Below the pieces are notes generated by a model. The model had not been told where the DNA came from. It did not search any database and saw nothing but the letters and a program-made list of their open reading frames with translations. A program made the position numbers and the translations under genes. 64,000 nt of DNA from Lusitaniella coriacea LEGE 07157 (GTDB lineage: Bacteria > Cyanobacteriota > Cyanobacteriia > Cyanobacteriales > Spirulinaceae), in the NCBI RefSeq assembly GCF_015207425.1, contig NZ_JADEWZ010000024.1, positions 1 to 64,000 of the forward strand. Reading direction: 5' to 3'. The first letter of the stretch is position 1; the number at the start of each line of letters is the position of its first letter. Below are positions 1 to 64,000 of the stretch, one piece after another.

Positions 1-51
1 GGCAGGGGGAGCGGGGGGAGATGACACGGCACTTCGACACGCTCAGTGACC

Positions 52-120
52 GGGTGACGGGGTGATGGGGTGACGGGGAGACACGGTGAATTTTTATGAT
101 GTGCAATTAGGAGGATTTGA
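52..120. repeat. 8-bp tandem repeat and 46-bp dispersed repeat
   Basis: Positions 52-80 hold degenerate tandem copies of GGGTGACG. Positions 75-120 form a 46-bp block that recurs at 43545-43590 with only a few differences; both contain AATTTTTATGATGTGCAA. No gene is visible in 1-142. The function is unknown, and the block looks like a dispersed intergenic repeat. Confidence 0.7.
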
Positions 121-142
121 TGTGACGGGGAGTATCGATAAA

Positions 143-349
143 TTAATCGATCAACTGGATTCTCGCCATTTTTTGTTCGTCAAAAACTTGATTAATCTGG
201 CGGCGACCTTCATCTGTCACTGATAGATCGCTTAAAAAAGTAGTCACAAGCTGAAAATATTCTCGGCGATCGATCTGACCGGTTTCTAAAACACGATCGA
301 TATTTTGCTGAAGATTAGAATTGGATTGGGGATCGGGGATTTTAACCAT
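143..349 (-). CDS. small hypothetical protein, 68 aa
   Basis: I do not recognise a named domain. The product is soluble and charged, and has the look of a short helical protein (segments around LQQNIDRVLETGQIDRREYF and DEGRRQINQVFDEQ). It is divergent from gloB: its ATG lies 26 bases from the gloB start, so the two probably share a short promoter region. The TTAATTAATTAATTAATTAA run between them is a plausible AT-rich promoter element. Composition and divergent placement favour a real gene, but no function can be inferred. Confidence 0.65.
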   Translation of the reverse strand: MVKIPDPQSNSNLQQNIDRVLETGQIDRREYFQLVTTFLSDLSVTDEGRRQINQVFDEQKMARIQLID

Positions 350-375
350 AACAAACTAATTAATTAATTAATTAA

Positions 376-1149
376 ATGAACATTTTACGAATTCCAGTGC
401 TATCCGATAATTATATTTTCCTGCTGCACGACCCAGTAAACGATGTTGCGGCGGTTGTCGATCCCGCACAAGCCGAACCCGTATTGCAACAATTGAAAGT
501 GTTGAATGCTGAGTTGGTGGCGATTTTTAATACCCATCACCATCTCGATCATGTGGGCGGAAATCGCGTCCTGAAGCAGCATTTTCCCCAAGTTTGTGTT
601 TATGGGGGAGAGGAGGATCGCGGGCGCATCCCAGGACAGGAGGTATTTTTAAGGTCGCGCGATCGCGTGGAATTTGCCGAGAGAACTGCAACAGTGTTCT
701 TTGTTCCCGGACACACCCGCGCCCACATTGCCTATTATTTTCCCCCCATTGACCCCCAGGAGCCGGGGGAATTACTCTGCGGCGATACGCTCTTTGCGGG
801 GGGATGCGGTCGATTGTTTGAAGGGACTCCTGCACAAATGGTCGATTCTTTGAGCAAAATTCGCAGTTTGCCCGACAATACGCGAGTGTGGTGCGCTCAT
901 GAATATACCTTGAATAATCTTCGATTTGCCCTCAGCGTGGATGGGGAGAATTCAGCCTTGCAACAGCGCTATCGGGAGGTGCAAAAATTGCGATCGCGCG
1001 ATCTCGCCACCATTCCCTCTCTCCTGGGTCTAGAAAAACAAACCAATCCATTTCTACGCTGGGACATCCCAACCCTACAAGAGGCGATGGGAACGACCGA
1101 TCCCGTCCGAACATTTGGGCGCTTGCGCGGCAAAAAAGACTGTTTTTGA
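376..1149 (+). CDS. gloB: hydroxyacylglutathione hydrolase (glyoxalase II)
   Basis: Hydrolyses S-D-lactoylglutathione to D-lactate and glutathione, the second step of methylglyoxal detoxification, in the cytosol. The 257 aa product has the metallo-beta-lactamase fold signature THHHLDH at residues 53-59. Further metal ligands are H113 in GHTRAH, D137 in LCGDTLF and H175 in AHEYT. The C-terminal part has the substrate-binding region, ending with NPFLRW and the LRGKKD type tail. Length matches the family. The start lies just after the AT-rich TTAATTAA tract, which offers no clear Shine-Dalgarno sequence. It is a stand-alone gene, divergent from a small hypothetical. Confidence 0.95.
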
Positions 1150-1297
1150 GTGCAGAATAGAGTTGCGATCGCGCTCCTTGGAGTTATAGAATTGAGTGTT
1201 TTGACCCCACCGAAAGACACAACCGTCTGAGAGGAATCCTTAACCATTAGGAAAAGGAGGATGTCAAAGAAAAACAACGCATCGATTAGGAAGAATT

Positions 1298-1768
1298 ATG
1301 GCAAAGCGAGTACAGGTTGTTTTAAACAAAGATATCAGTAAATTAGGGAAATCTGGAGATTTATTAGACGTTGCTCCCGGTTACGCCCGCAATTATTTAG
1401 TGCCGCAAGGGTTGGCCATGCGGGCAACGCCAGGAGTCATTAAACAAGTTGAGAGGAGACGGGAAAAAGAAAGACAGCGCTTGCTAGAAGTTAAGCAACA
1501 AGCAGAAGCGCGCAAGACGGCTTTGGCTACTATTGGTCGCTTGAGAATTGAAAAGCAAGCCGGTGAAGGAAATGCAATCTTTGGAACGGTTACCGCCCAG
1601 GATATTGCAGATATCATTCAAGCTAACATCAACTACGAAGTGGATAAGCGGGGAATCACCGTCCCAGAAATTAGCACCCTCGGCGTTTACAAAGCAGAAG
1701 TGAGATTGCACCCGGAAGTTATTTCTGAAGTTGAATTTGAGGTGATGCCCGCAAAAGGAGAAGGTTAG
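1298..1768 (+). CDS. rplI: 50S ribosomal protein L9
   Basis: Binds 23S rRNA at the base of the L1 stalk. The N-terminal domain is recognisable ([20 protein letters not shown], then [16 protein letters not shown], residues 5-40). It is followed by the long charged connecting helix ([21 protein letters not shown]) and the C-terminal domain. Length of 156 aa is slightly above the usual ~150. The start is preceded by AGGAAGAATT, a reasonable ribosome-binding site. dnaB follows about 310 bases downstream, the usual cyanobacterial and bacterial neighbour. Confidence 0.97.
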
Positions 1769-2081
1769 GAGTACCCCAAATAAAAAGTTGTTCAATAGCG
1801 TCAGACAGACGGGGAGACAGGGAGAAGGGGTGAGGAAGATATGGTGTGGGATAGTTTATTGATTGGAGTACTCTAGAAGAGAATATCCCACTTTTTTCAC
1901 CTCCTCAGAGACGTTCCAGCCTCTCCCCACTCTCGAAGAAAAAAGTCATATTAGTCTTGAAGTCCCTCGCCCAGAATTGGGAGAGGTCGGAACGCCTTTG
2001 AGGTTTCCTCAAAGGACGCAAGCCGACCTTTAGGGATTTAGGGAGAGGGCAGAGTAACAGATTGGCATAAGAGGAGTAACA
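1769..2081. repeat. rplI-dnaB spacer with nested hairpins
   Basis: No gene is seen. Two stem-loops stand out. Around 1965-1990 there is an imperfect CCTCGCCCA / TGGGAGAGG hairpin, related to the repeat at 15512-15537. At 1985-2029 the outer arms AGGTCGG / CCGACCT enclose the inner palindrome TTTGAGG-TTT-CCTCAAA (1997-2013). The same inner palindrome occurs at 9675-9691. A short stretch near 1801-1830 belongs to the GGGGAGACAGGGAGA-type low-complexity repeat. Confidence 0.75.
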
Positions 2082-3434
2082 ATGGCTCAAAACTTCAGCA
2101 ATTTAGCCGCCAGTCATTCCCTTCCCCCCCAAAACATCGAAGCGGAAGAGTCGATTTTGGGGGGGATTCTCCTCGACCCCCAAGCGATGGGACGGGTTGC
2201 AGATTTGATGGTGGCAGACGCATTTTATATCAGCGCCCACCAAGAGATTTATCAAGCGGCACAGGACTTGCACCGCCAGGGAAAACCCACGGATTTAATG
2301 ACCGTGACCAGTTGGTTGCGCGATCGCGCCCTCCTCGACAAAATAGGAGGAACCGGGAAAATCGCCCAGTTGGTAGACCGCACCATTTCCGCCGTTAACA
2401 TCGACCGCTACGCCGCGTTGGTGATGGACAAATACCTGCGCCGCCAACTGATTAACGCAGGTCACGAAATCGTCGAATTGGGCTACGATACCGCCACAGA
2501 ATTGGATTCAGTTCTCGACCAAGCGGAACAAAAAGTCTTTGGACTCACCCAAAAGCGCCCCCAACAGGGGTTAGTCCCCATTGCAGAAACCCTCAGCCAT
2601 ACCGTTGACAAAATTGAAAGCTTGCAAGACGAGTCGGCACTCCCCGGATTAAATTGTGATTTTTACGACCTTGACGCGATGACTGGGGGATTTCAGCGTT
2701 CTGACCTAATTGTGATTGCTGGCAGACCGTCAATGGGCAAGACCGCGATGGGAATCTGTATTGCGGCGAATATCGCTCAAATTCACCATTTTCCCATCGC
2801 GGTATTTAGCCTGGAAATGTCCAAGGAGCAACTCGCGCAGCGCCTCCTTGCCAGCGAAGCAGAGATTGAAAGCAATCGCCTGCGTTCTGGACGATTGAGT
2901 CAAGATGAATGGACAAAGTTGAGTACCGCAGTTGGAACCCTGTCCGAAATGCCCATTTTCATTGACGATAGCGCCACCTTAAGCGTCATGGAAATGCGCT
3001 CCCAAGTGCGCCGCTTGCAGGCAGAACATGGAGGAAAGTTGGGTTTAGTTTTATTGGACTATTTGCAATTAATGGAAGGCGGAGGGGATAATCGCGTTCA
3101 GGAATTAGCAAAAATCACGCGATCGCTCAAGGGATTAGCCCGTGAAGTTGATGTCCCCATTATTGCCCTATCTCAGTTGAGTCGAGGTGTAGAAGCGCGT
3201 AATAATAAACGACCGATGATGTCGGATTTGCGCGAATCCGGATCGATCGAGCAAGATGCGGATTTAGTGATCATGCTTTATCGGGACGAATACTACAATC
3301 CCGATTCTCCCGATCGCAATATTGCCGAGGCGATTATTACCAAACATCGTAATGGTCCAACAGGAATCGTTAAACTCCAGTTTAAACCGGAATTCACGAA
3401 ATTCAGAAATTTAGCGCAGCCGCAAAATTATTAG
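2082..3434 (+). CDS. dnaB: replicative DNA helicase DnaB
   Basis: Hexameric 5'-3' helicase of the replication fork. The 450 aa product has the N-terminal DnaG-interacting domain (residues ~15-120, with PPQNIEAEESILGG) and a RecA-type ATPase core. Walker A is GRPSMGKTA near residue 213 and the Walker B region is LVLLDYLQLM; the DLRESGSIEQDAD motif follows. The length is that of an uninterrupted DnaB: the Walker A and other usual intein insertion sites are intact, although many cyanobacterial dnaB genes carry inteins. The upstream gene is rplI. Confidence 0.97.
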   Translation: MAQNFSNLAASHSLPPQNIEAEESILGGILLDPQAMGRVADLMVADAFYISAHQEIYQAAQDLHRQGKPTDLMTVTSWLRDRALLDKIGGTGKIAQLVDRTISAVNIDRYAALVMDKYLRRQLINAGHEIVELGYDTATELDSVLDQAEQKVFGLTQKRPQQGLVPIAETLSHTVDKIESLQDESALPGLNCDFYDLDAMTGGFQRSDLIVIAGRPSMGKTAMGICIAANIAQIHHFPIAVFSLEMSKEQLAQRLLASEAEIESNRLRSGRLSQDEWTKLSTAVGTLSEMPIFIDDSATLSVMEMRSQVRRLQAEHGGKLGLVLLDYLQLMEGGGDNRVQELAKITRSLKGLAREVDVPIIALSQLSRGVEARNNKRPMMSDLRESGSIEQDADLVIMLYRDEYYNPDSPDRNIAEAIITKHRNGPTGIVKLQFKPEFTKFRNLAQPQNY

Positions 3435-3519
3435 ACGGTTTGAGTTGAGGAACAATTGTTTTGCAATCTTCCCGATACAGTAAAGTCATGATTCTCTCTC
3501 TTTTCGCCCTCAACGCAAT

Positions 3520-3924
3520 ATGAAAAAACGAGTTACGCTCACCTTCCCCAAACGAGCCGTTCAAATGCCCGTTACCTATCGATTGGCAAAAGACTTCAAC
3601 GTTGCTGCTAATATTATTCGAGCGCAAGTTGCCCCCAATCAAGTGGGAAAACTCGTTGTGGAGTTGCAGGGAGATATTGATGAAATTGATGCGGCGATTG
3701 AGTGGATGCGATCGCGCCATGTTAATGTTTCCCTCGCCAGTCGAGAAATCATGATTGACGAAAACAGTTGCGTCCACTGCGGTTTGTGTACGGGAGTCTG
3801 TCCCACAGAAGCCTTGATTCTCGACCCAGAAACCTTTAAACTCAACTTCGCGCGATCGCGCTGCGTCGTCTGCGAGCAATGCATTCCCACCTGTCCCGTA
3901 CAAGCCATCTCAACCAACTTCTAA
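3520..3924 (+). CDS. NIL-domain two-cluster [4Fe-4S] ferredoxin
   Basis: The N-terminal ~75 residues look like the NIL (ACT-like) domain found at the end of methionine ABC ATPases. The rest is a bacterial-type ferredoxin with two CxxCxxCxxxC motifs: C84-C87-C90-C94 and C115-C118-C121-C125. This predicts two [4Fe-4S] clusters and an electron-transfer role. NIL-ferredoxins are widespread in cyanobacteria. In other bacteria they have been linked to sulfur and methionine metabolism, but no partner is visible here. Length of 134 aa is normal. The next gene, a kinase, starts about 100 bases downstream on the same strand. Confidence 0.9.
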   Translation: MKKRVTLTFPKRAVQMPVTYRLAKDFNVAANIIRAQVAPNQVGKLVVELQGDIDEIDAAIEWMRSRHVNVSLASREIMIDENSCVHCGLCTGVCPTEALILDPETFKLNFARSRCVVCEQCIPTCPVQAISTNF

Positions 3925-4021
3925 CCTTCCTTTCCCCAAAATTGGCGATCGCGGCAAGATTCAGTTAATCTCGCTAAAGAAGTGTAAGAATGTTTCTCCT
4001 AATCTCCAACCAACAGCCTGA

Positions 4022-5371
4022 ATGAAACCGTTTAGTGTTGAGCCACAGCCTCATCTTCCTCAATACCGCAACTACGATCTCAGCATCGAGTCAACTCTCC
4101 TCGAACTGTCCCTCCACGACTTCCAACTTGACATCACCGCCCCAGTTAACCATCTGACCCAAGCCTTTACCAAATATCCGCTCCTTCCCGGCGCAATTCT
4201 CACCGAAGATCGGCAATTTTTTGGCGCGATTTCTCGCCGACAAATCCTAGAGTACTTACTACTGCCCGAAGGACTGCAACTCTTTCTCGAAAAACCCCTG
4301 CAACGCCTCTACAGTTACGCCCGTCCCGATCTCTTCATTCTCCCCGGCAATACGCCCATCCTAACCGCTGCCAGGCGGGTGTTAAGGCGCTCTCCCCAAC
4401 TCCTTTGGGATCCCATCATCGTGAAAATCGACCCCTCAACCTATCAACTCCTGGACTTCGGACAGCTCAATCTCGCCGCTTGGCAAATTCGCGGAATCGA
4501 AACCCAAGTCCGTTACGAACGCACCCAAGCACAAATGATTCAGAGCGAGAAAATGGCAAGCTTAGGGCGGTTAGTCGATGGATTAGCTCACGAAATCCTC
4601 GATCCCGTTGGCTTTATTTGGGGCAACCTCACCCACATCACCAACTACAGCGAAACCCTATTAGAACTCTTGTCCGCCTACGAAGATCGCCTGAGCGATC
4701 TCCCCGAAGAACTCCTCACCTTAAAAGAAGAACTCGACTCGGATTATTTACAAGACGACTTTCCCAGAGCCGTTGACAGCATTACGGTGGGGGCAAAACG
4801 GCTAAAACAACTGGTCACCAGCCTGCAAAACTTTTGTCACGTCGATAGCGTTTATCCCAAACCCGCCGATCTCCACGCTTGCTTAGATGGTATTCTCCTA
4901 CTGCTCAAAAGCCGTCTGACCAGCGAAATCAAAGTTGTCAAAAACTATGGTTCTCTGCCCCCTGTCACCTGCTATCTCAGCAGTTTGACCCAAGTCTTTA
5001 TGAACATTATTACCAACGCAGTGGACGTTCTGTTAGACGATGCAGTGAGTCAAGATTTTCTCGATCCTCAAATTCAGGATACGCAACCCACCATTACCAT
5101 CACTACAGCGATTGAATCTCGCCAAATCGCCAAAACAGCGACCCTAACCCGTTGGGTTTCAATTCGCATTGCAGATAATGGCTCGGGAATGTCAGAAAAA
5201 CTGCAACAGAAAATCCGCGAGTCTTTTACCGTTGAGAAACGCGCAGCCAAGGAAACTAGCTTGGCCGTCAGCTATCAGGCGATCGCGGCGAAACATGGAG
5301 GAGAACTAAAGCTAAAATCAAAATTGGGAGTTGGCACTGAATTTGAAATCCTTTTGCCGCTCATTGAATAG
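4022..5371 (+). CDS. sensor histidine kinase without membrane segments
   Basis: The N-terminal ~170 residues include a CBS-like stretch (FTKYPLLPGAILTEDRQFFG, then AISRRQILEYLLLPEGL). This is followed by a HisKA-type helix with the H-box SEKMASLGRLVDGLAHEILDP, where the His of LAHE is the likely phosphoacceptor. The HATPase region has an N box (NIITNAVDVL), a G1 box (IADNGSGM) and a G2-like end (GVGTEFEILLPL). No transmembrane helix is seen, so it is probably a cytosolic kinase. No response regulator is adjacent; the SPFH-GYF gene starts 26 bases downstream and may be co-transcribed. Confidence 0.85.
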   Translation: MKPFSVEPQPHLPQYRNYDLSIESTLLELSLHDFQLDITAPVNHLTQAFTKYPLLPGAILTEDRQFFGAISRRQILEYLLLPEGLQLFLEKPLQRLYSYARPDLFILPGNTPILTAARRVLRRSPQLLWDPIIVKIDPSTYQLLDFGQLNLAAWQIRGIETQVRYERTQAQMIQSEKMASLGRLVDGLAHEILDPVGFIWGNLTHITNYSETLLELLSAYEDRLSDLPEELLTLKEELDSDYLQDDFPRAVDSITVGAKRLKQLVTSLQNFCHVDSVYPKPADLHACLDGILLLLKSRLTSEIKVVKNYGSLPPVTCYLSSLTQVFMNIITNAVDVLLDDAVSQDFLDPQIQDTQPTITITTAIESRQIAKTATLTRWVSIRIADNGSGMSEKLQQKIRESFTVEKRAAKETSLAVSYQAIAAKHGGELKLKSKLGVGTEFEILLPLIE

Positions 5372-5397
5372 TTTGAAGTACTAGAAGGAGGCAAGCC

Positions 5398-6846
5398 ATG
5401 AGCTGGTTACAAGGTCAATTTATCGACATCATCGAATGGATAGACAACACCAACGACACCATTGCCTACCGTTTTGAACGCCATAACAACGAAATCAAAC
5501 AGGGCGCTAAACTGATCGTGCGCCCAGGTCAACAAGCCGTTTTCGTCAATGAAGGTCAGGTTGCTGACGAATTTACAGCAGGAACCTACGAACTCTTCAC
5601 CCGCAACCTCCCAATTCTCAGCACTCTAAAAGGCTGGAAATACGGGTTTGAATCGCCCTTCAAAGCAGAAGTCTACTTCTTTAGCACTCGAATTTTTACC
5701 AATCTCAAATGGGGAACTGCCAATCCCATCGCCATTCGCGATGCTGAATTCGGTCCCGTGCGCATTCGTGCCTTTGGAACCTACGGCATTCGAGTGGTTA
5801 ATCCCAAAAAATTACTCGAATCTGCGATCGGCACTGACGGGTTATTTCAAGTTAACGAAATCGACGACCATCTCCGCAACCTCATCGTTCCCTCCGTCAC
5901 CAGTTGGATTGCAGGTTCGGGGATTGCGCTGCTCGATTTTGCCGCCAACTATCGGGCAATGGGCGATCGCGCTTGCGAGGGAATTCGCACGGATTTAGAC
6001 TCCCTTGGCATTGAAATCACCCAACTCACCATTGAAAATATTTCTCTCCCCCCAGCAGTGGAAGAAGCTCTCGACAAGCGCTCCTCAATGGGCATCCTGG
6101 GCAACATGGGACAATACACCCAATATCAAACTGCCAACGCCATCGAAAACGCAGCCAAAAGACCCGGTGGCGGCAATTCAGCAATGGATATGGGAATGGG
6201 ACTGGCAATGGGTCAACAGATGGCAAATGCAATGCAAACGCCCGTCACGCCTGCACCTCCGTCTCCCGCTCAGTGGTATATTGCCCGAAACGGCGAGAAA
6301 TTGGGACCCTTCACCCTCGAACAACTCCAACAACAGGCAATCTCCCCCCAAACCCAAGTTTGGCAAAATGGCATGAGCGGTTGGCAACCGGCTTCCACCG
6401 TTCCTAGTTTGCAAGCCATCCTCTTAACTGCGCCTCCCCCGCCTCCAATGCCTCAAGGACAGTGGTACATCGCTCAAAACGGAGAGAAATTGGGGCCTTT
6501 TACCCCCGAACAACTCCAACAACAAGGGATTTCACTCCAAACTCAAGTTTGGCGCAACGGCATGGACGATTGGCAACTTGCTGCAACAGTTCCAGAACTA
6601 TCGGAATTGTTCGCAGATACCCCTGTGCCTCCTCCTCTCGCTTCTGTAGCACCGGAACCCCAAACCCAAGCAGAGTGGTACATCTTTCGCAGTGGCGATG
6701 CTACAGGACCCTTTACCCTAGAGCAGTTACGCGAGCAAGGAATTTCACCGCGAACCAATCTCCGGCGGGAAGGGGAGACGGAATGGACGCGAGCAAGGGA
6801 TATACAAGATTCGGCATTACAATCGTTGCTAGCATCTCTGTCGTAA
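5398..6846 (+). CDS. SPFH/virion-core-like protein with three GYF_2 domains
   Basis: Residues ~1-260 match the bacterial 'virion core protein' SPFH-type domain (YdjP/YdjI-like; GAKLIVRPGQQAVFVNEGQV near the start). A Gly/Met-rich linker with MGMGLAMGQQM follows. Then come three GYF_2 modules at about residues 292-340, 356-405 and 427-480, each with W-Y, LGPFT or GPFTLEQL, and a conserved central W. GYF_2 modules are presumed to bind proline-rich or other protein ligands. The SPFH part is likely to oligomerise, perhaps at membranes, but the exact role is unknown. AAGGAGG directly precedes the ATG. It lies 26 bases after the kinase. Confidence 0.85.
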   Translation: MSWLQGQFIDIIEWIDNTNDTIAYRFERHNNEIKQGAKLIVRPGQQAVFVNEGQVADEFTAGTYELFTRNLPILSTLKGWKYGFESPFKAEVYFFSTRIFTNLKWGTANPIAIRDAEFGPVRIRAFGTYGIRVVNPKKLLESAIGTDGLFQVNEIDDHLRNLIVPSVTSWIAGSGIALLDFAANYRAMGDRACEGIRTDLDSLGIEITQLTIENISLPPAVEEALDKRSSMGILGNMGQYTQYQTANAIENAAKRPGGGNSAMDMGMGLAMGQQMANAMQTPVTPAPPSPAQWYIARNGEKLGPFTLEQLQQQAISPQTQVWQNGMSGWQPASTVPSLQAILLTAPPPPPMPQGQWYIAQNGEKLGPFTPEQLQQQGISLQTQVWRNGMDDWQLAATVPELSELFADTPVPPPLASVAPEPQTQAEWYIFRSGDATGPFTLEQLREQGISPRTNLRREGETEWTRARDIQDSALQSLLASLS

Positions 6847-6925
6847 TCCGCTCGAACTCTAAAGAACTGTTAAGATTGAGAAAAAGAGAAATTTCTGTAA
6901 ATTTGCCGACCCTAGAATTTAAATC

Positions 6926-7489
6926 ATGAGTGCTGCCGTTGCGCCTGAAAAGAAAAAGTTAAAAACACCCCCTCTTGAAATTCACTATCTCGGCGATCGC
7001 GTGCTGCGTTCTCCTGCAAAACGAATTGCGAAAGTAGACGATTCCGTGCGCCAGTTAGCGCGAGAGATGCTGCAAACCATGTACACCTCCGATGGAATTG
7101 GTTTAGCCGCACCGCAAGTGGCAACCAACAAGCAATTAATCGTCATTGACTGCGAACCGGACGAACCCGCCAATCCCCCTCTCATCCTGATTAATCCTCA
7201 AATCAAAAGCTACAGCAAAGAAATGTGCGATGCTCAGGAAGGATGCTTAAGTATTCCCGGCGTTTATTTGGATGTGACGCGCCCCAAAGCCATTGAAGTG
7301 GCGTTCAAAGACGAATACGGTCGTCCGCGCCGTCTCAAAGTGACAGAATTGCTTTCCCGTGCCATTCAACACGAAATGGATCACCTCAGTGGCGTTCTCT
7401 TTGTCGATCGCGTCACCAACAGTTTAGCTCTCACCGATGAGTTGAAAAAGCACAACTTTTCTGTCAGCGCCGTTCGTCCAATGGTCTAA
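6926..7489 (+). CDS. def: peptide deformylase
   Basis: Removes the N-formyl group from nascent peptides. All three motifs are present: GIGLAAPQ at residues 57-64, EGCLS at 105-109 with the metal ligand C107, and the QHEMDH helix with H149, E150 and H153. Length of 187 aa is standard for a class I bacterial deformylase. It follows the SPFH-GYF gene on the same strand after about 80 bases. Confidence 0.97.
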   Translation: MSAAVAPEKKKLKTPPLEIHYLGDRVLRSPAKRIAKVDDSVRQLAREMLQTMYTSDGIGLAAPQVATNKQLIVIDCEPDEPANPPLILINPQIKSYSKEMCDAQEGCLSIPGVYLDVTRPKAIEVAFKDEYGRPRRLKVTELLSRAIQHEMDHLSGVLFVDRVTNSLALTDELKKHNFSVSAVRPMV

Positions 7490-7554
7490 TCTTCGTCAAG
7501 TTTGAATGGACGGGGAAAACGTGAAAGCATCACCATGAGGAGAGAAAAAGAATT

Positions 7555-7755
7555 ATGGGAATGACCCCAAAAAGTGGCATTTTTTTAATGGGTTCTTGTA
7601 TTACCGCGATCGCGGCAGTCGGTTCGATATTTGAGTTGTCTTACGGTCACCCCACCTACGGAATGACAGTAACCGCAATTATTCTCGCCGCCAGCATCCC
7701 CGCAAGCGGGCTATTCTTTTGGGCGGCGGTGAAAGACACCAAAGCCAATCAATAA
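7555..7755 (+). CDS. small two-helix membrane protein, 66 aa
   Basis: Two hydrophobic segments are visible, at about residues 7-28 (GIFLMGSCITAIAAVGSIF) and 37-58 (MTVTAIILAASIPASGLFFW), and the C-terminus is short and polar. AGGAGAG lies about 10 bases before the ATG. I do not recognise a family. It sits between def and the FHA-PrsW gene on the same strand. Confidence 0.75.
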   Translation: MGMTPKSGIFLMGSCITAIAAVGSIFELSYGHPTYGMTVTAIILAASIPASGLFFWAAVKDTKANQ

Positions 7756-7788
7756 GACCTTCGGGATCAATGGGACACAACAAAAGGC

Positions 7789-9054
7789 GTGAATGCAGTT
7801 CTGCGACAGATATCGAGTCCAGGAGTCACTAATCAACCTCTCCGTTCTTATACCCTAATCCGCGATCGCGAAATAGAGATCGGGCGCGATCCAAAATGTC
7901 ACATTGCCCTCGATCCCTCCCTTTATACAGGAGTTTCGCGTCGCCACTTCGCCTTACATTCGCGAGAAAATAAATGGGAAATTTGCGATCTCAACAGCGC
8001 CAACGGGACGTATCTCAACGGACAGCGCTTGCACCAGCGAAAAATTCTCCATCCCGGCGACTCGATTCGCTTGGGGAAAAATGGCCCGGAATTTGTCTTT
8101 GAAATTCAAGCGACTCCTCCCCCATCATCCCTAGACACCGTTACCTTAACCCAACTGTTTCCCATTATTTCCACCGGGCGAGAGTTAACCCAAAAGGCTT
8201 ATCTCATTCCCGTCGCAATTACGATTTTCTTCGTTGTCCTGCTGTTTGCTTCCATTGGCGAACCCGTTGTTTTCAATCTCTTCTTAGCGGGCTATCTATC
8301 CTGTGCAGCATACTATTTTGTCTATCAACTGTGCGGCAAGTCTAAACCTTGGTGGGCGCTATTGGGAACGGGATTGGCAACAGCAGGAATCATTGCCAGC
8401 CCCCTTTTAATTGTCTTTATCTTCACCTTCCGCACCCTTCTACCGGGCAGCATTCCCCTCGATGGGGAAACGGTTTCCTTTCCCTCCCTGCTCGTTCGGA
8501 TGTTTTTTGGGGCGGGGTTAATGGAAGAATTGCTCAAAGCCTTACCCGTCGCGATCGCGTTAGGATTGGGAAAGATCGCGCGATCGCCCCTCAAAGAGCG
8601 TTTGGGCGTAACCGAACCCCTCGATGGCATCCTCCTCGGCGCAGCCTCTGCCGTTGGCTTCACGCTCATGGAAACCCTCGGACAATACGTCCCCGCGATC
8701 GTCTCCTCCACCGCCCTACAATCGGGAGAAGGAGCCGGTCAATTAGTAGGACTGCAACTGTTAATTCCTCGCATTCTCGGCTCTGTGAGCGGGCATATTG
8801 CCTATAGCGGCTATCTCGGCTATTTCATCGGCTTAAGCGTTCTCAAACCCCGCAGGCGCTGGAAAATCTTAGGGGTTGGCTACCTCACTGCGGCTATCCT
8901 TCATGCGCTTTGGAATACCATCGGCTACTACTTACCCATTCTCCTCACCGTCGTTGGAGTGACATCCTATGCTTGTTTGGCTGCGGCAATTCTCAAAGCG
9001 CGACTACTTTCCCCCACGCGAGAACAAAATTTCGCAACTCGCCTCTATAAGTGA
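7789..9054 (+). CDS. FHA-domain PrsW-type intramembrane protease
   Basis: The start is a GTG. Residues ~20-105 form an FHA domain with IEIGRDPKCHIAL, GVSRRHF and NSANGTYLNG, which binds phosphothreonine peptides. The rest is a multi-helix membrane domain of the PrsW family. It contains the glutamate pair MEELLKALPVA, a further GFTLMETL motif and late histidines in SGHIAYSGY and LHALWNT, the pattern expected of PrsW (CPBP/Abi-like) glutamic proteases. An FHA-PrsW fusion suggests proteolysis linked to Ser/Thr kinase signalling. The substrate is unknown. Length is 421 aa. Confidence 0.88.
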   Translation: MNAVLRQISSPGVTNQPLRSYTLIRDREIEIGRDPKCHIALDPSLYTGVSRRHFALHSRENKWEICDLNSANGTYLNGQRLHQRKILHPGDSIRLGKNGPEFVFEIQATPPPSSLDTVTLTQLFPIISTGRELTQKAYLIPVAITIFFVVLLFASIGEPVVFNLFLAGYLSCAAYYFVYQLCGKSKPWWALLGTGLATAGIIASPLLIVFIFTFRTLLPGSIPLDGETVSFPSLLVRMFFGAGLMEELLKALPVAIALGLGKIARSPLKERLGVTEPLDGILLGAASAVGFTLMETLGQYVPAIVSSTALQSGEGAGQLVGLQLLIPRILGSVSGHIAYSGYLGYFIGLSVLKPRRRWKILGVGYLTAAILHALWNTIGYYLPILLTVVGVTSYACLAAAILKARLLSPTREQNFATRLYK

Positions 9055-9143
9055 GCGAAGAAGTTGACGAATGTAAGCTCCGTATTTTACAACACTGAAT
9101 GTTACGTCGTGCTACATTTTCTATTGAGATTGAACAAAAAATT

Positions 9144-9551
9144 ATGGTAACCGGACGCTGCCTTTGCGGAGCAATCGAATATCAAATTGAACTGATTCCC
9201 GGACAAGTTTATAGTTGCCACTGCACCCTTTGCCAGAGAGCGCATGGAACTGCTTTTGCAACCCAGGCACTCGCAGTCGGCGATACCCTCAACTTCATTA
9301 AAGGAAAGGACAAACTAACCGACTACTTTTCTGGGGGAGGCTACAGAGCTTTTTGTTCGGTTTGCGGTTCTCGGCTGATGAACTACGCAGAAGATAAATC
9401 CCAATACGTGAGTGTTGCAGTGGGTGGTATTGAAGACAACGATCAAATTTGTCCGGTTGCCAATGTTTGCATTGAGAGTCAGCGATCTTGGGCAACTGAA
9501 GTGAAAAACATCCCCTCCTACAAAGGAATTCCAAAAGAAGTTGCGGAATAA
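9144..9551 (+). CDS. GFA family zinc-binding protein
   Basis: Belongs to the family around glutathione-dependent formaldehyde-activating enzyme, a label that is often only structural. Zinc ligands are visible: GRCLCGAIEYQ at the N-terminus, then CHCTLCQRAHG, then CSVCGSRL. I chose the ATG at 9144 because the family starts just before the first CxCG. An in-frame ATG at 9099 would add 15 residues (MLRRATFSIEIEQKI) that do not look like the domain. From 9144 the product is 135 aa. The substrate is unknown. Confidence 0.85.
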   Translation: MVTGRCLCGAIEYQIELIPGQVYSCHCTLCQRAHGTAFATQALAVGDTLNFIKGKDKLTDYFSGGGYRAFCSVCGSRLMNYAEDKSQYVSVAVGGIEDNDQICPVANVCIESQRSWATEVKNIPSYKGIPKEVAE

Positions 9552-9577
9552 TGCTAAAGCAACAAGATATCAGTCAA

Positions 9578-9792
9578 TTTACGCTTGATGTAAACACCCT
9601 AAAACCCTTGCTAGGAAAAGGGAACAGCGCCGAGACCCCGCGCCGCCGGAAGGCGCAAACGTCCGGCACAAGCATTTGAGGAAACCTCAAATGACGCGGA
9701 CTTGGGAACGCTCGGCAAGACAGAGAACAGGGAAGAGTCAGAAGAAATTACCGCAGAGTAAGGACTTGAGCTTCTAATACACATTAAGCATA
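9578..9792. repeat. dispersed repeat copy interrupted by a structured ~100-bp insert
   Basis: Block A (about 9578-9614, containing TTACGCTTGATGTAAACACC) and block B (about 9728-9792, containing CAGAAGAAATTACCGCAGAG) match, in inverted orientation, the contiguous repeat at 41553-41673. Between them lies a structured ~100-bp segment. Its ends GCCGAG (9629-9634) and CTCGGC (9711-9716) are complementary, and it contains TTTGAGG-AAA-CCTCAAA at 9675-9691. GAACAG occurs on both sides (9622-9627 and 9725-9730), as a target duplication might. No gene is seen here. Confidence 0.75.
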
Positions 9793-9825
9793 ATTTTGTA
9801 GGCTCCATTGTATAAACGCACCATC

Positions 9826-9910
9826 TAGTGATTCGTCAACCTCGATTTTGTGCGTTGAGGGTGACGCGGAGAAAGAATCGATCCACAAATTGAAAACTGA
9901 CAGACCACTA
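9826..9910. repeat. 85-bp MITE-like element, copy 1
   Basis: Non-coding element with imperfect terminal inverted repeats of about 13 bp: TAGTGATTCGTCA at the left and TGACAGACCACTA at the right. It has the same length as, and is homologous in inverted orientation to, the element at 13029-13113. A half copy ends at 62821. The terminal TA is compatible with TA-target transposases such as IS630, but none is present in the window. Confidence 0.8.
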
Positions 9911-9947
9911 GAGTGGATTTAGCTGATTAGCCGGATTTCATATTAAG

Positions 9948-10034
9948 CAGTCGCCAGAACAGTTAGGACAACAGCCAAAGCTGAAACCTTGACCCCTCAA
10001 GCCTTTTCCTTCTGCCCTCTGCCTCCTGCCTTTT
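9948..10034. repeat. ~90-bp dispersed repeat, inverted partner at 50827-50921
   Basis: The stretch runs from GTCGCCAGAAC through AGGACAACAGCCAA to CTTCTGCCCTCTGCC. It is the reverse complement, with scattered differences, of 50827-50921. It directly abuts the 3' end of ruvX and is non-coding. Confidence 0.75.
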
Positions 10035-10035
10035 G

Positions 10036-10473
10036 CTATAGATGTTCTTTTTCAGCGTGATATCGTTCGAGCCACTGTTGCAAAATAATCGCGGCGGCTC
10101 TGCGATCGATCGCGGACTTATTGCGAGAGGGCGATAGATTCTGCGCCTTCATTTGCTCCTCTGCTTCAAAAGAAGTGAGTCGTTCGTCCTCATACTCCAC
10201 CGGGAGTTGGAGTGCAGCAGAAAGTTTTTGAGCAAATCGCTGAATCTGTTTGGCTTGGGCGCTTAATGTGCCATCTCGGAGATAGGGCAAACCCACTACA
10301 ATTCGCTGAACTTGCCGTTCTTCAACCCAGTATTGAATTTGTTCCACATCTTTTTGAAACGACGCACGCTGAATGGTGGTCAGTCCTGTTGCCAGGAGTC
10401 CCAAGCCATCGCATCCCGCCACCCCAATTCGTTTATTCCCCACATCTAAGGCAAGAACTGAAAGTTTTTCCAT
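10036..10473 (-). CDS. ruvX: RuvX/YqgF-type pre-16S rRNA nuclease (Holliday junction resolvase-like)
   Basis: RNase H-fold protein of the YqgF family, implicated in 5' maturation of 16S rRNA and originally proposed as a Holliday junction resolvase. The family signature is clear: LALDVGNKRIGVA with D10, then VVGLPYLRDGT, DERLTSFEAE and the C-terminal SAIDRRAAAIILQQWL. Length of 145 aa is typical. The gene starts 8 bases after the end of the upstream GNAT-like gene, so the two are almost certainly one transcript. Confidence 0.95.
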   Translation of the reverse strand: MEKLSVLALDVGNKRIGVAGCDGLGLLATGLTTIQRASFQKDVEQIQYWVEERQVQRIVVGLPYLRDGTLSAQAKQIQRFAQKLSAALQLPVEYEDERLTSFEAEEQMKAQNLSPSRNKSAIDRRAAAIILQQWLERYHAEKEHL

Positions 10474-10481
10474 CGAGTTGT

Positions 10482-11759
10482 TTAGGATTGCGGTTCTGGC
10501 GGTTTTTTTGGAAGGTCTTCTTTAATAGAACCATTGTTGTCTCGCGCCGTCCTTCTGCCGTTCCCTTCAGAATCTCGCCCAGGCGGGGATTGGGGAGAGT
10601 GGAGCATTGATTTCCACACAGCAATTCGAGTCGGGATGGGAGCGCGCGGTTGCAGTCCTTGGAGCATTTCAGAAAGCTGCAAAGCGTCGAGGGGGCGAGT
10701 CTCGCGGATTTTATGCCAAACCGAGCGAGACATCAACAAGGTGTGTTCGATGCGCTGTGCGCCAAGTTTTTCGAGATATTCTTCTCGTTCGGGTTGATAG
10801 TCCGCAGAAGCGAGTTGTAGGGCTTGAGGGGGAACTTTCCTAGCAATTTGCGCCATTTGCGAGAGTAGCTCCGGGTATAGCCAAGTATATGCCGGGTGGA
10901 CGGTCAATTGCGCCTGGTGGCAGCGCGTGCCATCGGGACATAAATCGAGTTTGAAGTAGCCAATTGCCGCTTTGCGCTGGGGTTCAAAGACATAGCCACT
11001 AGCACTTTCCGTGCGTCCCAACCAGGTACCAAGAGCGTTGAGAATTCTGTTAAAGAAACTGTCTTTAAAATCGTTAATGTGGCGGTCAAAGACTTGGCGC
11101 AGCAGGGGAGGCATCGAGACGGTATCGAGTTGATAGAGGAGCTTTGCGTCGGCGTTACTCGCAGGTAAAAGGTTGGGGAGGTTGGGTTCGTTTTGGGCGA
11201 GTTGTTCGAGAAGTTCTGGCGCGATCGCCCAGTAGGTTAGTTGAGCGAGGGGTTGAAATCCGTTCTGTCGATAGAGTGCTAGAGTCGTCTTTTCGTTGAC
11301 ATTAACCTCTAATAGCCAATTTCTGGCTTCGACGATTGTTTCAAAACAGTGCCGCAGCAATTGAGAACCGGTATCTGAGGTATCGAGTTGCGCGGTTGTC
11401 CGTTGAGAGTTTGTCAATACGCGATCGACTCGCCAGGTGCTGCGCGCGCTGTTGAAGGGGGAAACTTGAATCATGCCGATCGCGTGCTGTCCTTGTTCGG
11501 CAACATACACCCAAAAATAGTGCTGATAGCGATTGGGAAAAAGACTAATGAATTTCAGCAGTCCGTACCAATGGCGGACATTTTGCAATTGTCGCCCAAA
11601 AGAGAGAGAACAGCTATCGGAAGTTGCAGAATCGGACTCGGTGGCTAAAGCTTCAATGGTTTCTAAGTCTCGATATTGCCACGAGCGGATCTCAATTTTG
11701 CAGTCTTTGGGGAGAGGTACATTATTCATGTTTAGGGGGTCTTGCCACGGGATCGACAC
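10482..11759 (-). CDS. GNAT-like protein of cyanobacterial type, 425 aa
   Basis: The first half carries a GNAT acetyltransferase-like core: a beta strand YHAIG-type region (VAEQGQHAIGMIQV) and the late motif ALYRQNGFQPL. The second half is less familiar and may be a second, degenerate GNAT lobe. The substrate is unknown. The start at 11759 or the in-frame ATG at 11729 are both possible. The C-terminal tail (GRDSEGNGRRTARDN) is encoded by a short dispersed DNA repeat also found inside two other genes here. It is the first gene of a two-gene unit with ruvX. Confidence 0.8.
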   Translation of the reverse strand: MSIPWQDPLNMNNVPLPKDCKIEIRSWQYRDLETIEALATESDSATSDSCSLSFGRQLQNVRHWYGLLKFISLFPNRYQHYFWVYVAEQGQHAIGMIQVSPFNSARSTWRVDRVLTNSQRTTAQLDTSDTGSQLLRHCFETIVEARNWLLEVNVNEKTTLALYRQNGFQPLAQLTYWAIAPELLEQLAQNEPNLPNLLPASNADAKLLYQLDTVSMPPLLRQVFDRHINDFKDSFFNRILNALGTWLGRTESASGYVFEPQRKAAIGYFKLDLCPDGTRCHQAQLTVHPAYTWLYPELLSQMAQIARKVPPQALQLASADYQPEREEYLEKLGAQRIEHTLLMSRSVWHKIRETRPLDALQLSEMLQGLQPRAPIPTRIAVWKSMLHSPQSPPGRDSEGNGRRTARDNNGSIKEDLPKKPPEPQS

Positions 11760-12087
11760 GCAGACGCGAAAGGATTTTTAGTAGGGTGTACTCTCCACTT
11801 TTCATAGGGCGAAGAGTCTCAGTTCATCAACCTAGCAGGATGAGCAGCACCGACAATCCTGCTTGTGCTAGATTCCACTACTGAGTCTATTATAAAGCCG
11901 TCCTAGAAAGACGGAGCTTGAAGCCCTTTTTTTTCGATCGATAGAATTAGCACAAATGTTCATGAACATTTGTAAACTATAAACGAGCCAATTCAATTAG
12001 GATTGAGATTTTGAGGTCAGAGGAAGTGTGTCGGTTTACCTCCGGACAAGATCGAGTACATCAAGATTTCAAGAGGTCTGAAATTTA
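11760..12087. promoter_or_regulatory. spacer upstream of cruF with a hairpin and a perfect palindrome
   Basis: No gene is seen. A CCGTC-CTAGAAA-GACGG hairpin (11898-11914) is followed 12 bases later by eight T (11927-11934). It could be a weak terminator or a remnant of an IS200/IS605-type end. A perfect 22-bp palindrome lies at 11952-11973, about 115 bases before the cruF start. cruF and the GNAT-like gene diverge from this spacer. Confidence 0.6.
11952..11973. promoter_or_regulatory. perfect 22-bp palindrome, possible operator
   Basis: Both strands read ACAAATGTTCA / TGAACATTTGT, with no mismatch and no spacer. Such a site could bind a dimeric regulator of cruF, or could be a cruciform or insertion-sequence end. 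I cannot tell which from the sequence. Confidence 0.6.
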
Positions 12088-12993
12088 ATGAAACAACTGG
12101 TTATGCTAGAGCGAGCAATGCTCGCGGGTCATATTCTATCGATGGTATTTGGTTTAGCGGGATTATTACTGGTTTTGCCCCACGCAGAATTCATCGTCAA
12201 CTTGCCCGAATTTGGTCAAACGCTCTTTCAATGGTCAATGGTGGGGGGTGGCGTAGTCTATATGCTGTTGGGAACTGTTGCGGTTGCTCTGTATGCTTAT
12301 CGCACGATAGGAATAAAGCAGGGACTGTGTTTTATGCTCCCGGCAATCTTTTTGTCCTTGGGAAGCGAACTGTTGGGAACGAGTACGGGATTTCCCTTCG
12401 GACATTATCGCTATTTGAGTGGTTTGGGCTACAAAATTTCTGGTTTAGTGCCGTTTACGATTCCCTTATCTTGGTTTTATTTGGGATTTTGCGCTTATTT
12501 ACTCGCTCGCGCGGGTTTGAAATCCCTAAAAATGCCGGGATGGGTGAAATTCTGGGGCGCGATCGCGCTAGGATCGCTTCTGCTGACTTCCTGGGACTTC
12601 GTTCTCGATCCCGCAATGAGTCAAACCGCCGTTCCTTTTTGGATTTGGGAACAACCGGGCGCATTTTTTGGAATGCCCTACCAAAACTTCCTGGGCTGGA
12701 TGGGAACCGGAATTATCTTTATGAGCGTCGCCGCACTGTTATGGAAGCGCTATCCCCTTCCTAACGTCCCCAGCGAGCTAGGATTTCCCTTAGCCATTTA
12801 CTTGAGTAACTTCGCTTTTGCCACCTGCATGAGCTTGGCGGCTGGATTCTGGGTTCCCGCTTTGCTAGGGATTGCCGTGGGAGTCGTTCCGGCACTTGCT
12901 TGTTATCTCAATGCTGTCTCCCTCGAACCGCTACACCCCCAAGAAGCTACCGATCTTCTTGAAAAGGAAGCGGCTGAAATCCCGGTGGGATAG
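12088..12993 (+). CDS. cruF: carotenoid 1',2'-hydratase CruF
   Basis: Membrane enzyme that hydrates the psi end of gamma-carotene-type intermediates at C-1', on the way to myxol glycosides (myxoxanthophyll). The 301 aa product is strongly hydrophobic with about seven to eight transmembrane segments. It shows the family block GSELLGTSTGFPFGHYRY near residues 93-110 and DFVLDPAMSQTAVPFW further on. The glycosyltransferase partner cruG, adjacent in many cyanobacteria, is 35 kb away at 47868-49019 in this window. A perfect palindrome lies upstream. Confidence 0.88.
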   Translation: MKQLVMLERAMLAGHILSMVFGLAGLLLVLPHAEFIVNLPEFGQTLFQWSMVGGGVVYMLLGTVAVALYAYRTIGIKQGLCFMLPAIFLSLGSELLGTSTGFPFGHYRYLSGLGYKISGLVPFTIPLSWFYLGFCAYLLARAGLKSLKMPGWVKFWGAIALGSLLLTSWDFVLDPAMSQTAVPFWIWEQPGAFFGMPYQNFLGWMGTGIIFMSVAALLWKRYPLPNVPSELGFPLAIYLSNFAFATCMSLAAGFWVPALLGIAVGVVPALACYLNAVSLEPLHPQEATDLLEKEAAEIPVG

Positions 12994-13028
12994 TGCGTTG
13001 CAATGAAATCGGGAAATGCAATATTTCC

Positions 13029-13113
13029 TAGTGGTCTGTCAGTTTCAAATTTGTGGGTAGATCGTTTCCCCGTGTCGCTTTAAACGAACAAAATCGAGCT
13101 TGACGAACCACTA
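13029..13113. repeat. 85-bp MITE-like element, copy 2
   Basis: Begins TAGTGGTCTGTCA and ends TTGACGAACCACTA, giving imperfect terminal inverted repeats. It is exactly as long as the element at 9826-9910 and lies in the opposite orientation to it. It sits in the gap after cruF and has no coding capacity. Confidence 0.82.
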
Positions 13114-13259
13114 GGTTTCTTGCTGGGACAAACATTTCTCAGTCGAAGGCGATCGTTGGCGCGCGATCGCCCTTGGCTAGCGATTATGAGGGGCGACAAC
13201 CCGTTTTGGTTTCCCTCTAACTCGCGATATAATCGGAGGGTTCTAATGAGTCAAGAACT

Positions 13260-14351
13260 ATGCCAGTATCATCCCAACTTGATGAGGTTGTCCAAGCTTT
13301 AGAACAGCACGAAAACTCACTGCGAATCCGCAAAATGCTTTTCTGCGCTGCCCGAAACAAGTGGGAAAATAATCGCGATGTCCTTCTATCTTTAAACCTC
13401 AAACATATCATTCAGGAATTGGTCGATCTCAATTCAACTCTCGATCAATTAACCGTATCTCTCTATGAAATTGTCAAACATTTAAATCGCAAAACTGCAT
13501 ATTCCCTTGTTGCCAATACTATTGTCAGTCATGTGGGAAAACTTTACGATGATGATGGCGGTTCGACACAAATTTTCGCCTTCAAACCGCAAAAAAAACT
13601 AACGCCCGTTGAAAATGTAATTCCGGTTAAAGAAGTTGCTAAGAATATTGAAATTCACGAAAACTCAACCCGAATCCGCAAAATGCTATTTTGTATTTGC
13701 CAAAATAGATGGGTTAACGATCCAGAGATTCTCTTTAGTATCGATCTAGAACAATTACTTCAAGAAACCTATCAACTTCATCCCACCGTTGATTCTCTCA
13801 GTTTAGCATTGCATAACATTGTTGACAGTCTCAATCGCAAAGCAGAGTACGCTTCCATTGCCAACGAAATCATTCATCTCATTCGCCCCATCTACGATAC
13901 GGGAGAGCTATCGGGGAATTTGTTAAACTCCCAAGGACAACCCATCGACACAGAAGTACGTCCCAAAAAAACCGCCCCCGTTGACACGCCTGCTGTTTCG
14001 TCGCCCCCATCAGAAAGCGAAGTAAAATCCAAACAATCCGATCCGCCTTACGAACCTTTTGCCGTTCGTTTAGAGGTGATGAAATATAGCAATCCCCTGA
14101 GAGCAAAAATTCTTGCCTTTTCCGTTTTGTACCATTTGTTTGACTATAAAGGGAAAGATTGGGTTAGTCTGAAAACCAGCGAACTCGACGATTTACTCGT
14201 GCAGCTCTACCAGACTTATGAGGATCTCTCAGAGTTGGAAACGCGATTGTGTGAAACCGCGAATCACCTTGACGATCCCCAGGAAAGTTTGCAAGCTGCT
14301 GGGGCGATCGTTCAAGCGCTTAAGCCGCTTTATGAGGCACGCGCAATCTAG
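13260..14351 (+). CDS. hypothetical protein with three copies of an ~80-aa domain
   Basis: I do not recognise the family. The 363 aa product contains three related segments, at about residues 10-95, 133-215 and 270-361. Copies 1 and 2 share ENS-RIRKMLFC and LNRKA/T-Y-S-AN near their ends; copy 3 is more diverged (SNPLRAKILAFS, ending ALKPLY). Each copy looks all-helical and ends in a KLY, RPIY or KPLY motif. A proline-rich linker (residues ~235-260) precedes copy 3. No signal peptide or membrane segment is seen. The pentapeptide gene follows 115 bases downstream. Confidence 0.8.
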   Translation: MPVSSQLDEVVQALEQHENSLRIRKMLFCAARNKWENNRDVLLSLNLKHIIQELVDLNSTLDQLTVSLYEIVKHLNRKTAYSLVANTIVSHVGKLYDDDGGSTQIFAFKPQKKLTPVENVIPVKEVAKNIEIHENSTRIRKMLFCICQNRWVNDPEILFSIDLEQLLQETYQLHPTVDSLSLALHNIVDSLNRKAEYASIANEIIHLIRPIYDTGELSGNLLNSQGQPIDTEVRPKKTAPVDTPAVSSPPSESEVKSKQSDPPYEPFAVRLEVMKYSNPLRAKILAFSVLYHLFDYKGKDWVSLKTSELDDLLVQLYQTYEDLSELETRLCETANHLDDPQESLQAAGAIVQALKPLYEARAI

Positions 14352-14466
14352 ACGCGCGATCCGGCACAGATTTTTCCCCTTCCCCCAGACAGAACTGGGT
14401 TGTCCCTCGCTTAACCCAAAATTGCCACACTCCCAATTTTGTCCACGCCCAGTAAGGAAAACACAA

Positions 14467-15459
14467 ATGGATGCACGAGAACTCATAGAACGCTATGAAG
14501 CTGGAGAAACGAAATTTGCCGGCGTTAATTTGAGCGGAATCAACTTATTGGGCGCGGATTTGATCGGAATCGATTTAAAACAAGCCGATCTCCACAACGC
14601 TAGCTTAATTCTCACCTACCTCAGTCGAGCGAAATTAACAAAAGCCAATCTGAACGGCTGTCGCTTGAGCGGTGCGAACTTAAATCAAGCATCCATCAAC
14701 AGCGCCAACTTACACAATGCGGATCTTCACGGCGTATCTTTACAAAGCGCCGATTTGCGCGGTGCGGATTTGACCTTAGCCAATTTGCTCAATGCGAACT
14801 TAATGGATGCGGATCTGCGGGGAGCGGATTTGAGCGGGGCAAATTTAACGGGTGCTTGTTTGCGCGGAGCCAATTTGCGCGAGGAAGTCAGAAATTATTA
14901 CAGCAGTTTGATTGGCGCAATTTTGTGTCGGGTTGACCTTCAAGGCGCGAATCTTAAGGGTGCTGAGTTGGTCAAAGTGGACTTGAGTGGGGCAAATCTT
15001 CGGGAAGTGGTCTTTCGCGAGGCGGATTTGCGAGAAGCCAATTTAAAGGAAGCGAATTTACAAGGTGCTTTTTTCACCGATGCCAATTTAGCGGGGGTTA
15101 ACCTTGCGGGAGCAAATTTGCGTAATGCTAAGTTGGAACGGGCAGTTTTAACAGGCGCGGATTTAACCGGAGTTGACTTACAAGGTGCGCTAATGCCCGA
15201 TATCAGACTGGATAAAGCGCAATTGGGTGAAGCGAATTTGAGTTTGACGCGGATGAACCGCGCGGATTTGAGTCGTTCGGATCTAAGCAAGGTGGATTTA
15301 ACGGAAGCGGAACTGATTGATGCGTATTGCGCGAGAACCAATTTTGCTGGGGCAATTTTGAAGGGAGCCAATTTAGTTCGGGCAGAATTGAGTAGTGCGA
15401 ATCTCAGTTGGGTTGAATGGCAAGGCGCGACGATGCCTGATGGGAGTATTTATCCTTAG
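14467..15459 (+). CDS. pentapeptide-repeat protein, 330 aa
   Basis: Almost the whole protein after residue ~15 is A(D/N)LxX pentapeptide repeats, predicted to fold as a right-handed quadrilateral beta-helix. The ATG at 14467 (MDARELIERYEAGE) fits a common cyanobacterial N-terminus of such proteins. The longer frame starting at 14218 would overlap the previous gene and adds non-repeat sequence, so I reject it. A short interruption near REEVRNYYSS splits the helix into two blocks. Function unknown; no signal peptide. Confidence 0.9.
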   Translation: MDARELIERYEAGETKFAGVNLSGINLLGADLIGIDLKQADLHNASLILTYLSRAKLTKANLNGCRLSGANLNQASINSANLHNADLHGVSLQSADLRGADLTLANLLNANLMDADLRGADLSGANLTGACLRGANLREEVRNYYSSLIGAILCRVDLQGANLKGAELVKVDLSGANLREVVFREADLREANLKEANLQGAFFTDANLAGVNLAGANLRNAKLERAVLTGADLTGVDLQGALMPDIRLDKAQLGEANLSLTRMNRADLSRSDLSKVDLTEAELIDAYCARTNFAGAILKGANLVRAELSSANLSWVEWQGATMPDGSIYP

Positions 15460-15511
15460 CTGAATGGCACTGAAATAAGAGTGAAAAATCGCTAAAAGCC
15501 CTCTCCCCCAG

Positions 15512-15537
15512 CCCCTCTCCCAATCCTGGGAGAGGGG
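15512..15537. terminator. perfect 10-bp hairpin after the pentapeptide gene
   Basis: CCCCTCTCCC-AATCCT-GGGAGAGGGG forms a perfect 10-bp stem with a 6-base loop. There is no strong T-run, so it is either a repeat hairpin acting as a transcript end or only a dispersed repeat. A related, imperfect copy lies near 1965-1990. Confidence 0.6.
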
Positions 15538-15584
15538 AGATAGATACAGTGTCTCCGCGTCTCCGTTTCTCCGATTCTCAAAAA

Positions 15585-16553
15585 ATGCCTCCTTTCCTCT
15601 TCCCCGTTAGCATTGCACCAATGATGGATCGAACCGATCGTCATTATCGCTATCTCATGCGTCAGATGACGCGACGGACGCTGTTGTACACGGAAATGGT
15701 GGTTGCGGCTGCAATTTTACACGGCGATCGCGCGAAGTTGCTCGGTTTTTCTCCAGAAGAAAAGCCTTTAGCGCTGCAAGTGGGGGGGGATAACCCCCAG
15801 GATCTCTCAATCTGCGCTCGAATTGCGGAGGAGATGGGGTATGACGAGATTAATTTGAATGTGGGATGTCCGAGCGATCGCGTCAAGAGTGGAAATTTTG
15901 GCGCGTGTTTGATGGCGCAGCCGGATCGCGTGGCGAGAGCAGTGGAAGCAATGCAGAAGGCGACAACCCTTCCTGTGACGGTGAAACACCGGATTGGGAT
16001 CGACGAGCGCGATCGTTATGAAGACATGAAAAATTTTGTTCGCATTGTCTCCGATGCGGGGTGTCAGCGCTTTACGGTTCACGCGCGCAAGGCTTGGCTC
16101 AAAGGCTTGAGTCCCAAGGAGAATCGCACGGTTCCCCCCTTACGCTACGGTGATGTCCATCGCCTCAAAGAGGAATTTCCTCACCTCACCATCGAAATTA
16201 ATGGCGGAATCATCACCCTAGAGCAGGTTCGCGAGCAGTTACAATCCGTTGATGCTGTGATGATCGGACGCGCTGCTTACGATACTCCTTACCTCTTCGC
16301 TGCGGTAGATCGCGATTTTTACGGCGAAACCGAACCGCCTCCCAGCCGCCACGCCGTCGTAGAAGCGATGTTTCCTTATATTGAGTATTGGGTGAGTCGC
16401 GGGGTCAAACTCAACGCGATCGCGCGTCCCATGTTACAACTCTTCGCGGGACAGCCGGGAACCAAAGCCTGGAAGCGACACATTAGCGAAAATGCTCATC
16501 TTCCCAATGCAGGGGTGGATACGATTCGCGATGCTTTAGCAAAGGTTCCATAA
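15585..16553 (+). CDS. dusA: tRNA-dihydrouridine synthase A
   Basis: FMN enzyme reducing uridine to dihydrouridine in the tRNA D-loop. It has the Dus TIM-barrel signatures: VSIAPMMDRTDRHYRYL near the start, LQVGGDNPQDL, then NLNVGCPSDRVKSGNFGACLM with the catalytic cysteine in the GNFGACLM loop, and VKHRIGID. I take ATG 15585. The longer GTG frame from 15549 reads through a CTCCGCGTCTCC low-complexity repeat and is unlikely to be translated. From 15585 the product is 322 aa, normal for the DusA subfamily. Confidence 0.93.
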   Translation: MPPFLFPVSIAPMMDRTDRHYRYLMRQMTRRTLLYTEMVVAAAILHGDRAKLLGFSPEEKPLALQVGGDNPQDLSICARIAEEMGYDEINLNVGCPSDRVKSGNFGACLMAQPDRVARAVEAMQKATTLPVTVKHRIGIDERDRYEDMKNFVRIVSDAGCQRFTVHARKAWLKGLSPKENRTVPPLRYGDVHRLKEEFPHLTIEINGGIITLEQVREQLQSVDAVMIGRAAYDTPYLFAAVDRDFYGETEPPPSRHAVVEAMFPYIEYWVSRGVKLNAIARPMLQLFAGQPGTKAWKRHISENAHLPNAGVDTIRDALAKVP

Positions 16554-16624
16554 AGACGCGCGATCGCGCAATCCCATACATTGTCTTTGCCACATTCCAC
16601 ACCTTACAGGAGTTGCTCAAGGTA

Positions 16625-17332
16625 TTACAATCGCAGCAAAATATTTAAGCCGTGACTGTCCGTACCGCAAGTTCTGAATAAATCGAACTGTTCGCTAAGA
16701 TTTTCCACTTGTTTGGTTTGAGCAGGAGTGGGTTTCCAAGGATTAGTTCTGCGGTAGGCGTAGTAGGTTTCGACTCCATCAATTCCCGCTTGAACTGCCG
16801 CAGGGACAAGTTTTTGTGCGGGGAGGCGATAGCGTTCGGGATGGGCTAAAACCACTAACCCACCTGCTTGATGGATTGCGGAAATGACGTTGACGGCTTT
16901 GGCTTTATTGCCTTTGGGCGCATTGCCTTTAAGGTAGTTACGAAGGGCAGAATGGTTGGGGTCAAAAGCGTAACCGAGAATATGAACTTCGATGTTGAGT
17001 AAGGTGGAGGTGATTTCAACCCCCGTCCACAAGTGGGGGAGTTGTTGATGGGGTTGTTCGATTTTCGCTTCTTCTAACCAGCGTTGAGCGGCTTGGTAGC
17101 CTCGAACGCTATGGTGGTCGGTAATGGCTAATCCTTTTAATCCAAGATTGACAGCTTGTTGGATGAGGTCTTCTGGGTGGAGTTGTCCGTCAGAGCAATG
17201 CGTGTGCAGGTGAAAGTTGTAGGAGTGGGGACAGCTATCTGCCTTAAGATTTGACCAAACTTGTGTGAGGGTGTGGGTATCTTGAGGAGTGAGGGTCGAG
17301 GAAGCAAAGGCGAGAGCCGTTGAAGTTGCCAT
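16625..17332 (-). CDS. PHP-domain metal-dependent phosphoesterase
   Basis: The PHP motifs are in order: HLHTHCSDG near residue 42, ITDHHS, a central glutamate in GVEITS, then VLAHPERY and the final GTDSHG. These predict a trinuclear metal site and a 3',5'-nucleoside bisphosphate or other phosphoester substrate, as in the YciV/RNase AM group. The 235 aa length is a little shorter than YciV. It is a single gene with no close same-strand neighbour; dusA converges on it. Confidence 0.88.
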   Translation of the reverse strand: MATSTALAFASSTLTPQDTHTLTQVWSNLKADSCPHSYNFHLHTHCSDGQLHPEDLIQQAVNLGLKGLAITDHHSVRGYQAAQRWLEEAKIEQPHQQLPHLWTGVEITSTLLNIEVHILGYAFDPNHSALRNYLKGNAPKGNKAKAVNVISAIHQAGGLVVLAHPERYRLPAQKLVPAAVQAGIDGVETYYAYRRTNPWKPTPAQTKQVENLSEQFDLFRTCGTDSHGLNILLRL

Positions 17333-17705
17333 AAGTACCTGGATAAGGAACGAGGAGTTGCGTTATGAACTCGCGATCGCGCGGAAGTTGTAAAGTATAT
17401 AACGTGAGAGGATCGCGATGTAGCGTATCAGGTTGTTAACGCCCCTTCACTCTAACAAAAATATGGGAATCAGTTTGGTTATTTTTCTGGTGAAATGAGT
17501 TGGAACTGCCGAGTACTTGGTGCTTTTTCTCTGTTTTAATAGGTTACTATAGAAAAATTTAATATTAGTAATTAGTTTAAAATTTGTGGAATTCTCGGAT
17601 ACTTTATTTGAAGCGCGATTTAAGTCAGTAAAATCGACGATGATTTAGGGAAAGGGCAAGGCGATAGATTGACAGAATTGGGATGTTCCCTGCCCCTAGG
17701 TTGTT
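17333..17705. other. gene-free gap
   Basis: This is an AT-rich spacer of about 370 bases upstream of the PHP gene and downstream of the membrane-protein gene. I see no coding frame, hairpin or repeat that stands out. Confidence 0.6.
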
Positions 17706-18107
17706 TCAGGAAGATGTCTCAGACAATTTTATTTTCCGCATTTCTAAACCCGTACCAATAATTCCCCAAAGAATTAAGACAGTATCAAAAACTTTAGAAT
17801 CGGTTTGACTGCCTGCGATGTGACCGATTCCAATAACAATAATTGCGATATAAAAGGGAATGTTGCTCAATGCCTGGGATTTTTGGCTATTGACCCAGTT
17901 TAAGTTCATTAGACAACTGAGACTGAAGATGATCCACCAAATGCTAACCAAGAGGAAGCAAACAGAGTCGAGTAGGGGTAACGACCACCAATAGGGTTCT
18001 GCGGTGAGGATTGAGAGGCTAAAACCGAGGGTTCCCGCTATCCCAAATAGGAGAATGAGGACTAATGAGATGGTGGTGGGGACGGAACGAGGAATGTTAT
18101 TTGTCAT
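17706..18107 (-). CDS. four-helix membrane protein, 133 aa
   Basis: Four hydrophobic segments are visible (SLVLILLFGIAGTLGFSLSI, WSLPLLDSVCFLLVSIWWII, IPFYIAIIVIGIGHIAG and FDTVLILWGIIGTGLEM). I do not recognise the family. It follows the NarL-type regulator by 38 bases and is probably the last gene of the two-component operon, so it may belong to the same stimulus-response unit. Confidence 0.75.
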   Translation of the reverse strand: MTNNIPRSVPTTISLVLILLFGIAGTLGFSLSILTAEPYWWSLPLLDSVCFLLVSIWWIIFSLSCLMNLNWVNSQKSQALSNIPFYIAIIVIGIGHIAGSQTDSKVFDTVLILWGIIGTGLEMRKIKLSETSS

Positions 18108-18145
18108 GAAAATTTGACCTCCAGGTAAAAAAGTTGAGTTGATGG

Positions 18146-18799
18146 TTAATCGCTACAAATGAGATGCTGTTGTACCCATAGTGCGGCTTGAGTGCGATCG
18201 CGCACATCCAATTTATCAAGAATTCGGGTGACGTAATTTTTTACGGTTCCTTCGGTGAGGTGGAGAGATCGCGCGATTTCCCGATTGTTGTATCCTTGTC
18301 CGAGTAAGTTGAGAATATCCAGTTCGCGATCGCTAAATAACTCTTTATACTCTTCTTTCATTGCCGGAGAAGTCCCACTTTCGCCGTTGAGACGGGCAAA
18401 GACTTTCGGGGCAATTGTCGGGCCCAATTGGGAATAACCGCGATGCAAATTGCGGATTGCCGTTGCAACTTCTTGGGAGGGGGTACTTTTGAGTAAATAA
18501 CTCAATGCGCCTGCTTCAAGGGATTGCCAAACGTACTCGTCCTCATCGAAGGTGGTCAGAACCAGAATGCGAATCCAGGGATAGCGTTGGTGGATGGCGC
18601 GAGTCGCTTCTACCCCGTCGCAAATGGGCATCCGCACGTCCATTAAAATGATATCCGGTTGTAGTTGTTCTGCCAGCGCGATCGCTTCTTTGCCATTATT
18701 CGCTTCGCCAACAACTTCGATATCCTCTTCCAGGGAAAGGAGAGAAGCCAGTCCTTGACGAAAGAGGGGTTGGTCGTCAGCGAGTAATAATCGAATCAT
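18146..18799 (-). CDS. NarL/FixJ-family response regulator
   Basis: The receiver domain has acidic residues in LADDQ, the phosphoacceptor D54 in ILMDVRMP and the T/K region [10 protein letters not shown] with LLKSTPS. The LuxR-type helix-turn-helix near the C-terminus contains [15 protein letters not shown]-type residues and [20 protein letters not shown]. Length of 217 aa is typical. Two NarL-type kinases lie upstream on the same strand and are its likely partners. Confidence 0.94.
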
Positions 18800-18814
18800 G
18801 GGGAAAATTCGCGC

Positions 18815-19189
18815 TTAATGTGTATTAGAGGAAAATTCGTAGAACGTCAAGCAAACGCCGGCTAAATCGAGGATGACGAATTCTTTAGGACCCCAAGGTT
18901 TTGTTTCTAAATGACCCTTTGGAGCGATATATTCTTGCATCTGTCGATACAACTGCTCGATTCCCGTCACCTGAATGCGCAACGATGTGCCATTTGCCAA
19001 GTTTTTATCGCCATTGCGCACGAGAAAAAGAACGGCTGAATCCCGTTCGACAATTGCCATATGGGGCGGATCTCCCTCTTTATGGGTCATTTTAAAGCCC
19101 AGTTTCTCGTAAAACGCGATCGCGGCGCTAACATCCTCCCCTGCTGGAATCAACGGACTGATATTTCCAAGTTTCGGCAAATCGCTCAT
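18815..19189 (-). CDS. VOC-family (glyoxalase/bleomycin-resistance-like) protein
   Basis: Small metal-binding or scaffold protein of the vicinal oxygen chelate superfamily. It has the pattern PAGEDVSAAIAFYEKLGFKM, HMAIVERDSAVLFLV and EFVILDLAGVCLTFYEF. I prefer the ATG at 19189 (MSDLPKLGNISPL), because the in-frame extension to 19237 is unlike the family. From there it is 124 aa. The substrate is unknown. It lies 15 bases upstream of the response regulator, inside the kinase-regulator operon. Confidence 0.85.
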   Translation of the reverse strand: MSDLPKLGNISPLIPAGEDVSAAIAFYEKLGFKMTHKEGDPPHMAIVERDSAVLFLVRNGDKNLANGTSLRIQVTGIEQLYRQMQEYIAPKGHLETKPWGPKEFVILDLAGVCLTFYEFSSNTH

Positions 19190-19302
19190 TATACTTTCCT
19201 TCTGTCGCCAGAACAATAACTTAAAGCTAGTGGGCATCGTCTACCCTATTTCATATCAAGGCTTTGGGCAATTTCTTGACTATATGCCATCTCTTCACCC
19301 CG

Positions 19303-20586
19303 TCACCGTGTTCTTCCTTTAACGACTTTAAGAGGTATCTTCACCTCAATTCTCGTTCCCCTTCCCGGCATACTCTCGACCTTAATCTCGCCGTCGAGTA
19401 TTTGAACGCGCTCTTGCATTCCCCGCAATCCAAACCCTTCCCAAGTCGCACAAAGATCGAAACCGATTCCATTATCACTTATCACTAAAAGAACCCCGTT
19501 TGGAGTCTGAGAACCCCGTACTGTAATGTGTGTTGCGCGGCTGTGTTTTTGCACGTTGGTGAGGGCTTCTCGAACGATGCAATAGAGTTGGTGGCTGGTT
19601 TGTAGGGGGAGTTGGGGAAAGTTCGTTTGTAGGTCGATCTGAAGGGCAAGATCGCGAGGAAACTGCTCGATTAACATCCTCATTGCACCATTGAGATCGA
19701 ACCCCTCCTCGCGCATTGCCGACACCGATCGTCGCACGTCTGCAAGGGATTGACTGGCAAGAGTTTTGGCTGCATTCAGCGCATCTGCGGCGCGATGGGG
19801 ATCTCGTTCGTAGAGTCGTTGTGCGAGTTCGAGTTGCACGTCGAGGGTGGTGAGAGAATGTCCCAGGGAGTCGTGAATTTCGCGGGCGATGCGGGTGCGT
19901 TCTAATGCCGTGGCGAGGGTTTCCACTTCTTTTGCCAAGTTAAGGGCTTTTTGACGACTTCTGCGTTCGGAAACAACGGTCAAACTCAACAGGAGAACGA
20001 AGGTACAGGCGGCAATGTACACCCCTGTATTGTTGATCAAAGAGGCAACGATCGCGCGCTGGGGATTTTCCCAATACTCTGGCATATTTTCCCGCGCCCA
20101 AATAATCATTCCAGGCAAGCGCCACGCATCGCAACCCAGCCAAGCAATTCCCGTCGCGATCGCGGTAATCATAATATCTCGACGATCGAGCAAGAAACAA
20201 CTTTTCGTAAGGGCTAAATAAAGAAATAAACTGAGTCCCCAAAAGGTAAAGGCTTGGGCGGGAAGCAGTACGAAGATTTCCAGGAAAATGTAGGTACGTC
20301 GCTGCCATAGGGGGCGATTGAGGGGGAAATAGAAACTCAATACAGCACGTCCCATTAAAACGCACAACGCGATCACGTTGTGGCGAATTGTTATATCGTT
20401 TAAATCGCCTGCGGTATTAATAACCATGACGAGAACGTGAATGACAATCAACGTCCATTCCACCCACAACAGCGTGCGGCGCAGGGAAGAGGACGCGATC
20501 GCGGTAGTGGTAGCATTTATCCCATTAGTTGTTTCATTAACGGGGAGCTTTCGCGTTTTTAATTTCCTTTTTCCTTGCATTTGCAT
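19303..20586 (-). CDS. NarL-type membrane sensor histidine kinase, second of a tandem pair
   Basis: About six N-terminal membrane helices (residues ~40-205) are followed by a HisKA_3 region with REIHDSLGHSL, phosphoacceptor H238. A HATPase domain comes next, with ISDNGIGFD and GFGLRGMQERV. No large periplasmic domain is present, so sensing is probably within the membrane. The kinase core is closely similar to that of the upstream paralogue at DNA level, whereas the membrane region is diverged. Length 427 aa. Confidence 0.92.
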   Translation of the reverse strand: MQMQGKRKLKTRKLPVNETTNGINATTTAIASSSLRRTLLWVEWTLIVIHVLVMVINTAGDLNDITIRHNVIALCVLMGRAVLSFYFPLNRPLWQRRTYIFLEIFVLLPAQAFTFWGLSLFLYLALTKSCFLLDRRDIMITAIATGIAWLGCDAWRLPGMIIWARENMPEYWENPQRAIVASLINNTGVYIAACTFVLLLSLTVVSERRSRQKALNLAKEVETLATALERTRIAREIHDSLGHSLTTLDVQLELAQRLYERDPHRAADALNAAKTLASQSLADVRRSVSAMREEGFDLNGAMRMLIEQFPRDLALQIDLQTNFPQLPLQTSHQLYCIVREALTNVQKHSRATHITVRGSQTPNGVLLVISDNGIGFDLCATWEGFGLRGMQERVQILDGEIKVESMPGRGTRIEVKIPLKVVKGRTR

Positions 20587-20700
20587 ATTGATTTATGAGT
20601 GATGAGTCGTTCTGCAAACGATTAGTGGGAGAGGGTTTAGTGAGTGTTTAATGAAATCTCAGCTAACGATTGTTGCTCAAAACCCGTCCAACTCTAGATT

Positions 20701-21963
20701 TTAAGTAGAGCAACGATGACGAGTTACAAAAGGAATACGCGCTTGAATTTGAGTCCCTTTACCCGGTTGACTTTCAATGCAAATCTTACCGCCAAGGAGT
20801 TGAATGCGCTCTTGCATTCCCTGCAATCCAAACCCAGACGGGGGACTGCTCGAGTTAAATCCCACGCCGTTATCAGTTACCTCCACAAGAATCGCGCCAG
20901 GAATTCGATCCCCGCGCACCGTAATGTATGTGGCGCGACTATGTTTTTGCGCGTTGGTAAGAGCTTCTTGAATGATGCAGTAGATTTGGTGACTGGTTTG
21001 AAGATTTAAGGGAGGGAAACTTGCCTGCACATCAATTTTTAGGGGAAACTGCTCAATTAATATCCCTATCGCCCCATTGAGATCGAACCCCTCCTCGCGC
21101 ATTGCCGACACCGCACGTCGCACATCTGCAAGGGATTGACTGGCAAGAGTTTTGGCTACATTCAACGCATCTTCAGCGCGGTGAATATCTCGTTTATAGA
21201 GCCGTTGTGCGAGTTCGAGTTGCACGTCGAGGGTGGTGAGGGAATGCCCCAGAGAGTCGTGGATTTCGCGAGCAATGCGAGTGCGTTCCAACGCCGTGGC
21301 TAAGGTTTCCACTTCTTTTGCCAGCGCGATCGCTTTTTGGCGGCTTCTGCGTTCGGCGAGGGCAATAAAACCGAAGAGGAGGACAAAGGTACAGGCTGCA
21401 ATGTGGCTACCGACTTCGCCAATTATTTGCTGGATAAAGAGGGTTTGGGGATCGGCGAGAAGTTTTTCCACGCGATCGGGAATTAATGTGATATCTTCGG
21501 AAAATTGAAATGCCACGCAGGACACCCAGGCAACTCCGGACGCGATCGCGGTTAGAATTGCATCTGGGCGTTTGAGGAGAAAGCAACTTTTCCCTAAAAA
21601 GAGATAGAGCAACAAATCCAAACTTCCGTTGGTAAACGCTCGACTGGGCAACAGCACGAGAATGTCGAGAAGAATGTAAGCGCGTCGCTGCCAGAGAGGA
21701 CGTTTGAGGGGAAAGATAAAACTCAACACCCCACACACCCCCAAAGTCACCAAAAGAATGATTGTCTGGCGAAAGGGAAATATTTTGGGAAAGGCAGTCA
21801 GAATGAGTAAGAAATAAATCAGAAGGATTGACCACTCTATCCAAAGAAAGGTGCGGTGCAGGGATGGAGTGGTGAAGGCAGTTGGCGCGTGCTGTCCTTC
21901 AGCAGATCCTTTCAGGATCGCGCTAAGGGTTTGGCGCTTTGTTTTCCCAAGCTTATTGTGCAT
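20701..21963 (-). CDS. NarL-type membrane sensor histidine kinase, first of a tandem pair
   Basis: Same architecture as the downstream kinase: membrane helices to about residue 203, HisKA_3 with REIHDSLGHSL (H235), and HATPase with VTDNGVGFN and GFGLQGMQER. The N-terminal segment ILKGSAEGQHAPTAF is encoded by a short DNA repeat found in two other genes and has no counterpart in the paralogue. Length 420 aa. It is the first gene of a five-gene minus-strand unit ending in a small membrane protein. Confidence 0.92.
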   Translation of the reverse strand: MHNKLGKTKRQTLSAILKGSAEGQHAPTAFTTPSLHRTFLWIEWSILLIYFLLILTAFPKIFPFRQTIILLVTLGVCGVLSFIFPLKRPLWQRRAYILLDILVLLPSRAFTNGSLDLLLYLFLGKSCFLLKRPDAILTAIASGVAWVSCVAFQFSEDITLIPDRVEKLLADPQTLFIQQIIGEVGSHIAACTFVLLFGFIALAERRSRQKAIALAKEVETLATALERTRIAREIHDSLGHSLTTLDVQLELAQRLYKRDIHRAEDALNVAKTLASQSLADVRRAVSAMREEGFDLNGAIGILIEQFPLKIDVQASFPPLNLQTSHQIYCIIQEALTNAQKHSRATYITVRGDRIPGAILVEVTDNGVGFNSSSPPSGFGLQGMQERIQLLGGKICIESQPGKGTQIQARIPFVTRHRCST

Positions 21964-22398
21964 TGCTTGACCTCACCGAAACGATTGGGGCTTCTCCTTT
22001 GTGGAGACAAAGCTTACCTGTTAAGGCGAGAGGGATTGGGTGGAGAAAAAACCCCGTTCCTACCATCTTCCCTTCTGCCGTCTGCCTTCATTTCTCCAGA
22101 ATACAGCGCTTTTTTGCGAAAGAGGGATGACTTTAGCCAGCAGTTTTCCATGACTTTAGTCATCAACAGAGATGACTTTCTGTTCTAGAGTTTGCCCGTT
22201 GAGAATCGCTATGCTTGCAAACATCAAAGCTCAATTGAGTTTATGAGGATACACGCTATGAACGCGGGATATACCCTCGCAACCTCAACCATTTTATCAA
22301 CCGCAATTGTGCTGGGTTGGGCGGAGGGGGTGCAATGCAAGTTCTTTATCTCTCCCAATCCTTCTGCAACCCAAAAAACAGAATTCAATTTTAAAATC

Positions 22399-22812
22399 AT
22401 GAGCTACGATCTCAACTTTTGGCGCGAAACACAACCTATTCAGCTTTCTGCTACTCAGATCCGCGATCGCCTCTACGAAGGAAAAGATGTTGAGGGATTG
22501 TCAGTACTCGATGAACAAGTTATTTGGACTGCATTTTTCGAAGAGTTTCCCAACCTCGAACGCCAGGACTTTGCCTGGGATTGGGAAGGAGAAGACAGTT
22601 TTTTCCTCCTTTGGTTGAATACCGTGCAAAAAAGCCACGAAATCAAGGGAATTACCGTGTCCTGTGGCTCTATCTTGCTGACTCATCCCAACGCGATCGC
22701 GAAAATCCTCAATGCTGCCCAAAACGTAGGTTGCACCCTCTACGATCCCCAAGTTCAATCAGTCAACAGGTATCAGTACGAAGAGAGGGAGAGAAACCTT
22801 GTTACCCCTTAA
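22399..22812 (+). CDS. small soluble hypothetical protein, 137 aa
   Basis: From ATG 22399 the product starts MSYDLNFWRE and is soluble, acidic and Trp/Phe-rich. It resembles cyanobacterial or immunity-like small proteins of unknown role. The frame is open back to 22192 and includes an ATG at 22258 followed by a signal-peptide-like stretch (TLATSTILSTAIVLGWAEG). That stretch resembles the N-terminus of the next gene. I treat it as upstream leftover, though a longer exported form is possible. Confidence 0.65.
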   Translation: MSYDLNFWRETQPIQLSATQIRDRLYEGKDVEGLSVLDEQVIWTAFFEEFPNLERQDFAWDWEGEDSFFLLWLNTVQKSHEIKGITVSCGSILLTHPNAIAKILNAAQNVGCTLYDPQVQSVNRYQYEERERNLVTP

Positions 22813-22830
22813 CCCTTAACCTTTGCCATC

Positions 22831-24153
22831 ATGCAACACCAAAACACTTCAACCAACATGAATACTGTTTATCGAACCACCGCCCTTCTTTCCGCCGCGA
22901 TCGCGCTGGGAATCAATATCCCCGGAACCGCTTACGCCGCAACACTTACAGCCGATATTAACGCATCTCCCTCAACCCTCATTGCAGAACGCCCCACCCC
23001 TCCCCCATTGCCCCCAAAGTTGGTTCAAAAGCTGCAAAAAACCCTAGATAGTACCCTCTCCGATAGCGGGAGTGTCGGTGCGGTTGTGGGGATTGCAACG
23101 CCTGTTGGGAGTTGGTTTGGGGCAAGCGGACAATCCAACCTCAATCCCAAAACCGAAGTTTCGCCGCGCGATCGGTTTCCCATCGGCAGCATTACCAAAA
23201 CCTTCGTCGCCACTACTATTCTCCAACTCGTAGAAGAAGAAGTTCTCTCCCTCGACGACACCCTCAATCAATGGCTTCCCCCCGACATCACCCAGCACAT
23301 CGAATACAGCGACAAAATCACCCTGCGTCACCTCCTCAACCACACTAGCGGCATCTACAGCTACACCGAAAAACTTCAAACTGAAGGCGAAAAAAATCCG
23401 TCTCTTTTTATTCGAGATTGGACACCCAAAGAATTAGTAGCTTACTCAGGAGAACCCAATATCTTTGCACCTGGGGAAAAATGGAGTTACTCCAACACCA
23501 ATTACATTCTTTTGGGAATGATTGTTGAAGCCGCAAGCGGTTCCAGCCTCGAAAGCGAAATTCGCGCCCGCATCCTCGACCCATTAGGATTGGAAAATAC
23601 CTTCTTTGGGGGAGAAGAAGAAATTCCTGGCGGTTACGCTAGCGGCTATCTCGATCTCAATGAAGATGGGGACTTTGAGGATATTGTTGATGGGATTCCA
23701 GAAGATGTTACTCCCTTCAATCTTACCCAAGCTTGGGCGGCGGGAGCGATGGTGTCCAATACCCAAGACTTGACGCGATTTATCCAAGCCTTATTTGCAG
23801 GAGAATTGCTTGCACCCGATACCTTCGCGCAAATGCGAACCGTTACCGATACGGGAATGGAAGGATTTAGTTACGGATTGGGAATTTTTAGTCGGGATAT
23901 TCCGGGTATAGGAAAAGTGTGGGGACACAACGGCGGCGTTGCAGCGTTTTCCTCAAACCTATTGTACGCGCCCGACCTGGGAATAACCTATGTGGATTTG
24001 CAAAATAGCCAGCCTGCAAGCAATCTTGCCCCAACCCTAACAGACGTACTCTTAACTTCCGTTCCCTCAGAATCGGTTCCCGAATCAACTTCTCTCGTAG
24101 GGTTACTCTTTGTTGGAATGGGACTGTTGGCACAACGAACTCGTCAGAGGTAG
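22831..24153 (+). CDS. secreted serine hydrolase (class C beta-lactamase family) with PEP-CTERM-like tail
   Basis: Serine beta-lactamase/D-aminopeptidase-like hydrolase. It has an N-terminal signal peptide (TTALLSAAIALGINIPGTAYA) and SxxK as GSITKTF with S120 and K123. The YxN motif is WSYSNTNY, and HNGG is in the place of the KTG box. The last ~25 residues (VPESTSLVGLLFVGMGLLAQ then RTRQR) resemble a PEP-CTERM sorting signal, with PES instead of PEP. This implies export and possible processing by exosortase. Physiological substrate unknown. An ATG at 22858 is an alternative start. Length is 440 aa from 22831. Confidence 0.87.
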   Translation: MQHQNTSTNMNTVYRTTALLSAAIALGINIPGTAYAATLTADINASPSTLIAERPTPPPLPPKLVQKLQKTLDSTLSDSGSVGAVVGIATPVGSWFGASGQSNLNPKTEVSPRDRFPIGSITKTFVATTILQLVEEEVLSLDDTLNQWLPPDITQHIEYSDKITLRHLLNHTSGIYSYTEKLQTEGEKNPSLFIRDWTPKELVAYSGEPNIFAPGEKWSYSNTNYILLGMIVEAASGSSLESEIRARILDPLGLENTFFGGEEEIPGGYASGYLDLNEDGDFEDIVDGIPEDVTPFNLTQAWAAGAMVSNTQDLTRFIQALFAGELLAPDTFAQMRTVTDTGMEGFSYGLGIFSRDIPGIGKVWGHNGGVAAFSSNLLYAPDLGITYVDLQNSQPASNLAPTLTDVLLTSVPSESVPESTSLVGLLFVGMGLLAQRTRQR

Positions 24154-24181
24154 GCTGAGTTCAGAGTTGAGGTCAACCGTA

Positions 24182-24799
24182 ATGGGTTTTTATTCCAACG
24201 TTATCTTTCCCCGAATTCTCGATTTGAGTATGTCGAGTTCGATGCTAACCCCCTATCGCCAGCAGGTTTTGGCAGAGACTGAAGGGGACGTTTTGGAGGT
24301 GGGTTTTGGAACGGGATTAAATTTGCCCTACTACCCTTCAACAGTACGAAAAATCGTTGCGGTTGACCCCAATCCAACCATGAAACGGTTAGCCCAAAAA
24401 CGTATTGATGCGTCAACCATTGAAGTGGAGTTTTGCCAACTTAGCGGGGAGTCTTTACCCATGAATGACAATCAGTTTGATTGTGTGGTGAGTACTTGGA
24501 CGCTGTGCAGTATTCCTAACATTCAAGGGGCATTACAGGAAATTCGTCGCGTTCTCAAACCCCAAGGACGCTTCTTTTTTGTGGAACACGGCGTGAGTCC
24601 AGAACCCAATGTTGAAGTGTGGCAAAATCGCCTTAATCCCCTCCAGCAGAAGATTGGGGATGGGTGTAATTTGAATCGTAATATGGAAAAGTTAATTAAT
24701 GAAGCGGGGTTCGCGATCGCGCACTTGGATAAACTCTACATGGAACGCTCCCCTAAGTTTCTCGGCTATTTATACAAAGGAACCGCGATCGCGCCTTAA
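24182..24799 (+). CDS. class I SAM-dependent methyltransferase
   Basis: Methyltransferase of the UbiE/Methyltransf_11 type. Motif I is DVLEVGFGTGLNLPYY, the acidic residue of motif II is in VAVDPN, and the post-motif is NQFDCVVSTWTLCSI. The ATG at 24182 (MGFYSNVIFPRILDL) is the usual start of this subfamily; the frame extends upstream into the previous gene. Length 205 aa. The substrate cannot be deduced. Confidence 0.9.
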   Translation: MGFYSNVIFPRILDLSMSSSMLTPYRQQVLAETEGDVLEVGFGTGLNLPYYPSTVRKIVAVDPNPTMKRLAQKRIDASTIEVEFCQLSGESLPMNDNQFDCVVSTWTLCSIPNIQGALQEIRRVLKPQGRFFFVEHGVSPEPNVEVWQNRLNPLQQKIGDGCNLNRNMEKLINEAGFAIAHLDKLYMERSPKFLGYLYKGTAIAP

Positions 24800-24818
24800 T
24801 TCAGTTATTTTTTTAGTT

Positions 24819-25127
24819 TTACTCGATCGCTGTCTCCAATTGCAATACTATTTCTTCTAAGCGTTGTTCTAAAGTCACAATGTCTTTTGCCGTTTTAGAG
24901 TAAATGGGATAGTCCCAATCACAATTCTTGATAAGAAAAACCCTAAAACTTCCACTGATATCAAAAGATGGATACCATCCAACATCTAATGAATGATCTC
25001 CGGGCAATTCAACTTGCAGCATATCCTCTTTTAGAGAGTCAATTTCCTGAATAAAATTTTCCTGAGTAAGATTTGATAGATCGTTAAAGGTCACCCGTCC
25101 TGATATTCTTGAGAAATCAAAATTCAT
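24819..25127 (-). CDS. hypothetical immunity-like protein, 102 aa
   Basis: I do not recognise a named domain. The product is acidic, with a mixed beta pattern (LDVGWYPSFDISGSFRVFLI) and a C-terminal helix (LEQRLEEIVLQLETAIE). This size and composition are common among bacterial immunity proteins. It is AT-rich relative to its neighbours. It converges on the methyltransferase gene with only 19 bases between. Confidence 0.6.
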   Translation of the reverse strand: MNFDFSRISGRVTFNDLSNLTQENFIQEIDSLKEDMLQVELPGDHSLDVGWYPSFDISGSFRVFLIKNCDWDYPIYSKTAKDIVTLEQRLEEIVLQLETAIE

Positions 25128-25155
25128 TGTTTGAATTATTTTAAAGATATAGCCA

Positions 25156-25222
25156 GTAGGGTGGGTTAGGCAGCGACTTGATAAACATCCCCTTATTTAC
25201 TTTTGTGTTGCCGTAACCCACC
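25156..25222. repeat. 67-bp dispersed repeat with GTGGGTTA ends, copy 1
   Basis: Starts GTAGGGTGGGTTAGG and ends GCCGTAACCCACC, so the ends are inverted repeats of each other (GGTGGGTTA-type). A homologous 68-bp copy in opposite orientation lies at 59563-59630. It is non-coding. Confidence 0.75.
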
Positions 25223-25288
25223 ATAGCCTTTGAATTATAGCTAGCCTAGACTACGAATTTTGAGTTCTCCCCTTCAACTCAATAACCA

Positions 25289-25639
25289 CTATCTAAATAT
25301 TGATTCTTCTGTATCGGTAAACATACAAATATCATCAATTGCATCCTGCACTCTACCAGATAATTCTGGATTCTTTATATATTCTCTAAAAAAGGGAATA
25401 ACACATTTATTAAATTGACGATCGATCCTTGCAATATGTGCAATTGACAAAATTGCTGCATATTTAATACGATCGTTGGAATGCTTTAAGTGTTCTAAGC
25501 ATTGCTTTTCTGTCCAGTCACGATCTGGTTCGTGCAAAGCAATACTAAGTAAAGTTATTACTACAATTCTTGAGTCTTTGTTTGAGAGATTTCTTTTCGC
25601 CTCTTCTTGAGAGAGCGCATCTATTTCCTCATAATCCAT
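25289..25639 (-). CDS. small HEAT-like helical protein, 116 aa
   Basis: All-helical, acidic protein with two or three HEAT-like helix pairs (KDSRIVVITLLSIALHE; then NDRIKYAAILSIAHIARID). Such short HEAT proteins are often immunity or adaptor proteins. It lies beside another small immunity-like gene in an AT-rich pocket. The function is unknown. Confidence 0.65.
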   Translation of the reverse strand: MDYEEIDALSQEEAKRNLSNKDSRIVVITLLSIALHEPDRDWTEKQCLEHLKHSNDRIKYAAILSIAHIARIDRQFNKCVIPFFREYIKNPELSGRVQDAIDDICMFTDTEESIFR

Positions 25640-25659
25640 GAAAAAACAATGTTTCTCCT

Positions 25660-26241
25660 CTATAAACGTCTCTTTTTTTTAGAACTCTTGCGATACCAGC
25701 GATACCACTCTTGGGAACTGCGAACCGATAGCCACAACAATAGCATCGCAATCAGTCCCCCTTGTTCTGGTGCTTGGAAGGCAAAAAAAACGAGAAAGAT
25801 ACATAAAATATCTTCACTGAAAATTGCCCAAAGAGGAAGTTTTTGCAGTCGGAAAAACCATCCCACTTGTACGAATTTGAGGACGAACGCGAGTACTCCC
25901 CCAATTAAACCAATTAACCACAAGGGACCCAATTCTAAATCGAATTGAGATTGGGTTATTTTCGCTGCGGTAATGCCCATCAACGCCCCAACAATTGGAC
26001 TGAATCCCAGTTGCACCATCTGGAGAATCCGTAAACCCAATAATTTTTTAGAACCAAATAATTCAAATAACGACCAACTGGTTAGAATGCCCAGCAACAC
26101 TTGGGGATGAATCATCGAAAGTAACGGTACATTTTCCCAAAGAGAATCGCTTTGGAGCAAACCAACGATCAACAAAGGGAGGGCAATTCTCATGCCTGCG
26201 GCGGCTGATGCTGAAAGGGCGGCTAGAAGTCCAAGGTACAT
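25660..26241 (-). CDS. DUF4126 membrane protein
   Basis: Hydrophobic protein with about five membrane segments. It begins LGLLAALSASAAAGMRIALP, the recognisable start of the DUF4126 family, with an inner region LGFSPIVGALMGITAA. Length of 193 aa is typical. The biochemical role of the family is not known. It lies 21 bases upstream of the HEAT-like gene on the same strand. Confidence 0.85.
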   Translation of the reverse strand: MYLGLLAALSASAAAGMRIALPLLIVGLLQSDSLWENVPLLSMIHPQVLLGILTSWSLFELFGSKKLLGLRILQMVQLGFSPIVGALMGITAAKITQSQFDLELGPLWLIGLIGGVLAFVLKFVQVGWFFRLQKLPLWAIFSEDILCIFLVFFAFQAPEQGGLIAMLLLWLSVRSSQEWYRWYRKSSKKKRRL

Positions 26242-26712
26242 GACATTTTTGCCTGAGAGTGTTGTTTGAGTGAAGATGCCACCCGCAACGGTTGACTCGG
26301 CTCTAAGGCTTAAAGTTTAGATGTGCGGTCTTTGCCTTATTAGTATAAAAAGCTGGCTTCTTTTTTGGGGAGCGTTTGTCGCAATTTGTACAATCCCTTG
26401 GCTCGCAAGGAGAAAAAATTGTAAACAAAAATTGCAAAGTAGCCTACTATACGTTTTTTTAGGGCTTAAAATAGTATTGGGAATGAACTAACACAAATCA
26501 CCAGTCTATCGTTCTGCTTCAAGCCAGAATTGAACTGGATTGCTTTAAGTCATTTATATCAGAATCTCAAGGTTTGAGTAAGAAGCTCTCGATGCCCAAC
26601 GCAAGTGCGGGATGGGCGTTGTTGCAATGGCACAGAACTAATGATGAGAACCGATCTCAGAATCGATTTTGACGTTCGACGGCTTCGCTTGTCCCCCTTT
26701 CTAACCAAAACG
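26242..26712. other. gene-free spacer upstream of the dehydrogenase
   Basis: About 470 bases separate two divergent genes. I see AT-rich stretches that could hold promoters (for example near 26430-26480) but no clear operator or repeat. The open frame upstream of 26713 probably only reflects chance. Confidence 0.55.
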
Positions 26713-28032
26713 ATGACCATTGAAACCCCCAAATCTGTTCGGGAACTCTCCCTCTTTGAAGATGCGCGGAAACGCCTCGACAAAGCCCTGAAATACGTCT
26801 CTATGTCTGAAGATGCGCTACGTCGCCTGAAATACCCCAAAGCGAGTTTAAGCGTCTCGATTCCCGTGCGTATGGATAATGGTTCTCTGAAAATTTTCCA
26901 AGGCTACCGCGTGCGCTACGACGACACCAGAGGACCCGGAAAAGGGGGCGTGCGCTACCACCCCAATGTCTCTATCGATGAAGTTCAATCCCTTGCTTTT
27001 TGGATGACGTTTAAGTGTGCGTTGCTCAATTTACCTTTTGGCGGGGCAAAAGGGGGAATTACCCTCAATCCGAAAGAATTATCGCGACAGGAGTTAGAAC
27101 GGTTGAGTCGAGGTTATATTGACGCGATCGCGGACTTTATTGGCCCTAATGTAGATATTCTCGCACCCGATGTCTACACCAACGCCACAATTATGGGGTG
27201 GATGATGGATCAATACAGCATTATCAAGCGTCAAGTCAGTCCCGCCGTCGTGACGGGAAAACCCTTAATGATGGGCGGGAGTCAAGGACGAAACAGCGCT
27301 ACTGCAATGGGCGCATTCTACGCAATAAACACCATTCTGCCCCAATTCGAGCAAATTCCCCAACAAACTACCGTCGCCGTCCAAGGATTTGGTAATGTCG
27401 GTGCAATTCTCGCCGAACTTCTCGCTCAAGCGGGTTATAAAGTCGTTGCTGTTAGCGACTCCCAAGGAGGACTTTACGCCCCCCAAGGATTGGATATTCC
27501 CAGCATTCGCCAATACAAAAACGAAAATCGCGGCATGAAAGCCGTTTATTGCAAAGACACGGTTTGCGATATTGTCGAACACAAAATTATTAGTAACAAG
27601 GAACTCCTCGCCCTCGATGTAGATATTTTAATTCCCGCAGCCCTGGAAAACCAAATTACTGCGGCGAATGCTCCCGACATTAAAGCAAAATACATCTTTG
27701 AGGTTGCCAATGGCCCCATCACCTCCGCAGCAGATGAAATTCTTGAGGGGCAAGGTGTTCGCGTCTTCCCGGATATCCTCATCAACGCAGGCGGCGTAAC
27801 TGTCAGCTACTTTGAATGGGTGCAAAACCGTAGCGGATTGTATTGGACAGAAGCGGAAGTCAATCAACGTCTGGAACAAAAGATGGTAGAAGAAACCGAG
27901 CAAACTTGGCGCATTGCTCAAAATACCGGCGCGTCCATGCGCACGGCGGCATACATTCACGCCCTCAATCGCCTCGGAGAAGCCCTCGATGCCAAAGGAA
28001 CGAGAGATTATTACGTGAATAACAAGTGGTAA
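26713..28032 (+). CDS. Glu/Leu/Phe/Val dehydrogenase
   Basis: NAD(P)-dependent amino acid dehydrogenase, most likely glutamate dehydrogenase: 2-oxoglutarate + ammonia to glutamate, reversible. It has the substrate-binding region GPGKGGVRYHPNVS, the catalytic-lysine motif LPFGGAKGGI and ILAPDVYTNATIMGWM. The Rossmann motif is VQGFGNVG. The ATG at 26713 (MTIETPKSVRELSLFEDA) fits the family; the extension back to 26605 is cysteine- and arginine-rich noise. The product is 439 aa. Substrate choice between Glu and branched amino acids cannot be settled by eye. Confidence 0.9.
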   Translation: MTIETPKSVRELSLFEDARKRLDKALKYVSMSEDALRRLKYPKASLSVSIPVRMDNGSLKIFQGYRVRYDDTRGPGKGGVRYHPNVSIDEVQSLAFWMTFKCALLNLPFGGAKGGITLNPKELSRQELERLSRGYIDAIADFIGPNVDILAPDVYTNATIMGWMMDQYSIIKRQVSPAVVTGKPLMMGGSQGRNSATAMGAFYAINTILPQFEQIPQQTTVAVQGFGNVGAILAELLAQAGYKVVAVSDSQGGLYAPQGLDIPSIRQYKNENRGMKAVYCKDTVCDIVEHKIISNKELLALDVDILIPAALENQITAANAPDIKAKYIFEVANGPITSAADEILEGQGVRVFPDILINAGGVTVSYFEWVQNRSGLYWTEAEVNQRLEQKMVEETEQTWRIAQNTGASMRTAAYIHALNRLGEALDAKGTRDYYVNNKW

Positions 28033-28091
28033 TCGGTAGACAGGCGATCGCGGGTCGAGTCATCATATAGCAGTAAGCACCCAGCCATCAG

Positions 28092-28136
28092 CCGTCAGCC
28101 ATCAGCCAAAACCTTGCTATTTCTAGCTTGTCGCTG
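28092..28136. repeat. dispersed repeat, partner at 50718-50759
   Basis: The stretch containing GTCAGCCATCAGCCAAAACC and TGCTATTTCTAGCTT recurs at 50718-50759. It lies in the short gap between the dehydrogenase and the pentapeptide gene, and is non-coding. Confidence 0.65.
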
Positions 28137-28205
28137 TGTGAGATGTTCTAACCTGAATGTGCAGTGCGACACAAACGTAACCCTTGAATTCATTCTCGTT
28201 TGGCA

Positions 28206-29300
28206 ATGCAAGACACTTCTCCCCTACCGAACCTTATCGCTCAAAACCCCTATCCCGACTGCCTGCAACTCAACTTAATCCCCCTTTCCTCCAATGCAGA
28301 CGTTCCCATTGAGTTATCCCTCTCCCTCGCCTTTAACGAACAGTGGGAACCCCTATTGAACGGGCGCGTCAAGTTTGGGATTAAAGGGGGAACCCTGCAC
28401 CTCGACGTGCCAGAAGGGACGGTAAAAAATAGCGCGATTTCCCAAACCTATTCCCTCTCTTCCCCCAATTCCAAAACCATTTTTTTGAACATTACAGATT
28501 GCGGAACTGCCCATCTCGCATGGGATTTTTCTGTTTGCAAAGGCGAACCTTTTTTGAAAGGAACCCTCGACTCCCTTACACTAGCCACGCTCGATCTTTC
28601 AAACCCATCGAGCCACCCAACCATAACCTTCACCGTCGAATCATCGGATATCTATATCACCGACACAGAAGGATTGTGGAAACCCGATCTCAGTCCGAAT
28701 AAACACGCTGTTTTGGAGCGAAAACTGGCACAATTTCTCCAGCAAACCCGCCTCTCACCTTATTTAAGCACCGTCTGCTCGCCATCTCAAACGCCAACGC
28801 CTCAACAAAAGCCGGAAAACAACTCATTAGAACAATTAATTCAGCAGATTGAAACCGCACAAACCGATGATTTGCTCGAACTGGCAGCAATGGCAAATCT
28901 CAATCCCCATCAAGATTTTGCAGGCGGCAATTTGCTCGCCGTAGATTGTCGCGGAATGGACTTGAGTGGAAGCGATTTTTCTCGTGCGAACTTGCGAGGA
29001 GCAAACCTTAGCGATGCGGACTTGAGCGAAGCCAATTTGAGTGGAACCCGATTGAGTGGAGTCGATTTGAGCGGTGCGTATTTGGAGAATAGCAATTTCA
29101 ACGATGCGGACTTACACTGTGCAAGTTTGGCGTTGGCAAATTTAGGCGGCGCGAACTTACAGGGAGCAAATTTAGTGGAAACTAATTTAAGTAATACTAA
29201 TTTGAGTTATGCCAAACTAGAGGGGGCAAAATTGGGAAAAAATTCAGGGCTTTCTGAAGAAATGAAGCACGATCTCGTGCAACGAGGTGCAAAAGCTTAG
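28206..29300 (+). CDS. pentapeptide-repeat protein with an unclassified N-terminal domain
   Basis: Residues ~1-200 form a beta-rich domain I do not recognise (LPEGTVKNSAISQTYSLSS and similar stretches). A linker and a short helical segment follow (LEQLIQQIETAQTDDLLELA). From about residue 235 onward it is A(D/N)LSx pentapeptide repeats ending near residue 350. I take ATG 28206; a TTG two codons upstream is the alternative. No signal peptide. Role unknown. Confidence 0.82.
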   Translation: MQDTSPLPNLIAQNPYPDCLQLNLIPLSSNADVPIELSLSLAFNEQWEPLLNGRVKFGIKGGTLHLDVPEGTVKNSAISQTYSLSSPNSKTIFLNITDCGTAHLAWDFSVCKGEPFLKGTLDSLTLATLDLSNPSSHPTITFTVESSDIYITDTEGLWKPDLSPNKHAVLERKLAQFLQQTRLSPYLSTVCSPSQTPTPQQKPENNSLEQLIQQIETAQTDDLLELAAMANLNPHQDFAGGNLLAVDCRGMDLSGSDFSRANLRGANLSDADLSEANLSGTRLSGVDLSGAYLENSNFNDADLHCASLALANLGGANLQGANLVETNLSNTNLSYAKLEGAKLGKNSGLSEEMKHDLVQRGAKA

Positions 29301-29392
29301 AAATTCAAATTGTAAGGGCTGAGTTTTCCTGACTGCTAAAGGTGTGTCCCAATCCCAATCAAAAACTTGTATTTCTTGAGAGGAGAAGTATT

Positions 29393-30859
29393 ATGCCAGC
29401 TCGATTAGTGACCATTGGCGATAGCCTATCTCAAGGGATGATTAGCGGGAGCGTTTCTCAAACCGAATGGTCTTTTCCTGCCGCGATCGCGCGATGCTTA
29501 GGAGAAACCCCAACCCTCTCTGGTGGCGGAGATCGTGCCTTCCGCATTCCCACCTTTATTGGCGAAGGGGGTTTGCCCATCAATCTCGAAAAAATTTTAC
29601 GCCTGTTAGTCGAGCGCTACGGCCCGAAAGTGAGTTGGTTTGATGTGGTTCCCGCCGCCTTGAGCGTTCGCAGCTTGCTCGATCGCGTGGAAGATTATTG
29701 GGAACGGGGAGAAGGTTCCCAAGCCTTACCCACAGGTTCCTTGCACCACAACCTTGCCACCTTTGGTTTTAAATTGGGAGATTGCGACACGCTTACTGAA
29801 GCCATTTGTCGTCGCGTCATTCCCGAACCCAAAGATAATGTAATCGGTCAAGTTCCCGAATTTTCCATGTATCGCGCGGCACGCCGTACTTTAAATCCCA
29901 GCTTTGCTAAGGAATACGAGCATTTCTCGCAATTGGAAGCGGCTCGCGCGATCGCGCAATCTGAAGGCGGGATTGAAAACCTCATCTTTTGGCTCGGTTC
30001 CAACAACTGCCTCTCCACCGTCACGCAGCTTAAAATCCGACGGTCGCAACCCGAAGACCTGGAAAAATTTCCCTATGAAATTAACGCCAACCTCTGGCAG
30101 CCCGAACACTTTCAAAGCCTGCTCGATCGCGTTGCCCCCAAAATCGATGCTCTTGGCGCGCAGAACGTCTTCATTGCAACCATTCCCCACGTCACCATCC
30201 CCCCCGTCAGTAGAGGGATTAGCCCTGGATTGAGCGACACAAACGCCCTCAGCGCCGATGGTTACTACGAGTATTACACCCACTTCTGGATTTGGGATGC
30301 AGATTTCGCCAAATCTCCCGAACGCTATGCTTTCCTCAGTCGTGAAGAAGCGCGATTAATCGATCGAACCATCGACGAATATAACAAAAGCATCAAAACC
30401 CTCGCCCAACAACGGGGCTGGCATATTGTGGATATGTGCGATGTCCTCGATCGTTTAGCCTACCGCCGCCAGGGAGGAGAACCCTCCTATTCCCTTCCCT
30501 CCGGAATGATTGAAGCCCTTCAAGCGAACCCAGCAACTCGCTATAAATCCTTACCCGACACGCGCTTCCTTCGCATTGTCTCAAAATCTAATGGAGCAGA
30601 ACGAGAGTATCAAGGGGGAGTTTTTGGTTTAGATGGCTTTCACCCCACAACCCTCGGTTATGGCATTATTGCCGATGCTTTTCTTAAGATTATGGCAGAA
30701 AAAGGTGTTTCTCTTCCCTATTCGATCGATTGGAATACATTAGTTGCAGCCGATACCCTCTGGATCGATCTCCCCGAAAACTTGCTCAATTTGCGCGACA
30801 CTTTAGGCTTTCTCTACCATCGCACTCCCTTAGCCCAACTCGTTGAAAACGTGTTGTAA
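29393..30859 (+). CDS. SGNH/GDSL-like hydrolase, 488 aa
   Basis: GAGGAGAAG precedes the ATG at 29393. The N-terminus has the block I-like TIGDSLSQGM with the catalytic Ser. An Asn-containing block (FWLGSNNCLS) and a C-terminal DGFHPTTLGYG follow, matching the Asp-x-x-His of block V. This predicts an esterase or acylhydrolase. Length is nearly double the minimal family domain, and the middle part is unfamiliar. No signal peptide is visible, so a cytosolic role is likely. Substrate unknown. Confidence 0.8.
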   Translation: MPARLVTIGDSLSQGMISGSVSQTEWSFPAAIARCLGETPTLSGGGDRAFRIPTFIGEGGLPINLEKILRLLVERYGPKVSWFDVVPAALSVRSLLDRVEDYWERGEGSQALPTGSLHHNLATFGFKLGDCDTLTEAICRRVIPEPKDNVIGQVPEFSMYRAARRTLNPSFAKEYEHFSQLEAARAIAQSEGGIENLIFWLGSNNCLSTVTQLKIRRSQPEDLEKFPYEINANLWQPEHFQSLLDRVAPKIDALGAQNVFIATIPHVTIPPVSRGISPGLSDTNALSADGYYEYYTHFWIWDADFAKSPERYAFLSREEARLIDRTIDEYNKSIKTLAQQRGWHIVDMCDVLDRLAYRRQGGEPSYSLPSGMIEALQANPATRYKSLPDTRFLRIVSKSNGAEREYQGGVFGLDGFHPTTLGYGIIADAFLKIMAEKGVSLPYSIDWNTLVAADTLWIDLPENLLNLRDTLGFLYHRTPLAQLVENVL

Positions 30860-30933
30860 CTGTCTATTGTCATAGGACCATGAACGAGAAGCTAGAACCT
30901 TTGTCTAACGAGCATTTCCTAGGGAGCATCTCA

Positions 30934-31812
30934 CTAATCGACTCGTTCCAACTGCCAAAGAATTTGATTACCTTCGCGTCGAACTCTAGAGACGACCCAG
31001 TTGCGCCAGGGCCAATGATCGCCACGACTTGTGACGGCACTGGCATTGACATCCATCAAGTCGGCGAGTTCGGAACTGCTAATCAAATAGCCTTTGCTGG
31101 CGATTTCATCGGCAATGCGCAGAGATTCGATCAAACCTCTGAGTTGAGTCACTCTCAACTCGCGGGGAAGGTTTAAATCTTCAAGTACGTTGTTCGCAAG
31201 GGATTCAGTCATAGTTTGCTCGGCGGTCAAAACGCTAGATTGTTTCTCTTTATACGCTATCGTTGTTGGCGCAGTTTTGTCTGATAACCCTGCTACGTTC
31301 GGATCGGAAATTTCCTGAAGGGCAACTTCGAGATTTGAGGGAAAAGCTTGTTGTAAGGATGGAGAAGTGCCGCTAGCAAAGGCACTCGCGATCGCGTCCG
31401 CTCGTTCGTTACCCGGATTGCCACTGTGTCCTCTAACGTATTTCCAGGTAATTAAATTGGAATTGAGGCGATCGAGGGATTGCCAGAGGTCTTGATTGGA
31501 AACTGCTTCGCCTTTACTGGTTTTCCATCCCTTTTTTTTCCAACCCGAAATCCATTGGGTGATTCCTTTTTTGACGTATTCGCTATCGGTATAGAGGGTG
31601 ACAGGATTACTCTGACGAGCAGCGTCTAAAACTTTTAACGCCGCGATCGCGGCTTGCATTTCCATGCGATTATTCGTGGTCTGTTCCTCTGCACCTCCAA
31701 TTTCCACCACCGAACCATCAACAAAGTTAATCACTAATCCCCATCCACCGGGTCCGGGGTTACCAAGACAAGCGCCATCGGTATAAAAACTCTCAATAAT
31801 GCGATTTGACAT
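30934..31812 (-). CDS. rnhA: ribonuclease HI with C-terminal cyanobacterial extension
   Basis: Cleaves RNA in RNA-DNA hybrids. The catalytic DEDD set is visible: D12 in YTDGACLGNPGPGG, E51 in NNRMEMQ, D76 in LYTDSEYV and D139 in NERADAIA. The domain ends near residue 145. A further ~145 residues follow: a linker, then a basic helical domain (RVTQLRGLIESLRIADEIAS, later NWVVSRVRREGNQILW) that resembles a nucleic-acid-binding module seen in other cyanobacterial proteins. The gene starts 97 bases after the TPR-CHAT gene ends. Confidence 0.93.
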   Translation of the reverse strand: MSNRIIESFYTDGACLGNPGPGGWGLVINFVDGSVVEIGGAEEQTTNNRMEMQAAIAALKVLDAARQSNPVTLYTDSEYVKKGITQWISGWKKKGWKTSKGEAVSNQDLWQSLDRLNSNLITWKYVRGHSGNPGNERADAIASAFASGTSPSLQQAFPSNLEVALQEISDPNVAGLSDKTAPTTIAYKEKQSSVLTAEQTMTESLANNVLEDLNLPRELRVTQLRGLIESLRIADEIASKGYLISSSELADLMDVNASAVTSRGDHWPWRNWVVSRVRREGNQILWQLERVD

Positions 31813-31908
31813 CTACAATTGTTTCATTATGGGTTAATGGATTCGCACCGCCACGGGATTGTCGAACGGTTTATCCGGTTGAATTGTGCGTTAATTTTCA
31901 GTTGCGTT

Positions 31909-34900
31909 CTAGAACGCGCGATCGCGGGAATGACCCGAAGGGGATAATGGATTGCCATTGATCGTAAAACCTGCCCAGTAGTAGGGATGAGCGTAGGGCG
32001 GTTGGGAAGATTCCATTTTACCAGCATTCTCTTGAATGGTTTTGGCATTATTTTCTAAGGTTTCCGTATAGAGAAGAGAGATGTTGGCAACTTCCCGAAG
32101 ACTGGTACGAAAATTATCCCGAAACTCGTGCAAAACTTTACCCGATGTACGATTGCCCGATAACTCTTTGGCGCGCTCAAAGTACCACTGAACGAGTTCC
32201 CGATGGGTGATCGTTCGCATCCAATGTTGGGTTTTTTGCAGCGCTTCTGTGGGTTCGGTTCCGGCGGCAAACCGACGATAAAACTCGATGGTAAATAGAG
32301 TGCCTGCCATTGAGTCTACCCGCCACAAACAGTTCAGAACGTAGGTTACGCCTTTGCCCAAAAGGGCGCGGACAAAGCTGGCGGAGTTAAAGAGCGCTTC
32401 CGGGCGCGCGACGGTACGTTTTTTCGCTCGAGTGGAGGCGGTTGGGGGGAGTTCGGTAACGGCTAAGGTGGCTAATTTATAGCGAGCCAAGCTGGGTAAG
32501 ATATCGATGTCTCTGATGCTCAGGGGATCGTCTCCGCCGAGAGCTAAAATCATTTCTTGGGCTTGGGTGGGGTTGGGACGAACGTAGCTGTTGAGGTGCA
32601 GGAGATTGTGTTCGGTTTTCAGCGCTGCAATGACGTTGGCTCTGGTAGCACGCCGATCGATCAGGTGTTGTGTCGCGGCAAAATATTGCCCGATCGCGGC
32701 GGCTTCAATTTCTGGATTGGCAAGGGAGGTGAGGGTTTGGGTTTCGGTTTCGCTTTCTTGGCGATCGCGCACGGCGATGGTCAGTAAGGAAAGCTTTTCG
32801 CGATCGGGGTTAGAAATCGCGGCGACCTGTTGTTGACCGAGATGAAGGCTGGGCAAACAACTCAGGGTGAGATCGGGGCGAATATTGTGTTCTAAGGTTT
32901 TGTCGGCGGCTGCGAGATGGAAAAGTGCGGGGAGGGGGAGGTGATGCAAGTCGCAGTGAGGAACCAAAACTAGGTGTTGAATCGCGCTCTGTTTCTCATC
33001 TTTAGAGGACTCATCAGAACTCAAAATTTGGAGAATTTTCGGAATTTCCAAAATGTCGCTCAGTTGCGTCAGGCATTCTGGCAATTTTTTCCGCCATTCT
33101 TTGGGCTGTTCGAGGAGTTGAAACCAATGCTCCAACCAGTTCTCAAACTGCGTTAAGCGCTGCAAGGCATTCCAACACTGTTGGGTTGAGAGGCTATCTC
33201 GTTCGGTTGCGCTATCTTGTTCGATATCGAGCAGGTCTTCTAGCAGTTGGCTCAATTCTTCGGTGTTGTTTTTCGCCGATTGAATTTTCGAGCGTAAAAA
33301 AGGCGTGAGAACCACTTTTTTAAAGACATTCCCCGGCTGTCCGAGAACAATGGGTTCGGGAGTGTCGGCTTTGAAAATAAAGGTGGTTAGAGCAATCGGA
33401 CTTAAGTGCCAGTAAACGATCGCGGTGGCGGGATCGAGCCATTGTTGAATTTGCTGCCATGTTAAACCTTCGCCCGCTTCAGAAGCACCCGATAGCACGG
33501 AGGAAAAGTCTTCTTGCATCCAGCCGTCGGTTTTCTTCCATTCTGCCTGAGCGATCGCGGAGAGAAATTCCCCAGATTGAACCGCAAGATCGACGCTCAA
33601 TTGGTGAAAATGATTGAGGTTTAAAATCGGCTTTTTCTTTGGGATGGTTTGGTGTTGGGGCGTTTCGAGGAGTCGCTGCAACAAATCGGTCATGCGCTGT
33701 TGCAGTTTATTGGCTTGCGCGGTTTTTTCTAGGACGAGTTGGGCTTGCAGGAGGTCTTGTAAAACTTGCAGGTGGACTTCGGGAAAGGTTGCTTCGGTGA
33801 GGGTGGTCAGGGCTTCGTTGTAGCGACTGACTGCTTGATACCAGGGTTCGACCGATCGCGTGCTGGCGCGTCCTTGACGAGCATAGAGCCGTCCGATTGC
33901 GGCGTGGAGCTGTCCCCAGCCTTCGGGGTGTTTGCTGGGGTAGAGGTAGTTTAAGCCGGCTTCTAAACTGGCGAGTTCTCCCACTTCGCCCCGTTGATTG
34001 AGGAGGGCATTGTTTTGCGCGATCGCGCTGAGGGAGGTTAACAAAAGGTCGGAATGGGGAGAGAGTCGTGCGGCTTCGCTGCGACTGAGCCAGATTTCCC
34101 ACCCATCCGGTTGAAGTTGTAGGGCGCGGTCGTAACTGGCAATCGCTTGTTCCAACGAGCCAATCGCAACGAGGGTATTGCCGCGACCAAACCAAACCTG
34201 AGCGCGGTTGGGGTGCAATTCCAGGGCGCGATCGTAACTGGTAATCGATTCTTGGTGGCGTTCGAGCCGCGCGAGGGCGTTGCCGCGATAGTACCAAATT
34301 TCCGGGAGGTCGGTTTGGAAAGAAAGGGCCCGGTCGTAACTTTCGAGGGCTTCTTCGATGCGCTCGAAACGCTGGAGCAAGTTGCCGCGATTGTACCAAG
34401 CTTTGTAATCTTTGGGATTGAGTTCTAGGACGCGATCGAAAGCGACCAATGCTTCTTCGTAGCGTTTGAGTTCGACCAGGACGATGCCTCGGTTGTACCA
34501 GGCTTTATCGTAGTTGGATTCGAGTTCGATCGCGCGATCGTAACTTTCCAGGGCTTCTTCCGGGCGCTGCAAGCTTTTGAGCGCCAATCCTCGATTACTC
34601 CATGCTTGGTAATAGTTCGGTCGCCGCGCGATCGCATTGTCCCAGCAAACTACCGCTCCAGTGAAGTCTTCCATTTCATAGCACTGAATGCCATGCCGAA
34701 ACCAAACCTCCGGGTCTTCCGCTTCCGCATCAGAATTCTCCACCACCGTTATCGATTGCTGGGAGTTAGGGGTTTCGTAGGAGCCGTTTTGACCGAATCC
34801 GAGGGGAGAAAAGAGTTCGGGATTATCTTGGAATTCTTGCTGTGCCTCTTCTGGCACAATTTCCCCCGTAATGCTCCCATCGGTTGTAATCCCCACGGGA

Positions 34901-35445
34901 GGTTGCGAAATAACCAGTAGGGTTGAGCTGACTAGGGGAATGGGTGAGTGCAGTTCTTCAACAGAATGACCCTCTGTGTGAGGCGAGAAGGATGAGTCAT
35001 CGCCGTTGTATTCCCAAATTTCGTTCAGGCTTCCCCTCGACAGTAGCGAAACCCCAATACTTTCAGCCAGATCGCCAATTTTACGAACCGGGGAGTTTTC
35101 CGGTAAAGATTGGGTTTGTTCGCCCAGTTTCACCATCCGTTGGGCGAGTTCCTGATTTGAAGCAGGAGAAACAAGAACTTTGATGCCGTAACGCTCTAAC
35201 CAAGAGAGCCAATGGTCTTTGTCCCCGCGCTCTCCCAGCGTATTGAAAAAGCGTTGAATCCGTCCGGGTTGCCAACCATAGGCAATACCTTCAAGGAGTT
35301 GACTGAATAAATATTCGTAGTCCCCGTCGCTTAAAGGTTGATAGGGTTTGGGCGGCTGTTTCGGCTCGGACAGTCGCTCGGAAGGGGGAGTATTGAACAG
35401 TTGTTGCCAAAAATTTTTCAAGCTCTGTACAATTTTCCTGAACAT
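31909..35445 (-). CDS. large TPR-CHAT protein, 1178 aa, CHAT catalytic residues apparently lost
   Basis: The first ~230 residues are an acidic helical region. Then about seven tetratricopeptide repeats (residues ~240-475) share the YDRALELxP pattern. The middle section is helical, and a CHAT-type caspase-like domain occupies the C-terminal third. The position of the usual HFAxHG motif reads LLHLNSYV with Y954 where the catalytic His is expected. The LSACxTG position reads LAVTELP with T997 where the Cys is expected. A later LNCLWRVD (C1039) matches the LWPVDD region. This suggests a scaffold or regulator rather than a protease. It is divergent from the Uma2 gene. Confidence 0.85.
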   Translation of the reverse strand: MFRKIVQSLKNFWQQLFNTPPSERLSEPKQPPKPYQPLSDGDYEYLFSQLLEGIAYGWQPGRIQRFFNTLGERGDKDHWLSWLERYGIKVLVSPASNQELAQRMVKLGEQTQSLPENSPVRKIGDLAESIGVSLLSRGSLNEIWEYNGDDSSFSPHTEGHSVEELHSPIPLVSSTLLVISQPPVGITTDGSITGEIVPEEAQQEFQDNPELFSPLGFGQNGSYETPNSQQSITVVENSDAEAEDPEVWFRHGIQCYEMEDFTGAVVCWDNAIARRPNYYQAWSNRGLALKSLQRPEEALESYDRAIELESNYDKAWYNRGIVLVELKRYEEALVAFDRVLELNPKDYKAWYNRGNLLQRFERIEEALESYDRALSFQTDLPEIWYYRGNALARLERHQESITSYDRALELHPNRAQVWFGRGNTLVAIGSLEQAIASYDRALQLQPDGWEIWLSRSEAARLSPHSDLLLTSLSAIAQNNALLNQRGEVGELASLEAGLNYLYPSKHPEGWGQLHAAIGRLYARQGRASTRSVEPWYQAVSRYNEALTTLTEATFPEVHLQVLQDLLQAQLVLEKTAQANKLQQRMTDLLQRLLETPQHQTIPKKKPILNLNHFHQLSVDLAVQSGEFLSAIAQAEWKKTDGWMQEDFSSVLSGASEAGEGLTWQQIQQWLDPATAIVYWHLSPIALTTFIFKADTPEPIVLGQPGNVFKKVVLTPFLRSKIQSAKNNTEELSQLLEDLLDIEQDSATERDSLSTQQCWNALQRLTQFENWLEHWFQLLEQPKEWRKKLPECLTQLSDILEIPKILQILSSDESSKDEKQSAIQHLVLVPHCDLHHLPLPALFHLAAADKTLEHNIRPDLTLSCLPSLHLGQQQVAAISNPDREKLSLLTIAVRDRQESETETQTLTSLANPEIEAAAIGQYFAATQHLIDRRATRANVIAALKTEHNLLHLNSYVRPNPTQAQEMILALGGDDPLSIRDIDILPSLARYKLATLAVTELPPTASTRAKKRTVARPEALFNSASFVRALLGKGVTYVLNCLWRVDSMAGTLFTIEFYRRFAAGTEPTEALQKTQHWMRTITHRELVQWYFERAKELSGNRTSGKVLHEFRDNFRTSLREVANISLLYTETLENNAKTIQENAGKMESSQPPYAHPYYWAGFTINGNPLSPSGHSRDRAF

Positions 35446-35663
35446 CTACAAGGACAGCTTGAGGATCGCGCGAATCGTTTGCTTCCTTGTCTCTATTGCA
35501 AAATTATAGGGGATCGTTTCAAGATTGTTTGCAATCTTGCCCTTGGGATTTGTACGCTCCTCTGAATTTTAGCGGCGCGATCGCGGTAGAATCGTGCCGT
35601 TTGTTGAGAAGAATATTTGAAGGCAGCGCTAAAATAAAATGAATATTCTCTCCGTGCGGATCG

Positions 35664-36407
35664 ATGTCTGTTACCCAAGAATTAACTCCTCCTCCTAGCC
35701 TCTCCCAGGAGGTAATATTTCCCTCTAGCGATTTATATAGCGACGAACCTCCCGTGGAAACCGAACTACACCTGCGACAAATTATTCTCCTTTTTCAATG
35801 TTTGGAATGGTTGTGGCGAGAGCGAACGGATTTCTGCGCGGCGGCGAATCTGACGATTTACTACAGTCCCAATCAACTCAAATCGAAGGATTTTCGAGGA
35901 CCTGATTTCTTTGTGGTTTTGGGAACCGAACGAAAAACTCGAAAAAGTTGGGTGGTTTGGGCGGAGGAGGGGAAATATCCCAATGTTATTCTCGAAATTC
36001 TCTCTCCCACAACGGCGAAGACTGATAAGGAGTTAAAAAAACAAATTTATCAAGATACCTTTCGCACTCCCGATTATTTCTGGTTCGATCCCTATACGTT
36101 GGAGTTTGAAGGATTCCATTTGTTGGATGGGAAATACTCTCCTTTAACCCCGAACGAGGAAGGAAATTTGTGGAGTCAACAGTTGGGGTTATATTTGGGG
36201 ATTTACGCGAAAAAGTTACGATTTTTCACAGTAGAAGGGGAGTTAGTTCTCACTCCGGAGGAGATAGCTGAAGAGGAAATTCAACGTGCCGAGAGCGCAA
36301 CACAGCGTGCAGAACAAGAAGCTCAACGCGCCGAGAACGCAACACAGCGTGCCGAACGACTTGCCGCTAAACTGCGAGAGCTAAACATCGATCCCGATAC
36401 TTTGTAG
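35664..36407 (+). CDS. Uma2-family (DUF820) restriction-endonuclease-like protein
   Basis: PD-(D/E)XK-fold family that is greatly expanded in cyanobacteria. The core runs from residue ~30 to 190 and contains KDFRGPDFFVVL and NVILEILSPTTAKTD, which supply the acidic residues and Glu-x-Leu of the presumed nuclease site. The C-terminal ~50 residues are a coiled coil of RAExATQRAEQ-type repeats. It is encoded opposite and convergent to the small membrane protein at 36413. True substrate unknown. Confidence 0.88.
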   Translation: MSVTQELTPPPSLSQEVIFPSSDLYSDEPPVETELHLRQIILLFQCLEWLWRERTDFCAAANLTIYYSPNQLKSKDFRGPDFFVVLGTERKTRKSWVVWAEEGKYPNVILEILSPTTAKTDKELKKQIYQDTFRTPDYFWFDPYTLEFEGFHLLDGKYSPLTPNEEGNLWSQQLGLYLGIYAKKLRFFTVEGELVLTPEEIAEEEIQRAESATQRAEQEAQRAENATQRAERLAAKLRELNIDPDTL

Positions 36408-36412
36408 CGCGA

Positions 36413-36658
36413 TTAATTTGAGTTTAGGCGTTTGGAAATTTGACCGAAAATTCCTGTCAGAATTGCCCCTGCCATTAAAATCCCGATCGCGGGCATAAAA
36501 ACAGGATCCCAGAGGGTATACCACAAGTTCCAACCCAAGGGTAGCCCTGCCGCACGACCCAATAGCGCGATCGCGAACCAAGCAAACGCAAACAAAACAA
36601 AAAACAAATCGAACATCAAAAACTTATTTAAGCCGTCAAGTAATTTCTCTTTCATCAA
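36413..36658 (-). CDS. small membrane protein, 81 aa
   Basis: Two membrane helices (FLMFDLFFVLFAFAWFAIAL and PVFMPAIGILMAGAILTGIF) are followed by a short basic tail. I do not recognise the family. It converges on the Uma2 gene with 5 bases between stop codons. It is not close enough to the map gene upstream to claim an operon. Confidence 0.75.
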   Translation of the reverse strand: MMKEKLLDGLNKFLMFDLFFVLFAFAWFAIALLGRAAGLPLGWNLWYTLWDPVFMPAIGILMAGAILTGIFGQISKRLNSN

Positions 36659-36782
36659 TCTTCTAACCCCGATCTAAACATCACTCCGCTACTATTATTA
36701 TCTGTAAAGTTGGGCGGATTTTGGGCAACAGTTTTGAGTTTAAAATTCGTGCGATCTTGAAAAAACCCATCCCTACAGAATC

Positions 36783-37622
36783 TCACACGAGTCCGCGATC
36801 GGTTAAAATTTCATACCCATCCGCCGTCACTAAAACGGTATGCTCGAATTGAGCGGAAAGGGAATTATCCACCGTAACCACCGTCCAACGATCGCGCAGC
36901 GTCCGAGTAAACCGCTTCCCCGCATTCAAAATCGGTTCGATTGCCAGGGTCATTCCCGCTTTCAGCTTGACATTCGGCAGTTCGTTGGTGCGGAAATTAA
37001 ACACTGCCGGTTCTTCGTGTAAATTGCGTCCCACCCCATGACCGGTATAATCCTGCACGACGCTATACCCTTTTTCCTTAACGCAATCTTCAATGGCTCC
37101 CGCAAGATCGAGTAAGGTATTCCCTGCTTTGACCTTTGCGATTCCCGCATACAATGCTTCTTCTGCGGTACGAATTAATTGGTCTGCGGCTGAGGAAACG
37201 CGCCCGACTGGGATAGTAATGCAAGAGTCGCCGTGAAACCCGCCCTGATAGGCTCCCACATCGACCTTTAACACGTCTCCAGTGCGAATGACCTTTTTGG
37301 GGCTGGGAATCCCGTGTACCACCTCATTATTGATCGAAGCGCAAATCGAGGCGGGAAAACCGTGATACCCCTTAAAGCTTGGGGTTGCGCCCATTTGACG
37401 AATTCTCTCTTCGGCGTAGGCATCTAAATCTGCTGTGGTCATTCCCGGTTCGACGCGATCGGCGATTTCAGAGAGGACGGTTGCAACAATCTGGGAAGAT
37501 TGGCGTAAGATTGCAATTTCCGGCTCGGATTTGAGGGCAATTCCGCGACGAGTTTGCTTCATGGGGGGCAATCCGCGCGTTTGGGTTTTGTTGGGAAATA
37601 ATAGATTGGTAAGAATATTCAT
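36783..37622 (-). CDS. map: methionine aminopeptidase, type I
   Basis: Removes the initiator methionine from nascent proteins. The dinuclear metal ligands are visible: D121, D132, H195, E229 and E260, and H103 lies in NNEVVHGIP as the substrate-side histidine. The 279 aa product carries an N-terminal extension of about 25 residues relative to minimal type Ia enzymes. The gene lies 4 bases after the Hsp70-like gene, so it is the last gene of a three-gene unit. A separate upstream promoter is not evident. Confidence 0.95.
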
Positions 37623-37626
37623 TTTC

Positions 37627-39396
37627 TTAAAGAAGGGGGAGACTGAGGGGTTCTTCTAGTTTTTGTTGAGTGCCAGCCGCGATCGCGGTGAAATATTGAC
37701 GCAAGCGCTGACATTGTTTGTGGTTAGCACGATAGCATCCCGGTGGATCTTGGGAGAAGAGGGGAGCGACGGTAATGCCCTGATAATCTCGATTGTATTG
37801 GGAATCGACCGTCAGCCAGCCGGCGTTATCTGTGGTGGGAACTAAACCGGAGGGCAAATAGCCCTTTAAGAACGCGAGGAGGCGATCGCGGCAGGTTCGG
37901 GTATTAATGCCTCGTTTTTCCAACCTTTGCAGAATCTCTTCAATCCGAAAAGAATGATTGGGAAGGACGTGCAGGAGTTCTCGCAGTAAAAAATAGTCGC
38001 TGTATTGGTGGTGCAATGCGTCGAGGAGTTGGGGAAAGGCGGGAAGTCTCCCTAACCCCAAAGCAACGAGGGAGGATGTGGGATTATCTTGCGTTTCAAT
38101 CACTTTGGCATTGACCAGTTTTTGCGCCAACCAAGCCTTAATCGCAGGACGAATCGCGATCGCGGTTTTGCCGCTACAAAGGACGTTAACAATGGCATCC
38201 GCAGTCATTCCCCGTTGACTCAAAAGGGCGTTGAGTTGGGCGTTCAATTGCCGGATATATGGATAAATTGCCTGCTGTTCTAAGTCTTTGCGCTCGACCC
38301 CCCACTCTTGTTCGCCGAGTTTGGTGCGAAAAGACTCCTGTTTTTGCAAAATTCGCCAAACGCGCTCGGCGGTTTCTAACAGGCGTTTGCCCCCTGGAAA
38401 AGCTTGTATTTGGAAATAGGCGCGATCGCGCGCGGGTCGATCGGGTTCTCCCGGTTCGGGAATTTCAATCTCCAAATCCTCTAAAAAAGATTGGTGGGGC
38501 AACCATTGCGGATAGATTAATTGATAAAAAATGTCCTGAATCAGCGCGTTACCACCGTAGGGAAAGTGCCACATCCCAAAATCTTCGTGGGTTAATTCCT
38601 CTGGATTTTCCCGCAAATCCACCAGTGCCAACTCTGTTTGAGTCGCTCCACCGTGAACGACTAAAGTCATGCCCCGTGCGGGAAGCTGGCAAACCGAACG
38701 TCCCTCCATCTCCCGCCAAATTCCCCGTCCCAGCATTGCCGCGATCGCTTCTTCTAGAAAAAAGATCCGACTGCTCTCTCGCACTAATCCCGCCCCCAAA
38801 ATCGCCTCTCGCAGGTTGAATCGATAGGCATCGCTCCATCCCACCGGACAGCCGATCGCCACCCCTTCTAGGCGGCTTAAGATGGCGTTGAGGGCTTCTT
38901 CTGAGACTCCCTCCGCTCTCAAATGAGAGGAAGACGGGCTTTGGGGATTGAGCGCTGCCAACAGGTTTTGGAGAGCGAGTTGCAGCCAATAGAGGGGAAC
39001 CGGAGACGAACCATAAACTTGCAATTGCGGTTCCCAGCGCGGTTTTCCCTGAGCGTAGTAAGGAATTGCCGCATCCAAATAGGGTTTGAAACGATCGAGC
39101 AAAATCCCGTCTTTTTGCTGTTGTGCTGCGGATAGGGCGGCGGTTCCCACGGAAATGTTGGAGAGGGGAGAGGATTCCCCCTGTTTTGCCTTTAAGTTCA
39201 AGCGAGCAACGGCGGGAATTGCTGCGTGCTGCCCTTCAGCAGAATCAGATGCCAACCAATGCAGGGGATATTCCTGGGGGGGATTGTCTCGCGCCGTTTT
39301 GGGGAAGGCAACGAGAGTCGCTCTCAATTCGGTTGTCCCCAGATCGATCCCCAAGTGCCAAAAATTATCCGCGATCGTTGCTAAGTTGTCGTACAT
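37627..39396 (-). CDS. Hsp70/actin-fold ATPase-like protein, 589 aa
   Basis: The N-terminus has an ATPase phosphate-1-like motif, [16 protein letters not shown] (residues 16-31). A later stretch, [19 protein letters not shown], resembles phosphate-2, and [14 protein letters not shown] is in the place of the adenosine motif. This supports an actin/Hsp70-fold nucleotide-binding protein, not a canonical DnaK. The segment DSAEGQHA is encoded by a short DNA repeat shared with two other genes. It lies between an acidic coiled-coil protein gene and map with gaps of 21 and 4 bases. The function is unknown. Confidence 0.75.
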
Positions 39397-39417
39397 CTCA
39401 CTTGCCTATCCTTGAAT

Positions 39418-41169
39418 TCACTCTTCTGATTGTTTGTGGGAAGGATTGCTCCAAGGATCGGTGGCGATTTCTGCGGGTAAAGGGAGAGGTTCTTCTTGCT
39501 TTGAGGTTGAATTTTGCTGCTGGGGGGCATCTTCCCACAAATCGCTGTCTACAGAGAGCGTTTCTAGAGGAACGTTTTCTAAGTTTTCTCCCATGAGTTC
39601 CTGGGGAGGCGATAGGGCTTCTGGAGACGCTTCTAAGGGATTTTGAAACTCTTCTAGGTCTTGGTTGAGCTGTTCGAGTTGGTCGGGTTCTAGGGAGCGT
39701 TCTGAGACGAGTTCTTGCCTGAGTTCTGCTTCCTCTGTGACTAACAGATTTTCGCCGGGAGGGACGGGGGTTTCGGAGATGAATTCTTCCCCATCCACCT
39801 CTTCTGGAAGGGATGCCTCGCGATCGAGCAATTCCGTTAAGGACGTAATCGTATCCGCTAAACTGGGCATTTCCTCTGACCCCGATGGGGGAACTGCTGT
39901 TTCCCCCTCAAAAGTGGAGACGCTTGGGGGTTTGGGGGGAGATTTTGTTTCGTTGAATAGTTCGGCTTCGACGGAGGTGGATTCTCCTTCGGGGGAGGGA
40001 TTGGCAGTGGCGATCGCGTCGGGTTCTTTTGCTCGTTCTTCCCCAAACAATTGTTCTTCTACTCCTTTTTCTGACATTTCGCGATCGACGAATTCTAAGG
40101 GTGGCAATTCTCCTGCTGACAAAGCGGTATCCTCCGGTTCATTTTGCTTTGGTAATGGAGGATTTAAGGGTTCCTCAGAGATAAAAAGACGATCGAGGGG
40201 CTTTTGTTCCGATTCGAGGGGGTCTGAGGCTTCCTCTTTATTGGTATTGAGCTGGAGAAGGGCATCAATTTGCGAATCATCCATTGACTCTATATCCAAA
40301 CTCGAAGCGGGGTCCGCAGGCGGCGCGATCCCGCTTTGGGGATCGCGGGGAATTTCCATTCCGGCAAAGGGATAAAGGACTGGTGCTTCTTGCGGTTCGC
40401 TAGTTTCTTCTTCTTTTGGCGGTAAAACTTCTTCTCCCCCTGCTTCTGTGGGGAGAACGGCACCTTGTTGGCTCCGATCGTACATTCGTTTGAGGGAAGC
40501 CGACAGCGATTGCTCGTAGCCTTGCAAATCTTGCTCCAGCGTCTCAAAAACCGTGCGGAAGGTGGTATCGAGGGTCATGAACAATCGATCGGATTGCTGT
40601 TGCAGTTGCTGGAGTTGTTCGAGGCGACGGGAGGGACTGGGAGGAAGCCAGGTGCCTTCTGGGACGCGATCGCCCGCCTGAACGTTGTAGATCGATTGCG
40701 TTTCAATCTTCTCTAGAGTTTGGGAAACCTGTTGCTGGAGATTTTCGCTGACGCGACCGAGCAACACCTCTAGGAAGTCGGCGATCAGTTGCTGGCGTTG
40801 GGCCTCCAATTGCCGAATTTCTCGCGCTAGGGAGTCTCGTTGCTGGCGCATTGACTCTAATTCCATTTGCCACGGCTGCAACCAAGTTGCCCTTTGAAGA
40901 TTCATTTGCGCGATCGCGGCGCTCGCCACTTGTTCCCCAAGTTGGTCGTGCCACTGCGTTGCACCCTCCCCCAAAGGCGATTGAGACTGCATCGTTGCAG
41001 TTTGCTGGAGAGAGAATAGCCCCTGGCGCACTCGCTCCAAAACCGCCTGAGACTCAGAGAATTGACTCGAATCGGACAGGCTAGAACTCGCGCTATCCCC
41101 GGATAATACGCGATCGAGATCGGCGATCAAAGATTGAATTTGCTTTTGAACAGTCACGGCAAAACCCAA
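39418..41169 (-). CDS. acidic coiled-coil hypothetical protein, 583 aa
   Basis: The first ~215 residues are helical with coiled-coil character (LESMRQQRDSLAREIRQLEA, later EQLQQLQQQSDRLF). The remaining ~370 residues are low-complexity, rich in Glu, Pro and Ser, and probably disordered. No membrane segment. I do not recognise a family. It is the first gene of the unit with the Hsp70-like gene and map, and the two large proteins may act together. Confidence 0.8.
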   Translation of the reverse strand: MGFAVTVQKQIQSLIADLDRVLSGDSASSSLSDSSQFSESQAVLERVRQGLFSLQQTATMQSQSPLGEGATQWHDQLGEQVASAAIAQMNLQRATWLQPWQMELESMRQQRDSLAREIRQLEAQRQQLIADFLEVLLGRVSENLQQQVSQTLEKIETQSIYNVQAGDRVPEGTWLPPSPSRRLEQLQQLQQQSDRLFMTLDTTFRTVFETLEQDLQGYEQSLSASLKRMYDRSQQGAVLPTEAGGEEVLPPKEEETSEPQEAPVLYPFAGMEIPRDPQSGIAPPADPASSLDIESMDDSQIDALLQLNTNKEEASDPLESEQKPLDRLFISEEPLNPPLPKQNEPEDTALSAGELPPLEFVDREMSEKGVEEQLFGEERAKEPDAIATANPSPEGESTSVEAELFNETKSPPKPPSVSTFEGETAVPPSGSEEMPSLADTITSLTELLDREASLPEEVDGEEFISETPVPPGENLLVTEEAELRQELVSERSLEPDQLEQLNQDLEEFQNPLEASPEALSPPQELMGENLENVPLETLSVDSDLWEDAPQQQNSTSKQEEPLPLPAEIATDPWSNPSHKQSEE

Positions 41170-41304
41170 ATGCGAAAATAAGCGAAGCGGGGATCGAGAT
41201 GGCTACCCCTGGTTTTTTATAGCAATTCTCGCTCCTGCAAGGTACATATTTCACTGCCTATTGCCTTAAGCTTTAAGCTTTGTACCTCACCAGACTGAGA
41301 AACG

Positions 41305-41472
41305 CTATATCTTAAAAGAAGCGATCGGACTCACAGCACAGAATATTCCTCCCGAACCCTCAATAACTTTATCCCTTCTTATATCATTTCCTTCTGGTCG
41401 TGCAACCATTAAATCACCCAAAGAACCAGGAGGATGTATTCCCTTCTTGAGGAGTAGGGGGTTTGACCTCAC
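41305..41472 (-). pseudogene. 55-codon fragment or small gene
   Basis: A GTG-initiated frame, too short for most ORF callers, encodes a well-ordered sequence with HPPGSLGDLMVARPEGND in the middle and GGIFCAVSPIAS near the end. It reads like a piece of a conserved protein domain, not random sequence. It may be the remnant of a decayed gene in an 860-base gap, or a genuine small protein. I cannot name the parent family. Confidence 0.4.
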
Positions 41473-41552
41473 AGTTGTAAAGTATTATTGACCGAGACTC
41501 GAATTGCAGGGAAAATCGCAACTTCTTCCGTCTGGTAAGAGCAAAATATCAC

Positions 41553-41673
41553 AATTCACGCTCAATGTGTATGAGAAGCTAAAACCCTTACTCTGCGGTA
41601 ATTTCTTCTGGCTCTTCCCTATTTCTAACAAGGGTTTCAGGGTGTTCACATCAGGCGTAATTCTCACTCTGGC
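41553..41673. repeat. dispersed repeat, uninterrupted copy
   Basis: On the minus strand this reads block A (TTACGCCTGATGTGAACACC) followed directly by block B (CAGAAGAAATTACCGCAGAG). It corresponds to 9578-9792, where a ~100-bp structured insert separates the blocks. A third partial copy of block A lies at 56906-56942. Confidence 0.75.
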
Positions 41674-42031
41674 GAGGCACGCCTTCTCTCGGCTGGGGTA
41701 AAGGGAAAAGGGGAAAAACTGAGTCCCTCATAAAGTAACAAAGCAAGCCGTCTTGTAGAGCGAGAAGGACGCAGAGCGCTTGCTTGCTCTCGTTACGAGG
41801 GAAAGTCTATTCACAGGACTCTAGATAGTGTTAATGTGATAACTCTAAAGGATTTCGTGCTGCTCCCCGCCAAAGATTGAGTTCTGAGCGTTAAAGGGTG
41901 CTAGACAGTACTGTAAGGTAGTGTTGGCTAGTCTGCAAGCGTCAGCGTTGCTGTTTTGCTTGTTGCTTTTCTCTCCAACTTTATTGGGTTGCGTGCGATC
42001 CAACAACAGCGTTTAGAATCTGCTTGAGCTC
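41674..42031. other. gene-free spacer upstream of the CRP-type gene
   Basis: No open frame of interest. GCTTGCTTGCTCTCGTTACG-like short imperfect repeats are present near 41755-41810. The promoter of the CRP-type gene must lie in this spacer, but no operator is clear. Confidence 0.5.
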
Positions 42032-42739
42032 ATGGATGACCGATACAGCTCCCGCGAACAGACCTCTGAAATTAACCAGCTAATCCAATCGGCTCCTTTT
42101 TTTAATGGTTTGCCAGATGAGATTATCGAAAAGGCTACCTGTCATGTAGTCACTCGAAACCACCCACCCAATCAGGTAATTCTGCTGGAAAACGATTGGG
42201 GAGGTTCCGTCTATTTTATTTTGGATGGTTGGGTGAAAATCCGAACCTACAATCTCGATGGCAAAGAAGTCACGCTCAATATTATTGGAAAGGGCGAAAT
42301 TTTTGGTGAAATGGCGGCTTTAGATGAAGTTCCGCGATCGACCGATGTCATCACCCTAACGCCGACTAAAATCAGCAGTATTCCCTCTCAAGATTTTATC
42401 GAGTTGATTCATGCTGAACCGATGGCGGGCGTGCGTTTGGCACAACTGATGGCGACGCGCCTGCGTCAGGTCAATCGGCGACTGCGCTTGAGGGAGGCGG
42501 ATAGTATGTCTCGCGTTGCAGATACGCTGCTGTTTTTGGCAGAAGGACAGGGAAAAGCTCGGAATGAAGGAACGGAAATTCCCAATCTACCCCACCGTGA
42601 GTTAAGCAGTTTGAGTGGATTGGCGCGGGAAACGGTCACGCGAGTTTTAACAAAATTGGAGAAGAAGAATTTAATTGCACGAGAGCAAGATGTATTGCGC
42701 ATTCCCGATGTCGCTGCGCTAGAACGGATTATCTCCTGA
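42032..42739 (+). CDS. CRP/FNR-family transcription regulator (SyCRP-like)
   Basis: The N-terminal cyclic-nucleotide-binding domain contains FGEMAALDEVPRSTD at residues 91-105; the E and R-S-T there fit a cAMP phosphate-binding cassette. The C-terminal winged helix (residues ~160-235) has HRELSSLSGLARETVTRVL as the recognition helix. Similar to cyanobacterial cAMP receptor proteins, but cAMP binding is inferred only from the motif. Length is 235 aa. The DUF2232 gene follows after 7 bases, so the two are co-transcribed. Confidence 0.9.
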   Translation: MDDRYSSREQTSEINQLIQSAPFFNGLPDEIIEKATCHVVTRNHPPNQVILLENDWGGSVYFILDGWVKIRTYNLDGKEVTLNIIGKGEIFGEMAALDEVPRSTDVITLTPTKISSIPSQDFIELIHAEPMAGVRLAQLMATRLRQVNRRLRLREADSMSRVADTLLFLAEGQGKARNEGTEIPNLPHRELSSLSGLARETVTRVLTKLEKKNLIAREQDVLRIPDVAALERIIS

Positions 42740-42746
42740 AATTCCA

Positions 42747-43472
42747 ATGACCAATGATGACTGGACGAGCGATATTAATTGGGTCGATCTCGACGAAGAA
42801 CAAGGGCAGTCTCAGACCGAACCAAAACCGCTCAATAAACCAGAAATACGCGCAAATATCCCCATTGTTACCGTTGAAACGGCATTTTTAGCGAGTACGG
42901 CAAGCTTGTTGTGGCTGATTAATTATTACTTTCCTTTGGGGCCCTTGCTGCGCATCTTTTTCCCGATTCCGATCGCGCTGGTTTATTTGCGTCGAGGTTC
43001 TCGCGCGGCTTGGATGTCCGCTTTAGTCGCAGGATTATTACTGTCGATCCTGATGGGTCCCAATCGCAGCATTATGTTCCTGATGCCCTTTGGGTTGATG
43101 GGGGTACAACTGGGCGCATTTTGGCGGCGGAGAATGGGGTGGTGCTTTTCAATTGCAGCGGGAACGCTATTGGGAATTATTGGTTTCTTTTTCCGCTTCT
43201 GGGTTCTTTCGTTTCTCCTCGGCGAAGACCTCTGGCTATATGTCATTAACCAAATGACCAATGTTGCCGACTGGATATTCCTTTATCTGGGATTGCTCGA
43301 TCGACCTGGGCCCGTTTTAATTCAAGCGATCGCGCTAGGAACGATCGCGATCAATAATTTGATTTATTTGTTTGTGGTGCATTTAGTCGCGCTGCTTCTT
43401 TTCGACCGCTTGGGCAACCCAATCCCCCGTCCTCCCAATTGGGTACAAGCCCTAGTGGAGTATGATTATTGA
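42747..43472 (+). CDS. DUF2232 membrane protein
   Basis: The N-terminal ~45 residues are acidic and cytosolic. About six membrane helices follow, with the family-like block FFPIPIALVYLRRGSRAAWM and later VLSFLLGEDLWLYVINQMT. Length is 241 aa. Related membrane proteins in other bacteria are suspected energy-coupling or biogenesis factors, but no function is proven. It sits between a CRP-type gene and a CobT-like gene. Confidence 0.85.
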   Translation: MTNDDWTSDINWVDLDEEQGQSQTEPKPLNKPEIRANIPIVTVETAFLASTASLLWLINYYFPLGPLLRIFFPIPIALVYLRRGSRAAWMSALVAGLLLSILMGPNRSIMFLMPFGLMGVQLGAFWRRRMGWCFSIAAGTLLGIIGFFFRFWVLSFLLGEDLWLYVINQMTNVADWIFLYLGLLDRPGPVLIQAIALGTIAINNLIYLFVVHLVALLLFDRLGNPIPRPPNWVQALVEYDY

Positions 43473-43544
43473 GTTTGAGAGCGCGGAATTAGATAAAATC
43501 CGTTTGAATCGCCCTAGTTAAGGCTGAAACGGAGACACGGGGAA

Positions 43545-43590
43545 GGGGAGACACGGGGAATTTTTATGATGTGCAAATTGAAGGATTTGA
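43545..43590. repeat. 46-bp dispersed repeat, copy 2
   Basis: Same block as 75-120, with a few substitutions. It lies in the gap before the CobT-like gene, adjacent to GGGGAGACACGG low-complexity sequence. Confidence 0.7.
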
Positions 43591-43645
43591 TATTAACTAT
43601 CGGCTTCAACTCAAAGAGTCGATCGATGGTTCGGCGCTGAGGATT

Positions 43646-44758
43646 ATGATTCGGATTTACACCCAGCAAAGGCGAGGACAGCAATGGCTGCAACACCATC
43701 AACACTGTTGTCCGAGATTTGTTTGTATCCTAGGGTTCACAGAAACGGGGCTGATTGAAGGGATTTCTGCTGCTGGAGCAACCCCTGCCGATCGACAATA
43801 TACCGCGATCGCGGACGCAGAATTTTTGGTCAACGGCGTACAACCCCATCCCAAATACCCCTTACCTCCCCTGCAATGCGGCGCATCTCCAGTTTTCATC
43901 TCCCGCACGGCGATCGAAGCCTTAAAAATTCCCGTCGATCTCATTAATGCAGGTCTTCCCCATCCCCTTCCCGTTCCCGCGATCGACCTCAAGGGTCGTC
44001 CGGCGCGATGCATCACCACCGGACAAGCATTACCCCTAGAAACGGTCAAACACCTGTTTGAGGAGGGATTAGCCTGGGGAGAAGCCTTAATCGCGCGGCA
44101 ACCCAATACCTATTTAATCCTGGGAGAATGCGTTGTGGGCGGCACGACAACCGCCTTGAGCGTTCTGACGGGATTGGGAGTCGATGCCCTTGGGAAAGTC
44201 AACAGCAGCCATCCCCACTGCAATCATTCCCAAAAATGGTCGGTGGTGCAGGAAGGGTTAACCGAAGCGGGGTTGTTGCCAATCTTGGAAGAAGTCGATC
44301 CCTTCGTACTCATTACTGCGGTCGGAGATCCCATGCAAATTGTAGCGGCAGGAATGACGATTGCAGCCAGTCGAAAGGGGGGCGTGTTGTTGGCAGGCGG
44401 GACGCAAATGTTAGCGGTATATGCCCTCGTGCGGGCAATTTCGCGTCGCTATCATCTATTTTGGGAACCCGATCGCGTTGCTGTGGGAACCACGCGCTGG
44501 GTTGCTGAAGATGCCACAGGAGACACGGTGGGTTTAGGGAATACCATTGGAGAGGTTCCCCTTTTAGGGACGACCCTCAGTTTTGCGACTTCTCGGTATT
44601 CCAATCTTCGCGCCTACGAACAAGGATACGTTAAAGAAGGGGTCGGGGCGGGGGGGTGCGCGATCGCGACTCATCTCCATCAAGGATGGACGGGGATGCA
44701 ATTACTGGTTGCAATTGAAACGCTTGTGGCGCAACTCTCCGAGCCGTATAGCCCTTAA
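43646..44758 (+). CDS. nicotinate mononucleotide:5,6-dimethylbenzimidazole phosphoribosyltransferase-like protein (CobT-related, TIGR00303 type)
   Basis: Likely acts in the nucleotide-loop assembly of cobamides. It has the glycine-rich ILGECVVGGTTTALSVL block and GKVNSSHPHCNHSQKW, followed by LLAGGTQMLAVYALV and VGTTRWVAEDATGD. I take ATG 43646 (MIRIYTQQRRGQQWL); upstream sequence of the frame is repeat-derived. The product is 370 aa. No cobalamin riboswitch is seen upstream. Its stop overlaps the convergent coiled-coil gene by 4 bases. Confidence 0.85.
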   Translation: MIRIYTQQRRGQQWLQHHQHCCPRFVCILGFTETGLIEGISAAGATPADRQYTAIADAEFLVNGVQPHPKYPLPPLQCGASPVFISRTAIEALKIPVDLINAGLPHPLPVPAIDLKGRPARCITTGQALPLETVKHLFEEGLAWGEALIARQPNTYLILGECVVGGTTTALSVLTGLGVDALGKVNSSHPHCNHSQKWSVVQEGLTEAGLLPILEEVDPFVLITAVGDPMQIVAAGMTIAASRKGGVLLAGGTQMLAVYALVRAISRRYHLFWEPDRVAVGTTRWVAEDATGDTVGLGNTIGEVPLLGTTLSFATSRYSNLRAYEQGYVKEGVGAGGCAIATHLHQGWTGMQLLVAIETLVAQLSEPYSP

Positions 44759-45150
44759 ACTCGTCCGGATTCCGTGCGGATTCTGCGGGTTAATAACTGC
44801 TCTTCAAGGGCAGCAATGCGGTTGTAAGCAGCCGTAACCTGCGCGGTAAGCCGTCGGATTTGTAGATCGGAAGAAAGACTGTTCTCCTTCTCCACGGCGG
44901 TAGGATTCTCCCAATCGCGACTATCGAGCAAAATATCCTTATGTCGCATTGCCTCATCAACATTATTAGGCTGGGGTAACGGATGGGGTTGAATTTGAAG
45001 AACGCGCTCGAATTGCTCTGCATCCGAAACCGCTTTATGCTGAATATTCAAAAGCAATTCGTCAATTTGTTGGCTCAATCGTTCGACCATGACATACAGG
45101 TCATCAACTTTCCGATTGATTGTTGCAATCTCTCGTTGACAGTCACTCAT
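44755..45150 (-). CDS. coiled-coil hypothetical protein, 131 aa
   Basis: The N-terminal half is a helical coiled-coil (INRKVDDLYVMVERLSQQID) and the C-terminal helix (LTAQVTAAYNRIAALEEQLL) is another. Soluble; no family recognised. Its 3' end overlaps the CobT-like gene by 4 bases in convergent orientation. Confidence 0.75.
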   Translation of the reverse strand: MSDCQREIATINRKVDDLYVMVERLSQQIDELLLNIQHKAVSDAEQFERVLQIQPHPLPQPNNVDEAMRHKDILLDSRDWENPTAVEKENSLSSDLQIRRLTAQVTAAYNRIAALEEQLLTRRIRTESGRV

Positions 45151-45281
45151 AAAATTTCGTCCTATAACGCTGTTGCTTCTTATGCTATGTGTCCTAGAGA
45201 TAAGTGTTGAACTATTCCTGATTCATTTAACTTTTGAAAAGTTTACGGTGCTTTAACATTCTTTAAGGTTTAACTTCAGTA

Positions 45282-46499
45282 ATGCTCAATCGTCGTTCTT
45301 TTTTTAACGGTATTGCCGCACTGGGAATGGTTTTCCTCCTCTCTGGTTGCAATCGCACTCGCCCAGCTCTAAAAATCCTTTTATTGGCTAATTCGATTCC
45401 CTCCCAGTCTATTAGTAAATTTCGCAAGAGTTTAACCCAAAAAACAGCTCTTAGCTTCAAAGCAGAAGCTCAATTGCAACAACTCTATGATTTCCTTGAA
45501 GATTGGAGAGAACAAGGAAAAGAAGCACAAGAAGAACCGTCTTGGATTGACCCTTTGATTGGATTTCTGCCCTTTGTGCGCCAGCGCCCCCCCAAACAAA
45601 CAAATTTAATCACTCTCGGTCATTCTTGGTTGAGTCAAGCGATTCAAAATCAAGTCATTCAACCTCTCAACCCGGACAATTTTTCTCAGTGGAAAAATTT
45701 GCCCTCTTCCTGGCAAGATTTGGTGCGGCGTAACTCAAAAGGTCAACTCGATCCTTCCGGGGAAGTCTGGGGCGCGCCCTATCGTTGGGGAACGACCGCG
45801 ATCGCGTACAATCGCGATAAATTCAAAGCTTTGGATTGGGAATTAACGGATTGGAGTGATTTATGGCGACCGGAATTGCGCGATCGCGTCTCTATTATCG
45901 ATCGACCCAGAGAAGTGATTGGTTTAACCTTAAAAAAGCTCGGTTATTCCTATAACGAGCAAGATTTATCCAAAATTGCCAACTTAAAATCGGAACTTCG
46001 TTCTCTACACCAACAAATCAAATTTTACAGTTCAACTCACTACCTTCAGCCCCTTATTTTGGAAGATGTTTGGGTTGCGGTGGGATGGTCTGCGGATATT
46101 TTGTCCCTTCAAGAGCAATACCCGAATATTGACGCAATTATTCCGCAATCTGGAACGGCTTTATGGACGGATTTATGGGTTGAACCCTCAAGGAAAAATG
46201 CCCCTTCTTCAGAGGCAAAAATAAATACTCAGCCGTCCCTCGAAAATAAATGGATCGATTTTTGCTGGAGGGAAGAAACCGCTCTCCAAATTGCTCTATT
46301 CACGCCTGCATCTTCACCGATTATTTTGGGAATGAATCGTGCAAATCTCCTCGAAACGCTGCAAAATGATCCGCTTCGATTGCCTAATGCTGAAATTATC
46401 GCAAAAAGTGATTTTATTGAGCCTCTCTCTAAAGAAATAGAAAAACAGTACCGCGACTTATGGAAGACAATTATGCCTAATGTGGATTCAGAGTTATGA
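45282..46499 (+). CDS. Tat-type lipoprotein, extracellular solute-binding protein
   Basis: The N-terminus combines a twin-arginine motif (RRSFF, residues 4-8) with a lipobox (LLSGC), so it is predicted to be exported folded and lipid-anchored. The rest resembles spermidine/putrescine- or iron-type periplasmic binding proteins (PotD/SBP family): WGAPYRWGTTAIAYNRDKF near the hinge, and WVAVGWSADIL. No permease or ATPase gene is nearby, so the transporter partner is elsewhere or absent. Length is 405 aa. Confidence 0.85.
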   Translation: MLNRRSFFNGIAALGMVFLLSGCNRTRPALKILLLANSIPSQSISKFRKSLTQKTALSFKAEAQLQQLYDFLEDWREQGKEAQEEPSWIDPLIGFLPFVRQRPPKQTNLITLGHSWLSQAIQNQVIQPLNPDNFSQWKNLPSSWQDLVRRNSKGQLDPSGEVWGAPYRWGTTAIAYNRDKFKALDWELTDWSDLWRPELRDRVSIIDRPREVIGLTLKKLGYSYNEQDLSKIANLKSELRSLHQQIKFYSSTHYLQPLILEDVWVAVGWSADILSLQEQYPNIDAIIPQSGTALWTDLWVEPSRKNAPSSEAKINTQPSLENKWIDFCWREETALQIALFTPASSPIILGMNRANLLETLQNDPLRLPNAEIIAKSDFIEPLSKEIEKQYRDLWKTIMPNVDSEL

Positions 46500-47036
46500 G
46501 CCACGGATTTTTTGAGTATTTTCGACTAAACTCTGGGCAAATCCATCAAAGCGTTGCGATAACTTCTCATCCAATATCTTTCCTTCAGGACTAAAAGCAT
46601 TCCAAGCTTGTCCGATGGCAATTTGTTCCGGAATAACCCAGGCGTGAACCCAGCGCATGATGACGCGCAGGTCATTTAAGGCATTGCTATTGGACTGTCC
46701 GCCCAAAACGCTGATGACTCCGGTCACTTTTCCATCTAAATGCTCGAAACTCATTAAATCTAGGGCATTTTTCAACACCCCACTCACGCTTCCGTGATAT
46801 TCGGGGGTGGCTAAAATGATGCCGTCTGCGGATCTAAAAGCGTCGCGCAACCGTTCGACATCGGGATAGTCGGAGTAGTCCTTTCCGCCGTGACAAAAGG
46901 GAAGATTGAGGGTGCGGATATCGAGAATTTCAACAGTCGCGCCAAGGGCTTCAACTCTCGTGGCGGCTTGCTGGAGGGCTTGGGCGCTATGGGAATCGGG
47001 GCGAAGGCTGCCATTTAAACCGACGATTTTAACCAT
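46494..47036 (-). CDS. NADPH-dependent FMN reductase
   Basis: Flavodoxin-like fold enzyme that reduces FMN or small substrates. The FMN-phosphate loop is GLNGSLRPDSHSAQAL at the start. The family motif TPEYHGSVSGVLKNALD is near residues 78-95, with ISVLGGQSNSN further on. Length of 180 aa is typical. Its 3' end overlaps the convergent binding-protein gene by 6 bases. Confidence 0.92.
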   Translation of the reverse strand: MVKIVGLNGSLRPDSHSAQALQQAATRVEALGATVEILDIRTLNLPFCHGGKDYSDYPDVERLRDAFRSADGIILATPEYHGSVSGVLKNALDLMSFEHLDGKVTGVISVLGGQSNSNALNDLRVIMRWVHAWVIPEQIAIGQAWNAFSPEGKILDEKLSQRFDGFAQSLVENTQKIRGS

Positions 47037-47440
47037 TAATCTTTCTCCTTTAAGTAAAGTCGTTATGACTACGTATAAGATAACAAAAATTCAGAAGTTT
47101 GACCAACCGCGATCGTCAGTCGCTTTCTCGAAACTGATATAATCCGGAAAATCACAGTTTGATGCCCAAGCTTGCTTGAATAACGCCGCACTCTCGGTTA
47201 GCCCACTCGACAGGAACGGGGAATTCGCTTAGGATAAAGTCATCCCAATTTTTGGCAGGGGCAAGCGGGGTCAAAAACCCTGGGGGTGCTGCCAAATCTA
47301 CAGAACCTAGATAATTCAAGGTGTTTGAGCTTCTCATTGCGGGAAGGGCAGGCAAAAAACCGGGAATTTTTTCGGGATTTTGAGACTCCTGCCAAAACTG
47401 CCTCCAGAACCCTTAACTCATGGGGGTTGCCAGGGGCGGA
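47037..47440. other. presumed CRISPR leader region
   Basis: About 400 bases without a convincing gene lie directly before the first CRISPR repeat. The repeat degeneracy at the other end suggests the leader is on this side. Nothing in it is distinctive enough to prove it. The 47037-47060 part probably holds the promoter of the FMN reductase gene. Confidence 0.5.
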
Positions 47441-47831
47441 CTTGCACTCCACTTGTTGGAGTCGAATAGTTGGAAACGTCGTCAGAGATTGCCTCTACTC
47501 TTTGATTCTCGTCTTGCACTCCACTTGTTGGAGTCGAATAGTTGGAAACACTGGACAGAAATCACCTGAACCCGATGCGTCCTTTTCTTGCACTCCACTT
47601 GTTGGAGTCGAATAGTTGGAAACAAAAGACAGCAATAGCCTTCATCACCAATAGCAGACCTTGCACTCCACTTGTTGGAGTCGAATAGTTGGAAACGTTG
47701 CCACGTTGAACTTGCGCAGGTAGGGATAGCAACCCCTTGCACTCCACTTGTTGAAGTCGAATAATTGGAAACTACGGACGGGAATTAAGCCCGTCCGATT
47801 TTTTGTGCGAACTTGCACTCCACTTGTTGGA
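47441..47831 (+). CRISPR. short CRISPR array, 5 full repeats plus a truncated sixth, 5 spacers
   Basis: Repeats are 37 bp, begin CTTGCACTCC and end AGTTGGAAAC, with an internal CTCCA-CTTGT-TGGAG hairpin. Repeat starts are 47441, 47513, 47587, 47660 and 47736; a truncated 20-bp copy is at 47812-47831. Spacers are 35, 37, 36, 39 and 39 bp. Repeats 1-4 are identical and repeat 5 has two G-to-A changes, so the trailer end is on the right and the array reads on the + strand. The fifth spacer is a terminator-like hairpin. No cas gene is in the window, so the type is unassigned. Confidence 0.93.
47775..47804 (+). terminator. terminator hairpin in the fifth spacer position
   Basis: CGGACGGG (47775-47782) pairs perfectly with CCCGTCCG (47790-47797) across the loop AATTAAG. 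ATTTTTT follows at 47798-47804. This is a good intrinsic terminator for the + strand and would end the array transcript just before the truncated repeat. Confidence 0.8.
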
Positions 47832-47867
47832 TCTGATATCTGTTATCTGAATATCTGATAACTGAAA

Positions 47868-49019
47868 ATGACGCTCATCCTTTTACTCTTAACGATTCCC
47901 GCAGCTTGTATCGCCCTATCTCGCCTGTTTCGAGGGGCAAGGCGCAGTTCCCCCGTCGCACCGCAATTGCCTTTGGGAAACCAAAAAGGAACGGTGAGCG
48001 CAATTGTACCGACACTGAATGAAGAACAGCGCATTCGCCCATGTTTGGAGGGGTTGAGGGAGCAAAGCGAGGAGATTCGCGACATTATTGTTGTGGATAG
48101 TCGTTCTGAGGATGGCACGCAGGAACGAGTCAAAGAAGCTCAAACCCAAGATCCTCGCCTGTGCTTGATAACCGATCCTCCTTTACCAACGGATTGGGTA
48201 GGTCGTCCTTGGGCGTTGCATAATGGATTTTTGCACAGTTCTCCCCAGAGTGAGTGGATATTGGGGATTGATGCGGATACGCAGCCGAAAGCGGGTTTGG
48301 TGTCGGGGTTATTAGAAGTCGCGCGATCGCGCAATTATGATGTTATTTCCCTCTCGCCTCAGTTTATCCTCGAATTTCCGGGGGAGTGGTGGCTGCAACC
48401 CGCGTTATTGATGACGCTCATTTATCGCTTTGAATCCTCTGGCGTAGATGCCCAAACTCCCGAACGAGTGATGGCAAACGGACAGTGTTTTTTTTGTCGT
48501 CGTTCCGTCCTGGAGGAAGTGAGCGGCTATACCGAGGCGAAGGGATCTTTTTGCGATGATGTGACATTAGCTCGCACTATTGCCGCACGGGGGTTTAAGG
48601 TAGGGTTTCTCGATGGTCGCCGGGTGTTATCGGTGCGAATGTATGAAGGCGCACGGGAGACGTGGCGGGAGTGGGGGCGATCGCTCGATCTTAAAGATGC
48701 CTCTTCTGTTGCCCAATTGTGGTGCGATTTGTGGGTTCTCCTCAGCGTACAGGGTTTGCCTTTGCCTTTGTTTTTGGGATTTCTCGCTTTGTGGGGAATG
48801 GGATATTCTTCCGTTCCAATCGCGATCGCGCTGGGATTCAATGGTAGCCTCGTTTTGATTCGCTGGGCATTGTTGTTCGCGATCGCGCCATCCTATCATC
48901 CCCCAATTTCTTGGCTGTTTTGGCTCTCTCCCCTCGCCGATCCTCTCGCCGTCCTGCGCATCTTTTTATCAGCTCAAAATAAACCAACCCAGTGGCGAGG
49001 ACGGGCTTACAAGTTATAG
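47868..49019 (+). CDS. cruG: carotenoid 2'-O-glycosyltransferase CruG
   Basis: Family 2-type glycosyltransferase that adds the sugar to the 2'-hydroxyl of myxol, completing myxoxanthophyll with CruF. It has an N-terminal membrane helix, then SAIVPTLNEEQRIRPCLEGL. The metal-binding region is LGIDADTQPKAGLV, and acceptor/later motifs include GSFCDDVTLARTIA and RMYEGARETWREWGRSL. Two or three C-terminal membrane helices follow (residues ~285-350). Length of 383 aa agrees with the family. It starts 36 bases after the last CRISPR repeat and is separated from cruF by 35 kb. Confidence 0.87.
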   Translation: MTLILLLLTIPAACIALSRLFRGARRSSPVAPQLPLGNQKGTVSAIVPTLNEEQRIRPCLEGLREQSEEIRDIIVVDSRSEDGTQERVKEAQTQDPRLCLITDPPLPTDWVGRPWALHNGFLHSSPQSEWILGIDADTQPKAGLVSGLLEVARSRNYDVISLSPQFILEFPGEWWLQPALLMTLIYRFESSGVDAQTPERVMANGQCFFCRRSVLEEVSGYTEAKGSFCDDVTLARTIAARGFKVGFLDGRRVLSVRMYEGARETWREWGRSLDLKDASSVAQLWCDLWVLLSVQGLPLPLFLGFLALWGMGYSSVPIAIALGFNGSLVLIRWALLFAIAPSYHPPISWLFWLSPLADPLAVLRIFLSAQNKPTQWRGRAYKL

Positions 49020-49385
49020 CGTTGAGGTTTTGGCGTTCTCCAACAACTCTTCAACTGGCTTCCCGCGTCGCAACTCCTGCCATTGCGACTCAATTGGCTG
49101 ATATTGGCAATACGCCACCACAATCCGCAAATCCGTATCGAAGCTGGAAAACTGGTGAACGCGAGAAACAACCCAATCCCCATCTTTCCCGTGAGTCGTA
49201 AATCCGCTCCCATCCGACTTGTAATCGCGGGTACGATCGCCTGTTTTCGGGAGCGTTGGGACTTCCTCAGAACTCCAGTTCTCCCAGAGAATATCCGTCA
49301 AACTCCCTCTGGGCATGAGTTGACGCGCTTCCCATCCAGGAGCATCCATATCTTCAGCTTTATAGACAATCCATACTTCAGCCAT
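49014..49385 (-). CDS. hypothetical protein, 123 aa
   Basis: No known domain recognised. Soluble, rich in Trp and acidic residues (MAEVWIVYKAEDMDAPGWEA), with a C-terminal helix (QWQELRRGKPVEELLENAK). It is the last of three small minus-strand genes and its stop overlaps the end of cruG by 6 bases. Confidence 0.65.
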   Translation of the reverse strand: MAEVWIVYKAEDMDAPGWEARQLMPRGSLTDILWENWSSEEVPTLPKTGDRTRDYKSDGSGFTTHGKDGDWVVSRVHQFSSFDTDLRIVVAYCQYQPIESQWQELRRGKPVEELLENAKTSTL

Positions 49386-49408
49386 ATCAGAATCCCTCTA
49401 CAGTTCGG

Positions 49409-49627
49409 TTAGTCTTGATAATCGCCCCACATCTCCTGAAATGAGGTCTGTTCGCCATGAAAGACGCAATCAACTTTGAGAATTGGGTCTGGGTTGGGAC
49501 GGATATCTTTGAGCGGCCATCCATACTTTTTCTCCATCTCTCGACACTTCTTCGGGCTGACAGCAGAGTGAACATTTTCAGGATCGGGGTCGTTGTTATT
49601 CGTCGTAGCACGGGAGGATTCGGTCAT
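49409..49627 (-). CDS. hypothetical protein, 72 aa
   Basis: Small soluble product with KKCREMEKKYGWPLKDIRPN in the middle and a Trp-containing acidic tail. It overlaps the ribbon-helix-helix gene by 4 bases (ATGA), so the two are translationally coupled. No family is recognised. Confidence 0.65.
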   Translation of the reverse strand: MTESSRATTNNNDPDPENVHSAVSPKKCREMEKKYGWPLKDIRPNPDPILKVDCVFHGEQTSFQEMWGDYQD

Positions 49628-49878
49628 TTCCCACTGCCCTTGCTGGTCGAAGTAGTTTCTTTGTCATTATCTATAGATGAGTGTTCTCGCTCTTCAATAG
49701 CTTTTTCAATTAATCGCGCCACGATATAAGAGATAGAGCGATCTTCTCCTTTCGCCCATTTCTCAAGCTTTTGTTTAACCTCAGATTCGATGTAGGTGGT
49801 AACGACTTCTAATTTGGTTGGCATTTCCTGCCCTTGAGCATCAGCGTTCATAACCAGTCTATCTCCATTAGAGTGCAA
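49624..49878 (-). CDS. ribbon-helix-helix (CopG-like) DNA-binding protein
   Basis: From the likely start MPTKLEV (ATG at 49824; upstream in-frame ATGs at 49851 and 49878 also exist), the product has a beta-strand TKLEVVTTYIESEVKQKLEK and helices RSISYIVARLIEKAIEER. This is a typical ribbon-helix-helix arrangement of plasmid or antitoxin-type regulators. It is probably autoregulatory for the three-gene unit. The C-terminal tail is polar and disordered. Confidence 0.82.
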   Translation of the reverse strand: MHSNGDRLVMNADAQGQEMPTKLEVVTTYIESEVKQKLEKWAKGEDRSISYIVARLIEKAIEEREHSSIDNDKETTSTSKGSGK

Positions 49879-50029
49879 TTAAGTTTGGTGTAGTCAAGTG
49901 CGGTGCTTTACCATACTTAAACAAAAGCATTGTCAACGCTTAGTCACTGCGAACAACGAGCTATTCTCAGGGAAAAGATGAGATTGCCACCCATATAAAG
50001 TAGTCAAGTAGCAAGCACTCAGCTATTTC

Positions 50030-50668
50030 CTATTGGATAGAAGCGTGACTATTTTGGGCAAATTCCGCTACCGCTTTCTCAGAGAGATCGTGAACGGTTA
50101 ACGCCTGTAAAATTGCGAAGGGTAGCGTGAGGTGGTGCGCCCCTGCGAGAAGGGTTGCTGCTGCTTCTTCAGGGGATTTAATACTAGCGGCTAGAATTTC
50201 CGTCGAACTGCCTTTCAATAAGTCTGCCATTGAACGAACTAGCGCAATTCCATCCCCTAAAGACCGGGTGGCGCGATTGACATACGCGATCGCGTACTTT
50301 GCCCCCGCCTCCTTCGCAACCGCCGCCTGTGTTGGGCTATAAATCGCCGTAACCGCACAGGGAATCTGCGGTGCAAGATGGGCGACAACTTGGAAACCAA
50401 CAGGGGTTGCAGGGACTTTTAGCACGGTTTTTTCGCCAATGAGTTCGTAAGCTTTGCGCCCTTCTTTGACCATTTCTTCAAAATCTGTTGCCGTAAGCTG
50501 ATAATAAAGTTCTCCCAAACTGAGGGTTGCTAATTGTTGCAATGTTGCCCTTGGAGATAAATCGCTTTTTGACAAAATGGTGGGATTGGTGGTGATGCCT
50601 TTAACCCATCCCCAGGTTTGAACGGTTTGTGCTTCTTGAATAATTGCTGAGTCGAGCAAGATTGCCAT
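50030..50668 (-). CDS. transaldolase / fructose-6-phosphate aldolase-like enzyme
   Basis: Small TalC-type TIM-barrel transaldolase. The active-site motif VLKVPAT holds the Schiff-base lysine K84. The family start VKGITTNPTILSKS and the later AKYAIAYVNR are also clear. Length of 212 aa fits the short subfamily, which includes both fructose-6-phosphate aldolases and true transaldolases, so the substrate is uncertain. The start ATG is at 50668. It is a lone gene. Confidence 0.92.
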   Translation of the reverse strand: MAILLDSAIIQEAQTVQTWGWVKGITTNPTILSKSDLSPRATLQQLATLSLGELYYQLTATDFEEMVKEGRKAYELIGEKTVLKVPATPVGFQVVAHLAPQIPCAVTAIYSPTQAAVAKEAGAKYAIAYVNRATRSLGDGIALVRSMADLLKGSSTEILAASIKSPEEAAATLLAGAHHLTLPFAILQALTVHDLSEKAVAEFAQNSHASIQ

Positions 50669-50717
50669 TGTGCTTTCCCTTAGACGATCGCGCGGAATTT
50701 TTTGCTGTCTAAATCTT

Positions 50718-50759
50718 ATAGCAGTCAGTCATCAGCCAAAACCGTGCTATTTCTAGCTT
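50718..50759. repeat. dispersed repeat, partner of 28092-28136
   Basis: Contains GTCATCAGCCAAAACCGTGC and TATTTCTAGCTT, matching the repeat near 28100-28136. It lies in the spacer between the DegT gene and the transaldolase gene. Confidence 0.65.
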
Positions 50760-50826
50760 TGTGAATTGTCCTAAACCGCATCTATCTCCCCGTCCCCCCG
50801 TCCCTCTTCCAAACTGTTGACTGATG

Positions 50827-50921
50827 CAAAAGGCAGTAGGCAGAGGGCAGAGGGCAGAAGGGAAAGCCTTGGAGGGTGAAGGTTTCAACGTTGGCTGTTG
50901 TCCTAATTGTTCTGGCGACGG
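50827..50921. repeat. ~90-bp dispersed repeat, inverted partner of 9948-10034
   Basis: Starts AAGGCAGTAGGCAGAGGGCAG and ends near TTCTGGCGAC. It is the reverse complement of the element directly beside ruvX, with scattered mismatches. The surrounding 50760-50990 stretch also holds CCCCGTCTCC low-complexity sequence and no gene. Confidence 0.75.
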
Positions 50922-50992
50922 CTATAACTGAAATTGTCTCCCCGTCTCCCCTGTTAGTCTCATTCCCAATTTGAGTGCATAGCAGCTTACTA

Positions 50993-52132
50993 CTACCCAA
51001 TAATCCGCGCTAGGGCTTCAACCACCTGTTGAACCTGAGCTTCATTTAAGCCGGGATACATGGGAAGCGAGACAATTTCCTGAGCTAACATTTCTGCATT
51101 CGGGAAATCTCCAGTGTTATAGCCAAGGAATTGATAGGCAGGTTGAAGATGGCAGGGAATGGGGTAGTGAATTCCGGTTTGGATACCCTCTTCGGCTAAT
51201 TTTCCTTGAATATCCTCTCGTTTGAGGGAACAAGGCGAGTTAATCCGAACGACGTAGAGGTGGTAAATGTGGGAATTGCCGCATTGATTTTCGAGGGAAA
51301 TAATACCCTTTTCCTTTAAGGATGCCAGCGCGCGATCGTAATATTGCGCAGCTTGATTTCGCGATTGATTCCATCCATGAAGATGGGGCAGTTTAACCTT
51401 AAGAACGGCAGCTTGCAGAGTATCCAAACGGCTGTTTGTTCCCGCTTCAACATGAACGTATTTGGTCGAACAGCCATAATTACGGTAAGAACGGGCAATT
51501 TTCGCAACTTTTTCGTCGCGGGTGACAATAATGCCCCCATCCCCAAACGCACCTAAGTTTTTGCTGGGATAGAAGCTAAAGGCGGCGGCGGTTCCAATGC
51601 TTCCCGCGCGGTGACCTTCTCGTTCGGCGAGGTGAGCTTGGGCGGCATCTTCAAAGATAATGAGATTATGCTTTTGGGCAAAGTCCTGCAATTGACTGGG
51701 GGATACCACCTGTCCGTAGAGATGGACGGGAAGAATTGCTTTGGTTTTGGGCGAGATAGCTTTTTCCGCCGCTTCGAGATCGATCAGTGCAGTATCGGGA
51801 TCGCAATCAACCAGGATCGGGGTCGCGTTGGCTCTGAGAACGCCAATGAGGGTGGCAATAAAGGTATTAGCAGGGATGAGGACTTCATCACCTTCTCCAA
51901 TCCCGCAAGCGTGGAGTCCGATCGCGATCGCGTCCGTTCCGCAAGCAACTCCAATACCATACTCAACGCCGCACGCAGTCGCAAAGGCTTGCTCGAATTC
52001 CGCCAGTTCTTGACCGAGAATAAAATTCCCCTTCCGGGCGACGGTTTGCATCGCTTGCTCGATTTGCTCTTGAATCGGCTGGTGTTGCAGGGAAAGATCG
52101 ACAAAGGGAATTTTGACGGGGGTTGAAGTCAT
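50993..52132 (-). CDS. DegT/DnrJ/EryC1/StrS-family PLP aminotransferase
   Basis: Sugar aminotransferase-type fold. The PLP Schiff-base lysine is K191 in FYPSKNLGAFGDGG and the PLP-binding D162 is in FEDAAQAH. The cofactor phosphate region GVACGTDAI is near residue 61. Such enzymes aminate keto-sugars for surface polysaccharides or natural products. No other sugar-nucleotide gene is beside it, so the pathway is not clear from this window. Length is 379 aa, standard. Confidence 0.92.
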   Translation of the reverse strand: MTSTPVKIPFVDLSLQHQPIQEQIEQAMQTVARKGNFILGQELAEFEQAFATACGVEYGIGVACGTDAIAIGLHACGIGEGDEVLIPANTFIATLIGVLRANATPILVDCDPDTALIDLEAAEKAISPKTKAILPVHLYGQVVSPSQLQDFAQKHNLIIFEDAAQAHLAEREGHRAGSIGTAAAFSFYPSKNLGAFGDGGIIVTRDEKVAKIARSYRNYGCSTKYVHVEAGTNSRLDTLQAAVLKVKLPHLHGWNQSRNQAAQYYDRALASLKEKGIISLENQCGNSHIYHLYVVRINSPCSLKREDIQGKLAEEGIQTGIHYPIPCHLQPAYQFLGYNTGDFPNAEMLAQEIVSLPMYPGLNEAQVQQVVEALARIIG

Positions 52133-52260
52133 AAGTCAAAAAATTGAGTTATAGATAGTCAATAAGGGGGAGCGTTGTCCTACTCAGTTATGGCTTTTAT
52201 TCCATCAATGCGACACCCCTCGCCCCCTAAAAATTTATTTTTTGATTGTTATTTTTGATC

Positions 52261-52593
52261 ATGACAAACGCTTTTTATCGAACTGCGAGTTACTGTTGCG
52301 CGATCGCGCTGGTTAGTTTAGGTTGGGTTTCTCCCCTTCTTGCCCAGCAAAAAGATTATCGAGGCTTCTTCTCCGACCCCATTCAATTGTGTAATACAAG
52401 AGAGGGGCGCGGTTGGTTTTATTGGTACGTTGATGCCAACGGAGAATGCACAATTGTTCGGACTGCAAATCGAGAAGAAGCCGAACGGCGATCGCAATCG
52501 ATTCTTGCCAATTCTTTCCACGTAGTTAGGGCGGGATACGGCTTCCGGGATGAAGGCGGCGAGCCGCTTCGACTCCTTCCGGAAGTTCGTTGA
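52261..52593 (+). CDS. secreted hypothetical protein, 110 aa
   Basis: The ATG at 52261 gives a signal peptide (YCCAIALVSLGWVSPLLAQQ) with a cut after LLAQ or nearby. The mature part is ~85 residues, with conserved-looking CNTREGRGWFYWYVD and CTIVR, so two cysteines could form a disulfide. The family is not recognised. It converges on priA with 13 bases between. Confidence 0.75.
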   Translation: MTNAFYRTASYCCAIALVSLGWVSPLLAQQKDYRGFFSDPIQLCNTREGRGWFYWYVDANGECTIVRTANREEAERRSQSILANSFHVVRAGYGFRDEGGEPLRLLPEVR

Positions 52594-52606
52594 TCGATGG
52601 GAGAGT

Positions 52607-55135
52607 TTATTCAATATTTAACGGATCGACATCCAGAGCAAAACTAATCGATTGGGGACACAACGCGCGTAACTGCAATAAATCCGGCAACTTTTCCCCG
52701 ACCGATGGGGGAAACTTCAGCAAAATGTTCCAGCGATAGCGACGAGAAACGCGCATAATGCTTGCTGGCGCGGGACCCAGGATTTCGCAGCCTGAAGGCA
52801 AAATATTGTGACAGGCTTGGGCGATAATTTCGGCAGTGGCTTGCACTTCCCCTTCATCCAAACCGCTCAAACGCAGGAGAATTACCCGTCCGTAGGGGGG
52901 ATAGTTGTGTTCGGCGCGTTGTTTTAAGGTATTTTCCGTGAAGGTGTGGTAATCGTGGCGATAAACCGCTTGAATGACGGGATGCTCTGGGGTGTAGGTT
53001 TGGATAATTGCCTGACCCGGATCGTCGCCGCGTCCCGCACGCCCGACAACTTGGGTTAAAGTTTGAAACGCCCGTTCGGTGGCGCGGTAGTCCGAACGAT
53101 GCAACAGTCCGTCCGCCGAGACAACCCCAACCAGAGTGACTTGAGCGAGATCGAGTCCTTTGGTGAGCATTTGCGTGCCGAGAAGGATATCCGCCTCCCC
53201 TTGGGCAAACCGTTCGAGCAAGCGACGGTGCGCGCCTTTCGTGCGGGTTGTATCGCTGTCAAAGCGAATGCAACGCAGTTCGGGAAACGCTTTAGCTAAT
53301 TCCTGGGCAACGCGCTGGGTGCCGCTACCAAAGAATTTGAAGTAGGGGGAGGCGCATTCGGGACATTGGGGCGGGTGGAGTTGAGTATGGTTGCAGTAGT
53401 GACAGCGCAAGAGAGGCGTTGCGTCTTCATGGACGCGATGGTAGGAGAGGGAGACATCGCAATCGGGACATTCGATGACATAGCCGCAACTGCGACAGGA
53501 GACAAAAGTACTGTAGCCGCGACGGGGAATGAAGAGGATGCCTTGTCGCCCCTGTTGTTTGAGAGTTCGGAGGGCAGTTTGTAGCGCGTCGCTAAAAATC
53601 GAGCGGTTGCCTTGGTGGAGTTCCCGGCGCATATCGACGATGGTGATGGGGGGTAGGGGGCGAGATTCGATGCGTTCGGGGAGGGAGAGGTAATGGCAGG
53701 ATGTTGAAGGATCTTGTTGAATTTCCACCCAACTTTCCAGGGAGGGGGTAGCAGATCCGAGGATCAGAGGGCAATCTTCAAGTTCTGCACGCCATTGGGC
53801 GACGGTACGGGCGTGGTAGGTGGGGGTGGGTTGTTGTTGTTTGAAACTGGAGTCGTGTTCTTCGTCGAGGACGATCGCGCCGAGGTTGGGAAGGGGGACA
53901 AAGATTGCCGAACGGGTACCGATAACCACTTGGGGTTCTCCTTGCAACATTTGTCGCCAGGTGTCGTAGCGTTCGCCGGGGGAGAGGGCGCTGTGATAGA
54001 CACAGACGCGATCGCGGAAACGCGCGCGAAATCGATCGGTCAGTTGCGGCGTTAGACCAATTTCCGGGACGAGAACGAGGGCAGATTGACCCCGTTCCAA
54101 TAAGGGCGCGATCGCCTGTAAATAAACCTCCGTTTTACCCGAACCCGTAACCCCGTGTAAAAGAACTCGCGAAAATCCCTCTAAGTTGCGAATACAATCT
54201 AAGGCTTGGGCCTGAGCGGAAGTGAGTGCTTTAGGCGAATCCTCCGTTACCGTCCCTTCCGAAGAGAGGCGCAGAATCTCGCGATATTGAATCACCACGC
54301 AGCCCTTACGTTCCAAAGTTTCAATTGCAGACGAACTCGCATTGCTCGACTTACACAGCTCGCTCAACCACAACTCTCCCCCCTTACGTCGCAAAACCTC
54401 AATGACTTCTCGCTGGCGCGGCGTTAAATCGAGAGGAAGCGTATTCGCCACTAAAGTAACGGCCTTCTGTTGCTTGGGGCGCGGGCGCTTGGGCGGCTGA
54501 AGATAACTCTCAACCCATCCTCGCTTGAGCAACTCCCGCAAACCCTGACGCGCCCCTCTAATTTTCCGTTGAATATGTTGAGCGCTATAATCTCCCGCTT
54601 TCTGCTGTTGCAAAAGACGAAGAACTGCTTGAGCGGAAGCCGAGCAAAAGGTTTCTGCCCCAGAGGGCAAGGCATCTCGGTTGAGGCGAATTCGCCGTTG
54701 GGATTTTCGCAACAACCCCGGCGGCAATGCCGCTCGAATCGCAATAATTAATGGTGTATAATAATGACGGGCTACGCGCTCCAATAGCTGCCAGTAAAAG
54801 CTTGGGAAAAATTGGGCAGCAATCGCCTCCTCAACATCCTTAATCTTCTGAGGATCTAACCCAGGAGGAGGAGAATCCAAAAACCGAATGACAATCCCTC
54901 CCGTTATTTGCGCCCCGAACGGAATACTCACAATGTCCCCAGGCTGAAGGGATAAGTCTGGTGGCACGCGATAAGTAAAAAGCTCTTCTACGCTCGGACA
55001 ATCTGTTAGAACTTCCACCCAACGCTCTTGCCCTGAAGATGAATGAAATTGATAGGGGGCTGTGGGTTCGGCAACAGCCAAGCAAGAGGGAGAATTATCC
55101 ATGAGTATAGGAACGAAAGCTCGGTCGATATTCAT
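52607..55135 (-). CDS. priA: primosomal protein N' (PriA helicase)
   Basis: Restarts stalled replication forks. The N-terminal 3'BD and winged-helix part is followed by the helicase core with Walker A GVTGSGKTEVY and the DEEHDSS motif. The zinc-binding cysteines of PriA (CRSCGYVIECPDCD and CHYCNHTQLHPPQCPEC) follow, and the helicase motifs VVGRAGRGDDPG are in the second lobe. Length of 842 aa is slightly long because of the N-terminal region; the in-frame ATG at 55102 is an alternative start. Confidence 0.95.
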   Translation of the reverse strand: MNIDRAFVPILMDNSPSCLAVAEPTAPYQFHSSSGQERWVEVLTDCPSVEELFTYRVPPDLSLQPGDIVSIPFGAQITGGIVIRFLDSPPPGLDPQKIKDVEEAIAAQFFPSFYWQLLERVARHYYTPLIIAIRAALPPGLLRKSQRRIRLNRDALPSGAETFCSASAQAVLRLLQQQKAGDYSAQHIQRKIRGARQGLRELLKRGWVESYLQPPKRPRPKQQKAVTLVANTLPLDLTPRQREVIEVLRRKGGELWLSELCKSSNASSSAIETLERKGCVVIQYREILRLSSEGTVTEDSPKALTSAQAQALDCIRNLEGFSRVLLHGVTGSGKTEVYLQAIAPLLERGQSALVLVPEIGLTPQLTDRFRARFRDRVCVYHSALSPGERYDTWRQMLQGEPQVVIGTRSAIFVPLPNLGAIVLDEEHDSSFKQQQPTPTYHARTVAQWRAELEDCPLILGSATPSLESWVEIQQDPSTSCHYLSLPERIESRPLPPITIVDMRRELHQGNRSIFSDALQTALRTLKQQGRQGILFIPRRGYSTFVSCRSCGYVIECPDCDVSLSYHRVHEDATPLLRCHYCNHTQLHPPQCPECASPYFKFFGSGTQRVAQELAKAFPELRCIRFDSDTTRTKGAHRRLLERFAQGEADILLGTQMLTKGLDLAQVTLVGVVSADGLLHRSDYRATERAFQTLTQVVGRAGRGDDPGQAIIQTYTPEHPVIQAVYRHDYHTFTENTLKQRAEHNYPPYGRVILLRLSGLDEGEVQATAEIIAQACHNILPSGCEILGPAPASIMRVSRRYRWNILLKFPPSVGEKLPDLLQLRALCPQSISFALDVDPLNIE

Positions 55136-55693
55136 TATAGGGTCTAGGTTAACAGGTCAAGAAAAAGGAATATAAAGAGCGCGCGCCAACGCAGGCACAC
55201 CTCTTTGAAAAGACAAATTTTCTTGCAATTGAACCCAAACATTATTTGTTCTAATTCTTCCTACCGACAGATGAACCTCTCCCCAATTCATGAGAAGTTG
55301 AAGAGGAGAGCAACACAAAGTCCGAGCAAGCGACCCTCTAAAAAGCCGCAATAAATAACCCGAAACAAATTTTTCCGATCCTTAAAATACCTTAAATCTC
55401 GACAATAGAGAATATCGCAATCGACCATTTTGTAATCAGAGAAACAAATTTTCAAGACAATTCTGCTAGCCTAGACACACTATGCCGTTTTAATTGGTTC
55501 CTACAGGTTGAAGGAAGAATTTGCTAACTTAGGGAATAAAATCAAATACTCCTTCAGAACCATCAAATACCAAAATTCACAAATTGAATTAACCAAAACC
55601 TTCCAAATTGCTTACCCAATCCCCAACACGCTTAGGTTGATTGGCAAGCCGAAACTTTGTTCTTACTATCCTTCAGTTAATTTACGACTCCTT
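55136..55693. promoter_or_regulatory. spacer between priA and the sigma-factor gene
   Basis: A long region without a clear gene. The frame that precedes the sigma-factor start is open for 62 codons but its composition is not protein-like, so I regard it as 5' leader. The promoters of both divergent genes must lie here, but no motif is decisive. Confidence 0.55.
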
Positions 55694-56818
55694 ATGAATC
55701 TCGCTCAATTGAACCAAACCGACAATTTTAAAGCGACTGCAAACTCTCATTCGAGTAGAGAGGATAACTTGGGTGCATCTGATAACGATTTACCATTAGT
55801 TGATATTGAATTCTCTAATGGCGTAGAAGCTTTTGAGAAAGTGCGTGCGAGTAAATACAGCAAAACCGTTGCCGACGACACGGTAGGGGCTTTTTTCAAA
55901 GAAATGGCACGCTATCCCCTCTTAAAACCCGATGAGGAAGTGGAGTTAGCACAACACGTTAAAACTATCGTCGATATTGAAGAACAGCGACAGGAGCTTG
56001 CGGAACAATTAAAACGCAAACCCACTAAAACGGAATTAGCTCAGGCATTAGGCTTAAGCGAACGGCAACTCGAACATCAACTCTATCAGGGTCGCGTTGC
56101 CAAGCGAAAAATGATTCGCTCCAACTTGCGTCTGGTGGTTTCAATTGCTAAACGATACCTCAATCGCGGCGTTCCTTTCCTCGATCTCATTCAGGAAGGA
56201 GCCATTGGTTTGAACCGCGCAGCAGAGAAGTTTGACCCCAATAAAGGCTACAAATTTTCGACTTATGCCTACTGGTGGATTCGTCAGGCAATTACCCGAA
56301 CCATTGCCAACGATGCCAGAACCATCCGCTTGCCCATTCATATTGTAGAAAAACTCAACAAGCTCAAGAAAGCGCAGCGCACCCTCAAACAAAGGCTTCA
56401 GCGCAATCCCAAGGAAGAGGAATTAGCCAAGGAACTCGATATCAATCCCTCTCAATTGCGTCAGTTACTCCAGTTACGGCGACAGTCCTTGTCCCTCAAC
56501 CATCGCGTCGGCAAGGGAGAAGACACAGAACTTGTGGATTTGCTCGAAGATGGCGATTTGCAATTGCCCGAAGAGCAGATGAATGAAGTGATGATGCGTC
56601 AAGAGATTTGGGACGTGTTAGGGGATGTTCTCACCGAACGGGAGAAAGATGTGATCTCCTTGCGCTATGGCTTGAATGCCAGTCAACCGCACACTTTAGA
56701 GGAAGTGGGAGGAATTTTTAACCTTTCCCGCGAACGGGTGCGTCAAATTCAAAGTAAAGCGATGCGCAAGTTGCGTCGTCCTCAAGTGGCTCGCCGTCTG
56801 AAGGGATGGTTGAATTAG
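55694..56818 (+). CDS. group 2 RNA polymerase sigma-70 factor
   Basis: RpoD-like alternative sigma factor. Region 1.2 is [21 protein letters not shown]. Region 2 contains [20 protein letters not shown], then [16 protein letters not shown] and [15 protein letters not shown]. Region 4 has the helix-turn-helix [20 protein letters not shown]. From ATG 55694 the product is 374 aa, shorter than the housekeeping SigA and in line with cyanobacterial SigB/C/D/E-type factors. I do not assign the letter. Confidence 0.92.
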
Positions 56819-56864
56819 ATTGGGGTTTGCTTTGAGGCTAAACTCTAAAATTATTTCCAATGGA

Positions 56865-56889
56865 GTCCGCCCAGGCGGGCTTTATTGTT
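56865..56889 (+). terminator. terminator after the sigma-factor gene
   Basis: GTCCGC (56865-56870) pairs with GCGGGC (56875-56880) across loop CCAG, followed by TTTATTGTT. The stem contains one G-T pair. It lies 46 bases after the stop codon. Confidence 0.75.
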
Positions 56890-56905
56890 GTGGCATTACG
56901 CAGTT

Positions 56906-56942
56906 AAGAGTTACGCCTGATGTCAATTATCTGAAGCCCTTG
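56906..56942. repeat. partial copy of repeat block A
   Basis: Contains GAGTTACGCCTGATGTCAA and CTGAAGCCCTTG, corresponding to block A of the repeats at 9578 and 41628-41673. No block B follows. Confidence 0.65.
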
Positions 56943-57080
56943 TGGGAGAAAGGTTAAAGGATGACTGTTGGCGCTCAACAACAATCCGTCATTTTTTCCT
57001 TGACAGACCACTACGAGAGAAATCCGTTTTTTGTCCTGTATAGAGCGCCCTTACGATATCCATTATTTTCAAGCGAGCTT

Positions 57081-57578
57081 ATGACTCAACTCAATCTCCG
57101 TTCTGCAACGCCAAAGGATATTCCCATTATTTTTTCGTTAATCCAAGCGCTGGCAAAGTACGAAAAATTGTCGGAGGAGGTGACAGGGAATGAGGATGCG
57201 TTGCGGGAACATTTATTTGGAGAGCGTCCCTATGCTGAGGTGATTTTGGCAGAGTGGGCGGGGAAAACGGCGGGTTTTGCCCTATTTTTCCCTAATTATT
57301 CCACCTTTTTAACCCAACCCGGATTGTATTTAGAGGATTTGTTTGTCGTTCCGGAGTATCGCCGTCGAGGAGTTGGGACGGCATTATTGCGTCATGTGGC
57401 GCGTTTAGCAGTGGAACGGGGAGTGGGGCGGTTAGAGTGGAGCGTGTTGAATTGGAACGAACCCGCGATCGCGCTCTACAAAAGCTTAGGGGCTGTAATA
57501 ATGGAAGAATGGCGAATTTGTCGCATTAGTGGATCGGCATTGCCCAAACTCGCACAAGGACGCGATCGCGAAGCTTGA
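57081..57578 (+). CDS. GNAT-family N-acetyltransferase (SSAT-like)
   Basis: From ATG 57081 (MTQLNLRSATPKDI) the 165 aa product has the GNAT core: LEDLFVVPEYRRRGVGTALL is motif A with the acetyl-CoA pyrophosphate loop RRRGVG, and EWSVLNWNEPAIALYKSLGA is motif B. It resembles the diamine/thialysine N-acetyltransferase branch. The frame back to 56961 looks like leader sequence. The substrate is unproven. Confidence 0.88.
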   Translation: MTQLNLRSATPKDIPIIFSLIQALAKYEKLSEEVTGNEDALREHLFGERPYAEVILAEWAGKTAGFALFFPNYSTFLTQPGLYLEDLFVVPEYRRRGVGTALLRHVARLAVERGVGRLEWSVLNWNEPAIALYKSLGAVIMEEWRICRISGSALPKLAQGRDREA

Positions 57579-57713
57579 TACAGAGAGAGCAAAGTATTGT
57601 GAGCTTCTCCCTTACCATCGTAAAATCTTAAGAGATCGTAAAATCTTAAGATACGACTACAACCTAGGCTGCGGTCTACAGTATTCTGTCCACGCATAAA
57701 TTCCCAAACTACT

Positions 57714-59303
57714 ATGGCTTTTGGCTACTTTGCCCTTGTTCTTCATGCCCATCTCCCGTTTGTTCGCCATCCAGAAAGCGATTACGTACTAGAAGAGGAA
57801 TGGCTCTTTGAAGCCATTACAGAAACCTATATTCCTCTGCTGCACGTCTTTGAAGGGTTAAAGCGGGATGGAATAGATTTCAAAATAACCATGAGCATGA
57901 CTCCTCCCTTGGTGTCGATGCTGCGCGACCCCCTCCTCCAAGACCGTTACGAAGAACATCTCTCGTTACTCGAAGAACTCGTTGCCAAAGAGATCGACCA
58001 CAACAAGCACAACGGTCATATTAAATATTTGGCGGAATACTACGCAACAGAGTTTAAGAATATTCGTAGCACTTGGGAGCGCTACGATCGCGATTTGGTT
58101 AAAGCCTTTAAGCAATTTCTCGATAGCAACAACCTAGAAATTATTACCTGCGGGGCAACACACGGTTATTTGCCCTTGATGAAAATGTATCCCCAAGCGG
58201 TCTGGGCGCAGATAAAGGTTGCTTGCGAACATTACGAAGAAAACTTTGGTCGTCCGCCAAAAGGAATTTGGTTACCGGAGTGTGCTTATTATGAAGGCGT
58301 AGAGCGAATGCTGGCGGATGCGGGTTTGCGCTACTTCATTATGGACGGACATGGTTTACTCTACGCGCGTCCCCGTCCCCGCTTTGGCAGCTACGCCCCC
58401 ATCTTCACGGAAGCTGGTGTTGCAGCCTTTGGGCGAGATCATGAATCCTCTCAACAGGTTTGGTCTTCTCAAGTGGGGTATCCCGGCGACCCGGTGTATC
58501 GCGAATTTTACAAGGATTTGGGCTGGGAGGCAGAGTACGAGTACATTAAGCCCTACATCATGCCCAACGGTCAGCGCAAGAATACGGGGATTAAGTACCA
58601 CAAAATCACCAGCCGCAATGCAGGGTTATCCGATAAGGGACTGTACGATCCCTATTGGGCGCGAGAGAAGGCGGCAGAACACGCGGGGAATTTTATGTTC
58701 AACCGCAAACAGCAAATTGAGAACTTGGCAGGAATGATGCACCGTCCGCCATTGGTGGTTTCCCCCTACGATGCGGAGTTGTTCGGTCACTGGTGGTATG
58801 AGGGTCCTTGGTTTATCGATTACCTGTTCCGCAAGTCCTGGTACGACCAAGATTCTTACGATATGACCCACTTGGCGGACTATTTGCGCGCGTGTCCCAA
58901 CCAACAGGTGTGTAAGCCTTCCCAGTCGAGTTGGGGGTATAAAGGGTTCCACGAGTATTGGTTGAATGAAACGAATGCTTGGATTTACCCCCATTTGCAC
59001 AAGGGTGCGGAACGAATGATTGAAATTAGCCATAAGGAACCCGCCGATGAGTTGCAATGGCGGGCGCTCAATCAAGCCGCGCGGGAGTTACTATTGGCAC
59101 AGTCTTCGGATTGGGCGTTTATCATGCGCACGGGAACGATGGTTCCCTATGCAGTTCGTCGGACGCGATCGCACTTGATGCGGTTTAATAAGCTTTACGA
59201 GGATTTGAATGAAGGGAAGGTGGATTCGGGATGGTTGGAGAAGGTGGAAAAGATCGATAATATTTTCCCCAATATTAACTATCGTGCTTATCGACCGTTG
59301 TAA
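57714..59303 (+). CDS. GH57-family 1,4-alpha-glucan branching enzyme
   Basis: Makes alpha-1,6 branches in glycogen. GH57 signatures: the N-terminal VLHAHLPFVRHPE and the nucleophile motif GIWLPECAYYEG with E189. The proposed acid motif PYDAELFGHWWYEG has D353. The C-terminal helical (DUF1957) part is present and the length of 529 aa is standard for this type. Stand-alone gene followed by a strong terminator. Confidence 0.93.
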   Translation: MAFGYFALVLHAHLPFVRHPESDYVLEEEWLFEAITETYIPLLHVFEGLKRDGIDFKITMSMTPPLVSMLRDPLLQDRYEEHLSLLEELVAKEIDHNKHNGHIKYLAEYYATEFKNIRSTWERYDRDLVKAFKQFLDSNNLEIITCGATHGYLPLMKMYPQAVWAQIKVACEHYEENFGRPPKGIWLPECAYYEGVERMLADAGLRYFIMDGHGLLYARPRPRFGSYAPIFTEAGVAAFGRDHESSQQVWSSQVGYPGDPVYREFYKDLGWEAEYEYIKPYIMPNGQRKNTGIKYHKITSRNAGLSDKGLYDPYWAREKAAEHAGNFMFNRKQQIENLAGMMHRPPLVVSPYDAELFGHWWYEGPWFIDYLFRKSWYDQDSYDMTHLADYLRACPNQQVCKPSQSSWGYKGFHEYWLNETNAWIYPHLHKGAERMIEISHKEPADELQWRALNQAARELLLAQSSDWAFIMRTGTMVPYAVRRTRSHLMRFNKLYEDLNEGKVDSGWLEKVEKIDNIFPNINYRAYRPL

Positions 59304-59324
59304 TTGCTAATTCTTTCTTATTTT

Positions 59325-59349
59325 CCCCCATTTTTAGGGGGATTTTTTT
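59325..59349 (+). terminator. strong intrinsic terminator after the branching-enzyme gene
   Basis: CCCCC (59325-59329) and GGGGG (59337-59341) flank the loop ATTTTTA, and seven T follow (59343-59349). The hairpin lies about 22 bases after the stop codon. Confidence 0.9.
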
Positions 59350-59562
59350 GTCCGTGGGGTTTGTTTCAACGGGAAGATATCGCATAATGAAATCAAGAGT
59401 TGGCTGTTGTCAGGAATGCTGTAATTGCGAGGCAGACAAGCAGACAAATATTTTGTTTTTTCATAGTAGTTTGCTTGATAGAGGTGGGGGTGGGCGATGC
59501 CCGACTTTTCAATATATGCTGATTCTAAAATCCATTTTAAAGTGATTGAAAGCCGAGGTTTT

Positions 59563-59630
59563 GGTGGGTTACGGTGAACACACAGGTCAACGAGGAGATA
59601 TCCATAAAATTGCCACCTAACCCACCCTAC
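59563..59630. repeat. 68-bp dispersed repeat with GTGGGTTA ends, copy 2
   Basis: Starts GGTGGGTTACGG and ends CCTAACCCACCCTAC. Reverse complement of the 25156-25222 element with scattered differences. The remaining 59350-59708 stretch holds CGTGTCCCCGCGTCTCC low-complexity sequence and no gene. Confidence 0.75.
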
Positions 59631-59708
59631 GCGAGCTTTAAAGTTGGGAATAACGTAATAAATCTCTCACCGCGTCTCCGTGTCCCCGCGTCTCCGTTTC
59701 TCCCCTTA

Positions 59709-60413
59709 TCACTGTACGCCAACAGCGCGTCCGCCAGTACCGAAGATAATCGCGCGATCGCGCGGCATGGGTTCCCAACCCACATCAAATCCCTCACTCC
59801 ACGCCAGTTTGCGTGCTTCTCGAAAGACCTTAAAACTGTCGGGACGCACGATAAAAGCGAGATAATCATTTTTGGGGTTTAGTTTTTTGAGAACTTGTTG
59901 AAAATCCGAATTGGTTTGTTGTAAGTCCTGGGGTGATTCTCCTGGTTGGTCTTCAACAGGGAGAAAGGCTAAACTTAATCCCTCACCATACAGTTTCACT
60001 TCGTAGTATTTGGTTGTGGCGCGATAATTTTGTAATTGTGCGTTTCGTTCTAGATAGCATCGGTCGTATTCTTCACGTTGTTGGCGATAGTATTCGTATA
60101 AAACCGAATCGGGGTCGCGGGAAAAGGAGGGTTCGCCACAGAAAGGTAAACTATTAATAAATTGAGCGACTTGGTTAGTTGCAGAAACGGTGTCGAGATA
60201 GGCGGCGCGATCTCCTTTGACTTCAAAAAAATGGGCGGTTTTATTACTTGTAGAAAGAAGTGGCGTGCGAATAATATTTCCTGCTTGCGCCGTAACGAGG
60301 GTAACAAACAAGCTAATAAACATCAGAACGCCAACGGTGTTGGTAAGAATGTCTAAAAACGAGTCGAGGTTTTGGGTGGGTGCGACGGATTTTCGCTGTC
60401 TTCTTCGTCTCAT
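59709..60413 (-). CDS. ExbD/MotB-like small membrane subunit, with Asp
   Basis: A basic cytosolic start (MRRRRQRKSVAP) is followed by one membrane helix beginning LDSFLDILTNTVGVLMFISL. D21 is at the position of the proton-carrying Asp of ExbD/MotB. The soluble remainder has coiled segments and ends with a module AFIVRPDSFKVFREARKLAW and EGFDVGWEP. The same module is in the upstream gene. Length 234 aa; no OmpA/peptidoglycan-binding domain is seen. It overlaps the upstream gene by 4 bases (ATGA), so the two are coupled. Confidence 0.82.
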   Translation of the reverse strand: MRRRRQRKSVAPTQNLDSFLDILTNTVGVLMFISLFVTLVTAQAGNIIRTPLLSTSNKTAHFFEVKGDRAAYLDTVSATNQVAQFINSLPFCGEPSFSRDPDSVLYEYYRQQREEYDRCYLERNAQLQNYRATTKYYEVKLYGEGLSLAFLPVEDQPGESPQDLQQTNSDFQQVLKKLNPKNDYLAFIVRPDSFKVFREARKLAWSEGFDVGWEPMPRDRAIIFGTGGRAVGVQ

Positions 60414-60871
60414 TGTGCCTCTTCTATTTTAAGCTGCCAATCGCTATCAAAGGGTTCGTAACCCAGGTCAATTCCTTCTGATTCGATTAATTCCCGAACT
60501 TGCTCAAAGACTTGAAATCCATCGGGTCTAACGGCAACAATAAAATATTCGCGATCGCGGTTATTTTTCATTTCCGTTAATAATCGACCAAAAGCAGAAC
60601 TTTTTTGACTAATTTGTTGTTCTTTGACTACGGTTTTGCTGGGATAGATAACGACGCTATCAGCACGACATTCAATATAACGCGGTTGCTTAATACGGTT
60701 CTCTCCCTGTTCGCTTTTGACGACGATTTTCACATCCTTCTGCTCGTTTAGCATTTGACTGGTAATGACAATAATTAATAAAATCAATGTCCCAATCGTG
60801 CAGGCGAGAATGGAAAGGAAAGGGAAGAGTTCGGTTTGAATGGGTTGTTTAGAAATTGAACGCCGACGCAT
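60410..60871 (-). CDS. ExbD/MotB-like small membrane subunit, Asp replaced by Ser
   Basis: Same layout as the downstream gene: basic start, one membrane helix (ELFPFLSILACTIGTLILLI) and a short soluble part ending VAVRPDGFQVFEQVRELIES, then EGIDLGYEP. At the position aligned with D21 of the downstream protein there is S20. Such a subunit would be unable to carry a proton at that site. Length 153 aa. It lies 183 bases downstream of the channel-type gene. Confidence 0.82.
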   Translation of the reverse strand: MRRRSISKQPIQTELFPFLSILACTIGTLILLIIVITSQMLNEQKDVKIVVKSEQGENRIKQPRYIECRADSVVIYPSKTVVKEQQISQKSSAFGRLLTEMKNNRDREYFIVAVRPDGFQVFEQVRELIESEGIDLGYEPFDSDWQLKIEEAQ

Positions 60872-61054
60872 AGTTTAGTGACTAATCAACAGTTTAGGAG
60901 AGATAACAATTTTCACTTTGGTAAGGTACAAAAATTGAATTTTAAGGGAATAGAGAACAGATAAATGTACTTCATAAGTCCGAAAAATGCCATAGTTAAA
61001 AGCCCAATATTTCGTAGGGTGGGCAGCGCCCACAAGCATTAAAGTAATGCTGAA

Positions 61055-62434
61055 TCAATCATCCCCTTCCATAAAAGTAATGCGTCTTGGTTTTCCAAGT
61101 TTTTGTAAAACGGGTTTAAGTTGAGTTAAATTTCCTTGAAGTTCACTTAAAACGGTTCCTAATTGATTGGTTTCTTTCAGGGAATGTAAACTATATTCCA
61201 AACCTTGTTGAAGTCGAGCGACTTCTAGGATTTGATTCGTGCATTCTTCTAAGGCATCCACTCGATTTGTCAAGGCTTGCGTCGCTTGTTCGAGTTGTTG
61301 CATAATTTGTTTTGATTGACGCGCCAACTGATTGGCAACGGCGGTTTGATTTGAAGAGATTTCCGTTAATTTTTCTTGGGTTTCTTTAACTAAATCTCTA
61401 GTTGTTTGCTGCTGACCTTCAAAGGTTGAAATGAAATCCTGACGGTCTTTTAAGGCAATTTGATTGATTTTTCCCGCTTGTTGAATCAGCTTTTCCGTCA
61501 TGTCTCGAACTTGACCGATTTCAGTAACAAAACTTTGAGCAATTTCTGAAGCGGCTTGTTGAGCGTAGTCTCGTGCGGGTTGAACCAAGGCTTCGGGTTC
61601 GGGCAAACTGTCTTGAATGGCTTGGGTGACCGATCGCGCGATCGCGCCCTCGTCCAATTCCTTAGCGCGTCCTTTTAATTTTGGTAGAACTTGCTCGTTA
61701 ATATAAACATCAATTCCCAAAAGAAATTTCGATTCAAACCGTTCGACTAAAACCACTGGAATCATCACCAAAACACTGAGTAATAGCGCCAAAAGTGTGG
61801 TGTCAAATGCCACAGCTAAACCACTTGTAACCGTGCCAATTCCTTCTTTGATTTGATCGATTTCTGCCGCTTGTTCGAGAAACCCAGAAAAGCCATTGAC
61901 TGCTCGACTAATCCCCACAACTGTCCCGATAAATCCCAGTAAAGGAATTGCCCAAACTAAAATACGTGGAATGGAATAAGAAGACTCGGAAGCACTCAGA
62001 TAAAAAGAGGAATCATCAAGGGCTAATTCTGTTGCGGTTTTCCCACTTCCCGATTCAATATAGGCTTTAATGATGCGACTACAACGAATTGCTAGCAAGT
62101 ATCCCGAATGAGATAAGGCGTATTCGAGTTTAGCGACTTGGCGAGAATCGGGATCTTCGAGAGAGATATTCGGCGGAATCCAAAGTTGTCTTAAGGCTTT
62201 AAATTCCCTTTGTATTTTAATGAATTTTAGGAGCGCGATCGCACTTGCAGTTCCTGCTAAAAAAATAACAAGAGGTTGAGTCAATCCTCTCTCATAAAGT
62301 AAAACGCCGATAAAAGTATCTTTTACCGGAAATAGCAAAATATAAATACCCACAAGAACGACACAACCAATCCCTATTGCCAATGGCATAGGAACATCTA
62401 ATTCCTGTCGTGCGTAACTGGAACTTCTCGACAT
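61055..62434 (-). CDS. MotA/TolQ/ExbB-like proton-channel protein with coiled-coil tail
   Basis: About four membrane helices: residues ~16-36, ~46-68, ~160-185 (ILVWAIPLLGFIGTVVGISR) and ~207-235 (LAVAFDTTLLALLLSVLVMI). The last two carry the ExbB/TolQ/MotA signatures, including P-x-LGFIGTVxG and GLAVAFDTTLLALL. From ~240 to 450 the protein is a long helical coiled coil (QQTTRDLVKETQEKLTEISS, then QLARQSKQIMQQLEQATQAL). Length of 459 aa is larger than ExbB. It is the first gene of a unit with two ExbD-like genes. The role of the complex is not known. Confidence 0.85.
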   Translation of the reverse strand: MSRSSSYARQELDVPMPLAIGIGCVVLVGIYILLFPVKDTFIGVLLYERGLTQPLVIFLAGTASAIALLKFIKIQREFKALRQLWIPPNISLEDPDSRQVAKLEYALSHSGYLLAIRCSRIIKAYIESGSGKTATELALDDSSFYLSASESSYSIPRILVWAIPLLGFIGTVVGISRAVNGFSGFLEQAAEIDQIKEGIGTVTSGLAVAFDTTLLALLLSVLVMIPVVLVERFESKFLLGIDVYINEQVLPKLKGRAKELDEGAIARSVTQAIQDSLPEPEALVQPARDYAQQAASEIAQSFVTEIGQVRDMTEKLIQQAGKINQIALKDRQDFISTFEGQQQTTRDLVKETQEKLTEISSNQTAVANQLARQSKQIMQQLEQATQALTNRVDALEECTNQILEVARLQQGLEYSLHSLKETNQLGTVLSELQGNLTQLKPVLQKLGKPRRITFMEGDD

Positions 62435-62818
62435 ATCAATAAAATCCTAGGGATTGACGGCTAACTCAGGTGCGATCCTAACAAATTTTGCTCTAAGCTA
62501 AGATGCGTCTAGAGTAGGGGCATAACACGGCTCTAAGTACAGGACAAAAGTTGCTGCGAATCCAATTTACGATTGAACGAGTCGGTTGGGGAGCCACTGT
62601 TTTGCTGGGGTTCCCCCCGTTGTAGCAAGTGGCGTTTGAATGTAATGAAACCCAACAGAGGCAAGACTTATAACTTTTGTTGGGTTTCGCTCTCGCTCAA
62701 CACCAACCTACAAAAACACGTTATTTCTAGGGATGAATCTTCTCGCCGCATCCCCGTGTCTCCCACTCTCCGCGTCTCCGCGTCTCCCTCAACGCACAAG
62801 ATCGAAATTGACAGACCA
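62435..62818. other. spacer with a half MITE copy
   Basis: No gene. The right end (about 62787-62821, running past 62818 into the P60 coding end) matches one end of the 85-bp MITE-like elements, including CCTCAACGCACAAGATCGA and the terminus GACAGACCACTA. The matching left end is missing, and CCGCGTCTCC low-complexity sequence lies in its place. Confidence 0.65.
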
Positions 62819-63493
62819 CTAGTGGGGTTGATAGCTGGTCATCACTCTTCCCGCACCCCATAATTGTTGGTAGTAAGCGCGACTCACCTCATTACTGTCT
62901 TCCGAAAGCTGGTCAATGCCAATTCCATCGCGTCCAATATCTTTGCCAGAACTGTGGATATATTGACCCTCTCCCAAATAAAGCGCTACATGACTCACCC
63001 TCGCGGTTTGCTGGAAAAAAATCAAATCGCCGGGACGCAATTCTTCGATTTCAATGGATTGGGTAAATGCTGCTTGCTGATAGGAATCTCTGGGTAACCA
63101 AATTCCCGAAGCCGCAAACGCCGCCTGCATCAGTCCCGAACAATCGTAATTTGGCGCGACAGTTCCACCCCACAGGTAATAATTGGGGCATTGCATGGCG
63201 GCGCGAGTAAAGGCAATGATTTGGGGAATTTTCTGCTCGATTTCTGCGCGGGAATATTTTTGGGGTTGATACGCCGTTGTTGCAGGTTGCAATGCGCTGA
63301 CACTCGAACGAGGCAACCATCCCGAATAACCATCTTCGCACAAACAAACTTCCAGGGCAGAATCGCGCACAGAAAGAAGGCATAGCTGTCGTCCCGTCGC
63401 TGCTTGGGTTACTAAATTTTCGCAGTTGGGAGATTCGTAGAGATTGAGGTTAGTTTGAAGAGAATATTCTTCGGTGGGTGATGGAGTTAGCAT
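62819..63493 (-). CDS. NlpC/P60 (C40) peptidase with N-terminal SH3-like domain
   Basis: Cell-wall endopeptidase, probably cleaving gamma-D-Glu to diamino acid bonds in peptidoglycan stem peptides. The SH3b-like domain is residues ~10-70. The catalytic domain has C118 in NYDCSGL, H168 in SHVALYLG and H180 in YIHSSG. I take ATG 63493 (MLTPSPTEEY); a GTG at 63511 would add six residues. No signal peptide is visible, as in the related cyanobacterial enzymes. The last base triplets overlap the repeat end at 62821. Confidence 0.92.
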   Translation of the reverse strand: MLTPSPTEEYSLQTNLNLYESPNCENLVTQAATGRQLCLLSVRDSALEVCLCEDGYSGWLPRSSVSALQPATTAYQPQKYSRAEIEQKIPQIIAFTRAAMQCPNYYLWGGTVAPNYDCSGLMQAAFAASGIWLPRDSYQQAAFTQSIEIEELRPGDLIFFQQTARVSHVALYLGEGQYIHSSGKDIGRDGIGIDQLSEDSNEVSRAYYQQLWGAGRVMTSYQPH

Positions 63494-63521
63494 GATGCTT
63501 GAAAGACGCACAGGTTGACAC

Positions 63522-63544
63522 TCCCCTGCCTAAAGGCGAGGGGA
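63522..63544. terminator. bulged hairpin at the transposon end
   Basis: TCCCCTGCC-TAAA-GGCGAGGGGA forms a stem with one bulged G. It overlaps the 3' end of the TnpB gene and is the type of structure found at the right end of IS200/IS605 elements and in TnpB omega RNA. The element end is probably near 63515. Confidence 0.7.
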
Positions 63545-64000
63545 TTCTTCTTTCATCGACCCAGCTTGTTTGGACAGGTTTTCACCAATCCAAATAGAGG
63601 CTAAATCTCCAGAAGCGTTTGTTCCGGTATGCCCTACCGTACTTAAGGCTCGGTTCAAGATGTTAATGGCTGCATTATGGTCGCGGTCTAAAGTACATCC
63701 ACACTGGCACACATGAGTCCGAGTACTGAGCGACTTCTTGACCGTTGTCCCACAACTAGAGCAGTTCTGAGAAGTGTACGCCGGATTAACCGCAACAGTT
63801 ACCTTACCGAACACTTTCGAGAAATACTCCAGCCACGCCCTGAACTGATACCAACCCACATCATTAATCGACTTAGCGAGACAGTGATTTTTTGCCAAAT
63901 TCCGTACTCTCAAGTCTTCGTAGGCTATCAGATCGTTAGATTGAACAACGCACCGCGCCAGCTTTACGGCGTGGTCTTTACGCTGCCTACTTATCTTGAG
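63530..64000 (-). CDS. tnpB: IS200/IS605-type TnpB, 5' end outside the window
   Basis: RNA-guided nuclease of IS200/IS605 elements. The frame continues without a stop to the window edge. Visible parts are the RuvC II glutamate region AYEDLRVRNL, the zinc ribbon CSSCGTTVKK followed by CQCG, and the RuvC III motif LDRDHNAAINIL. The catalytic residues visible here are intact. The tail (NLSKQAGSMKEESPRL) is typical of cyanobacterial copies. A TnpA partner, if any, is outside the window. Confidence 0.92.
   Translation of the reverse strand, partial: LKISRQRKDHAVKLARCVVQSNDLIAYEDLRVRNLAKNHCLAKSINDVGWYQFRAWLEYFSKVFGKVTVAVNPAYTSQNCSSCGTTVKKSLSTRTHVCQCGCTLDRDHNAAINILNRALSTVGHTGTNASGDLASIWIGENLSKQAGSMKEESPRL

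What the first reader, a model, noticed from the sequence alone, without database searches (positions are those of the whole stretch)
59709..62434. Motor-like trio: one ExbB/MotA-type channel with two ExbD-like subunits, one lacking the proton Asp
The sequence shows a channel-type protein with a long coiled-coil tail, then two single-helix proteins of matching layout overlapping by ATGA. Aligned at the helix start, one has D21 in FLDIL and the other S20 in FLSIL. Both share a C-terminal module with RPD-F-VF and a G-D-G-EP end. In ExbD and MotB the helix Asp carries the proton (established), so a mixed dimer would couple with a single Asp (inference). No TonB, OmpA or Tol partner is nearby. This resembles, but is not, the ZorAB arrangement of the Zorya defence system.
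Basis: partly seen in the sequence, partly recalled or inferred. Interest (0 to 1): 0.68.

Follow-up and report, generated by a model that had tools for sequence, protein, structure and literature searches.

The report
Proton motor with one dead partner
A cyanobacterial three-gene set encodes what looks like a proton-driven membrane motor whose two matching axle proteins have fixed, unequal roles: one keeps the acid that carries the proton and the other has lost it, so how such motors step could be tested directly.

Summary
Gene A (61055-62434, -) encodes a MotA/TolQ/ExbB-type channel with a long helical tail. Two homologous single-helix proteins follow: B1 (60410-60871, -) with Ser20 where ExbD has its proton Asp, and B2 (59709-60413, -) with Asp21. 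The split is conserved: in searches that do not select for Ser, 30 of 32 B1 copies have Ser, one Asn, one Ala, none Asp; B2 has Asp in 31 of 32. The exception is the genome whose B1 has also lost its motif. A, B1 and B2 occur in the same 22 of 386 cyanobacterial genomes, even where the genes are scattered (in four genomes they lie at three separate places). Unexpectedly, a second, independent cyanobacterial family does the same: ExbB-ExbD(Asp)-ExbD'(Asn), in 11 of 12 neighbouring ExbD pairs seen. Best reading: a 5:2-type ion motor with an obligate B1/B2 heterodimer axle carrying one ion site instead of two. Heterodimerisation and coupling are inferred, not shown. It fails the Zorya tests made. 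Defence genes are not clearly enriched nearby in a partial comparison, although some Nostocales and both plasmid copies sit beside CRISPR or other defence-type genes. Cellular role unknown. Phyla other than cyanobacteria could not be searched properly.

The parts
61055..62434 (-). Gene A: MotA/TolQ/ExbB-type channel subunit, 459 aa; conserved core residues about 145-250, long helical (coiled-coil-like) presumably cytoplasmic tail about 260-445, conserved C-terminal PRR...E end
61802..61804 (-). A Asp211, invariant, next to polar-ring Thr212/Thr213 (FDTT); the aligned residue is not acidic in the genome's four ExbB proteins compared (Val, Thr, Leu, Ile) and is Leu in a solved ZorA chain
   Evidence: D, T, T in 100 of 100 aligned records, not independent genomes
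60410..60871 (-). Gene B1: ExbD/TolR-like subunit without the helix Asp (LFPFLS), 153 aa; predicted TolR-like periplasmic domain
60812..60814 (-). B1 Ser20, at the place of the ExbD/MotB proton Asp
59709..60413 (-). Gene B2: ExbD-like subunit that keeps the helix Asp (NLDSFLD), 234 aa; larger periplasmic domain with Cys92 and Cys119, shared C-terminal RPD..F..GWEP module
60351..60353 (-). B2 Asp21, the presumed ion-carrying residue

Best explanation
A, B1 and B2 form one proton- (or sodium-) driven inner-membrane motor of the 5:2 class. Five A subunits make the ring, and one B1 helix plus one B2 helix form an obligate heterodimeric axle in its pore. Only B2 carries the ion-binding Asp. B1 supplies the second helix with a neutral residue (Ser, rarely Asn or Ala), so the two-Asp exchange proposed for TolR cannot happen and the motor has one ion site per axle. 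The expected outcome is fewer ions per turn (about 5 rather than 10, 72-degree rather than 36-degree steps) or gating by the neutral strand. The two different periplasmic domains (TolR-like in B1; larger, with a likely disulfide, in B2) would give a directional, non-symmetric output to a still unknown envelope partner, and A's conserved tail end suggests a cytoplasmic partner too. Shown: homology, conservation of the Asp/non-Asp split, strict co-occurrence of all three genes. Inferred: stoichiometry, heterodimerisation, single-site coupling, steps per turn, output.
For: Same genome set for all three genes: A 22 of 386, B1 22 of 386, B2 23 of 386 with the extra one a 53-residue remnant holding a stop; the tool describes the sample as drawn evenly from the phylum. 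30 of 30 B1 genomes searched hold B2, including genomes where B2 lies elsewhere (G052, G160, G184, G225, G125) and four where A, B1 and B2 lie at three places (G134, G217, G282, G315). Split conserved: 30 Ser, 1 Asn, 1 Ala among the 32 B1 copies; Asp in 31 of 32 B2 (read). The lowest-scoring pair (G219) has Asn in B1 and Asp in B2. In G125, B1 and B2 have both lost the motif, as if coupling had been given up in both at once. Independent recurrence: in PF02472-type ExbD pairs one member has Asn in 11 of 12 neighbouring pairs (relatives were sought with an Asn-type query), and the 18 Asn/Thr sequences fall in one 19-leaf clade (support 0.963) with the site masked. B1 and B2 are homologous to each other, and B1's model has TolR 5by4 as best solved-structure match (E 4.2e-3, prob 0.99).
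Against: No complex model or interaction data. Linked genes are lost together anyway; the unlinked cases amount to only about three lineages. The TolR match is above E 0.001 with modest TM-scores (0.36/0.48); the B2 model found no sensible match. B1/B2 do not match PF02472, and profile comparison with canonical ExbD is weak for B1 and null for B2. A's invariant Asp211 could supply the charge missing from B1. One neighbouring ExbD pair (G004) keeps Asp in both, so a neutral second subunit is not compulsory in that family.
Confidence: 0.6

Rival explanations
1. Two kinds of homodimer share the A ring: A5:B2(2) is the working motor, and A5:B1(2) is an idle or regulatory form that blocks or titrates A.
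For: AglQ and AglS of Myxococcus are likewise two MotB-like partners of one channel, and it is not known whether they form homo- or heterodimers (PMC9389320, passages seen). B1 and B2 are separately encoded and sometimes unlinked.
Against: In the 386 genomes B1 was never found without B2, nor B2 without B1 except as one remnant. The motif was lost in both together in G125. The shared helix and C-terminal module fit a common dimer interface.
Confidence: 0.2
2. B1 is not in the pore at all but an accessory helix on the outside of the ring, like the TonB or TolA helix; B2 forms the usual two-Asp homodimer.
For: TonB and TolA bind the side of the ring through one helix (PMC12204202 section 8, read). 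B1 lacks the Asp.
Against: B1 keeps the pore-helix pattern aligned residue by residue with B2 (FLSxLxxTxG / FLDxLxxTxG) and a TolR-like domain. No His lies in the helix of the 15 aligned B1 sequences, as an SHLS-type motif would need (motif).
Confidence: 0.1
3. A Zorya-like anti-phage motor: the ring senses infection and the A tail signals to effectors.
For: A's closest defence profiles are ZorA (E 4.5e-8); A has a long tail as ZorA has. In Anabaena cylindrica plasmid pANACY.03 the trio directly follows a type III-B CRISPR operon with a viperin gene nearby; in Microcystis plasmid p1 it follows a methylase/nucleotidyltransferase/SLATT/helicase set. Three other Nostocales loci share a gene set of that kind upstream. 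Patchy distribution (22 of 386). More PADLOC families were hit by 125 trio neighbours (69) than by 125 ordinary ExbD neighbours (45).
Against: NCBIfam ZorA score 23.5 against a cut-off of 100; no ZorB or OmpA-like match in B1/B2. In the lists shown (25 of 69 and 25 of 45 families) the clearest difference is CRISPR type III genes (Csx1/Csm6, Cmr4-6), each hit by one or two proteins, presumably of L048; otherwise much the same generic families appear on both sides (PD-T4-6 kinases, mad3, mad6, MkoA). Scattered but retained genes in Thermosynechococcus-like genomes do not look like a mobile cassette.
Confidence: 0.1
4. Ser20 is an active substitute, for instance a sodium ligand, or A's ring of Asp211 carries the charge, so the axle still has two working sites.
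For: Ser20 is nearly invariant, more than a merely tolerated residue would need to be. A Asp211 is in 100 of 100 aligned records and not acidic at that place in the ExbB and ZorA compared.
Against: Asn or Ala replaces Ser in divergent members, and Asn or Thr is used in the ExbD' family: what is common is the absence of acid, not the presence of Ser.
Confidence: 0.1

Closest known systems
ExbB-ExbD / TolQ-TolR (PF01618 / PF02472)
   Same: Channel core with PLLGxxGTVxG and TT motifs; single-helix partner with a PxIDV-like Asp; TolR as best fold match for B1.
   Different: Two non-identical partners, one without Asp; long tail on A; extra Asp211; no TonB or TolA gene recognised nearby; B1/B2 outside PF02472.
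AglRQS gliding motor of Myxococcus
   Same: One MotA-like and two MotB-like proteins.
   Different: AglQ and AglS are both described as predicted to hold the conserved Asp (PMC9389320, passage seen); homo- versus heterodimer there is open.
Heterologous tolR-like pairs and TPH-vWA pairs (Mol Biol Evol 2025, PMC12204202, section 8 read)
   Same: One tolQ-like gene with two different partner genes.
   Different: TPH-vWA pairs carry a vWA domain and an Asp in each monomer. For the tolR-like pairs in the PVC group the section does not say whether one lacks Asp; I could not search those phyla.
ZorAB of Zorya defence
   Same: Ring subunit with long tail; weak ZorA profile similarity.
   Different: ZorB has a PG-binding domain and a critical Asp (PMC11890865, passages); no ZorB match here and no Zorya effector recognised nearby.

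Membership tests
MotA/TolQ/ExbB (PF01618) for A | Pfam profile above curated cut-off | tested here: met
   27.5 bits, cut-off 22.9; 28.9 bits in the genome search
ExbD/TolR (PF02472) for B1 and B2 | Pfam profile above curated cut-off | tested here: not met
   No PF02472 match at E up to 1 for either
ExbD/TolR (PF02472) for B1 and B2 | Asp in the pore helix | tested here: inconclusive
   Met by B2 (68 of 69 distinct), not met by B1 (0 of 74 readable of 76)
ExbD/TolR (PF02472) for B1 and B2 | TolR/ExbD-type periplasmic fold | tested here: inconclusive
   B1 best match TolR 5by4, E 4.2e-3, prob 0.99, low TM; B2 none
Zorya ZorAB | ZorA profile above curated cut-off | tested here: not met
   NF033915 23.5 vs 100 bits
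Zorya ZorAB | ZorB partner with PG-binding domain | tested here: not met
   No ZorB or OmpA-like profile for B1/B2
Zorya ZorAB | ZorC/D or ZorE effectors adjacent | tested here: inconclusive
   Window neighbours GH57 and NlpC/P60 were profiled; others only read by eye. None of the 25 families shown (of 69 hit) for 125 trio neighbours is a Zorya effector
AglRQS-type two-partner motor | Both partners keep the Asp | tested here: not met
   B1 lacks it; the AglQ/S statement is from PMC9389320
5:2 rotary motor class | Five ring and two axle subunits | not testable with these tools
   No multimer prediction available

The most novel reading that the evidence does not exclude
Single-site 5:1:1 ion motors are a recurrent class that arose at least twice in cyanobacteria (A/B1/B2 and ExbB/ExbD/ExbD'). 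An obligate axle heterodimer uses one ion-carrying helix and one permanently neutral helix, so the two-Asp exchange is not needed for rotation, and the motor gains a lower gear or a built-in direction.
Probability: 0.4. Interest if true: 0.8.

Novelty: new variant of a known kind. Interest (0 to 1): 0.62.

Why it matters
One published model for TolQR has the two Asp residues on the axle exchanging protonation with each 36-degree step (passage of PMC12905483 seen). A natural motor kept for long evolutionary times with one Asp and one neutral strand would show whether both sites are needed, and gives a ready-made single-site motor to measure ions per turn, direction and force. It also gives a genetic handle on the open question, stated for AglQ/AglS in PMC9389320, whether two different axle subunits pair with each other.

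Tried and rejected
Defence system: set aside as the general reading after comparing PADLOC hits (E up to 1e-10) in 125 of the 372 dereplicated trio neighbours with 125 of 165 dereplicated ExbD neighbours. The trio sample is the first part of the list (window to L050, 139 proteins, from which I left out one over 900 aa, the eight of L040 and five others, long or at an edge), not a random sample. The control sample is the first 125 in list order, from 15 of 19 control loci; a twentieth, L231, was dropped because no ExbD frame was found at the given place. 69 families were hit on the trio side and 45 on the control side, only 25 of each being shown, so the comparison is weak. Kept as a rival because of plasmid and Nostocales contexts.

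Search for the family outside cyanobacteria: the named-genome scan returned 54 relatives out of 120 pattern matches, 52 in records with cyanobacterial names. A first scan with B1 alone found no relative. One of the two patterns contains the Ser, so this set is not used for the Ser frequency. Plasmids gave two records, both cyanobacterial; viral contigs none. I recall LFPFLS-like proteins in Planctomycetes, but this comes from no call.

Sequence search for solved relatives: none useful; a short stretch of A hit a ZorA chain only at E 4.8, used for residue comparison only. B2 fold search: no sensible match.

Gene neighbourhood as a clue to function: no neighbour family is conserved across the 63 loci compared. 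A cluster that I read by eye as histidine-kinase-like (no profile call) lies directly upstream of A, same strand, in ten loci (mostly Crocosphaera/Cyanothece-like), and a CRISPR-type gene set in three Nostocales loci.

Literature: ten full-text searches (one search found no paper) turned up no description of an Asp-less ExbD paired with an Asp-bearing one. Most hits were seen as listings only; PMC12204202 section 8 was read, and passages of PMC12204202, PMC9389320, PMC12505986, PMC11890865, PMC8597729 and PMC12905483 were seen.
Full report
What is there. Three genes on the minus strand, in the order A (61055-62434), B1 (60410-60871), B2 (59709-60413), with B1 and B2 overlapping by ATGA. A passes the Pfam MotA/TolQ/ExbB cut-off and shares the ring-lining motifs with the genome's own ExbB proteins by profile comparison (E 2.6e-5, 74.7%). 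It differs from them by a tail of about 200 residues and by an invariant Asp211 directly before Thr212-Thr213 (100 of 100 aligned records, which include repeats of the same genome). The aligned residue is Val, Thr, Leu or Ile in the four ExbB proteins compared and Leu in a solved ZorA chain. B1 and B2 are clear homologues of each other (E 4.5e-16). The alignment puts B1 Ser20 on B2 Asp21, and the weak match of B1 to canonical ExbD puts the same Ser on ExbD's Asp (E 0.019, probability 2.4%, so support only in register).

Conservation of the split. The first 15 copies all have Ser in B1 and Asp in B2. Taking the two searches that do not select for Ser, 32 B1 copies in 31 genomes were found: 30 Ser, one Asn (G219), one Ala (G125; by alignment). 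One of the 30, in G212, lies in a gene interrupted by an in-frame stop, with only the tail part of A left beside it. Their B2 partners have Asp in 31 of 32; the exception is G125. Over all 76 distinct B1 frames, including those from the scan that partly selects for Ser, there are 72 Ser, 1 Asn, 1 Ala, and two frames that do not span the place; the 69 distinct B2 show 68 Asp, 1 Ala. Serine is spelled with all four TCN codons.

The three genes go together. In the same sample of 386 cyanobacterial genomes, A is in 22, B1 in 22 and B2 in 23, the sets being identical except for a 53-residue B2 remnant with a stop. All 30 other B1-bearing genomes found hold B2, as does the window's own. In 58 of 75 loci the three are in a row on one strand; in 7 more A and B1 are together and B2 is not beside them in the stretch held, in 2 B1 and B2 are together without A, in 1 the contig ends, and in 7 B1 stands without either beside it (four of these stretches are too short to show A) (L047 and L103 are the same copy, so 57 of 74 distinct). 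In G134, G217, G282 and G315 the three genes lie at three places and are all kept; I call these genomes Thermosynechococcus-like because their B1 closely resembles that of three named Thermosynechococcus loci. This argues for a shared function rather than for mere linkage, with the caveat that it represents about three separate lineages of unlinking.

G125 is instructive: it belongs to the same genus as G019, which has the intact set, but its B1 and B2 have both lost the helix motif while A keeps D-T-T. It looks like a set in which ion coupling was given up in both partners at once.

An independent second case. Checking ordinary ExbD proteins as a control, 37 of 39 distinct sequences had Asp, and the two others had Asn. 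Following these showed ExbB-ExbD-ExbD' operons in many cyanobacteria. Of 12 neighbouring ExbD pairs seen (one per genome), 11 have Asp in one and Asn in the other, and one (G004) has Asp in both. Relatives were found with the Asn form as query, so this is not an unbiased frequency; over all 81 distinct ExbD in that set there are 63 Asp, 17 Asn and 1 Thr. In several genomes the Asn form was seen without a neighbouring ExbD in the stretch held (L261-L264, L279, L292), the window's own genome among them. With the site masked, the 18 Asn or Thr sequences form one clade of 19 leaves (support 0.963, midpoint rooting): most simply a single old loss, kept since, with one Asp member. Since B1/B2 match each other well but PF02472 not at all, the two losses look independent.

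How it most likely works. Shown: homology to 5:2 motors, the conserved Asp/non-Asp split, strict co-occurrence. Inferred: B1 and B2 form the axle as a heterodimer in an A pentamer, with a single ion site. In one published TolQR model the two Asp residues exchange protonation at each 36-degree step (PMC12905483, passage); a single-Asp axle cannot do this and would be expected to step once per ring subunit, or to use the neutral strand as a gate. The periplasmic parts differ: B1 has a TolR-like fold by its best match (model pLDDT 79.7; TolR 5by4, E 4.2e-3); B2 is larger, with Cys92 and Cys119 both present in 65 of 69 sequences and both missing in the other 4, those of the Thermosynechococcus-like genomes, as expected of a disulfide. 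No output partner was found.

What it is not. It is not a Zorya system by the tests made. Defence-type genes do lie next to the trio in three Nostocales loci and both plasmids found. A partial sample of neighbours hit more PADLOC families than neighbours of ordinary ExbD did (69 against 45), but in the part of the lists shown the difference is mainly one CRISPR locus. AglRQS and the heterologous tolR-like pairs are the nearest precedents, from PMC9389320 and PMC12204202; where the text seen speaks of the Asp, both partners have it.

Verdict. It is a new variant of a known kind.

Noticed in passing
L260 (ExbB 2373-3071 -, ExbD 1941-2363 -, ExbD' 1507-1932 -); also L275, L277, L278, L281, L284, L286, L289, L293-L295; own genome L261:3587-4042: Widespread ExbB-ExbD(Asp)-ExbD'(Asn) sets: a second family in which one ExbD lacks the proton Asp, with a single-clade origin.
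   Followed up: yes
window 61802-61804: Invariant Asp211 in the A helix next to the Thr ring, not acidic in the ExbB or ZorA compared at that place; role unknown.
   Followed up: partly
L115 and L192 (genome G125): B1 and B2 have both lost their helix motif while A keeps its own; the genes are on different contigs.
   Followed up: partly
L136, L137; L048, L060, L063: Trio directly after a type III-B CRISPR operon in Anabaena cylindrica pANACY.03 (a similar gene set upstream in three other Nostocales), and after a methylase/nucleotidyltransferase/SLATT/helicase set on Microcystis plasmid p1.
   Followed up: partly
window 61070-61100 (end of A): The last residues of A's tail (PRR...E) are conserved although the tail before them is variable; possible docking site for a cytoplasmic partner.
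   Followed up: no
L193-L196: B2 of the Thermosynechococcus-like genomes lacks both Cys92 and Cys119, which are otherwise kept together.
   Followed up: partly
   Followed up: partly
window 62819-63511 (-): NlpC/P60 hydrolase with an SH3 domain upstream of A on the same strand; it was not seen as a conserved neighbour in the other loci.
   Followed up: partly
L102 (G212), L199 (G100): Decaying copies: an in-frame stop in B1 with a remnant of A, and a B2 remnant alone.
   Followed up: partly
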